A stretch of DNA of 49,960 nucleotides from Macromonas nakdongensis. Lineage in GTDB: Bacteria; Pseudomonadota; Gammaproteobacteria; Burkholderiales; Burkholderiaceae_C. Shown in pieces: positions 1-49,960 of the stretch. Both the position numbers and the translations under genes were made by a program. Numbering within the stretch: the stretch's first letter is position 1; the number at the start of each line of letters is the position of its first letter. The stretch spans positions 1-49,960 of the forward strand of contig NZ_NWMV01000004.1 in assembly GCF_002837145.1 (NCBI RefSeq). Direction: 5' to 3'. Below the pieces are notes generated by a model that saw only the letters and a program-made list of their open reading frames with translations, was not told where the DNA came from and did no database searches.

Positions 1-773
1 TCGGGCTGGAGGTGGCAGCGTCCGCCCGCAGCCTGGGCGCCCAGGTCACGGTGCTGGAGGCACAACCGCGCCTGCTGGCCCGGGTGGCCGGGCAGGCCAT
101 GTCCGATTTCGTCGCCGACGCCCACCGCGCCGCCGGCGTCGCCTTGCGCACCGGCGCCACCGTCGCCCGCGTGCACTGCGCAGCCGGCCGCATCGTGCAG
201 GTGGAACTGGCCGACGGCACCGCCTTGCCCGCCGACCTGGTGGTCGCGGGCATTGGCATGCTGCCCAACACCGAAGCCGCCCGCGCCGCCGGGCTGGGCA
301 GCGACCAGGGCATCCCGGTGGACGCCTGCTCGGTCACCGCCGACCCGGACATCGTCGCCGCCGGTGACTGCACGGTCCAGCACGTCGCGCTGTACGACCG
401 CGCGCTGCGGCTGGAGTCGGTGCCCAACGCCTTGGAACAGGCCCGCTCGGCCGCGGCCTGGCTGTGCGGCCAGGCCAAACCCAACCAGACCGTGCCCTGG
501 TTCTGGTCGGACCAGTACGACCTGAAGCTGCAACTCGTCGGGCTGTCCCAGGGGCACGACCGTTGCATCGTGCGCGGCCAGCCGGCACAGCGCCACTTCT
601 GCCTGTTTTACCTGCAGGGCCAGCGCCTGCTGGCGGCCGACGCGGTCAACCGACCGGCCGACTTCATGCTGGTGCGGCGCGCCCTGGCCACCACCGGCGG
701 CCTCGGGCTCGACCTCGACGCGCTGGGCGACGAATCGGTCCCCCTCAAAACCGCCCTCGCACCCCGGCCCTGA
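1..773 (+). CDS. Ferredoxin reductase, FAD/NAD(P)-dependent (5' end outside window)
   Basis: This is the C-terminal part of a pyridine nucleotide-disulphide oxidoreductase of the ferredoxin reductase type that feeds electrons from NAD(P)H to a ferredoxin for Rieske oxygenases or P450s. The reading frame is open from base 3 and already reads GLEVAASARSLGAQVTVLEA, the second nucleotide-binding fold, so the start lies upstream. The FAD-binding stretch near the end of the core (TADPDIVAAGDCT) and the C-terminal reductase domain containing PWFWSDQYDLKLQLVGL are typical of the BphA4/rhodocoxin reductase family. It lies just upstream of genes for a CoA ligase and a ring-hydroxylating oxygenase, which need such a reductase. 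No ferredoxin gene is visible in the window; it may lie further upstream. Family assignment is firm; the link to the oxygenase is inference from position. Confidence 0.88.
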   Translation, partial: GLEVAASARSLGAQVTVLEAQPRLLARVAGQAMSDFVADAHRAAGVALRTGATVARVHCAAGRIVQVELADGTALPADLVVAGIGMLPNTEAARAAGLGSDQGIPVDACSVTADPDIVAAGDCTVQHVALYDRALRLESVPNALEQARSAAAWLCGQAKPNQTVPWFWSDQYDLKLQLVGLSQGHDRCIVRGQPAQRHFCLFYLQGQRLLAADAVNRPADFMLVRRALATTGGLGLDLDALGDESVPLKTALAPRP

Positions 774-778
774 ATCCC

Positions 779-790
779 AGGGTTTACCCT
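779..790. promoter_or_regulatory. Inverted element AGGGTTTACCCT upstream of the CoA ligase promoter
   Basis: A short inverted element (AGGGTTTACCCT) lies right after the reductase stop and about 60 bp upstream of the TetR-type operator at 840. A near copy, AGGGTTTGCCC, lies at 6324-6334, about 53 bp upstream of the operator of the TRAP transporter promoter. It could be an activator site or a weak transcription-termination hairpin. Function is unproven. Confidence 0.35.
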
Positions 791-839
791 AGATCACCGC
801 ACGAACCACCCCCACAAGTCCCCACGAATCCTATACTTT

Positions 840-857
840 AGTCCGACTGGTCGGACC
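840..857. promoter_or_regulatory. TetR-type operator 1 (CoA ligase promoter)
   Basis: GTCCGAC-TG-GTCGGAC at 841-856 is an inverted repeat with perfect 7-bp arms and a 2-bp centre. It matches the palindrome at 2562-2579 in all but the central and outermost bases. A likely -10 hexamer, TTATAT at 860-865, follows directly, so a bound repressor would block RNA polymerase. The divergently encoded TetR protein at 4419-5021 is the obvious candidate ligand. Confidence 0.75.
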
Positions 858-904
858 TTTTATATCCCCTCGGAACCGCTGCCACCCAGACCTCAAGGGC
901 AACC

Positions 905-2497
905 ATGAAAACACTTTTCCCCCGCGAACTGCTGCGCCGTTGTGCACTCAACTACCCCAACAAGCGCGCCTACGTCTGCGGCGCGCGCGCCGCCACCTGG
1001 GACGACATGCACCGCCGCTCCGACCGGTTCGCCCGCGCGCTGCAAGACCTGGGCTGCCGCAAGGGCGACACCGTCTCCATCCTCAGCCAGGAAACCATCG
1101 AGGTCTACGAACACCTGTTCGCCTGCGCCAAGATCGGGGCGGTGCGCGTCGGCGTCAACACCCTGTACGCCTGGCCCGAGATGCAACACGTGCTGCGCGA
1201 CAGCGGCACGAAAATCCTGCTGGTGGACGCACGCTGCCAGGCCATCGTCGACGAACACCTGGCCGAACTGCAGGCGCTCGGCATCCGCCTGATCGGCTTC
1301 AACGGCCCGCACCGCTACCCCCTGGATTACGAAACCCTGCTGGCCCAAGCCCCAGGCGCGCCAGAACTGCCTCCCCTGCAAGACGACGACCTGCTGCTCT
1401 ACAGCTACACCTCCGGCACCACCGGCTTCCCCAAGGGGGTGATGATCAAGCAGGTCGGCGTCTCCAACGTCATCCTGCACTGCCTGGCCTCGTTCGGCTT
1501 CAGCCCCGACGACGTCTGGTACATGCCCGCGGCATCGGCCTGGGCGGTGGTGATCATGAACCTGTTCGGCCTGGGCAACGGCATGACCACGGTCATCCCC
1601 GACGGCGGGTTCCACATCGTGTCCTACCTCAAGGACATCGAAAAATTCCGCGTCACCACCAGCCTGATCGTCCCGACCATGATCCAGCGCGCCCTGGTGG
1701 AGAAACAGAACCACCCCTACGATTTGTCCTCGCTGCGCTGCCTGATGTACGGCTCCTCACCGGCCACGCCCAAGCTGATCCGCGAGACCCGCGAGCAACT
1801 CGGCGTGGCCATGATGCAGACCTACGGCCAGACCGAAACCAGCGGCGGCTGGCTGACGGTGCTGACCGAAACCGACCACCAACTGGCCCTCTCCACCGAA
1901 CCCGGCCTGCTGCGCTCGGTGGGCCGCGTCGGTCTGCACTACGAGTGCACCATCCGCGACGAAGCCGGCCAGGCCCTGCCCCCCAACACCAAAGGCGAAA
2001 TCTGGCTGCGGGGCGAGAGCGTGATGGCCGGCTACCTCAACCTGCCCGAGGCCACGGCCGAGGCGCTGCCCGGCGACGGCTGGTTGCGCACCAACGACAT
2101 CGGGATGATGGACGAACGCGGCTACCTCTTTTTGCTGGACCGGCAGAAGTTCATGATCATCACCGGCGCGGTCAACGTCTTCCCCACCACGGTGGAGGCG
2201 GTGGTCAGCGAGCACCCGGGCATCCAGGAGGTGGCCGTGGTCGGCGTGCCCCACCCCGAGTGGGGCGAGGCGGTGGTGGCCGTGGCGGTGCGCCGCGCCG
2301 GCCACGCCGACCTGAACGCGTCAGACGTGATCCGGTTCTGCGACGGCAAGCTCAGCCGCCCCGAAACGCCCAAGCACGTCGTCTTCGTGCCCGAGCTGCT
2401 GAAAACCGTCAACGGCAAGCTGCGCAAGAACGAAATCCGCGCCTGGCTGACCGACCCGCAGACCGGCGAAATCCCCTGGGACATGAACGTCCACTGA
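905..2497 (+). CDS. AMP-dependent acyl-CoA ligase (ANL superfamily)
   Basis: This 530-residue enzyme should convert a carboxylic acid, ATP and CoA into the acyl-CoA, AMP and pyrophosphate. It shows the phosphate-binding loop YTSGTTGFPKGV near residue 168, the YGQTE motif near residue 306, the hinge region with TNDIGMMDERG, and the C-terminal catalytic lysine region TVNGKLRKNEIR near residue 503. The usual GGENIYP-like motif reads GAVNVFP here, which is unusual but in the right place. The ATG at 905 is preceded by an operator and -10 box at 840-865. It sits directly upstream of a Rieske oxygenase and in the same predicted regulon as a racemase and a TRAP carboxylate transporter, so it probably activates the imported acid. 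The exact substrate cannot be read from sequence. Confidence 0.92.
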   Translation: MKTLFPRELLRRCALNYPNKRAYVCGARAATWDDMHRRSDRFARALQDLGCRKGDTVSILSQETIEVYEHLFACAKIGAVRVGVNTLYAWPEMQHVLRDSGTKILLVDARCQAIVDEHLAELQALGIRLIGFNGPHRYPLDYETLLAQAPGAPELPPLQDDDLLLYSYTSGTTGFPKGVMIKQVGVSNVILHCLASFGFSPDDVWYMPAASAWAVVIMNLFGLGNGMTTVIPDGGFHIVSYLKDIEKFRVTTSLIVPTMIQRALVEKQNHPYDLSSLRCLMYGSSPATPKLIRETREQLGVAMMQTYGQTETSGGWLTVLTETDHQLALSTEPGLLRSVGRVGLHYECTIRDEAGQALPPNTKGEIWLRGESVMAGYLNLPEATAEALPGDGWLRTNDIGMMDERGYLFLLDRQKFMIITGAVNVFPTTVEAVVSEHPGIQEVAVVGVPHPEWGEAVVAVAVRRAGHADLNASDVIRFCDGKLSRPETPKHVVFVPELLKTVNGKLRKNEIRAWLTDPQTGEIPWDMNVH

Positions 2498-2554
2498 TGC
2501 CCGCGCCGGCCGGCGACCCACTGCCGGCCGGCCACCACACCGCCGAATTTGGCC

Positions 2555-2584
2555 TTGACAAAGTCCGACCGGTCGGACTAATAT
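2555..2584 (+). promoter_or_regulatory. Sigma-70 promoter of the oxygenase genes with operator in the spacer
   Basis: A consensus -35 box TTGACA (2555-2560) and a -10 box TAATAT (2579-2584) are separated by 18 bp. The spacer is almost entirely the operator palindrome at 2562-2579. This is the classic layout of a promoter shut off by a repressor that occludes RNA polymerase. Confidence 0.8.
2562..2579. promoter_or_regulatory. TetR-type operator 2 (oxygenase promoter)
   Basis: AGTCCGACCGGTCGGACT is a perfect 18-bp palindrome and the best copy of the four sites in the island. It lies between the -35 and -10 boxes of the oxygenase promoter. It is inferred to bind the local TetR repressor. Confidence 0.82.
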
Positions 2585-2622
2585 AAAGACCAGCCAACCA
2601 CCCGTCAGAGGAGCACAACCCC

Positions 2623-3879
2623 ATGGAAACCCCACCCACCCGCGCCTGGGACCGCTTGATCCGCCAGGAATACGTCCACGGCTCGCTGTACACCGACGAA
2701 GCCATCTTCCGCGAGGAACTGGAAAAAATCTGGTACCGCACTTGGGTCTACGTCGGCCACGTCAGCGAGATCCCCCAGCCCAACGACTACGTGCTGAAAA
2801 CCATCGGGCTGGAAGAAATCATCATGACCCGCGACCGGGACGGCCAGGTCCACCTGCTGCACAACCGCTGCCCGCACCGCGGCAACCGGGTCTGCGTCAA
2901 GCACCAGGGCAACGCCCGCTCCTTCACCTGCGCTTACCACGGCTGGAACTTCGGCAACGACGGCCAGCTCAAGGGCTACCCCTACCCCTCCGGTTACCCG
3001 GACGACAAACGCAAAGAACTGGGCCTGGGCCAGGTGGCCCGCATGGGCATTTACAACGGCTTTGTGTTCGGCTCGCTGGCCGCGGACGGCCCCACCCTGG
3101 AACAACACCTCGGCCCGGCCAAGGCCACCCTGGACAACGTCTGCCGCAACTCGCCCGAAGGCGAAATCCTGCTCAACACCGGCTTCCTGCAGCACAAGGT
3201 CAAGGCCAACTGGAAGCTGCTGGTCGAAAACGAGACCGACGGCTACCACCCCCAGGTGACGCACGCCTCCATCTTCGACGTGGCCGACAGCGGCATCGGG
3301 GCGCTGTACAACGAGAACGCCGCCTCGGTGACGCGCGCCTTTGGCAACGGCCACTCGGAGCTGGACCTGCGCCCCGAATTCCGCAAGTTCAACGAACCGA
3401 TGCGCTGGTTCGGCACCACCGCCGACCGCCTGCCGGACTACGTCGCCAAGATGAAGGCCGCCTACGGCGAGGAGCAGGCCCACGAGATCATGGTGGACGG
3501 TGTGCGCCACGTCATGATCTTCCCCAACCTGTTCATCGCCGAGATCCAGCTCTTCGTGCTGCAACCCCTGTCGGTCAACGAAACGGTGCAGCACGTCACC
3601 GCGCTGCAGTTCAAGGGCGCGCCGGACCTGAACCGCCGCATGCGCCAGCAGACCATGGGCTCGGTCGGTCCGGCCGGCTTCCTGCTGGCCGACGACGCCG
3701 AAATGTACGAACGCACCCAGATGGGCGTGCAGCAGCGCAACCCCGAATGGCTCTACCTGGGCCGGGGCAGCCACCGCGAACACACCGAGCCGGACGGCTG
3801 CGTCGTCGGCAACGTGACCGACGACATGCCGTCGCGTCACCTGTGGAAACACTACCAATCTTTGATGGAGGCCGCGTGA
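2623..3879 (+). CDS. Aromatic ring-hydroxylating oxygenase, alpha (large) subunit
   Basis: This 418-residue protein is the catalytic subunit of a Rieske non-haem iron dioxygenase that inserts O2 into an aromatic ring. The Rieske [2Fe-2S] ligands are CPH near residue 83 and CAYH near residue 103. The mononuclear iron site shows NETDGYHPQVTH around residues 203-214, giving the two histidines and the bridging aspartate, and a late aspartate in LADDAEMYER can supply the third ligand. Length matches benzoate/anthranilate/cumate-type alpha subunits. The ATG at 2623 has a good ribosome-binding site (GAGGAG about 10 bases upstream). It is translationally coupled to the beta subunit. Neighbouring CoA ligase and racemase genes suggest that its substrate may be an aryl-CoA or an aryl-carboxylate; that is inference. 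Confidence 0.93.
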   Translation: METPPTRAWDRLIRQEYVHGSLYTDEAIFREELEKIWYRTWVYVGHVSEIPQPNDYVLKTIGLEEIIMTRDRDGQVHLLHNRCPHRGNRVCVKHQGNARSFTCAYHGWNFGNDGQLKGYPYPSGYPDDKRKELGLGQVARMGIYNGFVFGSLAADGPTLEQHLGPAKATLDNVCRNSPEGEILLNTGFLQHKVKANWKLLVENETDGYHPQVTHASIFDVADSGIGALYNENAASVTRAFGNGHSELDLRPEFRKFNEPMRWFGTTADRLPDYVAKMKAAYGEEQAHEIMVDGVRHVMIFPNLFIAEIQLFVLQPLSVNETVQHVTALQFKGAPDLNRRMRQQTMGSVGPAGFLLADDAEMYERTQMGVQQRNPEWLYLGRGSHREHTEPDGCVVGNVTDDMPSRHLWKHYQSLMEAA

Positions 3880-4361
3880 ACACCGACCAATTGCGCCAGC
3901 TGATGGAGGTCAGCCAATTCATCTACCACGAAGCGCGGCTGCAGGACGAGCACCGCTACGCCGAATGGGAGCAGTTGTGGACCGAGGACGCGATCTACTG
4001 GGTACCGGCCAACGGCGACGACACCGACCCGGAGCAGCAGATGTCCATCATCTACGACAACCGCTCCCGGCTCGGCCTGCGGGTCAAGCAGCTGTACACC
4101 GGCAAACGCCACACCCAGTTGCCGCAATCGCGCCTGTGCCGCGTGGTCTCCAACATCGAGGTGGAAGCGCAGGACGGCGAGCACCTCGTCGCGCGCTCCA
4201 ACGCGCTGATTTTCGAGTCCCACACCCGGGGTGAGGTCCTCTGGGCCGCGAAAAACGAGTATCGCCTGCGCCGGGTGGACGGCGTCTGGCGCATGGCCCG
4301 CAAAAAGGTGACGCTGGCCAACAACCACAGCGCGCTCTACACGATGTCGTTCCTCATCTGA
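3876..4361 (+). CDS. Aromatic ring-hydroxylating oxygenase, beta (small) subunit
   Basis: This 161-residue protein belongs to the small-subunit family of ring-hydroxylating dioxygenases (NTF2-like fold), which stabilises the alpha3beta3 hexamer. The sequence opens VNTDQLRQLMEVSQFIYHEA and includes EDAIYWVPANGDDTDPEQQ and a C-terminal strand typical of the family. The start chosen is GTG at 3876, whose last bases overlap the TGA of the alpha gene (3877-3879), with GGAG five bases upstream; this gives translational coupling. The frame is also open further upstream, but that stretch overlaps the alpha gene in a different frame and is not coding. Confidence 0.92.
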   Translation: MNTDQLRQLMEVSQFIYHEARLQDEHRYAEWEQLWTEDAIYWVPANGDDTDPEQQMSIIYDNRSRLGLRVKQLYTGKRHTQLPQSRLCRVVSNIEVEAQDGEHLVARSNALIFESHTRGEVLWAAKNEYRLRRVDGVWRMARKKVTLANNHSALYTMSFLI

Positions 4362-4418
4362 GCGCTGGCGGACCGGCCGGTCGGCCCCGGCGCCGCCGCG
4401 CCAGCGGGGGCACCGGCT

Positions 4419-5021
4419 TCAGGCCGGACCGACGGCGCGGAAACCGTTGAGGAACAGGTCCGAAATGTGCTGGGCCAGCTCCGTCGGCTTGAGCGCGCCG
4501 GACTTTTTGTACCAGGTGAAGGTCCAGATGATCATGCCGAACAGCAGCAAGGCGTAAGGGGTTTGCACCTCCACCCGGGCCATGCGCTGCGGGTTGATTT
4601 CCTGGAGCAGCCCGATCAGCATGGCCACCACCTCCTGCTCCATCGCCAGCATTTCCTTGTGCTTGGCCGGCGGCAGAAAACCCAGCTCGTTGGTCAGCAC
4701 CAGTTGCTCGTTGCGCGAATCGGCCGCCACCTCCACGAACGCGGCCACAAAGCGCTCGAAGCGCTGCAGGGCCGGGGCAGACTGGCCCTGGATGTGGGAG
4801 AGCTTGCTCAGCAACATCGTCGTGTGCTCCTTGACGATGGCGTACAGCAGGTCCTCCTTGGCCGGGAAGTAGTGGTACAGGTGCGATTTCGACGCGTTGC
4901 AGGCCTTGGCCACGTCCATCATGGTGGTGATCTCGTAGCCTTTGGCGGCGAACAGCGCCGCCGCCTTGCGCAGGATCAGCTCCTTTTTGTCGTCGTAGTT
5001 CTCGGATCTTTCTCGGGTCAT
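4419..5021 (-). CDS. TetR-family transcriptional repressor
   Basis: This 200-residue protein has an N-terminal TetR helix-turn-helix: ILRKAAALFAAKGYEITTMM, then DVAKACNASKSHLYHYFPAK around residues 35-55. The C-terminal ligand-binding domain is rich in hydrophobic helices. The start chosen is the ATG at 5021 (MTRERSEN); the frame extends upstream to 5102 but that part looks non-coding. The gene is divergent from the racemase gene and convergent with the oxygenase beta gene. A -10-like TATGAT (minus strand, 5098-5103) borders the half-degenerate palindrome at 5103-5120, which suggests autoregulation. Related palindromes at 840, 2562 and 6377 make it the likely regulator of the island. An acyl-CoA is a plausible inducer by analogy with PaaR-type regulators, but this is inference. 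Confidence 0.9.
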   Translation of the reverse strand: MTRERSENYDDKKELILRKAAALFAAKGYEITTMMDVAKACNASKSHLYHYFPAKEDLLYAIVKEHTTMLLSKLSHIQGQSAPALQRFERFVAAFVEVAADSRNEQLVLTNELGFLPPAKHKEMLAMEQEVVAMLIGLLQEINPQRMARVEVQTPYALLLFGMIIWTFTWYKKSGALKPTELAQHISDLFLNGFRAVGPA

Positions 5022-5102
5022 GGCTGTGGCCTGAACGGTTGAAAAGCACCCCGACCGCCGCGCCTGACGGCGGTCATGACCGGGCACACAAACCCCAATC
5101 AT

Positions 5103-5120
5103 AGTCCGACTGGAAGGTCA
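5103..5120. promoter_or_regulatory. TetR-type operator 3 (tetR/racemase divergent region), half degenerate
   Basis: AGTCCGACTGGAAGGTCA matches the perfect operator at 2562 in 13 of 18 positions. The left arm (AGTCCGAC) is intact and the right arm is degenerate. The right arm overlaps GGAAGG (5112-5117), which serves as the ribosome-binding site of the racemase gene starting at 5126. The need for that site may explain the degeneration. Confidence 0.6.
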
Positions 5121-5125
5121 AAAAC

Positions 5126-6313
5126 ATGAACATTCACACCACCACCCCCCACCGGGCCGGAGGCCCCCTCGCCGGCCTCACCGTGGTCGAAATGGCCGGC
5201 CTCGGGCCGGCGCCCTTCACCGGCATGCTGCTGGCCGACCTGGGCGCCACCGTGGTGCGCATCGACCGCCCGGCCGGTCCGCCCTCCGACCACCCGCTCG
5301 ACACCCTGCTGCGCAACGACGGCATCGTGGACCGAGGGCGGCAGTCGATCGCCCTCAACCTCAAAGACCCGCGCGCCACCGAAGTCGTGCTGCGGCTGGT
5401 GGCCCAGGCGGACGTGCTGATCGAAGGCTACCGCCCCGGCGTGATGGAAAAGCTGGGCCTGGGGCCGCAGCCCTGCCTGGCACGCAACCCCCGGCTGGTG
5501 TACGGCCGCATGACCGGCTGGGGACAAGACGGCCCGCTGGCCCCGTCGGCCGGCCACGACATCAACTACATTGCCCTGTCCGGGGCGCTGCACGGCATCG
5601 GGCCGCGGGAGCGACCGGCGGTGCCGCTGAACCTGATCGGCGACTACGGCGGTGGCGGCATGTTGTTGATGGTGGGCGTGCTGGCGGCCTTGCAACACGC
5701 CGCGCGCCACGGCGTCGGCCAGGTCGTGGACGCGGCCATGACGGACGGCTCCGCCCTGTTGCTCGCGGCCCAACACGGCTTCATGGCCAAGGGCCATTGG
5801 CACGACCGGCGCGAAAGCAACTTCCTGGACGGGGCCGCACATTTCTACGGCACCTACACCTGCGCCGACGGCAAGCACGTGGCAGTGGGGGCGATTGAAC
5901 CGGCGTTTTACCGCCAACTGCTGACCCTGGCCGGCCTGGACGATCCGGCCTTCGACGACCAATGGAACGCCGGCGCGTGGCCCCACCTGCGGCAACAACT
6001 GGAGCGGGTGTTCCGCCAACGCAGCCGGGACGAATGGGCGGCGCTGTTCGAGGGCAGCGACGCCTGCGTCACCCCCGTGCTGTCGCTGCAAGAGGCCGCG
6101 ACCCACCCGCACAACCGGGCCCGCGCCACCTTCGTGGGCACGCCCCAAGGGGTGCAGCCGGCGCCGGCCCCCCGGTTCGACCGCACGCCCACCGCGCTGC
6201 CCGCCGCCGCCCCCGAGATCGGTTCGGCCACCCTGCCCTGGCTGGCCCAACTGGGCTATGCGGCAGACGACATCCAGGCCCTGCGTGCGGCGCGTGTGGC
6301 CTTTGCCCCGTGA
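5126..6313 (+). CDS. Alpha-methylacyl-CoA racemase-type enzyme (CaiB/BaiF, family III CoA-transferase fold)
   Basis: This 395-residue protein has the family III CoA-transferase fold: [20 protein letters not shown] at the start, then [19 protein letters not shown] and [11 protein letters not shown]. Several features fit alpha-methylacyl-CoA racemase rather than a formyl- or carnitine-CoA transferase. The segment [12 protein letters not shown] near residue 144 supplies the catalytic His, [10 protein letters not shown] near residue 171 the catalytic Asp, and VGAIEPAFY near residue 256 the conserved Glu. Racemases of this family epimerise 2-methylacyl-CoA and 2-arylpropionyl-CoA esters through an enolate. 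Next to a CoA ligase and ring oxygenase this suggests a branched chiral acid substrate. Its ribosome-binding site overlaps operator 3. Residue positions are approximate and were mapped by motif, not by alignment. Confidence 0.85.
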
Positions 6314-6323
6314 AGGGCTGGCT

Positions 6324-6334
6324 AGGGTTTGCCC
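6324..6334. promoter_or_regulatory. AGGGTTTGCCC element upstream of the TRAP promoter
   Basis: This is the second copy of the element seen at 779-790, again upstream of an operator of the island (about 53 bp). It may be an activator site. Only two of the four promoters have it. Confidence 0.3.
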
Positions 6335-6376
6335 GGGTATCGCAGACCCATGGGCTGCCCTAAATTCGATTATGTT

Positions 6377-6394
6377 AGACCGTCTGGTCGGTCT
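6377..6394. promoter_or_regulatory. TetR-type operator 4 (TRAP transporter promoter)
   Basis: AGACCGTCTGGTCGGTCT keeps the spacing and core of the operator at 2562. The main differences are paired T/A changes that preserve dyad symmetry (AGACCG and CGGTCT outer arms). A -10-like TATGTT lies immediately upstream at 6371-6376. It puts the transporter under the same predicted repressor as the enzymes. Confidence 0.7.
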
Positions 6395-6426
6395 TTAACA
6401 ACCCACCCCAACCCAGGAGACACCGC

Positions 6427-7434
6427 ATGACACTTCGCCCCCTGACCTGTGCCCTTTTGCTGTCGGGCAGCGCCACCGCCTTCGCCCAGACGGTGCTGAC
6501 CGTCTCGAGCTGGCTGCCGCCCACCCACACCGTGAGCGTGAGCCAGCAGAAGTGGTGCGCCGCCCTGGAACAAGAATCCAAGAACAGCCTCAAGTGCAAC
6601 ATCCTGCCCAAAGCCGTGGTGGCGCCACCCGGCACCTTCGACGCGGTGCGCGACGGCCTGGCCGACATCTCCTACACCGTGGACGGCTACACCCCCGGTC
6701 GTTTTGTCTTCACCCAGATGGCCGAATTCCCCTTCCTGGGCGACAGCGCCGAAACCACCTCGGTGGCCTACCAGCACATCTACAACAAGTATTTCGCACC
6801 GGCCGGTGAGCACCGCGGCGTCAAGGTACTGGGCGTGTTCACCCACGGCCCCGGTGTCATCTTCAACACCAAAAAACCCATCACGTCGACCGCCGACGTG
6901 GCCTCGCTCAAGTTCCGCATCGGCGGCGGCAACATCAGCGAGCTCTCCAAAGCCATGGGCTGGAACGTGACGCTCAAACCCGCGACCGAGTCCTACGAAC
7001 TGCTGTCCACCGGCGTGATGGACGGCACCTTCCTGCCGGACGAGTCCCTGGCCTCGTTCAAGCTGAACATGATCAAGCACGTCACGCGTTTCCCGGGTGG
7101 CCTGTACAACAGCTCGTTCGTCTTTTTGATGAATGCGGACAAATACAAGTCGCTCACCGCCGAACAGAAAGCCGTGCTCGACAAACTCTCCGGCGAGTAC
7201 GTGGCCCGCCTGTTCGGTCAGGGCTGGGACGCGCTGGACAAAGCCTCGCGCGAAGGCGCGCAGGTATCCCAAGGGGTGCAACAGACCGCCGCACCGCAGG
7301 CCTTCGTCAACGAGATCAAAGCCAAGCAATCGGCGCTGGAAGACAAGTGGGCCGCCGCCGCCGAGGCCAAGGGCCTCAAGAACGCCAAGGGCGTGCTGGC
7401 CGAGTTCCGCGCCGAAATCGCCAAGCTCAAGTAA
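6427..7434 (+). CDS. TRAP transporter solute-binding protein, DctP family
   Basis: This 335-residue periplasmic receptor delivers a carboxylate to the DctQM membrane complex. It begins with a Sec signal peptide (MTLRPLTCALLLSGSATAFAQ, residues 1 to about 21, with an AFA-Q cleavage motif). The mature protein shows DctP signatures such as LADISYTVDGYTPGRF and the conserved arginine in LKFRIGGGNIS near residue 163, which in the family binds the substrate carboxylate. The ATG at 6427 has a strong ribosome-binding site (AGGAGA). It is the first gene of the transporter operon behind operator 4 and is separated from dctQ by an intrinsic terminator. The substrate is probably the aromatic acid handled by the neighbouring enzymes; this is inferred from the shared operators. 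Confidence 0.92.
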   Translation: MTLRPLTCALLLSGSATAFAQTVLTVSSWLPPTHTVSVSQQKWCAALEQESKNSLKCNILPKAVVAPPGTFDAVRDGLADISYTVDGYTPGRFVFTQMAEFPFLGDSAETTSVAYQHIYNKYFAPAGEHRGVKVLGVFTHGPGVIFNTKKPITSTADVASLKFRIGGGNISELSKAMGWNVTLKPATESYELLSTGVMDGTFLPDESLASFKLNMIKHVTRFPGGLYNSSFVFLMNADKYKSLTAEQKAVLDKLSGEYVARLFGQGWDALDKASREGAQVSQGVQQTAAPQAFVNEIKAKQSALEDKWAAAAEAKGLKNAKGVLAEFRAEIAKLK

Positions 7435-7459
7435 GCGGCGCCCCGCCCGACGCTTGACC

Positions 7460-7498
7460 AACCAGTGGTGCCGGCCCAGCCGTCACCACTGGTTTTTC
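7460..7498 (+). terminator. Intrinsic terminator between dctP and dctQ
   Basis: An 11-bp perfect stem (AACCAGTGGTG at 7460-7470 with CACCACTGGTT at 7484-7494) is followed by a run of five Ts. It lies inside the operon after dctP. Partial readthrough would give more binding protein than membrane subunits, a usual need in TRAP operons. Confidence 0.8.
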
Positions 7499-7522
7499 GT
7501 TGATGCAACCGGAATTCTCTCC

Positions 7523-8032
7523 ATGACCTCTCTGATGGACCGCCTGCTCAAGTGGACCTGCGGGCTCGTCTCGGCCCTGGCCCTCTTTGGCATCATGTGG
7601 CTCATGCTGCTCGATGTGATCGGCCGCAAGTACCTCGACCACGCCATCCCCGGCGCCCTGGAAATCACCGAAATCCTGATGGTGGTGGTGATCTTCGGTG
7701 CCCTGCCCCTGGTGTCTTGGCGCAGCGAGCACATCGTCTTCGATTCGCTCGATGGCGTGATGCCACGGGCCCTCAAAGGCCTGCAGCACCGGCTGGTGCA
7801 CCTGGTCTGTGCCGGCACCTTTGCCTTCCTGGGGCTGCAGCTGATCAAGCGCGCCGAGCGCTTTGCCGAGTACGGCGAGGTCACGGCCCACCTGGGCCTG
7901 TCGCTGGCGCCGGTGGCCTGGATCATGGCGGTCTTCCTCGCCACCACCGCCCTGGTGCACCTGTTGTTTGTGGTCCAGCTGCCGCCCGGCGCCCTGGAGC
8001 ACGTTCCCCACACCCCGGAGTTGCCGGAATGA
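7523..8032 (+). CDS. TRAP transporter small membrane subunit, DctQ family
   Basis: This 169-residue protein is the four-helix DctQ subunit that joins DctM in the TRAP permease. Predicted membrane segments cover WTCGLVSALALFGIMWLMLL near the N-terminus, then LMVVVIFGALPLVSW, a helix around LVHLVCAGTFAFLGLQLI, and APVAWIMAVFLATTALVHLL. The conserved E-I-T-E-I and WRSEHI regions fit the family. The chosen start is the ATG at 7523 just after the internal terminator; the frame is open further upstream only because it overlaps dctP out of frame. Its stop overlaps the ATG of dctM (8029-8032), so the two membrane subunits are translationally coupled. Confidence 0.92.
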   Translation: MTSLMDRLLKWTCGLVSALALFGIMWLMLLDVIGRKYLDHAIPGALEITEILMVVVIFGALPLVSWRSEHIVFDSLDGVMPRALKGLQHRLVHLVCAGTFAFLGLQLIKRAERFAEYGEVTAHLGLSLAPVAWIMAVFLATTALVHLLFVVQLPPGALEHVPHTPELPE

Positions 8033-9324
8033 TCGAAGCCCTCTACGGATTCCTGGCCGTCTTTGCGATGGCCTTTTTGCGCGTGCCCCTGGCCGTGGCC
8101 ATGATGATCGCCGGCGTCGCCGGGATGGGCTTGATGCGGGGCTGGACGCCGGCGCTGGCCGGGGTCAGCCAGGTGGTGTTCGAGACCGGCTTTGCCTACG
8201 TGCTGTCGGTGATCCCGCTGTTCGTGCTGATGGGCAATTTCGTGACCCGCGCGGGCATGGCGCGTGAGCTGTACACCGCGGCCAACTCTTTTGTCGGCCA
8301 CCGCAAGGGCGGTCTGGCCATGGCCAGCATCATCGCCTCGGGCGGCTTCGGGGCGATCTGCGGCTCGTCGATCGCCACCGCCGCCACGATGACCAAGGTG
8401 GCCTTCCCGGAGATGCGCAAGCACGGCTACAAGGATTCGCTGGCCACCGGCGCCATCGCCTCCGGCGGCACGCTGGGCATCCTGATCCCGCCTTCGACCA
8501 TCATGGTGATCTACGGCATCATCACCGAGACGAACATCGGTGAGATGTTTGTGGCCGGCATCCTGCCGGGCATCGTGGCGGTGTTGATGCTGTGTCTGGC
8601 GGTGGTGTTCGTGACCTGGCGCGACCCCGAAGCGGGCCCGCCGGCCGAGCGCCACAGCTGGGGGGAGCGGTTCACCGCGCTGCGCAACATCTGGGCGGTG
8701 GTGCTGCTGTTTGCGCTGGTGATCGGCGGGATCTACGGGGGGGTCTTCACCGCCACCGAGGGGGCGGGGGTCGGGGCCGCGGGCGCCTTCCTGTTCGCGC
8801 TGGTGCGCCGCACGCTGAGCCCGAAGGTGCTGCTGGAGATTCTGGTGGAGAGTTCGCGCACGACGGCGATGCTGTTCACCATCCTGATCGGGGCGATGAT
8901 CTTCACGAACTTCATCAATTTCACCAGCATGCCGACGGACCTGCGCGATTGGGTGGTGGGCATCAGCCCGAGCCCGATCGTGGTGATCCTGCTGATGATG
9001 GCGATCTACCTGGCCCTGGGCATGGTGATGGAGGAGCTGGCCATCGTGCTGCTGACGATTCCGGTGTTCTTCCCCATCGTCACCGGCCTGGGCTTCGATC
9101 CGGTCTGGTTCGGCATCCTGATCATCACGGTGGTGGAGATCGGCATGATCTCACCCCCGGTGGGCCTGAACCTGTTCGTGATCAACTCGCTGCTCAAGGA
9201 CGTGCGCCTCAACACCATCTACCGCGGTGTCTGGCCCTTCGTCATGGCCGACATCCTCCGCCTGGGCATCCTCATCGCCATCCCAGGCCTCTCGCTATGG
9301 CTCCCTCAGCTGATGCGCCACTGA
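8029..9324 (+). CDS. TRAP transporter large permease subunit, DctM family
   Basis: This 431-residue protein is the 12-helix transport subunit of the TRAP system, coupling carboxylate uptake to a sodium or proton gradient. It starts MIEALYGFLAVFAMAFLRVP and contains the DctM signatures GGFGAICGSSIATAATM and ASGGTLGILIPPSTIMVIYG, and later IGMISPPVGLNLFVIN. Length is normal. The ATG at 8029 overlaps the dctQ stop by four bases. Its stop codon lies inside a 12-bp inverted repeat (9312-9353) that may end the transcript. Confidence 0.95.
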   Translation: MIEALYGFLAVFAMAFLRVPLAVAMMIAGVAGMGLMRGWTPALAGVSQVVFETGFAYVLSVIPLFVLMGNFVTRAGMARELYTAANSFVGHRKGGLAMASIIASGGFGAICGSSIATAATMTKVAFPEMRKHGYKDSLATGAIASGGTLGILIPPSTIMVIYGIITETNIGEMFVAGILPGIVAVLMLCLAVVFVTWRDPEAGPPAERHSWGERFTALRNIWAVVLLFALVIGGIYGGVFTATEGAGVGAAGAFLFALVRRTLSPKVLLEILVESSRTTAMLFTILIGAMIFTNFINFTSMPTDLRDWVVGISPSPIVVILLMMAIYLALGMVMEELAIVLLTIPVFFPIVTGLGFDPVWFGILIITVVEIGMISPPVGLNLFVINSLLKDVRLNTIYRGVWPFVMADILRLGILIAIPGLSLWLPQLMRH

Positions 9325-9353
9325 ACACCATGGCCACTGCCCAGTGGCGCATC
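9312..9353. terminator. 12-bp inverted repeat overlapping the dctM stop codon
   Basis: GATGCGCCACTG (9312-9323) and CAGTGGCGCATC (9342-9353) form a perfect 12-bp stem with an 18-base loop. A competing 7-bp hairpin (GCCACTG at 9333-9339 with CAGTGGC at 9342-9348) shares the right arm. It sits between convergent genes. There is no T-run on either strand, so it may protect 3' ends or work with Rho rather than act as a classic intrinsic terminator. Confidence 0.5.
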
Positions 9354-9370
9354 CATCATCGCCTCCAGCC

Positions 9371-9532
9371 TCACGGCTTGGACGGCCGGACCGGTTGCAA
9401 AGCGTCCCACCACGACGACGGCGCCTGCGGATCGTCGTCGGTGCAATACGGGTCTTCCACCCCTTCGGGCAGTTGCGACGACACGAAGGCATCGACGTCG
9501 GGCCATTCCTGTTCATCCAACAGTGTGCACAT
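9371..9532 (-). CDS. Small hypothetical protein, 53 residues
   Basis: No known family is recognised. The 53-residue product starts MCTLLDEQEWPDVDAFVSS, is acidic with several Trp and Asp residues, and ends QPVRPSKP. The ATG at 9532 is preceded by a good ribosome-binding site (GGGAAGAA reading on the minus strand), which separates it from the longer open frame upstream. It is convergent with dctM and lies downstream of another very small gene at 9700-9777 on the same strand, beyond a terminator. It is coded without overlap in a region that has no better gene. Expression is unproven. Confidence 0.5.
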   Translation of the reverse strand: MCTLLDEQEWPDVDAFVSSQLPEGVEDPYCTDDDPQAPSSWWDALQPVRPSKP

Positions 9533-9649
9533 GCTTCTTCCCTGAATCATTTTTCGTAAAAATTTAACAGGCTGCGGCCTGCCCCGGCATCCCCTGTTTG
9601 GGTGATGACCGGCCGTGCATAGCCCTTCCGACCCCACAGCACCAGGCAC

Positions 9650-9672
9650 AAAAAAGCCACCGCGGGGGTGGC
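9650..9672 (-). terminator. Intrinsic terminator after the 25-residue gene
   Basis: Reading on the minus strand, GCCACC-CCCGC-GGTGGC (9672-9656) is followed by six Ts (9655-9650). This is a compact rho-independent terminator 28 bases downstream of the small open reading frame at 9700-9777. Its presence supports that frame as a transcribed unit. Confidence 0.75.
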
Positions 9673-9699
9673 CATCTGGGCGCGGATGAGGCGATCGGC

Positions 9700-9777
9700 T
9701 CACACCGAGGTGGCCGGGGGCATCCAGAAGCGCCGGGTGATTTCGATGACGCGGTGGGCCTGGTGTTGAATGTTCAT
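9700..9777 (-). CDS. Very small protein, 25 residues
   Basis: The product is a 25-residue, basic, amphipathic peptide (MNIQHQAHRVIEITRRFWMP, then five residues to PATSV). The ATG at 9777 has a near-perfect ribosome-binding site, AGGAGA, six to eight bases upstream on the minus strand. An intrinsic terminator follows at 9650-9672. A strong ribosome-binding site plus a dedicated terminator argue for a real small gene or a regulatory RNA encoding a peptide. It is divergent from the LexA-like gene at 9954. No function can be assigned. Confidence 0.5.
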   Translation of the reverse strand: MNIQHQAHRVIEITRRFWMPPATSV

Positions 9778-9899
9778 GGATCTCCTGCCTTTCTTGCTTG
9801 TCGGGAACGGTGCATGCCGCGCACCTGCCGTCGCGGCGTGCGCATGTTGCACCACGGGCGTGTCGGTTTGGTGACAGCCCCTGCACCCGCACCGCCGGC

Positions 9900-9929
9900 T
9901 TGACGAATGGCGCTTGTTTGCGCTACATT
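9900..9929 (+). promoter_or_regulatory. Probable promoter of the LexA-like gene
   Basis: TTGACG (9900-9905) and TACATT (9924-9929) are spaced 18 bp apart upstream of the ATG at 9954. The operator palindrome begins at the end of the -10 box, so a bound repressor would cover the transcription start. Confidence 0.55.
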
Positions 9930-9949
9930 GGTGAACATTCATTCACCAA
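9928..9949. promoter_or_regulatory. Palindromic operator TTGGTGAA-N6-TTCACCAA
   Basis: Perfect 8-bp inverted arms (9928-9935 and 9942-9949) flank CATTCA. The site overlaps the likely -10/start region, 5 bp before the LexA-like ATG. LexA-type proteins bind dyads of this kind as dimers, so autorepression is likely. The arms differ from the E. coli SOS box (CTGT-N8-ACAG). Confidence 0.7.
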
Positions 9950-9953
9950 AACC

Positions 9954-10529
9954 ATGTCAGACCACAAACACCTCAATGCCCTGCGCGTTTACTGGAAGGC
10001 GAACAAAGCGTTCCCGGCCATGGCCAAGCTGGCCGACGTGCTGGGGCTGGCCTCGTCCGGAGGGGTGTTCAAGGTTGTCGGTCGCCTGGTGGACGCCGGC
10101 TACCTGGAACGCACCGAAGGGCGCATCGCCCCCACGCCCGCATTTTTCGCCCTGCCGGTGCTGGGCAATGTGCGGGCCGGCCTGCCCCAGCCCGAAGACC
10201 AGAGCGCCGGGCTGGAGGCCATCGGCGTCGAAGACTACCTGATCCGCCACCCCGAACGCACCGTGTTTTGCCGGGTGCGCGGCGACTCCATGCGCGACGC
10301 GGGCATGCTCGACGGCGACATGGTGGTGGTCGAACGCAACCGCCCCACCAAGCCCGGCGACATCGTCGTGGCGCTGGTGGACCACGAAATGACCGTCAAG
10401 CACCTGTTCCCCCAGGCCGGGGGCTGGGTGCTCAAGCCCGCCAACCCCGACTACCCCGACATCGTGGCCCAGGAATCGCTGGAGATCATCGGTGTCGTGG
10501 TGGGCGTTTTCCGACGGGTGGGCCGCTGA
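9954..10529 (+). CDS. LexA-like self-cleaving transcriptional repressor (peptidase S24)
   Basis: This 191-residue protein has a winged-helix N-terminus of about 65 residues (PAMAKLADVLGLASSGGVFK, then a wing with GYLERTEGRIAP) and a C-terminal S24 peptidase domain. The autocleavage site is VRAG (Ala-Gly near residue 74). The catalytic serine is in RGDSMRDAGMLDGDMV near residue 111 and the catalytic lysine in EMTVKHLF near residue 149. LexA-family repressors cleave themselves when RecA is activated by DNA damage. The start ATG at 9954 lies just after a perfect palindromic operator, which implies autorepression. It is divergent from the 25-residue gene. It could be a second LexA or a LexA-like regulator of a separate regulon rather than the main SOS repressor. 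Confidence 0.88.
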   Translation: MSDHKHLNALRVYWKANKAFPAMAKLADVLGLASSGGVFKVVGRLVDAGYLERTEGRIAPTPAFFALPVLGNVRAGLPQPEDQSAGLEAIGVEDYLIRHPERTVFCRVRGDSMRDAGMLDGDMVVVERNRPTKPGDIVVALVDHEMTVKHLFPQAGGWVLKPANPDYPDIVAQESLEIIGVVVGVFRRVGR

Positions 10530-10582
10530 CCCGCGCAGCCCCCACCGGCATCTTCACCCCCGCTGTTCCCCCGAGGCCCACC

Positions 10583-10717
10583 ATGACACTCAAAGCCCTC
10601 TTTCGCAAGCTGACCGGCAAAGGCGGCGCACTCAACCGCGCCACCACCATCCGGGAGATCTGTCAACTCAACGTCCAGGCGGCCCGCGCCCGGGTGTCGG
10701 TGTACGACCTGGACTGA
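10583..10717 (+). CDS. Small hypothetical protein, 44 residues
   Basis: This small basic protein starts MTLKALFRKLTGKGGALNRA and ends RARVSVYDLD. It lies 53 bp downstream of the LexA-like gene on the same strand, with a purine-rich CCGAGG about 8 bases before the ATG at 10583, so it may be co-transcribed. No family is recognised. An amphipathic N-terminal helix is likely. If cotranscribed it would be induced with the LexA-like repressor. Confidence 0.5.
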   Translation: MTLKALFRKLTGKGGALNRATTIREICQLNVQAARARVSVYDLD

Positions 10718-10761
10718 AGCCCGGTCAAACGGCTGCCCCTCGGACGGCCGCAGCACCGGTC

Positions 10762-11577
10762 TCACTCGTCGTCGCCCCCCATCAGGCCGCCCAGCAAGCC
10801 GCCACCCAACACGGCCCCGCCCAACACCGAGCCTTCTTCACGGGCGCCGCCGCGCTGCGGGGCCGCTGCAAAAATGCGCGAAGCCAGGCGCGAAAACGGC
10901 AGGCTCTGGATCCACACGTGGCCGGGGCCGCTCAGTCGGGCCAGGAACAGGCCCTCGCCCCCGAACAGCGCGGTCTTGATCTTGCCCACGTACTGGATGT
11001 CGAAGGACACGTCCGGCGTGTGCGCCACCAGGCAGCCCGTGTCCACCATCAGCGTTTCGCCCGGGGCCAGCTGGCGCTCGACGATGGTGCCCCCCGCATG
11101 AACGAAGGCCAGCCCGTCGCCCTGCAGCCGCTGCATGATGAAGCCTTCACCGCCGAAAAAGCCCACGCCCAGCTTTTGCTGGAAGTGGATGCCGATGCTC
11201 ACCCCCTTGGCGGCGCACAGGAAAGCGTCCTTCTGGCAAACCAGGGTGCCGCCCAGGCGGTCCAGCGGCATGGGGATGATCTTGCCGGTGTAAGGGGCGG
11301 CAAACGCCAGTTTGCGCTTGCCCGAGCCCTGGTTGCGGTACACCGTGGTGAACAGCGATTCGCCGGTGATGAGGCGCTTGCCCGCCCCCAACAGCTTGCC
11401 GAAAAACCCGCCTTCCTGCGCCGACCCGTCACCAAACAACGTGTCCATCTCGATGCCCGACTCCATGTAGAGCATGGAGCCGGCCTCCCCGATGGCGGCC
11501 TCGCCCGGGTCCAGCTCGATTTCGACGAGCTGCATGTCATCGCCCATCAGGCGGTAATCGATCACATCCATGGCCAT
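10762..11577 (-). CDS. AIM24 family protein (TIGR00266/DUF124)
   Basis: This 271-residue protein belongs to the AIM24/TIGR00266 family of beta-sandwich proteins of unknown biochemical function. Family signs are repeated Gly-rich strands such as GGTLVCQKDAFLCAAKGV, GEGFIMQRLQGDGLAFVHAG and TALFGGEGLFLARLSGPG. The C-terminus is a glycine tail (VLGGAVLGGGLLGGLMGGDD) that may insert into or associate with membranes. The start chosen is the ATG at 11577, preceded by AAAGGGG on the minus strand; the frame runs further upstream without a ribosome-binding site. Members are often encoded as tandem paralogues, but only one copy is present here. Confidence 0.85.
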   Translation of the reverse strand: MAMDVIDYRLMGDDMQLVEIELDPGEAAIGEAGSMLYMESGIEMDTLFGDGSAQEGGFFGKLLGAGKRLITGESLFTTVYRNQGSGKRKLAFAAPYTGKIIPMPLDRLGGTLVCQKDAFLCAAKGVSIGIHFQQKLGVGFFGGEGFIMQRLQGDGLAFVHAGGTIVERQLAPGETLMVDTGCLVAHTPDVSFDIQYVGKIKTALFGGEGLFLARLSGPGHVWIQSLPFSRLASRIFAAAPQRGGAREEGSVLGGAVLGGGLLGGLMGGDDE

Positions 11578-11681
11578 GCTGGCACCCCTTTCTTGGAACA
11601 ACAGATCCACTGACACCCGCGGCACGGTCGCGCCACGGACCTGACCGGCCCCAGGCCGGCGTTTGCGGCTATTCTCGGCGA

Positions 11682-12122
11682 ATGCACCCCACCCCCGACC
11701 ACGAAGCCGGCCATGCCCGCACACAGGCCATGCTGCAACGCCTGCACAAGGCGATGCGCGAGATCGAAGCAGAGATCGCCGCCCACCAAGGCGTCTATCC
11801 CTACAACCACGGCCGGGTGACGCAGTCGGAACTGTGCCGCCGGGCCGACGTGAAAAAGGCGACGCTGCAGACCCCGCTGCACAAAGACAGCACCCGGGTG
11901 GAGGTGCTGCGCTGGCTGGACACGCTGGCCGAGACCCTGACCCACAACCGCGACGCCACGCGCGAACGGGTCACCGCACAAACCGAACGCCTGGCCCTGG
12001 AGGTGGAGCGCCTGACCCTGGAGGTGGAGCGCCTGACCCAGGCCCTGGCCGAAGCGCAGGCCCGCATCGAGGCCCTGAGCGCCGACAACCAGCGGCTCCG
12101 CGCCGCCTCACGGGCGGTCTGA
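11682..12122 (+). CDS. HTH and coiled-coil protein of unknown function
   Basis: This 146-residue protein is not recognised as a named family. The first half contains a likely helix-turn-helix (RVTQSELCRRADVKKATLQ, residues about 45-63) followed by HKDSTRVEVLRWL, reminiscent of DNA-binding domains in KfrA-like or recombinase-associated proteins. The second half is a long coiled coil of Leu-Glu-Val-Glu-Arg heptads (residues about 95-140). The coil contains a perfect 21-bp tandem duplication at 11997-12038, which adds exactly one heptad. Its 3' end overlaps the convergent diguanylate cyclase gene by 15 bp. A DNA-binding dimer is a reasonable guess. Confidence 0.65.
   Translation: MHPTPDHEAGHARTQAMLQRLHKAMREIEAEIAAHQGVYPYNHGRVTQSELCRRADVKKATLQTPLHKDSTRVEVLRWLDTLAETLTHNRDATRERVTAQTERLALEVERLTLEVERLTQALAEAQARIEALSADNQRLRAASRAV
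11997..12038 (+). repeat. Perfect 21-bp tandem duplication within a coiled-coil gene
   Basis: Two identical 21-bp copies (11997-12017 and 12018-12038) encode two copies of LEVERLT. Each unit is one heptad, so copy-number change keeps both frame and coil register. The exact nucleotide identity, including third positions, suggests a recent duplication. Confidence 0.9.
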
Positions 12123-13760
12123 GGCGCCGGTGTCGGTCCCTGACGCGGGCTCCGCTGCCCCATCCGGGGACGCACACACACGGTTGCGGCCTTGGTGCTT
12201 GGCCCGGTACAGCGCGCGGTCGGCCAGCGCCAGCACGTCCTCGGGCCGCCCGCCCGCCGACGGCCGCAGCACGGCCACCCCCACGCTGATCGTAACGAAG
12301 CCCCCTCCTGTGTCGTTGGCCTCGTGGGGCAGCGCCAGCGCCTCGACGGCGGACCGCAGGTCCTCGGCCTTGAACAAAGCACCAGCCCGATCGCAGTCGG
12401 GCAACAGGCAGACGAACTCCTCGCCACCGTAGCGGGCCACCAGGTCGTGCGAGCGGGCCAGGCCCGCCTGCAAGGCTTGGGCAATCACCTGCAGACAGGC
12501 ATCGCCGGCCTGGTGCCCGTAGCGGTCGTTGTAGCGTTTGAAATGGTCCACATCGACCATGAGCACCGCCAGGGAGCAGGCTTCGCGCAAACAACGGCGC
12601 CACTCGGCATCCAATTGCTCGTCCAGACGGCGGCGGTTGGCCACCCCGGTCAGACCATCGACCAGCGCCAGCGACCGGAGTTGCGCGCTTTGTGCGTGCA
12701 ACTGGCGGTTGAGCAACTCCAGTTCGGCGTTCTTGCGGTGCAGCAGATCGGCGGCCACGACCGCATCGCGGGCGGCCTGGCTCTGGCGCCGTTGCAGCAG
12801 GAACAGCAGCCCCGCACTGCTCACCACGAGCAAAGAGAACAGCACGGCTTTGATCCAGGTTTCGTAACGCCATTGCGCAAACACGGTCCGCACATCCCGG
12901 TGCGCCACCACCACCAAGGCGGTGTCCATCTTCACATCGACCGGCTGCACCGAGCGCAGCGCCACCATGCGCGCCCGGGCACCGGGTGCGGCCGGTACCA
13001 CCGCGAAACCGGCAGACGGTCCCGGCACCAGGTGCCGGGCATACCAGGGGGGCGATGCCACTGCCCGCTCGTCCGGGGCCTTGCCCGGGTGGGGCACCAC
13101 CATGAAGACCCGACCGTGTCCGTGGTAAATCTCCACCTGCATGTCGGTGGCGTAACGGACCGATTGCAACAGGATCTTGAACTCGTCGGGGTCCAAGGTG
13201 GCGGTCACGATGCCATCGAAAGTCTGCGCAGGGGTGCTCACCGTCCGCGCCACGTTCAGGGCAAACACCCCCAAGACCGTGACGTAAGGGGGACCCACAC
13301 ACAAAGTCTCGGGATCGGACAGAGCCGATGCGGTCTGGAAATAGTCGCGGTGCCGAAAATTGCGGCCGGCAATCTCCGCCCGGTTGGAGGCCAGGACGGT
13401 GCCTTCGCGGTCCAGAATCGCCAGGGTCCGGACACCCGTCATGGCATCGGAATAGGCCTTCAGCCAGCGGTGGGCATCGCCCAACGTGGGTCCCGACTGG
13501 CGCCAGCGGGGCAACTCGTCACGGATGTTGACCAGCGCCCGGTTGATGGTGTCCAGCTGGCGCCCGACGTTGTCGTGCAGCACGTCGGCCACGGCCAGGA
13601 GCCGTTCGCGTTCACGGTCGTGGATCTGACGGTGCTCGCGCCACTGGCCGTACACGAGGTAGGCCCCCAACAAGATCAGGCCCGCGACCAGAAACAGCCA
13701 CTCCATCAGGAACACGTTCAGCCAGCGACTGCGTGCGGCACGGGGAGCGGGGGTGGCCAT
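12108..13760 (-). CDS. Membrane diguanylate cyclase (sensor domain + GGDEF)
   Basis: This protein of about 550 residues makes cyclic-di-GMP from two GTP. An N-terminal membrane helix (WLFLVAGLILLGAYLVY) is followed by a periplasmic sensing region of about 230 residues that resembles a Cache-type fold (VRTLAILDREGTVLASN, FRHRDYFQTA). A second membrane helix (AVLFSLLVVSSAGLLFLL) leads into a coiled coil and the GGDEF domain. The active site GGEEF is near residues 445-449, and an RSHD motif five residues before it is the product-inhibition I-site. Cyclase activity is therefore likely. The start is uncertain: ATG at 13760 is chosen; a TTG at 13829 would add 23 residues. It heads a run of cyclic-di-GMP genes. 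Confidence 0.88.
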   Translation of the reverse strand: MATPAPRAARSRWLNVFLMEWLFLVAGLILLGAYLVYGQWREHRQIHDRERERLLAVADVLHDNVGRQLDTINRALVNIRDELPRWRQSGPTLGDAHRWLKAYSDAMTGVRTLAILDREGTVLASNRAEIAGRNFRHRDYFQTASALSDPETLCVGPPYVTVLGVFALNVARTVSTPAQTFDGIVTATLDPDEFKILLQSVRYATDMQVEIYHGHGRVFMVVPHPGKAPDERAVASPPWYARHLVPGPSAGFAVVPAAPGARARMVALRSVQPVDVKMDTALVVVAHRDVRTVFAQWRYETWIKAVLFSLLVVSSAGLLFLLQRRQSQAARDAVVAADLLHRKNAELELLNRQLHAQSAQLRSLALVDGLTGVANRRRLDEQLDAEWRRCLREACSLAVLMVDVDHFKRYNDRYGHQAGDACLQVIAQALQAGLARSHDLVARYGGEEFVCLLPDCDRAGALFKAEDLRSAVEALALPHEANDTGGGFVTISVGVAVLRPSAGGRPEDVLALADRALYRAKHQGRNRVCASPDGAAEPASGTDTGASDRP

Positions 13761-13874
13761 GTGTGAAACGGTGGTGTTGCGGGCGCGAAGGGCCCAACCG
13801 GCGCCATTCAAGCCGCACGTTTGCCCCAACCCACGCCAGTATTTTTGTCAGAATTACATCATAGTCGCCCAGCC

Positions 13875-15077
13875 TCACAGGCGCGCCAACAGCTTGGCCG
13901 CCGGCAAGCGCAGCTTGACCTCGTCGGCGGCCAAGCCCCCCTGGATTTCGTGGGCGGGCTCAGCGGTGTCGCGCAGGGCCGGTTCACCCAGGGGCAAGCC
14001 GTGCCGGCCCAAGATGGCGAGCACCAACGGGATGTTGGCACGCCGCCCCCGCCGCACCACCACCGCCACCTCGCCGCTGCCCAAGCGCACATAGCTGCCT
14101 GGGATGTGGGCCCCCAGGGTCTTGACGAAAGCCGCCCCCACGGGGCTGGGCTGCCCGTCGGCACCGAGGTAGATGTCGCGCGCGGCGCGCACCGCCGACA
14201 GACCAGGGCGGTGCGCGCGCGGGCCAAGGCGTGCCACATAGATGTCGGCCAAACGCAGCAGCTGGATCGGCACGTCCATCCCGGAGCGACCGGCCGGGTA
14301 ACCGGTGCCCTCGGGGGTTTCGTGGTGGTCGCGCACCGCCCGCAGCCAGAGCGGATCGCGCACGCCCAGCTGTTGCAAGGCGGCCACACCCTGGCTCGGG
14401 TGGGCCTGCACCAAGGTGCGCTGGTCGGCGTTCAGGGGGCCGGCCTGCTGCGCCAGGGCGTCGTGCAGGCGCGACATGCCGATGTTCATGGTCAGGGCCG
14501 CACGCTGCAGGGCGGTGACGGTGTCGCCATCCAAACCCAGGGTCTGGCCGACCAGGCGGCACAACACCGCACACAACAGGGCGTGGGTGGCGCTGTAGCC
14601 CACGGTGCGGTCCTGCAAGAGCTGCACCAGCACAAACAGACTGTCGTCCACCCGGGTCCGGGTGACGGCCAGGATGCGGCGCTCGATCTGCGCCAGGCGC
14701 ACCTGGAATTCGTGCGCATGAGCGCCCTGGTGGAGCAAGGTGGCCAAGGTGCTGTGCAGGTCTGGCCAGGCCTGGGCGGCCGATTCGGGCACGGCCTCGT
14801 CCACCACTTCCAGCCCCATGGGTCGGGTCACCCCGGCAATGCTCTCCAGGCTCTGGTTGCCACGCACCATGCGGTCGATGGCCGCGGTGTAGCGGAAGGA
14901 CCAGGCCTTGTACTCGGCCTCGTCCACCATCGGCAGGTGCATGTGCAGGCGGTCGCGGTGGCGCTCGTCCTCGATCATCTCGCCCTTGCGCAGCAACAGC
15001 ACGCCGTGCGGGTCCCAGACGTTGACCGGGACCGGCGACTTCAGCGCGATGTCATCGAGCGGAAAGGGAACGTACAT
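13875..15077 (-). CDS. HD-GYP domain protein with degenerate HD dyad
   Basis: This protein of about 400 residues has an N-terminal DUF3391-like region (PVPVNVWDPHGVLLLRKGEM) and an HD-GYP domain. The signature HHETPEGTGYP near residue 250 is intact. The metal-binding His-Asp pair, normally LLHDIGK, reads LTMNIGM near residue 195, so both ligands are replaced by Met-Asn. HD-GYP proteins hydrolyse cyclic-di-GMP to GMP; this one is probably inactive as a phosphodiesterase or serves as a receptor. The start is uncertain: ATG at 15077 is chosen, with a TTG at 15104 as alternative. It is divergent from a second HD-GYP gene at 15186 that keeps the dyad. Confidence 0.82.
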   Translation of the reverse strand: MYVPFPLDDIALKSPVPVNVWDPHGVLLLRKGEMIEDERHRDRLHMHLPMVDEAEYKAWSFRYTAAIDRMVRGNQSLESIAGVTRPMGLEVVDEAVPESAAQAWPDLHSTLATLLHQGAHAHEFQVRLAQIERRILAVTRTRVDDSLFVLVQLLQDRTVGYSATHALLCAVLCRLVGQTLGLDGDTVTALQRAALTMNIGMSRLHDALAQQAGPLNADQRTLVQAHPSQGVAALQQLGVRDPLWLRAVRDHHETPEGTGYPAGRSGMDVPIQLLRLADIYVARLGPRAHRPGLSAVRAARDIYLGADGQPSPVGAAFVKTLGAHIPGSYVRLGSGEVAVVVRRGRRANIPLVLAILGRHGLPLGEPALRDTAEPAHEIQGGLAADEVKLRLPAAKLLARL

Positions 15078-15185
15078 GGTGGGCGTGCGCAATGTGAAGA
15101 CCAATGTACAACGGGAACGACCGGACGCAAAGTTTGTAGATAATGCAACGGTACTGCGCAGACCAAAGAAAGGGAGCCCATCGCC

Positions 15186-16475
15186 ATGCCGGACACCACC
15201 CGCCAGACCTTACCGGTGGCGGAGTTGCGCGTGGGCCTGTACGTGCACCTCGACCTGGGCTGGATGGACCACCCCTTCCCGTTTGGCAGCTTCAAGATCG
15301 GCTCGCAACAGCAGATCGACACGATCCGCGGCCTGGGCTTGAGCCGGGTGCGCTGGGACCCGAGCAAAAGCGATGTGCCGACGGCCAACAGCGCCCCGGG
15401 CCCCTCGCCGACGCCGCCCCGCACCGTCCCACCCCACGAGCCGGACCCGGCCGAAAGCGAACGGCAACGCCAGCGGCAGGCGGAACTGGCCGCGCAACGG
15501 CACGCCCTGCAACAGTGCGAACGCCGCTACGCCGAGGGCTCCCGGGCCTACAAGGCCATCCTCGACCACCTCCCGCTGCAGCCGCAGACCGCCAAGGCGG
15601 GCAGTGCCCAGCTGATCAATGGCATGGTGCTGACCCTGCTGGGCGACCAGGAGTCGGCGATCCGCCTGCTGTCGGAGCAGCAGGGCGACCGGGCCTCGCT
15701 GCACGCCATGAACGTGACCGTGCTCAGCCTGCTGCTGGGCAAAGCCATGGGCCTGTCCCAGGCCAGCTTGGAAGACCTGGGCCAGGCGGCCCTGCTGCAC
15801 GACGTGGGCAAGTCGGAGCTGCCCGACCGCGTCCGCCACCGGGACGACAGTTTCACCGCCGCGCACCACAAGCTCTACCAGGAACACGTGGCCCGCAGCG
15901 TGGCACAAGGCCAACGCATGGGCCTGTCGCCGCTGGCGCTGCTGACCGTGTCGCAGCACCACGAACTGGCCGACGGCAGCGGCTTCCCGAGCGGCTGCAA
16001 AGCGGACAAGCTGGCCCCGACCTCGCGCATCCTGGCCCTGATCAACCGCTACGATGGGCTGTGCAACCCGCCCAACCCGCTCAAGGCACTGACCCCGCAC
16101 GAGGCGTTGTCGCTGCTCTTCGCCACACAGAAGGAGCGGTTCGAGTCGACCACGCTCAGTGCTTTCATCCGCATGATGGGGGTCTACCCGCCGGGCTCGC
16201 TGGTGCAGCTCACCGACGGCCGCTTCGCGCTGGTGGCCTCGGTCAACTCCTCGCGACCGCTCAAGCCGCGGGTGCTGGTCCACGACCGCGGTGTCACCCG
16301 CGACGACGCGGTGCTGCTCGACCTGCAGGAGCAGCGCAGCGTGGGCATCCAGCGCAGCCTGCGGGCCGACCAACTGCCCCGCGCGTCCCTGGAATTCCTG
16401 GCACCGCGGCAACGCGTCTGCTACTACTTCGAGCGCGCGACCGGCCCCGCCGACCACCCGGAGGCCCTGGCGTGA
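15186..16475 (+). CDS. HD-GYP domain cyclic-di-GMP phosphodiesterase
   Basis: This 429-residue protein begins with a DUF3391-type segment (ELRVGLYVHLDLGWMDHPFP), continues through a proline-rich and coiled-coil linker (residues about 62-125), and ends in an HD-GYP domain. The dyad LLHDVGK is intact near residue 204, and HHELADGSGFP near residue 258 replaces the usual GYP tyrosine with phenylalanine. The later ALINRYDGL segment has Asn where many members have Asp. It probably hydrolyses cyclic-di-GMP to GMP. The ATG at 15186 has a clear ribosome-binding site (AAAGGGAG). Its stop overlaps the GTG start of the next gene, so the two are translationally coupled. Confidence 0.87.
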   Translation: MPDTTRQTLPVAELRVGLYVHLDLGWMDHPFPFGSFKIGSQQQIDTIRGLGLSRVRWDPSKSDVPTANSAPGPSPTPPRTVPPHEPDPAESERQRQRQAELAAQRHALQQCERRYAEGSRAYKAILDHLPLQPQTAKAGSAQLINGMVLTLLGDQESAIRLLSEQQGDRASLHAMNVTVLSLLLGKAMGLSQASLEDLGQAALLHDVGKSELPDRVRHRDDSFTAAHHKLYQEHVARSVAQGQRMGLSPLALLTVSQHHELADGSGFPSGCKADKLAPTSRILALINRYDGLCNPPNPLKALTPHEALSLLFATQKERFESTTLSAFIRMMGVYPPGSLVQLTDGRFALVASVNSSRPLKPRVLVHDRGVTRDDAVLLDLQEQRSVGIQRSLRADQLPRASLEFLAPRQRVCYYFERATGPADHPEALA

Positions 16476-18889
16476 GCTACCTGCACTGGGCCCCCCTGAC
16501 CGAAGGCCTGCTGGAAGCCGTGTGGGTGGTCGACCCGGCCACCCGCTGCATCCTGACCGCCAACGGCGCCGCCGCCCGCCTGCAGCAGCTCGACCCCGGC
16601 GCGCTCACCGGCGTGCCCGTGGCCGACATGGTGGCCACCCCGGAAGACCGCTTTTTCTGGGAAGGACTGGCGCCCGAGCAGACCGAGGTCCTGCACTCCA
16701 ACACCCAGCTGCGCCGGGCCGACGGCAGCACGGTCTGGGTGGAGCGCCGCGTGACGCCGGTGCGCACAGAAGACGGCCAGCAGGTCTACCTGGTGGCCAT
16801 GCAGGACACCACCGCGCAGCGCCAGGCCCAGCAGCAGCTCGAAGAACTGCTCGGCGAGCTGCGCGCCACGCTCGAATCCACCGCCGACGGCATCCTGGTG
16901 TGCGACCTGGAGGGCGGCATCCGCGCTTTCAACCACCTGTTTGCCACGATGTGGGACCTGCCGCCCGAACTGCTGTCCCACCGGGAGGATGCGGCGGTGT
17001 TCGCCTACATCGCCAACAGCGTGCCCGACCCGGCGCCCTACCTGCAGCGCCTGGGCCAGATCCAGCGCACCCCGCTGGCCGAAGCCAGCGATGTGCTGGT
17101 GCTGCGCAACGGCCGCGTGCTGGAACGGATTTCGCGCCCACAACTGGCCCGGGGGCGCCCCATTGGCCGGGTGTACGCCTACCGCGACATCACCGAACGC
17201 TCGGCCACCGAAGCCCAGCTGAAGCTGGCGGCCAAGGTCTTCGAGTCCAGCCTGGAGGCGATTTTCGTCACCGACCCGCAGCACCGCATCGAAGTCTGCA
17301 ACCCGGTGGCCGAACGCATGGCACAGCGCTCCACCCAGGCACTGCAAGGGCAGTCCGCACGCGAACTGTTCTACTCCCCCACCCACCCCGACTGGCTCCT
17401 CGACCTGGACGACAAACTCCACAACCGGGGCTACTGGGAAGGCGACATCTGGCTGCGCCTGGCAGATGGTTCGGCCACTGCCCTCCAAGCCTCATGGGTG
17501 GTGCTGCGCAATGCCCAGGGCACACCGCTGAACACGGTGTTGTTCGTCAAGGACCTGTCGGAAAAACTGGCCGCGCAGCAGCGCATCGAGCAACTGGCCT
17601 ACACCGACGCGCTCACCGGCCTGCCGAACCGCCTGATGTTGACCGAGCGCATCACCCACGGCATCCGGCTGGCCGAGCGCAACGGTGCCCGCTTCGCGGT
17701 GCTGTTCCTCGACCTCGACCGCTTCAAGAGCATCAACGACTCGCTCGGCCACCTGTTCGGCGACATGGTGCTGATCGAAATCGCTCAACGCCTGAAAAAC
17801 TGCCTGCGCCAGACCGACACCCTGTGCCGGCTGGGGGGCGACGAGTTCGTCATCCACCTGCACGACGCCGACGCGGCCGGCGCCGAAATTTCGGCGCAAC
17901 GGATCATCGACGCGGTCATCCGGCCGGTGCAGATCGAGGACATGAGCTTCAACCTGTCGTGCAGCGTGGGCATCGCGATGTACCCCGACGACGGCAAGAC
18001 ATTGGACGAACTGATCCAGCACGCCGACACGGCGATGTACCAGGTCAAGGAACGGGGCAAGGGTCACTACCGCTTCTACCGCCCGCAGATGAACGCGGAC
18101 CTGCTGTCGCGCATCCAGATGGACCACGCGATGCGCGAAGGCCTCAAGCGCCAGGAATTCGTGCTGCACTACCAGCCCCGCGCCAGCCTGCAGACCGGGG
18201 AGATGGGGGCCTGCGAGGCCCTGGTGCGCTGGAACCACCCGGAGCGGGGCATGGTGCCACCGGGCACCTTCATCACGGTGGCCGAAGAGTCGGGCTTCAT
18301 CGTCGCCCTGGGCGACTGGGTGCTGCAGGAAGCGGTGCGCCAGGCCGCCGCCTGGCTGCACCAGGGCACGCCCTGCCAGGTGGCGGTGAACGTGTCGGCG
18401 CTGCAGTTCCAACAGACCCATTTTGTGGCGGTGGTCGCCAGCACCCTGGCCCAGCACGGGCTGCCGGCCCACCTGCTGGAACTGGAGTTGACCGAATCCA
18501 TCCTGATCCACGACGCCGACGAGGCGCTCGAACGCCTGCAGGCCCTGGCCGACCTGGGCCTGCACCTGGCGCTGGACGATTTTGGCACGGGCTATTCCAG
18601 CCTGACCTACCTCAAGCGTTTCCCGCTGCACAAGCTCAAGATCGACCGCAGCTTCATCGTCTCGCTGCACCAGGACGAGACCGACACGGCCATCGTCTCG
18701 GCCATCATCCAGATGGGCCACGCCATGAACATGCAGGTGGTGGCCGAGGGGGTGGAATTGCCGGCCCAGCACCGCGTGCTCAGCGCCCTGGGCTGCGACC
18801 AGTTCCAGGGCTTCCTGTTCTCACCGGCGGTGCCGCCGGACGATTTCCAGCGGCACCTGGCCGCCGGCTGGCGCGCTCAGGTGGATTGA
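16472..18889 (+). CDS. PAS-GGDEF-EAL cyclic-di-GMP protein
   Basis: This 805-residue cytosolic protein carries three PAS-like sensor modules (roughly residues 5-120, 125-245 and 250-365), then GGDEF and EAL domains. Both catalytic motifs look intact. LGGDEF lies near residue 455 with an RQTD I-site five residues upstream. CEALVRWNHP near residue 580, ELTESIL, DDFGTGYSSLTYLK and KIDRSF supply the EAL metal and substrate sites. It could synthesise or degrade cyclic-di-GMP; which dominates cannot be read from sequence. The start is GTG at 16472, overlapping the TGA of the HD-GYP gene, with GGAGG eight bases upstream. The last 13 bp overlap the convergent thioredoxin gene. Confidence 0.9.
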   Translation: MSYLHWAPLTEGLLEAVWVVDPATRCILTANGAAARLQQLDPGALTGVPVADMVATPEDRFFWEGLAPEQTEVLHSNTQLRRADGSTVWVERRVTPVRTEDGQQVYLVAMQDTTAQRQAQQQLEELLGELRATLESTADGILVCDLEGGIRAFNHLFATMWDLPPELLSHREDAAVFAYIANSVPDPAPYLQRLGQIQRTPLAEASDVLVLRNGRVLERISRPQLARGRPIGRVYAYRDITERSATEAQLKLAAKVFESSLEAIFVTDPQHRIEVCNPVAERMAQRSTQALQGQSARELFYSPTHPDWLLDLDDKLHNRGYWEGDIWLRLADGSATALQASWVVLRNAQGTPLNTVLFVKDLSEKLAAQQRIEQLAYTDALTGLPNRLMLTERITHGIRLAERNGARFAVLFLDLDRFKSINDSLGHLFGDMVLIEIAQRLKNCLRQTDTLCRLGGDEFVIHLHDADAAGAEISAQRIIDAVIRPVQIEDMSFNLSCSVGIAMYPDDGKTLDELIQHADTAMYQVKERGKGHYRFYRPQMNADLLSRIQMDHAMREGLKRQEFVLHYQPRASLQTGEMGACEALVRWNHPERGMVPPGTFITVAEESGFIVALGDWVLQEAVRQAAAWLHQGTPCQVAVNVSALQFQQTHFVAVVASTLAQHGLPAHLLELELTESILIHDADEALERLQALADLGLHLALDDFGTGYSSLTYLKRFPLHKLKIDRSFIVSLHQDETDTAIVSAIIQMGHAMNMQVVAEGVELPAQHRVLSALGCDQFQGFLFSPAVPPDDFQRHLAAGWRAQVD

Positions 18890-19398
18890 GCCCAGGCCTG
18901 CAGGTCCTCCAGATGGACCTGGCCGATCTTGCGCTGGGCGATCTGCCCGGCGGCATTGAACACCACGGTGAAGGGCAGGCCTCCCGTGGCATTGCCCAAC
19001 TGGCGGCTCAGTTCGGTACCGCCCAGGCCGGCCAGGCCGACCGGGAAGGCCAGGGGCAGGCGCTGCAGGAACTGCCGCACCGCACTGGGCTGGTCCACCG
19101 CCAAACCCAAGACCTGCCAGCCCTGGGCCTGGCGTTCGGCGTAGAAAGCGTTGAGCAGGGGCAGCTCCTCCACGCAGGGCGGGCACCAGGTGGCCCAGAA
19201 ATTGAGCAGCAGCGGGCGGCCCTGGAAGCGCTGCATGGCCAGGGGCTGACCCGCCGGGGTGTCCCAGGTCTGGGTCCAGAAGCCCGGCAATGCGCCGTCC
19301 GCCACCGCCGTCGGCGCCAGCCGCCACCAAGCCAGTCCGGCGCCGGCCAGACCGGCAGCGGCAGCCACGCCGCCCATCAGAAGTCGTCGTTGGTTCAT
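18877..19398 (-). CDS. TlpA/ResA-type thiol-disulphide oxidoreductase
   Basis: This 173-residue protein is a periplasmic redoxin. An N-terminal signal or anchor ([20 protein letters not shown]) is preceded by an RR pair (NQRRLLMGG), so export may be by the Tat or Sec route. The thioredoxin-fold motif NFWATWCPPCVEELPLLNAF near residues 68-80 holds the catalytic CxxC, and GGLPFTVVF contains the cis-proline. Such proteins reduce disulphides, often in cytochrome c maturation. Its ATG overlaps the stop of the upstream gene at 19395-19398, so it is co-translated with it. It is convergent with the PAS-GGDEF-EAL gene. Confidence 0.9.
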   Translation of the reverse strand: MNQRRLLMGGVAAAAGLAGAGLAWWRLAPTAVADGALPGFWTQTWDTPAGQPLAMQRFQGRPLLLNFWATWCPPCVEELPLLNAFYAERQAQGWQVLGLAVDQPSAVRQFLQRLPLAFPVGLAGLGGTELSRQLGNATGGLPFTVVFNAAGQIAQRKIGQVHLEDLQAWAQST

Positions 19399-19997
19399 GG
19401 TTGATCGGAGTCGCTGGTGTTCAACAAGTTTCGCACGGCCTGGGCGTCACCGCGCGGTTTGCGGCCGGCGTCGTCGGGCAGCAGGCTGCCACGCTCGGCG
19501 CGGCCGTCGTTCACCAGCAGGTGCACGCCAACCCAGGTCTGCAGCGCGTCGCAGCGGCTGCGCAGGCTCAGGGCCTCGACTTCGCGGCCGTGCAGCCCGG
19601 TCACCGACTGGGCCTCGTACTCCACGCCGCGGTTGATCAGGGTCAGCTCCACCGCCTTGGGGTCGTCGCTGAAGAGCTGCAGGTAAATGTCGCTGAGCTG
19701 GGTCGCGGTGCCATGCCAGACGGCGCCACCCAGCAGCGGGCGGAATTCGGCCAGGCGCTCCATCCAGACCAGCGCCAGCTCGCGCAGAGCGCGCAATTCG
19801 CCCGGCTGGGTGTCGGCATGGAACAAGGCGATGTGCTCGCGCACCGCCGCCTCCAGCGCGAAGTTGTCGGGCAAGGCGGTGCGCGGCGGCAGACCCAAGG
19901 CCTTGAGCGCCCGCTTTTTCGCGGGGCCGTACTCCAGCCCCTCGTCCACCACCAGGGCCGCGGCGGCCATGGCGATTTCCTGTTGCAAAGTGTCCAT
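19395..19997 (-). CDS. Conserved hypothetical protein, 200 residues
   Basis: No family is recognised with confidence. The 200-residue product starts MDTLQQEIAMAAAALVVDEG and is predicted soluble and mostly helical. The stretch GGAVWHGTATQLSDIYLQLF faintly resembles the glycine plus SD-x-D region of minimal nucleotidyltransferases, but this is weak. The start chosen is ATG at 19997, divergent from mpl with 70 bp between. Its stop overlaps the start of the thioredoxin gene, so the two probably form an operon. Confidence 0.7.
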   Translation of the reverse strand: MDTLQQEIAMAAAALVVDEGLEYGPAKKRALKALGLPPRTALPDNFALEAAVREHIALFHADTQPGELRALRELALVWMERLAEFRPLLGGAVWHGTATQLSDIYLQLFSDDPKAVELTLINRGVEYEAQSVTGLHGREVEALSLRSRCDALQTWVGVHLLVNDGRAERGSLLPDDAGRKPRGDAQAVRNLLNTSDSDQP

Positions 19998-20067
19998 GGG
20001 GCGATTGTCGGCCAAGGCCGAATGCCCCCGGCCGGGCGCGGGTCGGGCGGCGCCGATAATGGCGGCC

Positions 20068-21468
20068 ATGCACATACACATTCTGGGAATTTGCGGCACC
20101 TTCATGGGCGGCGTGGCCGCGCTGGCGCGCGAAGCCGGGCACCGGGTCACCGGCTGCGACGCCGGCGTCTACCCCCCCATGAGCGACCAGTTGCGGGCCC
20201 TGGGCATCGACCTGATCGAGGGCTTTGGCGCCGACCAACTGGCGCTGCAACCCGACGTGTTCGTGGTGGGCAACGTGGTGTCGCGCGCCCGCCTGCCCGA
20301 CGGCAACCCCAAGTTCCCGCTGATGGAGGCCATTCTGGACAGCGGCGCCCGCTACACCAGCGGCCCACAGTGGATGAGCGAGCACATCCTGCACGGCCGC
20401 CATGTGCTGGCGGTGGCCGGCACCCACGGCAAGACCACCACCACCTCCATGCTGGCCTGGGTGCTGGAACACGCCGGCCAGCAGCCTGGGTTCCTGGTGG
20501 GCGGGGTGCCGCTGAACTTCGGCGTCTCGGCCCGGCTGGGCACGGGCGCGCCGTTCGTGATCGAGGCCGACGAGTACGACACCGCCTTTTTCGACAAGCG
20601 CAGCAAGTTCGTGCACTACCGCCCGCGCACCGCGGTGCTGAACAACCTGGAGTTCGACCACGCCGACATCTTCGACGACCTGGCCGCCATCGAACGGCAG
20701 TTCCACCACCTGGTGCGCACCGTGCCGGGCAGTGGGCGGGTGGTGGTCAACGGCCTGGAGGAAAGCCTGGCGCGGGTGCTGCACCAAGGCTGCTGGAGCG
20801 AACAGCGCAGCTTTGGCGCGGCGGTGAGCGACTACACCGCCGACGGCGACGCCAGCGACTTCGCCGTGCTGCACCGGGGCCGCCCGGTGGCCCGGGTGCG
20901 CTGGGGCCTGGGCGGGGTGCACAACCAGCTCAACGCGCTGGCGGCCATCGCTGCGGCCGAGCACCTGGGCGTGGCCCCGGCGCTGGCGGCCGAGGCGCTG
21001 GGGCGCTTCCAGAACGTCAAGCGGCGCATGGAGTTGCGCGGCCGGGTGGCGCGGCCGGACGGCGACATCGCCGTGTACGACGACTTTGCCCACCACCCCA
21101 CCGCCATCCGCACCACGGTGGACGGGCTGCGCCGCCAGCTCGACCGCAGCGGCCAGGGCACGGCGCGCATCCTGGCGGTGTTCGAGCCCCGCTCCAACAC
21201 CATGAAACTGGGCACCATGAAGGCGCAACTGCCCTGGAGCCTGGAGCACGCCGACCTGGCCTTCTGCCACAGCGGCGGGCTGGGCTGGGACGCGGCCGAC
21301 GCGCTCGCGCCCATGGGCGAACGCGCACAGGTGGCGCCGGACATCGACACCCTGGTGCGCCAGGTGGTGGCTGCCGCGCGCCCGGGCGACCAGCTGCTGT
21401 GCATGAGCAACGGCGGATTCGGCGGTGTGCACGACCGCCTGCTCGCGGCCCTGCAAGTGCCGGGCTGA
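20068..21468 (+). CDS. mpl: UDP-N-acetylmuramate:L-alanyl-gamma-D-glutamyl-meso-diaminopimelate ligase
   Basis: Mpl joins the tripeptide salvaged during cell wall turnover to UDP-MurNAc, recycling peptidoglycan. The 466-residue product has the Mur ligase layout: an N-terminal nucleotide fold (MHIHILGICGTFMGGVAALA), the ATP loop [12 protein letters not shown] near residue 117, EADEYDTAFFDKRSKF typical of Mpl, and C-terminal YDDFAHHPTAIRTT and FEPRSNTMKLG. The last two distinguish Mpl from MurC. An in-frame ATG at 20059 is an alternative start three codons earlier. The gene stands apart from the main mur cluster. Confidence 0.95.
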   Translation: MHIHILGICGTFMGGVAALAREAGHRVTGCDAGVYPPMSDQLRALGIDLIEGFGADQLALQPDVFVVGNVVSRARLPDGNPKFPLMEAILDSGARYTSGPQWMSEHILHGRHVLAVAGTHGKTTTTSMLAWVLEHAGQQPGFLVGGVPLNFGVSARLGTGAPFVIEADEYDTAFFDKRSKFVHYRPRTAVLNNLEFDHADIFDDLAAIERQFHHLVRTVPGSGRVVVNGLEESLARVLHQGCWSEQRSFGAAVSDYTADGDASDFAVLHRGRPVARVRWGLGGVHNQLNALAAIAAAEHLGVAPALAAEALGRFQNVKRRMELRGRVARPDGDIAVYDDFAHHPTAIRTTVDGLRRQLDRSGQGTARILAVFEPRSNTMKLGTMKAQLPWSLEHADLAFCHSGGLGWDAADALAPMGERAQVAPDIDTLVRQVVAAARPGDQLLCMSNGGFGGVHDRLLAALQVPG

Positions 21469-21478
21469 GCGCGGCGCG

Positions 21479-21799
21479 TCAGTATGAGACGGTCAGCGAG
21501 GGCACGTCCACCCGCACCACCGGCTTGACGAGCGTGGCGCTCACCGCCCGGGCGTAGACCATGGCCCAGGGCCGGTGCGCCGGGTCGGTGAAACGACTTT
21601 CGCCCACCGCCTGGGCGATCGCCAGCGCCTTGTCGGCCAACAGCACCTTGCCGGTCAGGCGCAGGGGTTCGCACCCCAGTTCGTGGAACTGGTCGTCCAG
21701 CCAAGCGCGGGCCATGTCATGCGGCATGGGCTGCACCTCTTCCAAGTCAAAGGTGTGGCGGGACGCATCGCCCCAACTGACGATCACCTGGCTGCGCAT
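21479..21799 (-). CDS. Conserved hypothetical protein, 106 residues
   Basis: The family is not recognised. The 106-residue product starts MRSQVIVSWGDASRHTFDLE and contains VLLADKALAIAQAVGESRF; it is soluble with a mixed alpha/beta composition. The ATG at 21799 is preceded by AGGAGC on the minus strand, which sets the start; the longer frame upstream overlaps the aroG 3' end and is not used. It lies 67 bp downstream of aroG on the same strand and might be cotranscribed with it. Confidence 0.7.
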   Translation of the reverse strand: MRSQVIVSWGDASRHTFDLEEVQPMPHDMARAWLDDQFHELGCEPLRLTGKVLLADKALAIAQAVGESRFTDPAHRPWAMVYARAVSATLVKPVVRVDVPSLTVSY

Positions 21800-21866
21800 G
21801 GGTGCGGGCTCCTGTGTGTGGTGTGCAAGCGGATCGGCCCCATTGTGCAGCCGACCCGTCCCGGCA

Positions 21867-23015
21867 TCAAGCCTTGGCCTTGCCGCCCTTGTGCTGGGCG
21901 CGGCGGGCGCTGACGGCGTCCGACAGGGTCTGCAGCAACTGCACCGAGTGGTTCCAGTCGATGCAGGCGTCGGTGATGCTCTTGCCGTATTCCAGGGCGC
22001 ACACGTCGTCCTTGCCGGGCGTGAACTTCTGCGCGCCGGCGTGGATGTGGCTTTCCACCATGACACCGAAGACCTGGCGCGAACCGGCGCGGAGCTGTTC
22101 GGCGATGTCGGCGGCCACGTCCATCTGCTTCTGGTGCTGCTTGCTGCTGTTGGCGTGGCTGCAGTCCACCATCAGGGTGGCGGGCAGCTTGGCGGCTTCG
22201 AGTTCGGCACAGGCCGCAGCGACGCTGGCGGCGTCGTAGTTCGGGGCCTTGCCGCCGCGCAGGATCACGTGGCAGTCCGGGTTGCCCTTGGTCTGCACGA
22301 TGGCAACCTGGCCGTTCTTGTGCACCGACAGAAAATGGTGGCCGCGCGAGGCGGCTTGGATGGCGTCGGTGGCGATGCGGATGTTGCCGTCGGTGCCGTT
22401 CTTGAAGCCGATGGGCGCGGAAATGCCCGAGGCCAGCTCGCGGTGCACCTGGCTTTCGGTGGTGCGCGCGCCGATGGCGCCCCAGGAGATCAGGTCACCG
22501 ATGTACTGCGGGCTGATCACGTCGAGGAACTCGCTGCCCGCCGGCAGGCCCAGGCGGTTGATTTCCAGCAGCAGCTGGCGCGCGATGCGCAGGCCTTCGT
22601 CGATCTTGAAGCTGCCGTCGAGGTAGGGGTCGTTGATCAGACCCTTCCAACCCACGGTGGTTCGCGGCTTCTCGAAGTACACCCGCATCACGATTTCCAG
22701 CGTGTCCTTGTACTGCTCGCGCATGTCCTTGAGGCGGCGGGCGTAGTCCATGGCCGCGGCCGGGTCGTGGATGGAGCACGGCCCGATGACGACCAGCAGC
22801 CGGTCGTCCTTGCCCTGCAGGATCTGGTGGATGGTCTTGCGGGTGCTGGCGATGAGTTTTTCCACCTCGGTGCCCTGGATCGGGAAGAAGCGGATGAGGT
22901 GTTCGGGCGGAGGCAACACGGTGATGTCCTGGATGCGTTGGTCGTCGGTCTGGCTGGTGCGGTCGGCGGGGTGCGCATACCAGACGTCGGTCGCGGCGGT
23001 GGCGGCTTTGCTCAT
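21867..23015 (-). CDS. aroG: 3-deoxy-7-phosphoheptulonate (DAHP) synthase, class I
   Basis: This enzyme condenses phosphoenolpyruvate and erythrose 4-phosphate, the first step of aromatic amino acid synthesis. The 382-residue sequence has the class I signatures: VVIGPCSIHDPAAAMDYARR, MRVYFEKPRTTVGWKGLIND, GARTTESQVHRELASG, GFKNGTDG, and VDCSHANSSKQ. It is somewhat longer than E. coli AroG because of an N-terminal extension of about 25 residues. Which amino acid feeds back on the enzyme cannot be told safely. The gene lies behind a leader peptide, antiterminator and intrinsic terminator (23062-23193), so transcription is probably controlled by the supply of charged Phe/Tyr tRNA. Confidence 0.95.
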   Translation of the reverse strand: MSKAATAATDVWYAHPADRTSQTDDQRIQDITVLPPPEHLIRFFPIQGTEVEKLIASTRKTIHQILQGKDDRLLVVIGPCSIHDPAAAMDYARRLKDMREQYKDTLEIVMRVYFEKPRTTVGWKGLINDPYLDGSFKIDEGLRIARQLLLEINRLGLPAGSEFLDVISPQYIGDLISWGAIGARTTESQVHRELASGISAPIGFKNGTDGNIRIATDAIQAASRGHHFLSVHKNGQVAIVQTKGNPDCHVILRGGKAPNYDAASVAAACAELEAAKLPATLMVDCSHANSSKQHQKQMDVAADIAEQLRAGSRQVFGVMVESHIHAGAQKFTPGKDDVCALEYGKSITDACIDWNHSVQLLQTLSDAVSARRAQHKGGKAKA

Positions 23016-23061
23016 CGTGAGGTCCTGTCCTGAAAAAGTGTCAAAGGGGGTGGGTGTGGGC

Positions 23062-23093
23062 TAAAAAAAAACCGCCGGGGTGACCGACGGTTT
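23062..23093 (-). terminator. Attenuator terminator in the aroG leader
   Basis: On the minus strand AAACCGTCGG (23093-23084) pairs with CCGGCGGTTT (23078-23069) over 10 bp, with one G-U, around a 5-base loop. Nine Ts follow (23071-23063). It stands 47 bases before the aroG start codon and no gene precedes it except the leader peptide. Its left arm can alternatively pair with 23138-23145. Confidence 0.88.
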
Positions 23094-23145
23094 CTGTGAG
23101 GCTCTGGTGCTTTTCGGGCCAGCTTCAGCTCTCTCTTCCGTCGGT
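23083..23145 (-). promoter_or_regulatory. Antiterminator pairing of the aroG attenuator
   Basis: The minus-strand segment ACCGACGG (23145-23138), lying within the last codons of the leader peptide, is exactly complementary to CCGTCGGT (23090-23083), the left arm of the terminator. Pairing of the two would prevent the terminator. A ribosome stalled on the aromatic codons (23158-23178) leaves the first segment free. A ribosome that reaches the stop codon (23125-23127) covers it and lets the terminator form. Confidence 0.78.
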
Positions 23146-23193
23146 GACGCGTGAGATCCAAAAGTAGGCAAAGTAAAACCGAGCGGCTTTCAT
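23125..23193 (-). CDS. aroG leader peptide, 22 residues, aromatic-rich
   Basis: ATG at 23193 opens a 22-codon frame ending in TGA at 23125-23127. Codons 5-12 read RFYFAYFW: three Phe, two Tyr and one Trp within seven residues. This is the hallmark of an attenuator leader peptide such as those of the phe and trp operons. The run sits the right distance ahead of the antiterminator segment. The ribosome-binding site (TTGAAACG) is weak. No independent function of the peptide is expected. Confidence 0.85.
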   Translation of the reverse strand: MKAARFYFAYFWISRVTDGRES

Positions 23194-23200
23194 GCGTTTC

Positions 23201-23235
23201 AATGTATCACAAACTGCGTGACAGCAGGCTGACAA
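23201..23235 (-). promoter_or_regulatory. Possible aroG promoter
   Basis: On the minus strand a -35-like TTGTCA (23235-23230) and an extended -10-like TGTGATACATT (23211-23201) precede the leader peptide. The spacing is longer than ideal (over 20 bp to the best -10), so the assignment is tentative. No other promoter-like pair stands out in the short gap to tldD. Confidence 0.35.
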
Positions 23236-23267
23236 GCGCACGGGCACTGTGGGGCGCACGCCACGGT

Positions 23268-23286
23268 GGCGGCCTGCGCGGCCGCC
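23268..23286 (-). terminator. GC-rich hairpin directly after the tldD stop
   Basis: GGCGGCC and GGCCGCC form a perfect 7-bp stem with a 5-base loop, touching the tldD stop codon. No T-run follows. It may insulate tldD from the aroG leader or protect the transcript end. Confidence 0.45.
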
Positions 23287-24747
23287 TCAGGCGGTGCCGC
23301 CCACGGTCAGGCCCTCGATGCGCAGCGTCGGCTGGCCCACGCCCACCGGCACGCTCTGGCCTTCCTTGCCGCAGGTGCCCACGCCGCTGTCCAGCGCCAG
23401 GTCGTTGCCGATCATGGTCACTTTCTTGAGCGATTCCGGCCCGCTGCCGACGATGGTGGCGCCCTTGACCGGGTACTGCAGCTGGCCGTTCTCCACCCAC
23501 CAGGCCTGGCTGGCGCTGAACACGAACTTGCCGCTGGTGATGTCCACCTGCCCGCCACCAAAGTTGCTCGCGTACAGCCCCTTCTTGATGCTGGCGATGA
23601 TTTCGGCCGGGTCCTTGTCGCCGCCCAGCATGTAGGTGTTGGTCATGCGCGGCATGGGCAGGTGGGCGTAGCTTTCGCGCCGGCCGTTGCCGGTGGGCGC
23701 CACGCCCATCAGGCGGGCGTTCAGGCTGTCCTGGATGTAGCCGCGCAGGATGCCGTCCTCGATCAGCACGTTCTTCTGGCTGGCACAGCCTTCGTCGTCC
23801 ACGTTGAGCGAGCCACGGCGGTCGGCCATGGTGCCGTCGTCCAGCACGGTCACGCCCTTGGCCGCCACGCGCTTGCCGATCATGCCACTGAAGGCGCTGC
23901 TGCCCTTGCGGTTGAAGTCGCCCTCCAGGCCGTGGCCCACGGCTTCGTGCAGCAGCACGCCGGGCCAGCCGGGGCCCAGCACCACGGTCATTTCGCCGGC
24001 CGGGGCCGGGCGGCTGTCCAGGTTGATGAGGGCGGACTGCACCGCCTCGTCCACGTACTGTTGCAGCAGGGCGTCGTCAAAATGGTCCAGGCCAAAACGG
24101 CCGCCGCCGCCGGACGAACCGATTTCGCGGCGCTCTTTCTGCTCGGCGATGACGGTGACCGACAGGCGCACCAGCGGGCGCACGTCGGCGGCCAGGGTGC
24201 CGTCGGCGCGGGCCACCAGCACCACGTCGTACTCGCTGGCCAGGCCGGCCATGACCTGCACCACGCGCGGGTCTTTGGCCTTGGCCAGGCGCTCCACTTT
24301 TTCCAGCAGCGCCACTTTGGCGCTGCTGTCCAGCGTGGCGATGGGGTCGTGTGCGGGGTAGAGCGAGCGCGATTTGGACACCTTGGTGCGCCCGACCTTG
24401 GCCTTCTGGCTCTGGCCCTGGGCGCCGATGGCGCGCACGCTGTGGGCCGCGTCCTGCAGGGCGGCCCAGGACAGGTCGTCGGAGTAGGCGAACGCGGTCT
24501 TGTCGCCGCTGACGGCGCGCACGCCCACGCCCTGGTCGATGCTGAAGCTGCCGGTCTTGACGATGCCCTCCTCCAGACTCCAGCCCTCGGCGCGGGTGTA
24601 CTGGAAATAGAGGTCGGCGTCGTCCACACCGGGCACCAGAATTTCGCCCAGCGCCTTGCGCAAATGGGTGTCGTCCAGCCCGTAGGGCGTGAGCAGGAGG
24701 TCGTGGGCGGTGGCCAGACGGGCCAGGGTGGGTTCGCGGGCGATCAT
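23287..24747 (-). CDS. tldD: Metalloprotease TldD
   Basis: TldD pairs with TldE/PmbA to form a zinc metalloprotease that degrades unfolded peptides and matures some modified peptides. The 486-residue product has normal length. The metal site motif HEAVGHGLEGD (HExxxH type) is near residue 267. Other family stretches are SGMIGKRVAAKGVTVLDDGT and TNTYMLGGDKDPAEIIASIK. The chosen start is ATG at 24747; the open frame extends into rodA but that part is a shadow of it. It lies 23 bp downstream of rodA and is probably cotranscribed with it. The tldE/pmbA partner is not in the window. Confidence 0.95.
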   Translation of the reverse strand: MIAREPTLARLATAHDLLLTPYGLDDTHLRKALGEILVPGVDDADLYFQYTRAEGWSLEEGIVKTGSFSIDQGVGVRAVSGDKTAFAYSDDLSWAALQDAAHSVRAIGAQGQSQKAKVGRTKVSKSRSLYPAHDPIATLDSSAKVALLEKVERLAKAKDPRVVQVMAGLASEYDVVLVARADGTLAADVRPLVRLSVTVIAEQKERREIGSSGGGGRFGLDHFDDALLQQYVDEAVQSALINLDSRPAPAGEMTVVLGPGWPGVLLHEAVGHGLEGDFNRKGSSAFSGMIGKRVAAKGVTVLDDGTMADRRGSLNVDDEGCASQKNVLIEDGILRGYIQDSLNARLMGVAPTGNGRRESYAHLPMPRMTNTYMLGGDKDPAEIIASIKKGLYASNFGGGQVDITSGKFVFSASQAWWVENGQLQYPVKGATIVGSGPESLKKVTMIGNDLALDSGVGTCGKEGQSVPVGVGQPTLRIEGLTVGGTA

Positions 24748-24770
24748 GGGGCCATTGTAGAAAGTTGCGT

Positions 24771-25925
24771 TCAGCTCTGCACCAGCCGCTTGGCGCGGGA
24801 GATGGACAGGATCATGCCCAGGTTGGCACCCAGGGTGACCATGGCGGTGCCGCCGTAGCTGATGAACGGCAAGGGCACGCCCACCACCGGCAGGATGCCG
24901 CTGACCATGCCCATGTTGACGAAGGCGTAGACGAAGTAGATCAAGGTCAACGCCCCGGCCAGCAAGCGGGAAAACAGCGTGGGCGCCTCCATGGCCACCC
25001 GCAGGCCGCGGTAGATCAGGAACAGGAAAGCGGCCAGCAGGGCCAGCACGCCGACGAAGCCGAACTCCTCGGCAAAGGCGGCGAAGATGAAGTCGGTGGT
25101 GCGCTCGGGCACGAAATCGAGGTGCGTCTGCGTGCCCTGCATGAAGCCTTTGCCCCAGACGCCCCCCGAACCGATGGCGATCATGCCCTGCAGGATGTGG
25201 AAACCCTTGCCCAGCGGGTCCTTCATCGGGTCGAGCAGGGTGCAGACGCGCTGGCGCTGGTACTCGTGCAGCACCACCCAGTCCACGTCGGGCTGGCACC
25301 ACTGCGGCTCCATCGCGATCAGGGTGACGATGCCGGCCACCCCCAGCAGCACCGGCGGCAGGATGAGCTTCCAACTCAGGCCGGCGAAAAAGATGACGAA
25401 CAGGCCCGAGGCCGCCACCAGCAGGGTGGTGCCCAGGTCGGGCTGGCGCAGGATGAGGAAGGACGGCACCGCCAGGATGGCCCCGGCCACGACAAAGTCG
25501 AGCGCACGCAACTGGCCTTCGCGGCGCTGGAACCACCAGGCCAGCATCAGCGGCATGCCGAGTTTCATGATCTCGCTGGGCTGGATGACGATGCCCACGT
25601 TGACCCAGCGTTCCGCCCCCTTTTTGGTGATGCCGAACAGCGCCACCGCCACCAACAGCGCCACCCCGACCGCGTAGACCGGCACTGCCAGCGCCATCAG
25701 CCGCTGCGGCGGCACCTGCGCGGCCACGAACATCACGCCCGCGGCGATCGCCATGTTGCGGGCATGGGCCACGAAGCGGCCGTCCACGTCGTAGCCCACC
25801 GAATACATCACCACCAGCCCGGTGGCGGCCAAGAGCAGCACCGCCAGCAGGAACGGTCCATCAAACCCCTGGAACACCGGGGCCACGCGTCGCCACAAGG
25901 GCGGTTTTTCGATCACGACTGCCAT
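24771..25925 (-). CDS. rodA: Rod-shape peptidoglycan glycosyltransferase RodA (SEDS family)
   Basis: RodA polymerises lipid II into glycan strands during cell elongation, together with PBP2. The 384-residue polytopic membrane protein shows SEDS signatures: GAERWVNVGIVIQPSEIMKL, FLILRQPDLGTTLL, an extracellular loop with QGMIAIGSGGVWGKGFMQGT, and TDFIFAAFAEEFGFVG, ending with GVPLPFISYGGTAMV. About ten membrane helices are evident. It differs from the cell-division homologue FtsW encoded at 44333-45619. The usual partner gene mrdA is not next to it here. It is divergent from an esterase gene with only 22 bp between start codons. Confidence 0.95.
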   Translation of the reverse strand: MAVVIEKPPLWRRVAPVFQGFDGPFLLAVLLLAATGLVVMYSVGYDVDGRFVAHARNMAIAAGVMFVAAQVPPQRLMALAVPVYAVGVALLVAVALFGITKKGAERWVNVGIVIQPSEIMKLGMPLMLAWWFQRREGQLRALDFVVAGAILAVPSFLILRQPDLGTTLLVAASGLFVIFFAGLSWKLILPPVLLGVAGIVTLIAMEPQWCQPDVDWVVLHEYQRQRVCTLLDPMKDPLGKGFHILQGMIAIGSGGVWGKGFMQGTQTHLDFVPERTTDFIFAAFAEEFGFVGVLALLAAFLFLIYRGLRVAMEAPTLFSRLLAGALTLIYFVYAFVNMGMVSGILPVVGVPLPFISYGGTAMVTLGANLGMILSISRAKRLVQS

Positions 25926-25947
25926 GGGACCGGATTATCCTAGGCCC

Positions 25948-26559
25948 ATGACCCCGCCGCCCAACACCACCACGGTCCACACCACCCACCTGCTGTACCT
26001 GCACGGTTTTCGCTCCTCGCCGCGCTCGACCAAGGCGGTGCGCATGGCCGCGCGGGTGCGGCGCGCGCACCCCGGTGTGACCTGGTGGTGCCCGCAGTTG
26101 CCGCCCTCGCCGGCCGCGGCGATGGCGCTGATTCGCCAGGGCAGCGCCGATTGGCCGCGCGACCGCATGGCGGTGGTGGGTTCGTCGCTGGGCGGTTTTT
26201 ACGCCACCCGGCTGGCGCTGGAAACCGGCTGCCGCGCGGTGCTGCTGAACCCGGCGGTGGACCCGGCGCGCGATTTGGCGAAGTACATCGGCGAGCAAAC
26301 CGCCTGGCACGACCCCGAGGAACGTTTCTTCTTCCGGCCGGAATACGTGGACGAACTGCGCGCGCTGGCGGGCGGCGCCCTGCCCCAGCCCGAACGGGTG
26401 TACGCGGTGGTGGCCCAGGGCGACGAGGTGCTGGACTGGCGCGAGATGGTGGGCCGTTACCCCGGCGTGCACCTGAAGCTGCTGGCCGGCAGCGACCACG
26501 CTCTGAGCGACTTTGACGACCACATCGACGAAGTGGTGGCCCACTTGCGCCTAGCCTAA
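25948..26559 (+). CDS. YqiA-type alpha/beta hydrolase (esterase)
   Basis: This 203-residue protein belongs to the YqiA/UPF0227 esterase family. It has LLYLHGFRSSPRSTKA with the oxyanion-forming HGF, the nucleophile elbow VVGSSLGGFYATRLA near residue 88, an acid in QGDEVLDW, and the catalytic His in LAGSDHALSDFDDH near the C-terminus. The ATG at 25948 was chosen because the family starts just before the first beta strand; the upstream extension lies inside rodA. The physiological substrate is unknown. Its promoter must overlap the rodA start region because of the 22-bp divergent gap. Confidence 0.88.
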   Translation: MTPPPNTTTVHTTHLLYLHGFRSSPRSTKAVRMAARVRRAHPGVTWWCPQLPPSPAAAMALIRQGSADWPRDRMAVVGSSLGGFYATRLALETGCRAVLLNPAVDPARDLAKYIGEQTAWHDPEERFFFRPEYVDELRALAGGALPQPERVYAVVAQGDEVLDWREMVGRYPGVHLKLLAGSDHALSDFDDHIDEVVAHLRLA

Positions 26560-26615
26560 GCCAGTCCCCGACCGCGGCACACGGCCGCACCCAGGCGGCT
26601 GCTACAGTGACACGC

Positions 26616-28013
26616 ATGGCCAAAGACAAGACCCTGTACGCCTGCAACGAATGCGGCGGCACCACCCCGCGCTGGCTGGGCAAATGCCCGCACTGCAACG
26701 CCTGGAACAGCCTGGTGGAAACCGTGGCCGAGGCCCCCAGCGCGAGCAAGAACCGCCTGAGCGCCGGCCCCAAAAGCCTGGCCCCGACCGCCGAGCTGGC
26801 GGTGCTCAGCGACATCGAAGCCAGCGACGTGGCGCGCACGCCCACCGGCCTGGGCGAGCTGGACCGGGTGCTGGGCGGCGGCATCGTCGAAGGCGGTGTG
26901 GTGCTGATCGGGGGCGACCCGGGCATCGGCAAATCCACCCTGCTGCTGCAGGCCCTGGACGCGCTGCAGCGCGCCGGCCTGGACACGCTGTACGTGACCG
27001 GCGAGGAAAGCGGCGCCCAGGTCGCCCTGCGTTCGCGCCGGCTGGGGCTGGACCACAGCCAGGTCAAGGTGCTGGCCGAGATCCAGTTGGAAAAAATCGT
27101 CGCCACGCTGGACGCCAAGCAGCCCGGTATCGCCGTCATCGACTCGATCCAGACGCTGTATTCGGACCAGCTCAGTTCGGCCCCCGGTTCGGTGGCGCAG
27201 GTGCGCGAATGCGCGGCGCACCTGACGCGTGCGGCCAAGGCCAGCGGCGTGGCCATCGTGTTGGTGGGCCACGTCACCAAGGAAGGCGCGCTGGCCGGCC
27301 CGCGCGTGCTGGAGCACATGGTGGACACGGTGCTGTACTTCGAGGGCGACACCCACAGCAACTACCGGCTCATCCGCGCCATCAAGAACCGCTTTGGCGC
27401 GGTCAACGAGATCGGCGTGTTCGCCATGACCGAAAAAGGCCTGAAGGGCGTTAGCAACCCGAGCGCCATCTTCCTGTCGCAACATGCGGAACCGGTGCCC
27501 GGCAGTTGCGTGCTGGTGACGCTGGAGGGCACCCGGCCCATGCTGGTGGAAATCCAGGCGCTGGTGGACAGCGGCGGCCCCAGCCCGCGGCGCCTGAGCG
27601 TGGGCCTGGACCGCGACCGGCTGGCCATGCTGCTGGCGGTGCTGCACCGCCACGCCGGCGTGGCCTGCATGGACCAAGATGTGTTTGTGAACGCCGTGGG
27701 CGGCGTGCGCATTGGCGAGCCTGCGGCCGACCTGGCGGTGATGCTGGCCATTGCCAGCAGCCTGCGCGGCAAGGCGCTGCCCAAGGGCTTCATCGCCTTC
27801 GGCGAAGTGGGCCTGGCCGGCGAGGTGCGCCCCGCCCCGCGCGGACAGGAACGCCTGAAGGAGGCGGCCAAGCTGGGGTTTTCGGTGGCGGTGGTGCCCA
27901 AGGCCAACCTGCCCAAAAAGGGCGACGCCGGCATGGCCAAGGCGCTGGAAGGCATGACCGTCCACGCGGTGGAGCGCATCGAAGACGCGCTGGAAGTGCT
28001 GCGCGGATTGTGA
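26616..28013 (+). CDS. radA: DNA repair protein RadA (Sms)
   Basis: RadA is a RecA-like ATPase and helicase that promotes branch migration of recombination intermediates. The 465-residue protein has the full domain series: a C4 zinc finger (CNECG and CPHC, residues about 10-30), the Walker A motif GGDPGIGKSTLL near residue 102, the RadA-specific KNRFG motif near residue 257, and a C-terminal Lon-like domain (DVFVNAVGGVRIGEPAADLA, GEVGLAGEVRP). The ATG at 26616 (MAKDKTLYAC) is preferred over a GTG at 26607. The gene follows the esterase at a distance of 56 bp. Confidence 0.96.
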   Translation: MAKDKTLYACNECGGTTPRWLGKCPHCNAWNSLVETVAEAPSASKNRLSAGPKSLAPTAELAVLSDIEASDVARTPTGLGELDRVLGGGIVEGGVVLIGGDPGIGKSTLLLQALDALQRAGLDTLYVTGEESGAQVALRSRRLGLDHSQVKVLAEIQLEKIVATLDAKQPGIAVIDSIQTLYSDQLSSAPGSVAQVRECAAHLTRAAKASGVAIVLVGHVTKEGALAGPRVLEHMVDTVLYFEGDTHSNYRLIRAIKNRFGAVNEIGVFAMTEKGLKGVSNPSAIFLSQHAEPVPGSCVLVTLEGTRPMLVEIQALVDSGGPSPRRLSVGLDRDRLAMLLAVLHRHAGVACMDQDVFVNAVGGVRIGEPAADLAVMLAIASSLRGKALPKGFIAFGEVGLAGEVRPAPRGQERLKEAAKLGFSVAVVPKANLPKKGDAGMAKALEGMTVHAVERIEDALEVLRGL

Positions 28014-28032
28014 CCGCGCGCCGGGCCGAACC

Positions 28033-28569
28033 ATGCAGCATCAACTGGCCCTGCAACAACGGTCGATGTGGAACGGCTTTGTCTACGATTTCGTCTCGCC
28101 CGCGGGCGTGGCGGTGGGCGAGCTGCGCTTCCCGAACTTCGCCCAGGCCAAAAACGCGCGCCTGCGCTGGCACCCGGAAGGCTCCCCCCACGGCGACGTG
28201 CAGCTGCAACTGCACGGCCAGGCGCTGCGGCTGCGCTTCGAGTACACACGCCGCGGCCTCGTCAACGACCTGCGCTACACGCTGGAAACCCCGGCCCAGG
28301 CCGTGCTGTGCGCCGCCGACGTGGTGTTTGAAAGCGGGCGCCGCCTGCCCGTGGTGCGGCTGACCGCGCCGCTGCCCGCCGAGCTGCGGCCCTCGACCTC
28401 GTTCTGGCTGCGGCGCTTTCCCATCGTCGGCCCCGCAGGCGCTCCCCTGGGGACGGTGGTCGAACCCCACCTCATCAGCCGCCGCTTCGAATACCGCATC
28501 GACTGGCCCGGGGCCGCCGCGCCGCTGCAGGCCTTCGTGCTGGCGCTGGCGCTGATGGTGCGCCGGTGA
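28033..28569 (+). CDS. Conserved hypothetical protein, 178 residues
   Basis: The family is not recognised with certainty. The 178-residue product is rich in predicted beta strands (GVAVGELRFPNFAQAKNARL, DVQLQLHGQALRLRFEYTRR, GTVVEPHLISRRFEYRIDWP). This pattern of short strands with basic turns recalls the LURP-one/tubby-like beta barrel, with a hydrophobic helix at the C-terminus (LQAFVLALALMV). That comparison is a guess. The gene begins 19 bp after radA and is probably cotranscribed. Confidence 0.7.
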   Translation: MQHQLALQQRSMWNGFVYDFVSPAGVAVGELRFPNFAQAKNARLRWHPEGSPHGDVQLQLHGQALRLRFEYTRRGLVNDLRYTLETPAQAVLCAADVVFESGRRLPVVRLTAPLPAELRPSTSFWLRRFPIVGPAGAPLGTVVEPHLISRRFEYRIDWPGAAAPLQAFVLALALMVRR

Positions 28570-28590
28570 ACCGGTGAGGGCCCTAGGCAG

Positions 28591-28605
28591 CGGGGCCGAG
28601 CCCCG
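28591..28605 (+). terminator. Short GC hairpin before the yhhQ leader
   Basis: CGGGGC-CGA-GCCCCG forms a perfect 6-bp stem, followed by TTAAAAT. It may end the radA transcript weakly. The following TAAAAT (28607-28612) also resembles a -10 box for the next operon, so the region may combine both. Confidence 0.4.
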
Positions 28606-28644
28606 TTAAAATACTGGCCTCTGTCCTGCGGGACAGACCGTTTC

Positions 28645-28685
28645 GATGGGTTCCCTCGCCCCCATCCCCGCTTCAAAAAAAAGGA
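28645..28685 (+). promoter_or_regulatory. Candidate preQ1-I riboswitch controlling yhhQ translation
   Basis: The segment has the H-type pseudoknot plan of preQ1 class I. P1 pairs GATGGG (28645-28650) with CCCATC (28661-28666). The loop TTCCCTCGCC is C/U-rich and starts with UUC after GG. An A-rich tail of eight As (28675-28682) follows, and GGA (28683-28685) can pair with UCC in the loop (28652-28654) as P2. That GGA is also the ribosome-binding site of the gene starting at 28694, so ligand binding would block translation. The downstream genes transport or make preQ0/preQ1-pathway compounds, exactly the usual targets. The match is by eye, without a covariance model. Confidence 0.6.
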
Positions 28686-28693
28686 CCTCCTCC

Positions 28694-29368
28694 ATGACCT
28701 CCGTCCATGGCGCCGCCGCCACGCGTGCGCGCACCGCGCTGCCGGCGCTCGTCGCGCTGCACATCGCCCTCATCATCGCCAGCAACTACCTAGTGCAACT
28801 CCCCTTTGAGCTGTGGGGGGTGCACACCACCTGGGGTTCGTTCACCTTTCCGCTGGTCTTTGTGGCCACCGACCTGACCGTGCGCCTGCTGGGCCAAGCC
28901 ACCGCGCGGCGCGTGATCTTCCGCGTGATGCTGCCGGCGCTGCTGGCCTCGTACACCGTGTCGGTGCTGTTCTTCGAAGGCGCCTTCAGCGGCTGGGCCG
29001 CGCTGGCCACCTTCAACGGTTTCGTGTTCCGTATCGCGCTGGCCAGCTTCGTGGCCTACGTGGCCGGGCAGCTGCTCGACATCGCGGTGTTCGCCCGCTT
29101 GCGCCAGGTGAGTGCCTGGTGGGTGGCCCCGGCCGCCTCCACGGTGCTGGGCAGCCTGCTGGACACGGCGCTGTTCTTCGCGGTGGCCTTCCACGCCAGC
29201 AGCGACCCCTTCATGGCCCAGCACTGGGTCGAGATCGCCACGGTGGACTATTTCACCAAACTGGCGGTCAGCCTGGCCTGCTTCCTGCCGCTGTACGGCG
29301 TGCTGCTGAACGCGCTGGTGAAGCTGGTCCAAGCCGCACCGCCGCCGCTGGCCGCGGGCCGCTGCTGA
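28694..29368 (+). CDS. yhhQ: Queuosine precursor (preQ0/preQ1) transporter, YhhQ/COG1738 family
   Basis: YhhQ-family proteins import 7-cyano-7-deazaguanine or related queuosine precursors across the inner membrane. The 224-residue product has about six hydrophobic segments and family features such as IIASNYLVQLPFELWG, TFPLVFVATDLTVRLLG and GSLLDTALFFAVAF. The start chosen is ATG at 28694, directly after a candidate riboswitch whose pairing includes the ribosome-binding site; an upstream in-frame ATG at 28646 falls inside the riboswitch. It heads the operon yhhQ-queC-queD-queE, so the cell can apparently both import and make preQ0. Confidence 0.9.
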   Translation: MTSVHGAAATRARTALPALVALHIALIIASNYLVQLPFELWGVHTTWGSFTFPLVFVATDLTVRLLGQATARRVIFRVMLPALLASYTVSVLFFEGAFSGWAALATFNGFVFRIALASFVAYVAGQLLDIAVFARLRQVSAWWVAPAASTVLGSLLDTALFFAVAFHASSDPFMAQHWVEIATVDYFTKLAVSLACFLPLYGVLLNALVKLVQAAPPPLAAGRC

Positions 29369-29380
29369 GCCGGAGGCGCC

Positions 29381-30088
29381 ATGACGACTTCCCTCAAACC
29401 CGCGGTGGTCCTCCTCAGCGGCGGGCTGGACTCGACCACCGTGCTGGCCCTGGCCCGCGAACAGGGCTACACCCCCTATGCGCTGAGCTTCCGCTACGGC
29501 CAGCGCCACCTGCACGAACTGCAGGCCGCCGAGGCCGCGGCCCAAGCCCTGGGCGCTGCGAAACACGTGGTCGCGCAGATTGACCTGCGCGAATTCGGCG
29601 GCTCGGCGCTGACCGCCGACATCGCCGTGCCCAAGGGCCGCTCGGTGGACGACATGGGCCCCGGCATCCCCGTGACCTACGTGCCCGCGCGCAACACCGT
29701 GTTCCTGAGCTTCGCACTGGCCTGGGCCGAGACGCTGGGCGCGTCCGACATTTTCATCGGCGTCAACGCGCTGGACTATTCGGGCTACCCCGACTGCCGG
29801 CCGGAGTACATCGCCGCCTTCGAGGCGCTGGCCAACCTGGCCACCAAGGCCGGGGTGGAAGGCACCCAGCGGCTCAAGATCCACAGCCCGCTGATGCACC
29901 TGAACAAGGCGCAAATCATTGAAGAAGGCTTGCGCCTGGGCGTGGACTACGCCTTGACCAGCAGCTGCTACGACCCCGGCCCCGAGGGCCAGCCCTGCTG
30001 CGGCTGCGACGCCTGCCTGCTGCGCGCCAAGGGCTTTGCCGAAGCCGGCCGGCCCGACCCACTGTACCAACGCTTCGGCCTGGCCTGA
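29381..30088 (+). CDS. queC: 7-cyano-7-deazaguanine synthase QueC
   Basis: QueC converts 7-carboxy-7-deazaguanine to preQ0 using ATP and ammonia. The 235-residue protein carries the pyrophosphatase P-loop [15 protein letters not shown] near residues 11-25, the family stretch [36 protein letters not shown], and the zinc-binding cysteine cluster [20 protein letters not shown] near the C-terminus. It follows yhhQ by 12 bp with a GGAGG ribosome-binding site and precedes queD by 12 bp. Confidence 0.96.
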
Positions 30089-30100
30089 GCGAAAGGCCCC

Positions 30101-31183
30101 ATGCACACCCTGCACACGACCGAAGCCGGCTTCGAGGCCGCCCGCCACCTCCCCACCCTGCCCGCTGGGCACCCGCAGCAACGCCTGCACGGCCACAGCT
30201 TTGTGGCCCGGCTGCGCGCCGCCACCGGCCCCGCTTGGCGCCACTTCCCGGGCAGCGAGGTGTCGCAGCTGCGCGAGCACCTGGCCGCCCAGGTGCAGGC
30301 GCTGGACCACCGCCTACTCAACGACACGCTGGACACCCCGACCGACACCCAGCTGGCGCTGTGGCTGCGCGAGCGCCTGCAAGCCGACGGCCTGACCCAG
30401 GCCCGGGTGGACGTGCAGAGCACTGCACGCGGCGGCGTGGAACTGGACCCCCAGGGCCACCCCCACCTGTGGCGGCGCCACGTGCTGTACGCCGCCCACC
30501 AGTTGCCGAACGTGCCCGCTGGCCACAAATGCGGCCGGCTGCACGGCCACGGCTTCGAGGTGCTGCTGCACGCCCGGCAGAACGCCCAGGGCACGGTCAC
30601 GGCCGAGCGGCTGGATGCGCTGTGGGCCCCGCTGCACCGCCAACTTGACCACGCCTGCCTGAACGACCTCCCCGGCCTGGAAAACCCCACCAGCGAAGTC
30701 CTGTCCGGCTGGCTCTGGCGGCAACTGGCGCCGCAACTGCCCGAGCTCAGCGCCGTCACCGTGTACGAGACCGCTTCCTGCGGCGCCCGCCACGACGGCA
30801 CTGACTACCGGATCTGGAAGGAACTGACGCTGGACAGCGCACTGCAGCTGCGCCACGCGCCGGACGGCAGCCCGCTGCGGCGCATCCACGGCCACACCTA
30901 CACCCTGCGGCTGCACCTGTGCGCCCCGCTGGACGCGGTGATGGGCTGGACCGTGGACTTTGGCGACGTCAAACGCCTGTTCGACCCCCTCTTCAAAGCC
31001 CTGGACCACCAGCCGCTGCACCAGCTGCCCGGCCTGGCCGACTGCGATGCCGCCACCCTGGCCACCTGGGTGCTGGAGCGCGCCCGCGCCGAACTGCCCG
31101 CGCTGGACCGGGTCGATCTGTACGAAACCCCGGGCTGCGGCGCGGTGGTGGCGTGGAACGAAGCCGCCGCGCTGGCGCTCTGA
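30101..31183 (+). CDS. queD: Triple-domain 6-carboxytetrahydropterin synthase (QueD family)
   Basis: QueD makes 6-carboxy-5,6,7,8-tetrahydropterin from 7,8-dihydroneopterin triphosphate, the second step to preQ0. A normal QueD is about 120 residues; this one is 360 and consists of three tandem PTPS-fold units (about 1-120, 121-236, 237-360). Unit 1 has RLHGHSF and LDHRLLND but no catalytic Cys. Unit 2 has LYAAHQLP, AGHKCGRLHGHGF near residues 140-152, LDHACLNDLPGLENPTSE and YETASCG, so it keeps the zinc histidines and the Cys. Unit 3 has RRIHGHTY, MGWTVDFGDVKRLFDPL and LDHQPLHQLPGL but no Cys. Only the middle unit looks catalytic, yet only the third keeps the GW-x-x-DF segment. It sits between queC and queE. 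Confidence 0.88.
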   Translation: MHTLHTTEAGFEAARHLPTLPAGHPQQRLHGHSFVARLRAATGPAWRHFPGSEVSQLREHLAAQVQALDHRLLNDTLDTPTDTQLALWLRERLQADGLTQARVDVQSTARGGVELDPQGHPHLWRRHVLYAAHQLPNVPAGHKCGRLHGHGFEVLLHARQNAQGTVTAERLDALWAPLHRQLDHACLNDLPGLENPTSEVLSGWLWRQLAPQLPELSAVTVYETASCGARHDGTDYRIWKELTLDSALQLRHAPDGSPLRRIHGHTYTLRLHLCAPLDAVMGWTVDFGDVKRLFDPLFKALDHQPLHQLPGLADCDAATLATWVLERARAELPALDRVDLYETPGCGAVVAWNEAAALAL

Positions 31184-31185
31184 AC

Positions 31186-31821
31186 ATGGCTTACAGCGTC
31201 AAGGAAATTTTCTACACCCTGCAGGGCGAAGGCGGCCAGGCCGGGCGCGCGGCGGTGTTCTGCCGCTTTGCCGGCTGCAACCTGTGGAGCGGGCGCGAGG
31301 CCGACCGCGCGCAGGCCGCCTGCCGGTTTTGCGACACCGATTTCGTCGGCACCGACGGCCAGGGGGGCGGCAAATTCGCCACCGCCCAGGCGCTGGCCGC
31401 CGCGGTCCGTACCCAGTGGCCCGCCACGGCCGGCGGCACCCCGCTGGTGGTGTGCACCGGCGGCGAGCCGTTGTTGCAGTTGGACGCACCGCTGATCGAC
31501 GCGCTGCACGCGCAAGGCTTCGAGATCGCCGTGGAAACCAACGGCACCCTGCCCCTGCCCGACGGCCTGGACTGGGTCTGCGTCAGCCCCAAGGGCGCAG
31601 CCCCGCTGCAGGCCACCCGGGGCGACGAACTGAAACTGGTCTTCCCCCAAGCCGACGCGCCGCCCGAACGCTTCGAGCCGCTGGACTTTCGCCACTTTTT
31701 CCTGCAGCCCATGGACGGGCCGCAGCGCGAAAGGCACACCCAACAGGCCGTGGCGCACTGCCTGGCGCACCCGCGCTGGCGCCTGTCCCTGCAGACGCAC
31801 AAGCTGCTGGGCATTCCCTGA
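31186..31821 (+). CDS. queE: 7-carboxy-7-deazaguanine synthase QueE (radical SAM)
   Basis: QueE is a radical SAM enzyme that contracts 6-carboxytetrahydropterin to 7-carboxy-7-deazaguanine. The 211-residue product shows EIFYTLQGEGGQAGRAAVFC, then the cluster motif: Cys in GCN, a 14-residue gap, then CRFC. This CX14CX2C arrangement differs from the normal radical SAM CX3CX2C and is known from Burkholderia QueE. The SAM-binding stretch VVCTGGEPLLQ and VETNGTLPLP follow. It starts at ATG 31186, two bases after the queD stop, and is the last gene of the operon. Confidence 0.94.
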   Translation: MAYSVKEIFYTLQGEGGQAGRAAVFCRFAGCNLWSGREADRAQAACRFCDTDFVGTDGQGGGKFATAQALAAAVRTQWPATAGGTPLVVCTGGEPLLQLDAPLIDALHAQGFEIAVETNGTLPLPDGLDWVCVSPKGAAPLQATRGDELKLVFPQADAPPERFEPLDFRHFFLQPMDGPQRERHTQQAVAHCLAHPRWRLSLQTHKLLGIP

Positions 31822-31947
31822 GCACCAGGACCTGGGCCGGCGCGGCGGCTTGCCGCACCCCGGCCCACCGCCGGTAAACTTGGGCCTCAGACGACCGCCT
31901 GCGGGTGCTCGCCCTGGCTCCCCTGCTCCACCCCGAAAGCCCCCTAC

Positions 31948-34017
31948 GTGTTTGCACTGTTCGATGAAGCCGGCAAGTTCCTGACCGGCCGCGTGATGTC
32001 CGAAGCCGAAAGCTCGCTGCAGATCGAGCTGGAAACGGGCAAGCGCGTCAAGGTCAAGGCGGCCAACGTGCTGCTGAAGTTCGACAAGCCCGCCCCGGCC
32101 GCGCTGATGGCCAGCGCGCAAGCCCTGGCCCCAGACATCGAGCTCGACCTGGCCTGGGAATTCGCCCCGGACGAGGAATTTGGCTACGCCGACTTGGCTA
32201 AAGACTACTTCAGCGCACAAGCCACGCTGGAACAGCAGGTGGCCGCCCTGCTGCGCCTGACCGACGCACCGCACTACTTCCGCCGCGCCGGCAAAGGCCG
32301 CTTCAAGAAGGCCCCGCCCGAAATCCTGCAACAGGCCCTGGCCGCGATCGAAAAGAAAAAGCAGCTCCAGGAACAGATCGACGGCTGGACCGCCGATCTG
32401 GCCGCCGGCAGCTGCCCGGAACCGATCCGCCAGCAGCTCTACAAAATCCTGTTCAAGCCGGACAAGAACGCCGCCGAATACAAGGCCGTGGTGCACGCCG
32501 CGCGCGAAACGCATCTGGCGCCGCTGGCCCTGCTGCAAAAAGCCGGCGCCATCCGCAACGCCTACCAGTTCCACTGGCAGCGCTTTTTGTTCGAGCACTT
32601 CCCCAAGGGCACGGGCTTCCCGGCCCTGCAAGCCGCGCCGGTGGCCGACGAGCTGCCGTTGGCCAACGTACAAGCCTTTTCGGTGGACGACTCCAGCACC
32701 ACCGAAATCGACGACGCGCTGAGCGTGCAAGGCCTGGGCACCGGCACCGTGGTGGTCGGCATCCACATCGCGGCCCCGGGCTTGGCGATTACGCCCGACA
32801 GCCCGATCGACCAGGTCGCGCGCCAGCGCCTGAGCACGGTGTACATGCCGGGCCACAAAATCACCATGCTGCCCGACGCCGTGGTGCAGACCTACACGCT
32901 GGAAGCCGGCGCCCCGCGCCCGGCCCTGTCGCTGTACCTCACCTTCGACGAGGCCGAGCTGAACCTCCAGGCCAGCACCACCCGGCTGGAGCGGGTGCCG
33001 ATTGCCCACAACCTGCGCCACGACCAGCTGGACCAGGCCATCACCGCCGATTGGCTGCAGGACCCGACGGCCCCGACCGGCGCACCGCTGGCCGACGACA
33101 TCGCCGCCTTGCGACCCGAGCTGTCCTTCCTGTTCCGCCTGGCACAGGTCTGCAAAGCGCGGCGCGAGGTGGTGCGTGGCAAACCCGAAACCTTCAACCG
33201 CCCGGACTACACCTTCAAGCTCGAAGGCGTGCAGGGCGACGAACCGCACGGCGACGAAACCGTGGTCATCGGTACCCGCTCGCGCGGCGCCCCGCTGGAC
33301 CTGATGGTGGCCGAGGCCATGATCCTGGCCAACAGCACCTGGGGCCAACTGCTGGCCGACAGCGGCGTGCCCGGCATCTACCGCAGCCAGGCCAGCCTGG
33401 CGCCGGGCATGAAGGTGCGCATGGGCGCCAAGGCCTTGCCGCACGCCGGCATCGGTGTCAAGTGCTACGCCTGGAGCACCTCGCCCCTGCGCCGCTACAC
33501 CGATCTGGTCAACCAGTGGCAGATCATCGCCTGCGTGCGCCACGGCCAGACCGCCGCGCTGGCAGCGCCGTTCAAGCCCAAGGACGCCGGCCTGTTCGCC
33601 GTCATCAGCGGTTTCGACGCCGCCTACACCGCCTACAACCAGTTCCAGAACGGCATGGAGCGCTACTGGACGCTGCATTACCTGCAGCAGCACGGCCTCA
33701 CGGAACTGACCGCCACCGTCATCAAGGACGGGCTGGTGCGCGCCGACGAACTGCCCTTGGTGCTCAGCGTGCTGGGCGCCGATGGCCTGCCGCGCGGCGC
33801 CCAGGTGCGCGTGCGGCTGGGGCAGATCGACGACATCTCGCTCGACGTGGGCGGCACCGTGATCGAGCGCCTGGACAGCCCGGCCCTGTCGGCCGAAGCG
33901 CTGGACGACGAGGCCGAGGACGCCGCCGAACTGGCCGCGCCGCTGGCCATCGCCATGGACCTGGACGAAGCCCAACCGGGCGACACCGCCCCCCCAGGGG
34001 CCTCGCCCGCCGCCTGA
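31948..34017 (+). CDS. RNase II family exoribonuclease (RNB domain)
   Basis: This 689-residue enzyme degrades single-stranded RNA from the 3' end. After an N-terminal cold-shock-like region it has an RNB catalytic domain: FSVDDSSTTEIDDALSVQGL near residue 244 with the cluster of metal-binding aspartates, VVGIHIAAPG, and later SPLRRYTDLVNQWQ, typical of the family. The C-terminus ends in an acidic low-complexity tail (DDEAEDAAELAAPLAIAMDL). The start chosen is GTG at 31948 (VFALFDEAG). It is closer in layout to the RNB proteins of Burkholderiales than to E. coli RNase R. It lies 11 bp upstream of the TonB-like gene. Confidence 0.9.
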   Translation: MFALFDEAGKFLTGRVMSEAESSLQIELETGKRVKVKAANVLLKFDKPAPAALMASAQALAPDIELDLAWEFAPDEEFGYADLAKDYFSAQATLEQQVAALLRLTDAPHYFRRAGKGRFKKAPPEILQQALAAIEKKKQLQEQIDGWTADLAAGSCPEPIRQQLYKILFKPDKNAAEYKAVVHAARETHLAPLALLQKAGAIRNAYQFHWQRFLFEHFPKGTGFPALQAAPVADELPLANVQAFSVDDSSTTEIDDALSVQGLGTGTVVVGIHIAAPGLAITPDSPIDQVARQRLSTVYMPGHKITMLPDAVVQTYTLEAGAPRPALSLYLTFDEAELNLQASTTRLERVPIAHNLRHDQLDQAITADWLQDPTAPTGAPLADDIAALRPELSFLFRLAQVCKARREVVRGKPETFNRPDYTFKLEGVQGDEPHGDETVVIGTRSRGAPLDLMVAEAMILANSTWGQLLADSGVPGIYRSQASLAPGMKVRMGAKALPHAGIGVKCYAWSTSPLRRYTDLVNQWQIIACVRHGQTAALAAPFKPKDAGLFAVISGFDAAYTAYNQFQNGMERYWTLHYLQQHGLTELTATVIKDGLVRADELPLVLSVLGADGLPRGAQVRVRLGQIDDISLDVGGTVIERLDSPALSAEALDDEAEDAAELAAPLAIAMDLDEAQPGDTAPPGASPAA

Positions 34018-34027
34018 CACCGACCCT

Positions 34028-34879
34028 GTGAAACGCTTGCGCACCCTCTCCACCCTGCAGCTGGCGCTGGCGGCGTCGGTGCTGGTGCACGCCGGGCTGC
34101 TGACCGTGCGCTTCGTGGACCCCGAACGCTTCAACCGGGTGTTCCAGGACACGCCGCTGGAGGTGGTGCTGGTCAACACCCGCAGCGATGCGCCGCCCGA
34201 CAAGGCGCAGGCCATCGCCCAGGCCAACCTGGCGGGCGGCGGCGACGCCGAACGCGGCCGCGCCACCTCGCCCCTGCCGCCGGCGCCGCAGGCCCGGCTG
34301 GGCGAGTCGCTGGAGGAGGAAGAGCGCCGCATCGAAGCCATGAAAGAGCAGCAGAACCGCCTGCTGGCGCAACTGCGGCAGCAGCTGGCCAGCCTGCCGG
34401 TGCCCGACCTGCGCCGCGACGCCAGCCCCGAAGCCCTGGAACGCGAACAGAAGCGCCAGGCGCTGGTCAAGATCCTGGCCGAGATCGAAAAGCGCATCAA
34501 CGAAGAAAACGCCCGGCCGCGCAAGCGCTACATCAGCCCGGCCACGCGCGAGGCCGTGTACGCCATCTACTACGACGAACTGCGCCGCAAGATCGAAGAC
34601 CGCGGCACCAGCAACTTCCCCGAAGCGGGCGGGCGCAAGCTCTACGGCGAACTCACCATGGTCATCACCGTGAACCACAACGGCCAGGTGCTGGACACCG
34701 AGGTGGTGCAGGGCTCGGGGCAGGCGGTGCTGGACACGCGCGCGCAGGCCATCGTGCGCAGCCTGGCCTTTGGGCGCTTCAACCCCGAGATGCGGCGCCG
34801 GGCCGACCAGATCGTGGTGGTCTCGCGCTTCCGCTTCACCCGCGACGAAACCCTGCAAACCCAATTGAGCGCGCAATGA
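34028..34879 (+). CDS. TonB-like energy transducer protein
   Basis: This 283-residue protein has an N-terminal membrane anchor (LQLALAASVLVHAGLLTV, residues about 10-27), a periplasmic linker with a highly charged coiled coil (LEEEERRIEAMKEQQNRLLA), and a C-terminal TonB domain (GGRKLYGELTMVITVNHNGQ, then a VVQGSGQAVLDTRAQAIV stretch). TonB proteins pass proton-motive energy to outer-membrane receptors; distant members can act in other envelope tasks. The start is GTG at 34028, soon after the RNase gene. Its stop overlaps the ATG of mtgA, so the two are coupled. No exbB/exbD genes are nearby. Confidence 0.85.
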   Translation: MKRLRTLSTLQLALAASVLVHAGLLTVRFVDPERFNRVFQDTPLEVVLVNTRSDAPPDKAQAIAQANLAGGGDAERGRATSPLPPAPQARLGESLEEEERRIEAMKEQQNRLLAQLRQQLASLPVPDLRRDASPEALEREQKRQALVKILAEIEKRINEENARPRKRYISPATREAVYAIYYDELRRKIEDRGTSNFPEAGGRKLYGELTMVITVNHNGQVLDTEVVQGSGQAVLDTRAQAIVRSLAFGRFNPEMRRRADQIVVVSRFRFTRDETLQTQLSAQ

Positions 34880-35628
34880 TGACGAAATTCTGGCGGCACT
34901 TCGGACGCTGGTTGGGCTGGTGCGTGGTCGCCGGGCTGGCGCTGCAGGTATTTTTTGTGGGCCGCATCGCGCTGATGGCGGTGCTGGACCCGCAAAGCAC
35001 CGCCTTCCAGCGCTCCGAAGCCTGGCGCGTGGCCACCGAGGCCCCGAAGTGGACCTGGTCGCAGACCTGGGTGCCGTACGAGCAGCTCTCGCCCACCATC
35101 AAACGCGCGGTCATCGCCTCCGAAGACGGCAGCTTCACCGACCACGATGGGGTGGATTGGGACGCGCTGGAATCGGCCTGGGACAAGAACGAACAGCGCG
35201 CGCAGCAGGCCGAGAAGCGCGCCGCCCGCGCCAAAGACCCGAGCCAGGTGAAACCGCCCAAGGTGGTGGGCGGCTCCACCATCACCCAGCAACTGGCGAA
35301 AAACCTGCTGCTCTCGGGCGAGCGCAGCCTGCTGCGCAAGGGCCAGGAGCTGCTGCTGACACTGGCACTGGAAACCTTCCTGAGCAAGCGCCGCATCCTG
35401 GAGATCTACCTCAACAGCGTGGAATGGGGCGAAGGCGTGTTCGGCGCCGAGGCCGCGGCGCGGCGCTACTTCGGCAAATCGGCGCGCCAGCTGAGTGCCT
35501 TCGAGGCCGCGCGCCTGGCGGTGATGCTGCCGGCCCCCAAACGCTTCGAGAAGCGCCCCAACTCCGGCTACCTGGCGGGCCGGGCCGGTACCATCGCCGC
35601 CCGCATGGGCGGGGTGCAACTGCCATGA
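34876..35628 (+). CDS. mtgA: Monofunctional biosynthetic peptidoglycan transglycosylase
   Basis: MtgA polymerises lipid II into glycan strands (GT51 family). The 250-residue protein has an N-terminal membrane helix ([18 protein letters not shown]), the catalytic glutamate in [17 protein letters not shown] near residue 82, the [16 protein letters not shown] motif, the [20 protein letters not shown] motif and [13 protein letters not shown]. An insertion rich in Lys/Arg/Ala (residues about 100-130) sits before GGSTITQQ. The start ATG at 34876 overlaps the TGA of the TonB-like gene. Confidence 0.95.
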
Positions 35629-35629
35629 A

Positions 35630-36193
35630 ATGGCGGGCGTGACGGTGCGCATCCTCGGCATCGACCCGGGCCTGCAGGCCACTGGCTTCGGTGTGATCGA
35701 CACCGACGGCCCGCGCATGGCCTACGTGGCCAGCGGCACCATCCGCACCAGTCCGGCCGACGGCGCCCTGCTGCCGCAGCGGCTGGGAGTGATTTTCGAG
35801 GGCATTTCCGAGGTGGTGCAGCGCTACCAGCCCACGGTGGCGGTGTGCGAGATCGTGTTCGTGAACGTCAACCCCCAGGCCACGCTGATGCTGGGCCAGG
35901 CGCGCGGCTGCTGCCTGACGGCGCTGGTGGCCAATGGCCTGACGGTGGCCGAGTACACCGCGCTGCAACTGAAGAAAGCCGTGACCGGACACGGCAAGGC
36001 GCACAAAGACCAGGTACAGGAAATGGTGCGCCGCCTGCTGGACCTGCCCGGCCTGCCCGGCAAGGACGCCGCCGACGCGCTCGGCCTGTGCATCACCCAC
36101 GCCCAGGTGGCACGCACCAGCGCCGCCATCAACCAGGTAAGCAAACTGCAGGCACGCACCCACGCCGCGTACAAGGCCGGGCGCAGCTACTGA
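35630..36193 (+). CDS. ruvC: Holliday junction endonuclease RuvC
   Basis: RuvC cuts Holliday junctions with RuvAB. The 187-residue protein shows the acidic active-site segments: [17 protein letters not shown] near residue 8, [20 protein letters not shown] near residue 75, and the C-terminal [37 protein letters not shown] is typical of the family. The start at ATG 35630 lies directly after mtgA; an in-frame GTG three codons later is an alternative. The ruvA and ruvB genes are not in the window. Confidence 0.95.
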
Positions 36194-36200
36194 GCGCCGC

Positions 36201-36377
36201 TCAGGCCACCCGGCCCAAGATCAAGACGCCGAAAAACACCAGCGCGGACACCACCGTCCACTTCAGGATCACCAGTCCCCAGCGGCGGAAATGCGGCTGC
36301 CCGGTGCCGATGTAGAAAGCAAAGCTCAACACCGAGGCCCCGAGCAAAGCCAACACCAGGAAGCGGAAAATCAGCAT
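36201..36377 (-). CDS. Small two-helix inner membrane protein, 58 residues
   Basis: This small protein starts MLIFRFLVLALLGASVLSFA at ATG 36377 and has two hydrophobic helices separated by a short polar loop (GTGQPHFRRWG), then WTVVSALVFFGVLILGRV. The upstream part of the open frame lacks membrane character and is not used. It lies 22 bp downstream of lpxC on the same strand, so it may be the last gene of the division cluster transcript, and it is convergent with ruvC with a gap of only 7 bp. Its function is unknown. Confidence 0.75.
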   Translation of the reverse strand: MLIFRFLVLALLGASVLSFAFYIGTGQPHFRRWGLVILKWTVVSALVFFGVLILGRVA

Positions 36378-36399
36378 GCCTGCCGCCCGGGTTCGGGGT

Positions 36400-37323
36400 T
36401 CACCAGGCCATGGCCAGTTGCGCAAAGCCCTGGGGCGCGCGGCTGTCCTGTTCGAAGGTGACGATGTCGTGGCTGTCGGGCTGCGCCAGCAAGGCGCGCA
36501 ACAGCTGGTTGTTCATGGCGTGGCCGCTGCGGTAAGCGCTGTAGGCGGCCAGCAGCGGTTTGCCAACGATGTAGAGGTCGCCCATGGCGTCGAGGATCTT
36601 GTGCTTGGCGAATTCGTCGGCGTAGCGCAGACCGTCGGCGTTGAGCACCTTCACGTCGTCGAGCACGATGGCGTTGTCCAAGCCGCCGCCCAGCGCCAGG
36701 CCGTTCGAACGCATCATCTCCACGTCGCGGGTGAAGCCGAAGGTGCGGGCGCGGGCGATTTCCCGGGCGTACTGTCCGGTGCCCAGATCAAACTCCACCC
36801 GCTGACCGGTGGCGTTGACCGCGGGGTGGTCGAACTCGATCTCGAAACTGAGCTTGTAGCCGTGGTACGGCTCCAGCCGCGCCCATTTGAGGCTGCGCCC
36901 CTCGCCCTCGCGCACCTCCACCGGCTTGAGCAGGCGGATGAAACGCTTGGGCACCCGCTGCAGTTCGATGCCGGCGCTTTGCAGCAGGTAGACGAAGGAG
37001 GCGGCCGAGCCGTCGAGGATGGGCACCTCCTCGGCGGTGATATCGACAATCAGGTTGTCGATGCCCAGGCCGGCGCAGGCGCTCATCAGGTGCTCAATGG
37101 TATGCACCTTGGCGCCGCCGTTGGCGATGGTGGAGGCCAGCCGGGTGTCGGACACGGCGGCGGCGTTCACCGGGATGTCGACCGGCTCGGGCAGGTCGAC
37201 GCGGCGGAAGACGATGCCGGTGTCGGGCGCGGCCGGGCGCAGCGTCAGTTCGACCCGTTGGCCGCTGTGCAGGCCCACGCCCACGGCCTTGGTCAGGGTT
37301 TTGAGGGTGCGTTGCGCGATCAT
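36400..37323 (-). CDS. lpxC: UDP-3-O-acyl-N-acetylglucosamine deacetylase LpxC
   Basis: LpxC performs the committed step of lipid A synthesis, a zinc-dependent deacetylation. The 307-residue sequence opens [20 protein letters not shown] and contains the zinc ligands in [18 protein letters not shown] near residue 78 and [17 protein letters not shown] near residue 240 (His and Asp), the [17 protein letters not shown] segment, and [15 protein letters not shown] near the C-terminus with the catalytic His. Length is normal for the family. It follows ftsZ with a gap of 71 bp, the usual order in proteobacteria. Confidence 0.97.
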
Positions 37324-37394
37324 GCCGCCGATTTTAATTTTTCGGGCACGGCCGCGCCGCGCATTCTCTCAATCACCCCGATGCAATCCGGCGA

Positions 37395-38639
37395 TCAGTC
37401 GGCCTGCTTGCGCAGGAAGGCCGGGATCTCGAAGTCGTCCATGCCGCCGGAAGACAACGCGTCCACCTTGGCCGCGGCCGAGGTGCGGTCGCGGGGCTTG
37501 AGCCACACGCGCGGCACAGCGAGGGAATCGGCCGCGCTGCCCGTCACCCCCATGCCCACCGCCTGGGCCAAGCCCGAACCACCCACAGCCTGGTTCAGGG
37601 TGGGGATGAAGGGCATGTTGTCGGTGCCGGTGCGCTTGAACTGCTCGGTCTGCACCACGGTCAGCGGCTGGCGCGCGCCCTGGCGGTTCAGGCCGGTGGC
37701 CACCACGGTGACGCGGATGGCGTCGCCCAGCGACTCGTCGTAGGCGGTGCCGTAGATCACGTGGGCATCGGGCGCGGCAAAGGCACGGATGGTGTTCATC
37801 GCCAGCTTGGACTCGTTCAGCTTGAGCGAACCCTTGGCGGCGCTGATCAGCACCAGCACGCCCTTGGCGCCGCGCATGTCCACGCCTTCCAGCAGCGGGC
37901 AGGCCACGGCCTGTTCGGCGGCGATGCGGGCGCGGTCCGGGCCGCTGGCCACGGCGGTGCCCATCATGGCCTTGCCGGGCTCGCCCATCACGGTGCGCAC
38001 GTCTTCAAAGTCCACGTTCACCAGCGCTTCGACGTTGATGATCTCGGCGATGCCGCCGACGGCGTTCTTCAGCACGTCGTTGGCTTCGGCGAAGGCTTCG
38101 TCCTGGGTGATGTCGTCACCCAGCACCTCCAGCAGCTTGTCGTTGAGCACCACGATCAGCGAGTCGACGTTCTGCTCCAGCTCGGCCAGGCCGGCGTCGG
38201 CGTTGCTCATGCGGCGGCCACCTTCGAAATCGAAGGGCTTGGTGACCACGCCCACGGTGAGGATGCCCATCTCCTTGGCCACCTTGGCGATCACCGGCGC
38301 GGCGCCGGTGCCGGTGCCGCCGCCCATGCCGGCTGTGATGAAGAGCATGTGCGCGCCGTCGATGGCTTCGCGGATGTCGGCCTCGGCCATTTCGGCGGCG
38401 GCACGGCCCTTTTCGGGCTTGCTGCCGGCGCCCAGGCCGGTCTGGCCGAGCTGGATGACGCGGTGCGCCGTCGAGCTGGCCAGCGCCTGCGCATCGGTGT
38501 TGGCGCAGATGAATTCCACGCCTTGCACATGGCTCTGGATCATGTGGCCCACGGCGTTGCTGCCGCCGCCGCCCACGCCGATCACCTTGATCTGGGTGCC
38601 GCGATTGAATTCCTCAACTTCAATCATTTCGATGCTCAT
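37395..38639 (-). CDS. ftsZ: Cell division protein FtsZ
   Basis: FtsZ is the tubulin-like GTPase that forms the division ring. The 414-residue protein carries IKVIGVGGGGSNAVGHMI at the N-terminus, the tubulin signature GMGGGTGTGAAPVIA near residue 107, the synergy-loop NVDFEDVRTVMGEPGKAMMG, and the C-terminal conserved peptide DDFEIPAFLRKQAD that binds FtsA and ZipA. A linker of about 50 residues joins core and tail. The ATG at 38639 follows AGGAGC. A 158-bp gap to ftsA leaves room for its own promoter. Confidence 0.97.
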   Translation of the reverse strand: MSIEMIEVEEFNRGTQIKVIGVGGGGSNAVGHMIQSHVQGVEFICANTDAQALASSTAHRVIQLGQTGLGAGSKPEKGRAAAEMAEADIREAIDGAHMLFITAGMGGGTGTGAAPVIAKVAKEMGILTVGVVTKPFDFEGGRRMSNADAGLAELEQNVDSLIVVLNDKLLEVLGDDITQDEAFAEANDVLKNAVGGIAEIINVEALVNVDFEDVRTVMGEPGKAMMGTAVASGPDRARIAAEQAVACPLLEGVDMRGAKGVLVLISAAKGSLKLNESKLAMNTIRAFAAPDAHVIYGTAYDESLGDAIRVTVVATGLNRQGARQPLTVVQTEQFKRTGTDNMPFIPTLNQAVGGSGLAQAVGMGVTGSAADSLAVPRVWLKPRDRTSAAAKVDALSSGGMDDFEIPAFLRKQAD

Positions 38640-38797
38640 TTGGATGCTCCTGGTAAATCTTGAAAACCTGAAAAATGGTGTGACTGGGCAAAACGGAATG
38701 GTGGTTCAGCCGGGCGGCCCGGTGGCGCCGTGCCGTCGTCGGGCATGGGCCTCGCGCGGGCGGGCGGTGGGGCGGTGGCGGCGGGCGGGTGTGTGCA

Positions 38798-40027
38798 TCA
38801 GAAATTCCCCACGAACCAGTCTTTGATGCGGCCCAGGGCGCTGCCCATGGAGCCGGCCTTTTGCGCCACCTTGTGGCCACGCAGGCGCGCCAGCCGCGCC
38901 TCTTCCAGCAGGCCCATGACGGTGGCGGCGCGCGGTTGCGCCACCATGTCGCTGAGCGCGCTGGCGTACTTCGGCACGCCGCGGCGCACCGGCTTCAGAA
39001 AAATGTCCTCGCCCAGTTCGATCATGCCGGGCATGACCGCGCTGCCGCCGGTGAGCACGATGCCGCTGGACAGCAACTCCTCGTGACCCGACTCGCGGAT
39101 CACCTGCTGCACCAGGGCAAAAATCTCTTCCACGCGCGGCTCGATCACGCCGGCCAGCGCCTGGCGGCTGAGCATGCGCGGGCCGCGGTCGCCCAGGCCG
39201 GGGACCTCGACCTGCTGGTCCGGGTCGGCCAGCAACTGCTTGGCGCAACCGCTTTCCACCTTGATGTCTTCCGCGTCCTTGGTCGGGGTGCGCAGCGCCA
39301 TCGCGATGTCGTTGGTGATCAGGTCGCCCGCGATCGGGATGGCCGCGGTGTGGCGGATGGCCCCGCCCTGGAAAATGGCCACGTCGGTGGTGCCGGCGCC
39401 GATGTCCACCAGCGCCACGCCCAATTCCTTTTCGTCGTCGGTCAGCACCGCCTGGCTGGTGGCCAGGGGGTTGAGCATGAGCTGGTCCACCTCCAGCCCG
39501 CAGCGGCGCACGCATTTGATGATGTTTTCCGCCGCACTCTGCGCGCCGGTGACGATGTGCACCTTGGCCTCCAGCCGGATGCCGCTCATGCCGATCGGCT
39601 CCTTGACTTCCTGGCCGTCGATGATGAATTCCTGCGGCTCGACCAGCAGCAGGCGCTGGTCGGTGGAGATGTTGATGGCCTTGGCGGTCTCGATCACGCG
39701 GGCCACGTCGGTGGGCGTGACTTCGCGGTCCTTGATGGCCACCATGCCGCTGGAATTGATGCCCCGGATGTGGCTGCCGGTGATGCCGGTGTAGACGCGG
39801 CCGATGTGGCAGTCGGCCATCAGCTCGGCCTCTTTCAAGGCCTGCTGGATGCTGGCCACGGTGGCGTCGATGTTGACGACCACGCCGCGCTTGAGGCCGT
39901 TGCTCGGCGCCACGCCCAGCCCCGCGAGCTTGAGCTCGCCATTGCCCATGACTTCGGCCACCACCGCCATGATCTTGGCGGTGCCGATGTCGAGTCCGAC
40001 GACGATGTCTTTGTATTCCTTGGCCAT
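38798..40027 (-). CDS. ftsA: Cell division protein FtsA
   Basis: FtsA is the actin-like ATPase that anchors FtsZ to the membrane. The 409-residue product starts MAKEYKDIVVGLDIGTAKIM with the phosphate-1 motif, has GVALVDIGAGTTDVAIFQGG (phosphate 2) and VLTGGSAVMPGMIELGEDIF (adenosine motif), and ends in the amphipathic membrane-targeting helix GSALGRIKDWFVGNF. The open frame extends upstream into ftsQ but the ATG at 40027 is the family start, 20 bp after the ftsQ stop. Confidence 0.96.
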   Translation of the reverse strand: MAKEYKDIVVGLDIGTAKIMAVVAEVMGNGELKLAGLGVAPSNGLKRGVVVNIDATVASIQQALKEAELMADCHIGRVYTGITGSHIRGINSSGMVAIKDREVTPTDVARVIETAKAINISTDQRLLLVEPQEFIIDGQEVKEPIGMSGIRLEAKVHIVTGAQSAAENIIKCVRRCGLEVDQLMLNPLATSQAVLTDDEKELGVALVDIGAGTTDVAIFQGGAIRHTAAIPIAGDLITNDIAMALRTPTKDAEDIKVESGCAKQLLADPDQQVEVPGLGDRGPRMLSRQALAGVIEPRVEEIFALVQQVIRESGHEELLSSGIVLTGGSAVMPGMIELGEDIFLKPVRRGVPKYASALSDMVAQPRAATVMGLLEEARLARLRGHKVAQKAGSMGSALGRIKDWFVGNF

Positions 40028-40047
40028 GGTGTGCGTCGTTGTGTTGC

Positions 40048-40836
40048 TTAAGGTTTCGGTTTGCCGGGGACGGGGTCTTCCAGGGTGCTCACCCCGCGCA
40101 GGCGCAGGGCGTAACCGTTGGGGTAGCGCAGGTCGGCCGATTCGATGTCGCGCCCGCCGTAGCGCTGGCGCAGGGTGGTGACGGTGGCGACAAAAGCTTC
40201 GGTGCGCGGCAGCAGGTCGGCCGGCTCGCCGCGCCCCAGGTCGATGCGGGCACCGCCGTCCAGGGTGACTTTCCAGTTGCCCCGGTTGCTGAGCTCCAGG
40301 CGGGCCACGTCCTGGTCCATGCGGGCGAACACCGGCCGCAGCGCCTGGAACAGGGCGTACACCCGGCCCGACTGGCCTTCGGGGCCGAGCAGCTCGCTCC
40401 ACTGGTCGGCCTGGGGGTCGTCCGGGTTGGCCTCGAACACCTCGCCCTGGGTGTTGAGCAACTGGCCGCCGCCGGCCTCGCCCCACCAGGCCACGGCCTG
40501 GTGTTCCTCCAGGGTCACGCGCAGGCGGTTCGGGAATTCGCGCTGCACCACCGCCCGGCGCACCCAGGGCACGCCTTCGAACAGGCGCTGGATCTCCTGC
40601 AGGTCGAGCGTGAGGAAGCTGCCCTGCAGGCGCGAGGACAGCTGGGCCCGGAAGGTGACGGCGTTCTGGTGCGTCACATCGCCGCGCACGCTGATGCCCC
40701 CCAGCGACCAGGCCGGGTGGCGCGCGGCCCACAGCCCCACACTGCCCAGGCCCAGGACGGCAAACACCACGAACAGGGCGTGCGCCACCCAGCCCATGAG
40801 CTTGACGTCAAGGGGGAGTGCGGGGGTCTGCACCAT
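40048..40836 (-). CDS. ftsQ: Cell division protein FtsQ
   Basis: FtsQ is a bitopic membrane protein of the divisome that recruits FtsB and FtsL. The 262-residue product has a short cytosolic N-terminus, one membrane helix (HALFVVFAVLGLGSVGLWAA), a POTRA domain beginning WSLGGISVRGDVTHQNAVTF, then the beta domain with WVRRAVVQREFPNRLRVTLE and YALRLRGVSTLEDP at the end. It starts one base after the ddl stop codon, so expression is likely coupled. The position between ddl and ftsA is standard. Confidence 0.93.
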   Translation of the reverse strand: MVQTPALPLDVKLMGWVAHALFVVFAVLGLGSVGLWAARHPAWSLGGISVRGDVTHQNAVTFRAQLSSRLQGSFLTLDLQEIQRLFEGVPWVRRAVVQREFPNRLRVTLEEHQAVAWWGEAGGGQLLNTQGEVFEANPDDPQADQWSELLGPEGQSGRVYALFQALRPVFARMDQDVARLELSNRGNWKVTLDGGARIDLGRGEPADLLPRTEAFVATVTTLRQRYGGRDIESADLRYPNGYALRLRGVSTLEDPVPGKPKP

Positions 40837-40837
40837 C

Positions 40838-41821
40838 TCAGGCCTTCGCCCCCGGTGCCGCGGGCAGGGGGTTGTCCAGGGCGGCGCTGGCCAGCACGCG
40901 CAGGCACAGCGTTTCGTAGTCGATGCCCACGGCGCGTGCAGACATCGGCACCAACGAGTGCCCGGTCATGCCAGGCGAGGTGTTGATCTCCAGCAGATAG
41001 GGCCGGCGGGTCTTGGCGTCGACCATCACGTCGGCCCGCGCCCAGCCGCGGCAGCCCAGGGTGCGGAAGGCCTTGAGCACCAGCGCCTGGATGGCGGCCT
41101 CCTCGCCGGCCGGCAGGTCGCAGGGCACGATGTACTGGGTGTCGTCGGTGAAGTACTTGTGCTCGTAGTCGTAGTTGCCGCCAGGCGCCACGATGTGGAT
41201 GACCGGCAACGCGCGCGCCTCGGCGCCGGTGCCCAGCACCGGACAGGTCACCTCGTCGCCGCTGACGAACTGCTCGCACAGCACCTCGGGGTCGTGCCGG
41301 GCGGCCAGGCGGTAGGCCTCGGCACACTGGGCGGCGTCGGTCACCTTGGTCAGGCCCAGGCTGGAGCCCTCGCGCGCGGGTTTCACGACCATGGGTGCCC
41401 CCAGCGCCTGGAACGCGGCCACGGTGTCCTCGACGCTGGCCACCTGGCGCCAGTCGGGGGTGGACAAGCCTTCGGCGCGCCAGATGCGCTTGGTCATGAC
41501 CTTGTCCATGGCCACGCTGGAAGCCAGCACGCCCGGGCCGGTGTAGGGAATGCCCATCAGTTCCAGCGCGCCCTGCACCGTGCCGTCCTCGCCGAAACGG
41601 CCGTGCAAGGTGATGAAGGCGCGCGCAAAGCCTTCGCGCTTCAGGTCACCCAGGTCGCGTTGCGACGGGTCGAAGGCGTGGGCGTCCACCCCGCGGCGGC
41701 GCAGCGCCTCCAACACGCCGGTGCCCGACATCAGCGAGACCTCGCGTTCGGCGGAATGCCCGCCCATCAACACCGCCACCTTGCCCAGGCGGGCGGGATC
41801 CATCGTCACATCGGCGCTCAT
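40838..41821 (-). CDS. ddl: D-alanine--D-alanine ligase
   Basis: Ddl joins two D-alanines for the peptidoglycan stem peptide. The 327-residue ATP-grasp enzyme has [19 protein letters not shown] near residue 15, [37 protein letters not shown], and [20 protein letters not shown] with the C-terminal [19 protein letters not shown]. The ATG at 41821 overlaps the TGA of murC by four bases. It is a DdlB-type enzyme by context. Confidence 0.96.
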
Positions 41822-43242
41822 GCGCTCACCTCTTTTTCTGCGCCAGTCTGTGCCAGCGCGATCACCTGCCCCGCCACCGCGCCGATGGAACCTGCGCCCA
41901 TGCACAGCACCACGTCGCCGTCGCGGGCGTTGTCCAGAATGGCCTGCGGCAGGGCCGCAACCTCGTCCACGAACACCGGCTCGACCTTGCCGGCCACGCG
42001 CAGGGCGCGCGTGAGCGCCCGGCCGTCGGCAGCCACGATGGGCGCTTCGCCGGCGGCGTAGACCTCGGACAGCAGCACCGCGTCGGCCTGGCCGATCACT
42101 TTCACAAAATCCTCGAAACAGTCGCGGGTGCGGGTGTAACGGTGCGGCTGGAAGGCCAGCACCAAGCGGCGGCCCGGGAAGGCCCCGCGCGCGGCGGCCA
42201 GCGTGGCGGCCATTTCCACCGGGTGGTGGCCGTAGTCGTCCACCAGGGTGGCGCTGCCGCCGCTGGGCAGCGCGGCCTCGCCGTAACGCTGGAAACGCCG
42301 GCCCACACCCTTGAAGTTCGCCAAGGCCTCCAGCACGGCCGCGTCGGGCACGTTCAGTTCCACCGCCACCGCGATGGCGGCCAGGGCGTTGAGCACGTTG
42401 TGGTGGCCCGGCAGGTTGAGCACCACGTCCAGGTCGGGCAGCTGGATGCCATTGCGGCGCTGCACCCGGAAATGCATCTGGCCATCGGCGGCGCGGATGT
42501 CGAGGGCGCGCACCTGGGCGTCCTCGCTGACGCCGTAGCTGGTGATGGGGCGCTGGATCTCGCCCAGCAGGCCGCGGATGTTCGGGTCGTCCACGCAGAG
42601 GACGGCCGCGCCGTAGAACGGCATGTGGTGCAGGAATTCGACGAAGGCCTGCTTGAGCCGGCCGAAATCGTGGCCGTAGGTGTCCATGTGGTCGGCATCG
42701 ATGTTGGTGACGACGGCCATGACCGGCAGCAGGTTCAGGAAGGAGGCGTCGGACTCGTCGGCCTCGACCACGATGTACTCGCCCGAGCCCAATCGGGCGT
42801 TGGCGCCGGCGCTGTTGAGCCGGCCGCCGATGACGAAGGTCGGGTCCAGGTCGGCCGCGGCGAGCACGCTGGCCACCAGGCTGGTGGTGGTGGTCTTCCC
42901 GTGGGTGCCGGCGATGGCGATGCCTTTTTTCATGCGCATCAGCTCGGCCAGCATGATGGCGCGCGGCACCACCGGCAGCAGTTTGGCGTGGGCGGCCACG
43001 ACCTCGGGGTTGTCGGCCTTGACCGCGGTGGAGGTGACGATGCAATCGGCCCCGGCGATGTGGGCCGCGTCGTGGCCGACGTGGATGCGGGCGCCGAGCT
43101 GCTGCAGGCGGCGGGTGGTGGCGCTGTCGCCCAGATCACTGCCGGAAATGGCGTAACCCTGGTTGAGCAGCACCTCGGCGATGCCGCTCATGCCGGCGCC
43201 GCCGATGCCGACGAAATGGATGTGACGGATGGCGTGTTTCAT
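41818..43242 (-). CDS. murC: UDP-N-acetylmuramate--L-alanine ligase
   Basis: MurC adds L-alanine to UDP-MurNAc. The 474-residue protein opens [20 protein letters not shown], has the ATP loop [17 protein letters not shown] near residue 112, [20 protein letters not shown], the [20 protein letters not shown] motif, and [20 protein letters not shown]. It is distinguished from Mpl by its ESDASFL segment. The ATG at 43242 overlaps the murG stop by four bases, and its own stop overlaps the ddl start by four bases. Confidence 0.97.
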
Positions 43243-44336
43243 GCGTGGCCTCCGGATGAGGCAGGGGAAAATCGGGCCAAGGTGCGGCAGGCCTGGACCA
43301 TGGCCGGGACGGCCTGGGTCTGCGCCTGGACACGGGCTTTTTCGGCACGGGCTTGCAGGTCGCTGCGGGTCAGGCCCCGCAGCAGATCGGCCAAGCCCTG
43401 GGCGCTGAGTTCGGTTTGCGGCAGCAACCAGGCGGCACCGGCGTCCACCAGAAAGCGGGCGTTGTGGGTCTGGTGGTCGTCCACCGCGTGTGGGAAAGGC
43501 ACGAAGATGGCCGCCGCACCCACCGCCGCCAGTTCGGTGACGGTGCTGGCGCCGGCGCGGGCAATGACGACATCGGCCTCGGCAAACGCCGCCGCCGTGT
43601 CCTGAATGAAAGGGGTGAGCGTGGCCACCACGCCGGCCTGGGCGTAAGCGGCCTGGAGCGCCTCGATCTGTTTTTCGCCGCTCTGGTGGGTCACCACCGG
43701 GCGTTGCTCGGCCGGGATCAGCGCCAGGGCCTGCGGCACGGTGTCGTTCAAGGCCTTGGCGCCCAGGCTGCCGCCCACCACCAGCACCTTCAGCGGGCCG
43801 CTGCGGCCGGCGAAGCGTTCGGCCGGGCCGGGTTGCCGCAGGAACTCGGCGCGCAAGGGGTTGCCGATCCATTCGCCCTTGGCCAGTGCGTTGGGGTAAG
43901 CGGTGTACACCTTGTCGGCCACGCCGGCCAGCACCTTGTTCGCCATGCCGGCCACCGAATTCTGCTCGTGCAGCACCAGCGGCTTGCCGGCCAACACGGC
44001 CATCATCCCACCGGGGAAGGTGATGTAGCCGCCCAGGCCCAGCACCACGTCGGGCTGGACCCGGCGCACCACGGCCAGGCTCTGCCAGAAAGCGCGCAAC
44101 AGGCGCAGCGGCAACAGGGCCAGCGTGAGGAGGCCCTTGCCACGCACGCCGCCAAAGGCCACCGGCTCGAAAGCAAAGCCGCGCGGCGGCACCAGGCGCG
44201 CTTCCATGCTGCCAGGCGCGCCCAGCCAGTGCACGCGCCAACCTTCGGCACGCAAGGCTTCGGCCACGGCCAGGCCGGGGAAGATGTGGCCGCCGGTACC
44301 ACCGGCCATCACCAGGGCGCAGGGGGTCTTGCTCAT
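43239..44336 (-). CDS. murG: UDP-GlcNAc--lipid I N-acetylglucosaminyltransferase
   Basis: MurG converts lipid I to lipid II on the inner face of the membrane. The 365-residue GT-B enzyme shows [20 protein letters not shown] near residue 7, [74 protein letters not shown] and [18 protein letters not shown], all standard signatures. Start and stop each overlap the neighbouring genes ftsW and murC by four bases. Confidence 0.97.
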
Positions 44337-45619
44337 ACCCGGCCTCCGTGCATCAACTTCCGGTTCTCGTGGTCGATGCGCAGAACCACCGCCAGCGCCA
44401 CCAAGTTCATCAAAATGGCCGAACCGCCGTAGCTCATGAAAGGCAAGGTCAGGCCCTTGGTGGGCAAGGCCCCCAGGTTCACGCCGATGTTGATGAAGGC
44501 CTGGAAGCCGAACCACAGGCCCACGCCCTGCGCCACCAGGCCGGCGAAGATCTGGTCCAGCGCGATGGCCTGGCGGCCGATGTACATGATGCGGCGCGTC
44601 AGCCACAGGAACAGCGCGATCAGCACCAGCACGCCCACCAGCCCGAATTCTTCGCCGATGACGGCGAGCAGGAAGTCGGTGTGCGCCTCGGGCAGCCAGT
44701 GCAACTTTTCCACGCTGCCGCCCAGGCCGACGCCGAACACCTCGCCACGGCCGAAGGCGATGAGCGAGTGCGACAACTGGTAGCCCTTGCCCAGGGCGTG
44801 GTCCTCGCTGAAGGGGTCGAGGTAGGCGAACACCCGTTCGCGCCGCCACGGCGAGCTGGCGATCATCAGCCCGAAGAGCGCCACCAGCAGGCCGGCGATG
44901 ACGAAGAACATGCGCGCGTTGACCCCGCCCAGGAACAGGATGCCCATGGCGATGACGGCGATGACGATGAAGGCCCCCATGTCGGGCTGGAGCAGCAGCA
45001 GCACGCCCACCACCGTCACCGCGATCCCCATCGGGATCACGGCACGGAAGAAACGCTCCTTCACCTCCATGCGGCGCACCATGTAGCCGGCGGCGTACAT
45101 CAGCACCGCGAACTTGGCCAGTTCGGAGGGCTGGAAGTTCATGACACCGAGCGGGATCCAGCGCTGCGCGCCGTTGACGCCCCGGCCCACCACCAGCACC
45201 ACCATCAGGCTCAGCACGGCCGCGCCGAACAAGCCGGGCGACCATTTCTCCCAGCGGCTCATCGGAATCTGGAAGGCCAGCAGCGCCCCCACGGCCCCGA
45301 TCAGCATGGCCACGGCGTGGCGCAGCAGGAAGTGGGTGCTCTCGTAATTGCGGAAACGGGGGTTGTCGGGCAGGGCGATGGAGGCCGAGTACACCATCAC
45401 CAGGCCCCAGCACAACAGGGCCACCACTACCCACAACAGGGGTTGGTCGAAGCCCATTTCCCGCACCACCGCGGTCCGGCCGCGGGCGTAGTCGCGGCTG
45501 CTCAGGCGGATGGGCAGCTCGCCCACCAGCTCGCGCGCGGCACCGCCGGCAGCACGCGCACCGCCGCCGAGCCAGCGCGTGAAGCGGCCGAGTCCGTGGA
45601 ACACCTGGGTGTTGCTCAT
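44333..45619 (-). CDS. ftsW: Divisome peptidoglycan glycosyltransferase FtsW (SEDS family)
   Basis: FtsW polymerises septal glycan strands with PBP3. The 428-residue membrane protein has a cytosolic N-terminus of about 50 residues, then about ten helices. Signatures are [74 protein letters not shown], and [18 protein letters not shown]. It differs from RodA at 24771-25925 by position and the [12 protein letters not shown] motif. Both ends overlap neighbours by four bases. Confidence 0.96.
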
Positions 45620-47220
45620 GTGGGCGTGCCCGCTTCCTGCTGCAGTTGCAGCACGGTGTCCACGAAGACCTGGGCCCGATGGGCGTAGTCCTTGAACATG
45701 TCCAGGCTGGCGCAGGCCGGCGACAGCAGCACGGCGTCACCCGGCTGCGCCTGGTCGGCGCACCAGTGCACCGCTTCGGGCAGCGTGGCCGCGTCGTGCA
45801 GGGGCACGCCGGTGTCGGCCAGGGCGGCGCGGATCGTCGGTGCGTCGCGGCCGATCAGGGCCACCGCGCGCACGTGCCGGGCCACGGCCGGCGCCAGCGG
45901 CGCGAAGTCCTGGCCCTTGCCGTCGCCGCCCAGCACCACCACCAGCCGGCGTTCGGCCCCCAGGCCCTTGAGCGCGGCCAGGGTGGCACCGACGTTGGTG
46001 CCCTTGCTGTCGTCGAAGTATTCGACCTCGTTGACGATGGCCACCGGCTCGACCCGGTGCGGCTCGCCGCAGTAGTCGCGCAAGCCATGCAGCAGCGGGG
46101 CCAGCGGGGCGCCCGCGGCGGTGGCCAGGGCCAGGGCCGCCAGGGCATTGCTGGCGTTGTGGTGGCCGCGGATGCGCAGGGCCTCGGCCGGCATCAGGCG
46201 CTGCAGGTAGACCGGTTCGTCTTCGGCCTTGCCTTTGCGGCGGGTGTCGTCCTCGGCCTGGGCGCGCACCAGCCAGGTCATGCCGTTGACGGCCTCCAGG
46301 CCCCAGTCGCCGGCACGGTGCGGCAGTTCGGTGCCGAACGTCGCGTGGGCGCGGGCGGGCACGGTCTTGGCGCGGCCGCCTTCGCGCACGGTCTGCGGCT
46401 GCGGGCGCCAGGCCATCACGGTGGCGTCGTCGCGGTTGAGCAGCATCAGCCCGCGCTGGCCGAAGATGCGCGCCTTGGCCGCGGCGTAGGCGGCCATGTC
46501 ACCGTGCCAATCCAGGTGGTCCTGGGTGACGTTGAGCACGGTGGCGGCGGTGGGCTCGAAGCCCTCCACGCCTTCGAGCTGGAAGCTGGACAGCTCCAGC
46601 ACCCAGGCCTGCGGCCGTTCGGCGCTGGCCAGCGCCAGCCGCTCGCGCAGCACGTCGAGCAGGGTCGGGCCGATGTTGCCAGCCACCGCCACGTTCCAAC
46701 CTGCATCGCGCAGCAGGTGGGCGGTGAGTGAGGTGGTGGTGGTCTTGCCGTTGGTGCCGGTGATGGCCAGCACCTTGGGGGCGTAATGTGCCTCGCCTTC
46801 GGCGGTGGCCAGGGCGTTCAGGGCCTGTGCGAACAGGCCCAGTTCGCCCACCACCGGCACACCCACGGCGCGCGCGGCGGCCTCCAGCCCAGCCATCTGC
46901 GCGGGGGCGATGCCGGGGCTGCGGCAGACCAGGGCCCAGGGCTCGCGCTGGAACAGGGCGGCATCGAACGGCGCCTGCAGCAGGGCCACACCCGGCAGCT
47001 CGGCGGCCAGGGTGGCGGCGTTGGGTGGGGCGGCGCGGGTGTCGGCCACGGTCACGCGGGCGCCGGCCAGCGCACACCAGCGCGCCAGCGCCAGGCCGGA
47101 CGCGCCCAGGCCCAGCACCAGCACCGGGCGGTCTTGCACGCGCGGCAGGGCCAGCGCCCGCCAGTCGGCGGGGGCAGCGGCGGCGCCGTCGTGCGCCTGG
47201 GTCGGGTCCGGGCCGTTCAT
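45616..47220 (-). CDS. murD: UDP-N-acetylmuramoyl-L-alanine--D-glutamate ligase
   Basis: MurD adds D-glutamate to UDP-MurNAc-L-Ala. The product is 534 residues, about 95 longer than E. coli MurD. Signatures are [35 protein letters not shown] near residue 155, [40 protein letters not shown] and [20 protein letters not shown]. The extra length comes from an N-terminal extension and a Lys/Asp/Glu-rich insertion in the central domain (around [20 protein letters not shown]). ATG at 47220 is chosen because it overlaps the mraY stop by four bases, matching the pattern of the cluster; an ATG at 47253 would add 11 residues. Confidence 0.95.
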
Positions 47221-48395
47221 CGCAGTTTCAGGGTGGACAGGCCGATCAGGCACAGCAGCATGGTGACGATCCAGAAGCGCACGACCACCTGGGTTTCGCG
47301 CCAGCCGGATTTTTCGAAGTGGTGGTGCAGCGGCGCCATCTTGAACAGGCGCCGACCTTCGCCATGGCGGCGTTTGGTGTACTTGAACCAGCTGACCTGC
47401 AGCATCACCGACAGGGCTTCCACCACGAAAATGCCGCCCATGATGGCCAGCACGATTTCCTGGCGCACGATGACCGCGATGGTGCCCAGCGCCCCGCCCA
47501 GCGCCAGCGCGCCCACGTCGCCCATGAACACCTGGGCCGGGTAGGCATTGAACCAGAGAAAGGCCAGGCCGGCGCCGGCCATGGCGGCGCAGAAGATCAA
47601 CACCTCGCCGGTGCCAGGGATGTGCGGCAGCAGCAGGTATTTGGCGAAGACCGCGTTGCCGGTCACATAAGCGAAGATGCCCAGCGCCGAGCCCACCATC
47701 ACCACCGGCATGATGGCCAGACCGTCCAGGCCGTCGGTCAGGTTGACCGCGTTGCTGGCGCCCACGATGACCAGGTAGGTCAGGATGACGAAGCCCAGCA
47801 CCCCGAGCGGGTAGCTCACTTCCTTGAAGAACGGCACCATCAGCCCCGCCTGTTCAGGCAGGTCCAAGGTGAAGCCCGAGGCCACCCAGTTGAAAAACAG
47901 TTCGAACACGCGCTGGTTCGAACCTTCGGAAATGGCAAAGGCCAGGTAGAACGCGGCCACCACGCCGATGAGCGATTGCCAAAAGTACTTTTCGCGCGAA
48001 CGCATGCCCTCCGGGTCTTTGTGCACCACCTTGCGCCAGTCGTCCACCCAGCCGATGGCGCCGTAGCCCAGGGTCACCAGCAGCACGATCCAGACGAAGC
48101 GGTTGCTCCAGTCGAACCACAGCAGGGTGGACAGCGCGATCGCGAACAGGATCAGCACGCCGCCCATGGTGGGCGTGCCACTCTTGCTCAGGTGGCTCTG
48201 CATCGCGTACTCGCGGATCGGCTGGCCGATCTTGAGTTCGGTGAGCCGGCGGATGAAGTACGGGCCGGCGGCCACGCCGAACAGCAGCGCGGTCATCGCC
48301 GACATGACGGCGCGGAAGGTCAGGTACTGGAACACCCGCAGAAAACCGAATTCAGGGCCCAGGCCCTGCAGCCACAAGGCCAGACTAGGCAGCAT
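47217..48395 (-). CDS. mraY: Phospho-N-acetylmuramoyl-pentapeptide-transferase
   Basis: MraY transfers phospho-MurNAc-pentapeptide to undecaprenyl phosphate, making lipid I. The 392-residue polytopic enzyme has [20 protein letters not shown] near residue 70, [20 protein letters not shown] with the conserved Asp pair, [40 protein letters not shown], and the C-terminal [20 protein letters not shown]. About ten membrane helices are evident. Its 5' end overlaps the murF stop by 11 bp. Confidence 0.97.
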
Positions 48396-49794
48396 GGGCG
48401 CCCTCCTTCGTTGTTGTGTCAGGCAGGGCCTGCAGCGCCTGCACCACCCGCTCCATGCGCATGAAGCGCGAGCCCTTGACCAGCACGCTGCCCAAGCCGG
48501 GCGCGAGTGCGGTGGCCCTCGCGGTCAGTGCGGGGGTGTCGTTGAAGTACTCCAGGCGTGCGCCGCCGGTGGCCGGCAAGGCGGCCACGGCCTGCGCCAT
48601 CCAGTCGCCGCTGACCAGCACGTGCTCGATGCCGCTGGCCAGCGCGTGGCGCAGCACCTCGTCGTGAAAGGCCAGGCCCTGGTCGCCGACCTCGCCCATG
48701 TCGCCCAGCGCCAGCAGACGCGGGCCGGGCAGTTCGGCCAGCACGTCAATGGCGGCGCGCACCGAGTCGGGGTTGGCGTTGTAGCTGTCGTCCACCAGGG
48801 TGATGGCACGGCCCGCCAGTTGCAGGGCGAGCGCGCGCGAACGGCCGGTGACCGGCTCGAAGGTGCTCAGCCCCTGGGCGATGGCGTCCAGCGGCACACC
48901 CGCGGCCAGCGCACAGGCGGTGGCCGCCAAGGCGTTGCGCACGTTGTGGCGGCCGGCGATGTGCAACACCGCCTCCAGGCTGCCGGCGGGGGTGTGGATG
49001 AGCGCCATCCAGGCGCCCTGGGCCCAGGTGGCGCTGCCGCGCACGTCGGCGCTGGCGCCGTCACCAAAGGTCAGCACCGGGCGGCCGGCGGCCAACTCGC
49101 GCCACAAGGGGGTGTAAGCGTCGTCGGCCGGGAACACCGCGGTGCCGTCTGCAGGCAGCGCGGCGAACACCGCCGCGTTTTCGCGCGCCACCGCTTCCAC
49201 CGTGGCCATGAATTCCTGGTGTTCGCGCTGGGCGTTGTTCACCAGCGCCACCGTGGGCTGGGCGACGGCGGCCAGCCCGGCGATCTCGCCCGGGTGGTTC
49301 ATGCCCAGCTCCACCACGGCCAGGCGGTGTTCGGGGCGCAGGCGCAGCACCGTCAGCGGCACGCCGATGTCGTTGTTCAGGTTGCCCTGGGTGGCCAGCG
49401 CGGCCTCGCCCGCCGCCGCCCGCAGGATGGCCGCGAGCATCTGCGTCACCGTGGTCTTGCCGTTGCTGCCGGTCACGGCGATCAGCGGCAGGGCGAACTG
49501 CGCGCGCCAGCGGGCGGCGAGCTGACCCAGGGCGACGCGGCTGTCGGGCACTTCCACGCCGGGCAGGCCGGCGCTGTCCAGGCCGCGCTCGGCCAAGGCG
49601 GCCACGGCACCGGCGGCGCGCGCGGCAGCCAGGTAGTCGTGGGCGTCGAAACGCTCGCCGCGCAGGGCCACGAACAGGTCGCCCGGGCGCAGGGTGCGGG
49701 TGTCGGTGTGCACGCGCCGCACGTCGGCGCGCTCGGGGGCGCCCACCGCGCGGACGCCCGGCAGTTCGTGCAGCAGCTGGGCCAAGGTGTTCAT
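48385..49794 (-). CDS. murF: UDP-N-acetylmuramoyl-tripeptide--D-alanyl-D-alanine ligase
   Basis: MurF adds the D-Ala-D-Ala dipeptide to the UDP-MurNAc tripeptide. The 469-residue ligase shows [20 protein letters not shown] near residue 42, [20 protein letters not shown] near residue 106, [60 protein letters not shown] and [20 protein letters not shown]. The ATG at 49794 overlaps the murE stop by four bases. It lies between murE and mraY, the usual order. Confidence 0.96.
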
Positions 49795-49960
49795 GCGGAG
49801 GCTCCAGTGGCCAGGCCGTGGCGGGCTTGCAGGGCGCGCCGGCCCTCGGTCAAATCGGAGAAGGCGCGCCGGACGCCGGCCACCTCCTGGTAGTCCTCGT
49901 GGCCCTTGCCGGCCAGCAGCACCAGGTCGCGGGCGTCGGCCAGGCGCACGGCCAGGGCAA
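49791..49960 (-). CDS. murE: UDP-N-acetylmuramoylalanyl-D-glutamate--2,6-diaminopimelate ligase, C-terminal end
   Basis: Only the last 55 codons are inside the window; the rest lies beyond the right edge. The frame reads DLVLLAGKGHEDYQEVAG followed by VRRAFSD, the C-terminal signature of MurE, and stops at TGA (49791-49793) overlapping the murF start. MurE adds meso-diaminopimelate to UDP-MurNAc-L-Ala-D-Glu. Position upstream of murF confirms the assignment. Confidence 0.93.
   Translation of the reverse strand, partial: ALAVRLADARDLVLLAGKGHEDYQEVAGVRRAFSDLTEGRRALQARHGLATGASA

Follow-up and report, generated by a model that had tools for sequence, protein, structure and literature searches.

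The window analyzed here, a 49,960-nt stretch of the Macromonas nakdongensis genome, carries on its minus strand a short open reading frame (ORF) and a hairpin with a T-run between tldD and aroG, which encodes a DAHP synthase. The leader is read on the minus strand, and all coordinates are window positions. The features discussed below, with the evidence for each in brackets, are as follows.

23287..24729, minus strand: tldD, a metalloprotease gene upstream of the leader, given for context only, with an approximate start (NF008006, 659.9 bits)
23201..23209, minus strand: extended -10 element TGATACATT (sequence; conserved motif TGnTAnAnT)
23125..23193, minus strand: leader ORF MKAARFYFAYFWISRVTDGRES, 22 codons plus TGA (sequence; found in 36 of 36 own-family genomes)
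23158..23178, minus strand: control codons F-Y-F-A-Y-F-W (sequence; codon placement in 40 leaders)
23146..23156, minus strand: segment 1 (UCUC...CGUC), left part of the anti-antiterminator hairpin (minimum-energy fold; 1:2 covariation)
23138..23145, minus strand: segment 2, left arm of the antiterminator, ACCGACGG (8-bp complement of segment 3; covariation)
23083..23090, minus strand: segment 3, CCGTCGGT, common to the antiterminator and the terminator (sequence; 2:3 and 3:4 covariation)
23063..23093, minus strand: intrinsic terminator, a 10-bp stem plus T-run (sequence, fold, 3:4 covariation)
21867..23015, minus strand: aroG, class I DAHP synthase, the putatively controlled gene (ORF list; TIGR00034, PF00793)

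The gene after the leader, which starts at ATG 23015, had been predicted to be the DAHP synthase gene aroG, and profile searches place its product in class I (545.7 bits against TIGR00034, cut-off 173.2; PF00793 at 2.1e-96). On the other side, the NF008006 match of tldD spans residues 8-480 of the frame 23290-24729, and 93 nt separate the end of this gene from the leader ATG, both lying on the same strand.

Checked base by base, the sequence features of the original prediction hold. The 22-codon frame with its aromatic codons runs from the ATG at 23193-23191 to a TGA stop at 23127-23125. The 8-bp complementarity between ACCGACGG (23145-23138) and CCGTCGGT (23090-23083) is exact, and the 10-bp terminator stem before aroG pairs AAACCGTCGG (23093-23084) with CCGGCGGTTT (23078-23069) around a TCACC loop, one of the ten pairs being G-U, with nine Ts at 23071-23063. 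In the minimum-energy fold the terminator hairpin reaches 12 pairs, extending into the T-run, and segment 1 finds two partners further along the leader, UCUC (23156-23153) pairing with GAGA (23135-23132) and CGUC (23149-23146) with GACG (23142-23139). The inner register of this 1:2 hairpin is unlike that of the family, in which UUCUC pairs with GAGAG and an inner GUCC with GGAC right after the last aromatic codons, yet segment 2 is still locked up. The window has an A in segment 2 and a T in segment 3, which makes 2:3 fully Watson-Crick and leaves 3:4 with its one G-U; the same kind of change in segments 2 and 3 is found in one relative, L041.

The folding energy of the whole leader is ordinary (z -1.32; 23 of 200 shuffles fold equally well), and a generic promoter and terminator scanner listed neither element at the leader, probably because the promoter lacks a consensus -35 and because the terminator stem runs into the Ts. 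The case against a chance arrangement is one of conservation and covariation, not of energy.

AroG was searched in 60 genomes including the source genome; 56 had a match, at 82 places, and upstream DNA was taken for 70 of these (the 12 left out include 4 of the 21 further DAHP synthase genes found in the own family). The leader precedes the aroG orthologue in all 36 own-family genomes, no two of which share a genus label. Conservation of the aromatic run in Burkholderiales had been set as a check on the prediction, and it is evident in these leaders: Phe and Tyr occur in 36/36 and Trp in 35/36. Elsewhere in the order, the leader was present at 7 of the 17 fetched DAHP synthase places and absent from the other 10; one of the seven, L035, has an interrupted T-run and was counted by hand. 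The further own-family DAHP synthase copies (L052-L057, L059-L069) are 55-59% identical to the AroG of the window, and under the same search rule the leader was found before none of the 17 fetched of the 21, so these isoenzymes are probably controlled differently.

A covariance model, R1, was built from an alignment of 41 leaders (A1; L049 and L058 were left out of 43) and run over 300 genomes of the order. At E <= 0.001 it matched 76 genomes from 45 of 135 genera in 77 rows, 76 of which precede aroG; the 77th is a leuA leader in the source genome. Of the aroG rows, 67 + 6 were located before aroG (the 67 by tblastn), and the remaining three (G038, G047, G054) adjoin aroG places already known, those of L040, L049, and L058. 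A broader model, R2, trained on 79 leaders mostly from genomes that it then matched again, gave 115 rows in 113 of 399 genomes of the order (63 of 159 genera). Among these rows, 105 had E <= 4.8e-7, and the 104 of them that were checked, all but G632, lie before aroG. The ten weak rows, all with E >= 1.7e-5, are not aroG rows: four precede leuA (L282, L283, L287, L288), two (L285, L291) precede small proteins of no known family, and four (L284, L286, L289, L290) have neither aroG nor leuA downstream, the only two genes sought there. The remaining 286 of the 399 genomes had no R2 match, in a search whose filters lose weak matches, and the distribution of the leader in the order is patchy by this measure.

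Across the class, 12 of 369 genomes matched, 3 from the own family and 9 from outside it. Four strong matches lie outside the order (L264, L265, and L277 in family f63, and L278 in family f68), all before aroG and with peptides such as FYFWYYFPKPLAEEG and YWFYFFYVF. Five others (L266, L267, L279, L280, L281; E >= 3.2e-5) do not precede aroG and were taken as chance matches. Scanning the genome collection independently with a DNA pattern returned at least 120 stretches; among the matches listed aroG comes next in 113/120, and in the other seven the contig ends 67-174 nt beyond the match. The pattern demands TTTTGGTTCTC, so the Trp content of these stretches is no evidence. Genera among the matches listed include Comamonas, Hydrogenophaga, Polaromonas, Rhodoferax, Limnohabitans, Polynucleobacter, and Roseateles, with others; one short metagenome contig titled Desulfovibrionaceae is suspected to be misbinned. 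Judging by these names, the own family is probably the Comamonadaceae/Burkholderiaceae group of the order.

Covariation in the two alternative stems, the other check set for the prediction, was detected for both 2:3 and 3:4 in A1 and again in A2, an alignment of 79 more diverse leaders to the model in which all given loci matched. In A1, the 3:4 terminator is paired in 96.2% of cells with 4 double-change cells (covariation score reached by 2/500 shuffles), the 2:3 antiterminator in 92.6% with 6 (0/500), and the 1:2 helix in 83.7% with 23 (0/500). Double-change cells in A2 number 39 for 3:4, 27 for 2:3, and 113 for 1:2, and 0/500 shuffles reach the covariation score of any of the three; 3:4 is paired in 96.9% of cells, with a T-rich stretch after it. 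Because 1:2 and 3:4 were part of the model to which A2 was aligned, the results for these two are biased toward the structure; 2:3 was not in the model. Slid controls were paired in 15-74% of cells, the highest being one 1:2 control at 74% versus about 84% for the true 1:2. The number of further pair types was not beyond shuffles for 2:3 (84/500) and 1:2 (172/500) in A1 or for 3:4 (380/500) in A2. RNAalifold on A1 returned the terminator helix only, and 1:2 and 2:3 were tested by naming them. One triad of columns across segments 2, 3, and 4 reads T-A-T in 25 of the 79 leaders and C-G-C in 21; the shared segment 3 must match both partners, and in these leaders the three columns move together. 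The leader thus has three mutually exclusive helices with compensatory changes, of which the third, 1:2, is an addition to the earlier picture of two alternative stems.

To set the placement of the aromatic codons against these helices, every leader was cut off after segment 3 and folded with the bases under a ribosome masked; the footprint was assumed to reach 13-15 nt upstream from the P site and to take in 12 nt counted from the A site's first base. The claim that a ribosome stalled at the aromatic codons frees the antiterminator is borne out in these folds. For the window, the mean pair probability of 2:3 rises from 0.31 in the ribosome-free fold to 1.00 when a ribosome is stalled at Trp and drops to 0.00 when one sits at the stop codon, and every stall at codons 2-14 gives 0.98 or more; across leaders the corresponding means are 0.28 and 0.97 (n = 41) and 0.52 at the stop (n = 40). 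Counted in codons back from segment 2, positions -12 to -4 are 45-95% aromatic and position -3 is 0% aromatic (40 leaders), and an A-site stall gives a mean 2:3 of 0.79-0.98 at -12 to -4 and 0.04 at -3, an edge whose place shifts by about one codon with the assumed footprint sizes. In the model, then, the aromatic codons end exactly where a stalled ribosome would begin covering the antiterminator. The upstream side is unselective, stalls at -16 to -13 giving 0.59-0.75.

The complementary claim, that a ribosome which has reached the stop codon covers segment 2, stands for the window itself and, in the folds, does not carry over to every relative: with the ribosome at the stop, 2:3 falls below 0.1 in 15/40 leaders and stays above 0.5 in 21/40. 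Where the stop lies at +7 (17 leaders) its mean is still 0.78; a ribosome pausing at the stop would leave the switch on there, and fast release would be needed. With segment 4 present and a stalled ribosome, the window gives 0.93 for 2:3 and 0.07 for 3:4. Over all leaders, full-length RNA at equilibrium gives means of 0.10 for 2:3 and 0.89 for 3:4 under the same stall, 2:3 winning in only 4 of 41, the window included, and antitermination in most relatives must therefore rest on the order of transcription.

The conservation of the leader, its constant link with aroG, and the covariation of three helices strongly support the original prediction of a transcription attenuator ahead of the DAHP synthase gene, and we are confident that the leader is a ribosome-mediated attenuator of aroG, whose product is the entry enzyme of the aromatic amino acid pathway. 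From the observed sequence, the three covarying pairings, the aroG link, and the codon placement, we infer the following switching dynamics. Transcription would begin on the leader ATG or no more than a base or two away, and a ribosome would load on the 5' AUG without a Shine-Dalgarno (SD) sequence and translate MKAARFYFAYFW... If charged tRNA-Phe, -Tyr, and -Trp abound, it would reach the stop codon and cover segment 2, leaving segment 3 to pair with segment 4 so that transcription ends at the T-run. When an aromatic tRNA is short, the ribosome would stall on the F/Y/W run and cover segment 1 only, segment 2 would pair with segment 3, and the polymerase would read into aroG. With no ribosome, segment 1 would tend to pair with segment 2 and the terminator would form.

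Which amino acids such a switch would sense can be approached through the codons retained in its control run. Of 105 loci, 12 from the own family, 103 have Phe, 93 have Tyr, and 51 have Trp. Trp is found in 11/11 loci of family f23 and 3/3 of f63, in 0/8 of f4, 1/10 of f8, and 0/6 of f20, and Tyr in 3/10 of f13; judging from these leaders, Trp in the control run is a lineage-specific trait, a caveat on the original prediction that the run would sense all three aromatic amino acids at once. Leader Phe codons are TTT rather than TTC by 99 : 58 versus 43 : 212 in 30 aroG genes (Fisher p 1e-21), and Tyr codons show a weak shift to TAT (p 0.05). Preference for the less used Phe codon fits a sensor, and would equally be expected of a leader kept unstructured.

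These ranks and the strong shift for Phe beside the weak one for Tyr are what would be seen if the attenuator answered to Phe alone, or to Phe and Tyr, with the remaining aromatic codons as passengers, and the comparable AroR attenuator of Corynebacterium glutamicum is described in a review as answering Phe, not Tyr, limitation (PMC11802643). Such narrower sensing fits less well with the own-family leaders, where Tyr is kept without exception and Trp with a single one, or with the position of Trp, which lies -6 or -5 codons from segment 2 in 35/40 leaders, where a stall opens the antiterminator in the folds. We regard it as a serious contender, somewhat short of an even chance.

The start of the leader bears on the loading step. 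The element TGATACATT (23209-23201) ends 7 nt before the leader ATG, and no consensus -35 accompanies it. For the pattern-scan loci the in-frame ATG was used, the promoter being consulted only where several ATGs lay within 60 nt, and two of the 120 loci were dropped for having no start in the stretch. Among the matches listed, TGnTAnAnT is perfect in 113 of the remaining 118 loci, the distance from the motif (5 or 6 of 6) to the ATG is 6-8 nt in 111/118, and an SD-like 4-mer occurs in 0/118; shuffled upstream DNA yielded the perfect 9-mer in 9 of 2360 trials. The first spacings in the ortholog set are biased, the start having been chosen partly by -10 score, and the 105-locus set chose its starts without the promoter. 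With promoter-blind starts, the best -10-like site lies 5-9 nt before the start in 10/12 own-family loci, 8/8 of f4, 9/10 of f13, 10/11 of f23, 7/11 of f10, 6/10 of f44, and 4/8 of f11; in f3, f8, f20, and f32 the best -10-like site falls at 5-9 nt in 0/27 loci. SD-like 4-mers in the 105-locus set do occur in f4 (4/8), f11 (2/8), and f23 (1/11), those of f4 probably arising from the -10 itself, which is TAGGAT in some. By this survey the promoter layout is common, not universal.

From the promoter spacing, by which the start site is predicted, the leader ORF is probably leaderless. Transcription might instead start further upstream, with an unrecognized site loading the ribosome. The four families whose best -10-like site lies outside 5-9 nt could be read that way. 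We think an upstream start unlikely given the near-perfect motif, fixed spacing, and lack of an SD-like 4-mer in the own family, where blind choice of the start leaves the spacing in place. A start-site study of Burkholderia cenocepacia also places a TA-rich promoter motif immediately ahead of leaderless genes (PMC4603805).

A leaderless start has been described for peTrpL (PMC7298713), and by analogy with rnTrpL/peTrpL of Sinorhizobium the aroG leader might mainly yield a trans-acting small RNA or peptide, a reading that could also appeal to the peptide tail WFS-x-x-GGRE, which many own-family leaders share. The RNA segments lying in its codons account for this tail; L017 and L159 keep the segment 2 nucleotides with a different frame, and the constant aroG link argues for action in cis, so that we consider a mainly trans-acting product very improbable. 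That the hairpin and T-run are a mere terminator of tldD, with a short ORF there by chance, is hardly credible despite the proximity of that gene, since the TldD C-terminal motif lies upstream in only 17/36 own-family leaders (the other 19 are without it within the 214-304 nt read) and a plain terminator has no need of conserved aromatic codons or covarying 1:2 and 2:3 helices.

Attenuation at the entry enzyme would be a sensible substitute for the regulators TyrR and TrpR. The TrpR profile matched 0/40 relatives and gave no match in the source genome; the TyrR-type helix-turn-helix (TIGR04381) scored over its cut-off in 1/40 and at E <= 0.001 in 3/40, with none in the source genome. Of 14 control genomes for the two profiles, E. 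coli alone was positive, in both. A comparative study describes TrpR and TyrR as conserved in gammaproteobacteria and absent in other classes, and names RNA-level control for trp and pheA (PMC5343134).

The source genome has a second leader with this promoter layout, at C106:44135-44267 on the plus strand (L101:1501-1633), whose ORF MNFARAFLLLALCRHGQVD contains Leu codons. The same TGATACATT stands 7 nt before its ATG, a hairpin with a T-rich tail can be made out by eye, and the gene directly after it is leuA (NF002087 and TIGR00973 above cut-off). It shares with the aroG leader the promoter layout, a short ORF, and a hairpin, but differs in its Leu codons and its leuA target, and scores only 36.9 bits with R1 and has no R2 match. 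Two weak model matches, L105 and L106, also lie in this genome.

A third promoter-pattern match in this genome, C138:4114, was rejected as an attenuator and taken as the predicted leaderless start of a toxin-antitoxin pair with the same promoter layout (C138:4114-4132, minus strand; L104:1717-1146, minus strand). The second protein of this pair is HigA (TIGR02607, 101.6 bits against 47.7) and the first is weakly RelE-like (TIGR02385, 19.6 against 27.9). Separately, L285 (about 1590-1430, minus strand) and L291 (about 970-1110, plus strand), from two families of the order, have YFYWYR leaders with a terminator-like hairpin. The downstream proteins (204 and 168 aa) gave no Pfam or NCBIfam match above cut-off, and the gene after these leaders may be under aromatic amino acid control.

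Taken more broadly, the leaderless Phe + Tyr + Trp attenuator could be an old, lineage-wide control on entry into aromatic synthesis in Burkholderiales (with two families of the class outside the order), filling the role of enterobacterial TyrR/TrpR and belonging to a wider leaderless set (aroG, leuA) with one promoter layout. We offer this tentatively, at just about an even chance or slightly below. If true, RNA polymerase and the first ribosome would start on nearly the same base in the aroG/leuA layout, and the leader peptide would probably be translated from the very 5' end. The basic mechanism of attenuation has long been known; what the comparison adds is a well-supported RNA family for the first committed step in making aromatic amino acids, in a large group of bacteria where searches of 40 genomes mostly failed to find the textbook regulators TyrR and TrpR. 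Annotation of the leader peptide and switch now becomes possible in many genera, and the aroG leader is a clear case on which to test whether three amino acids can be integrated by a single leader.

No family of Rfam 15 reaches its gathering score in the window, and among the papers listed in searches of the open-licence literature, which omits most subscription journals, none reported an attenuator of aroG in Burkholderiales. The enterobacterial Phe_leader family (RF01859) matches the leader end to end with 25 bits against a gathering score of 55, a score on which membership was rejected, and matched none of 16 relatives at E <= 5. The other weak sub-threshold matches in the window (sroD, STnc240, CRISPR-DR20, sR14) were likewise set aside. 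The 16 relatives gave four sub-threshold Rfam matches, including one to ncS54 on L027 (25.6 bits against 43, E 0.14), a lead that was dropped, the main text of the describing paper containing neither aroG nor DAHP (PMC5688073).

A classical likeness is to the pheL-pheA leader of enterobacteria represented by RF01859, which likewise combines a Phe-rich leader peptide with an attenuator; that leader controls pheA, whereas the one in the window would control a DAHP synthase. In trpL and the other classical amino acid attenuators, the ribosome stalls at control codons and the segments pair exclusively as 1:2, 2:3, or 3:4. The aroG leader probably shares this way of working with them; unlike them, it has mixed Phe/Tyr/Trp codons and stands before the common entry enzyme instead of a terminal branch. 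For its predicted leaderless start there are parallels in peTrpL/rnTrpL of Sinorhizobium meliloti, where the trpL leader peptide is described on a leaderless mRNA (PMC7298713), and in the ilvBNC leader peptide of C. glutamicum, also described on a leaderless mRNA (PMC11857589); these concern Trp or branched-chain amino acids and other lineages.

Attenuation of a DAHP synthase itself has a precedent in C. glutamicum, and the kind of control is in that sense already known. The aroR leader and aroF attenuator of that organism were reportedly described by Neshat et al. in 2014. As reviewed elsewhere, an aroR leader with Phe-Tyr-Phe attenuates the DAHP synthase operon (aroF), transcription being enhanced on Phe limitation (PMC11802643, PMC4046766). 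Compared by description, the two systems share a leader peptide with Phe-Tyr-Phe before a DAHP synthase gene; aroR/aroF is actinobacterial, with no Trp mentioned in its run, whereas the leader described here belongs to Burkholderiales and has a conserved sequence and three covarying helices. The particular traits of the aroG leader are its mixed aromatic codons and its probable leaderless start.
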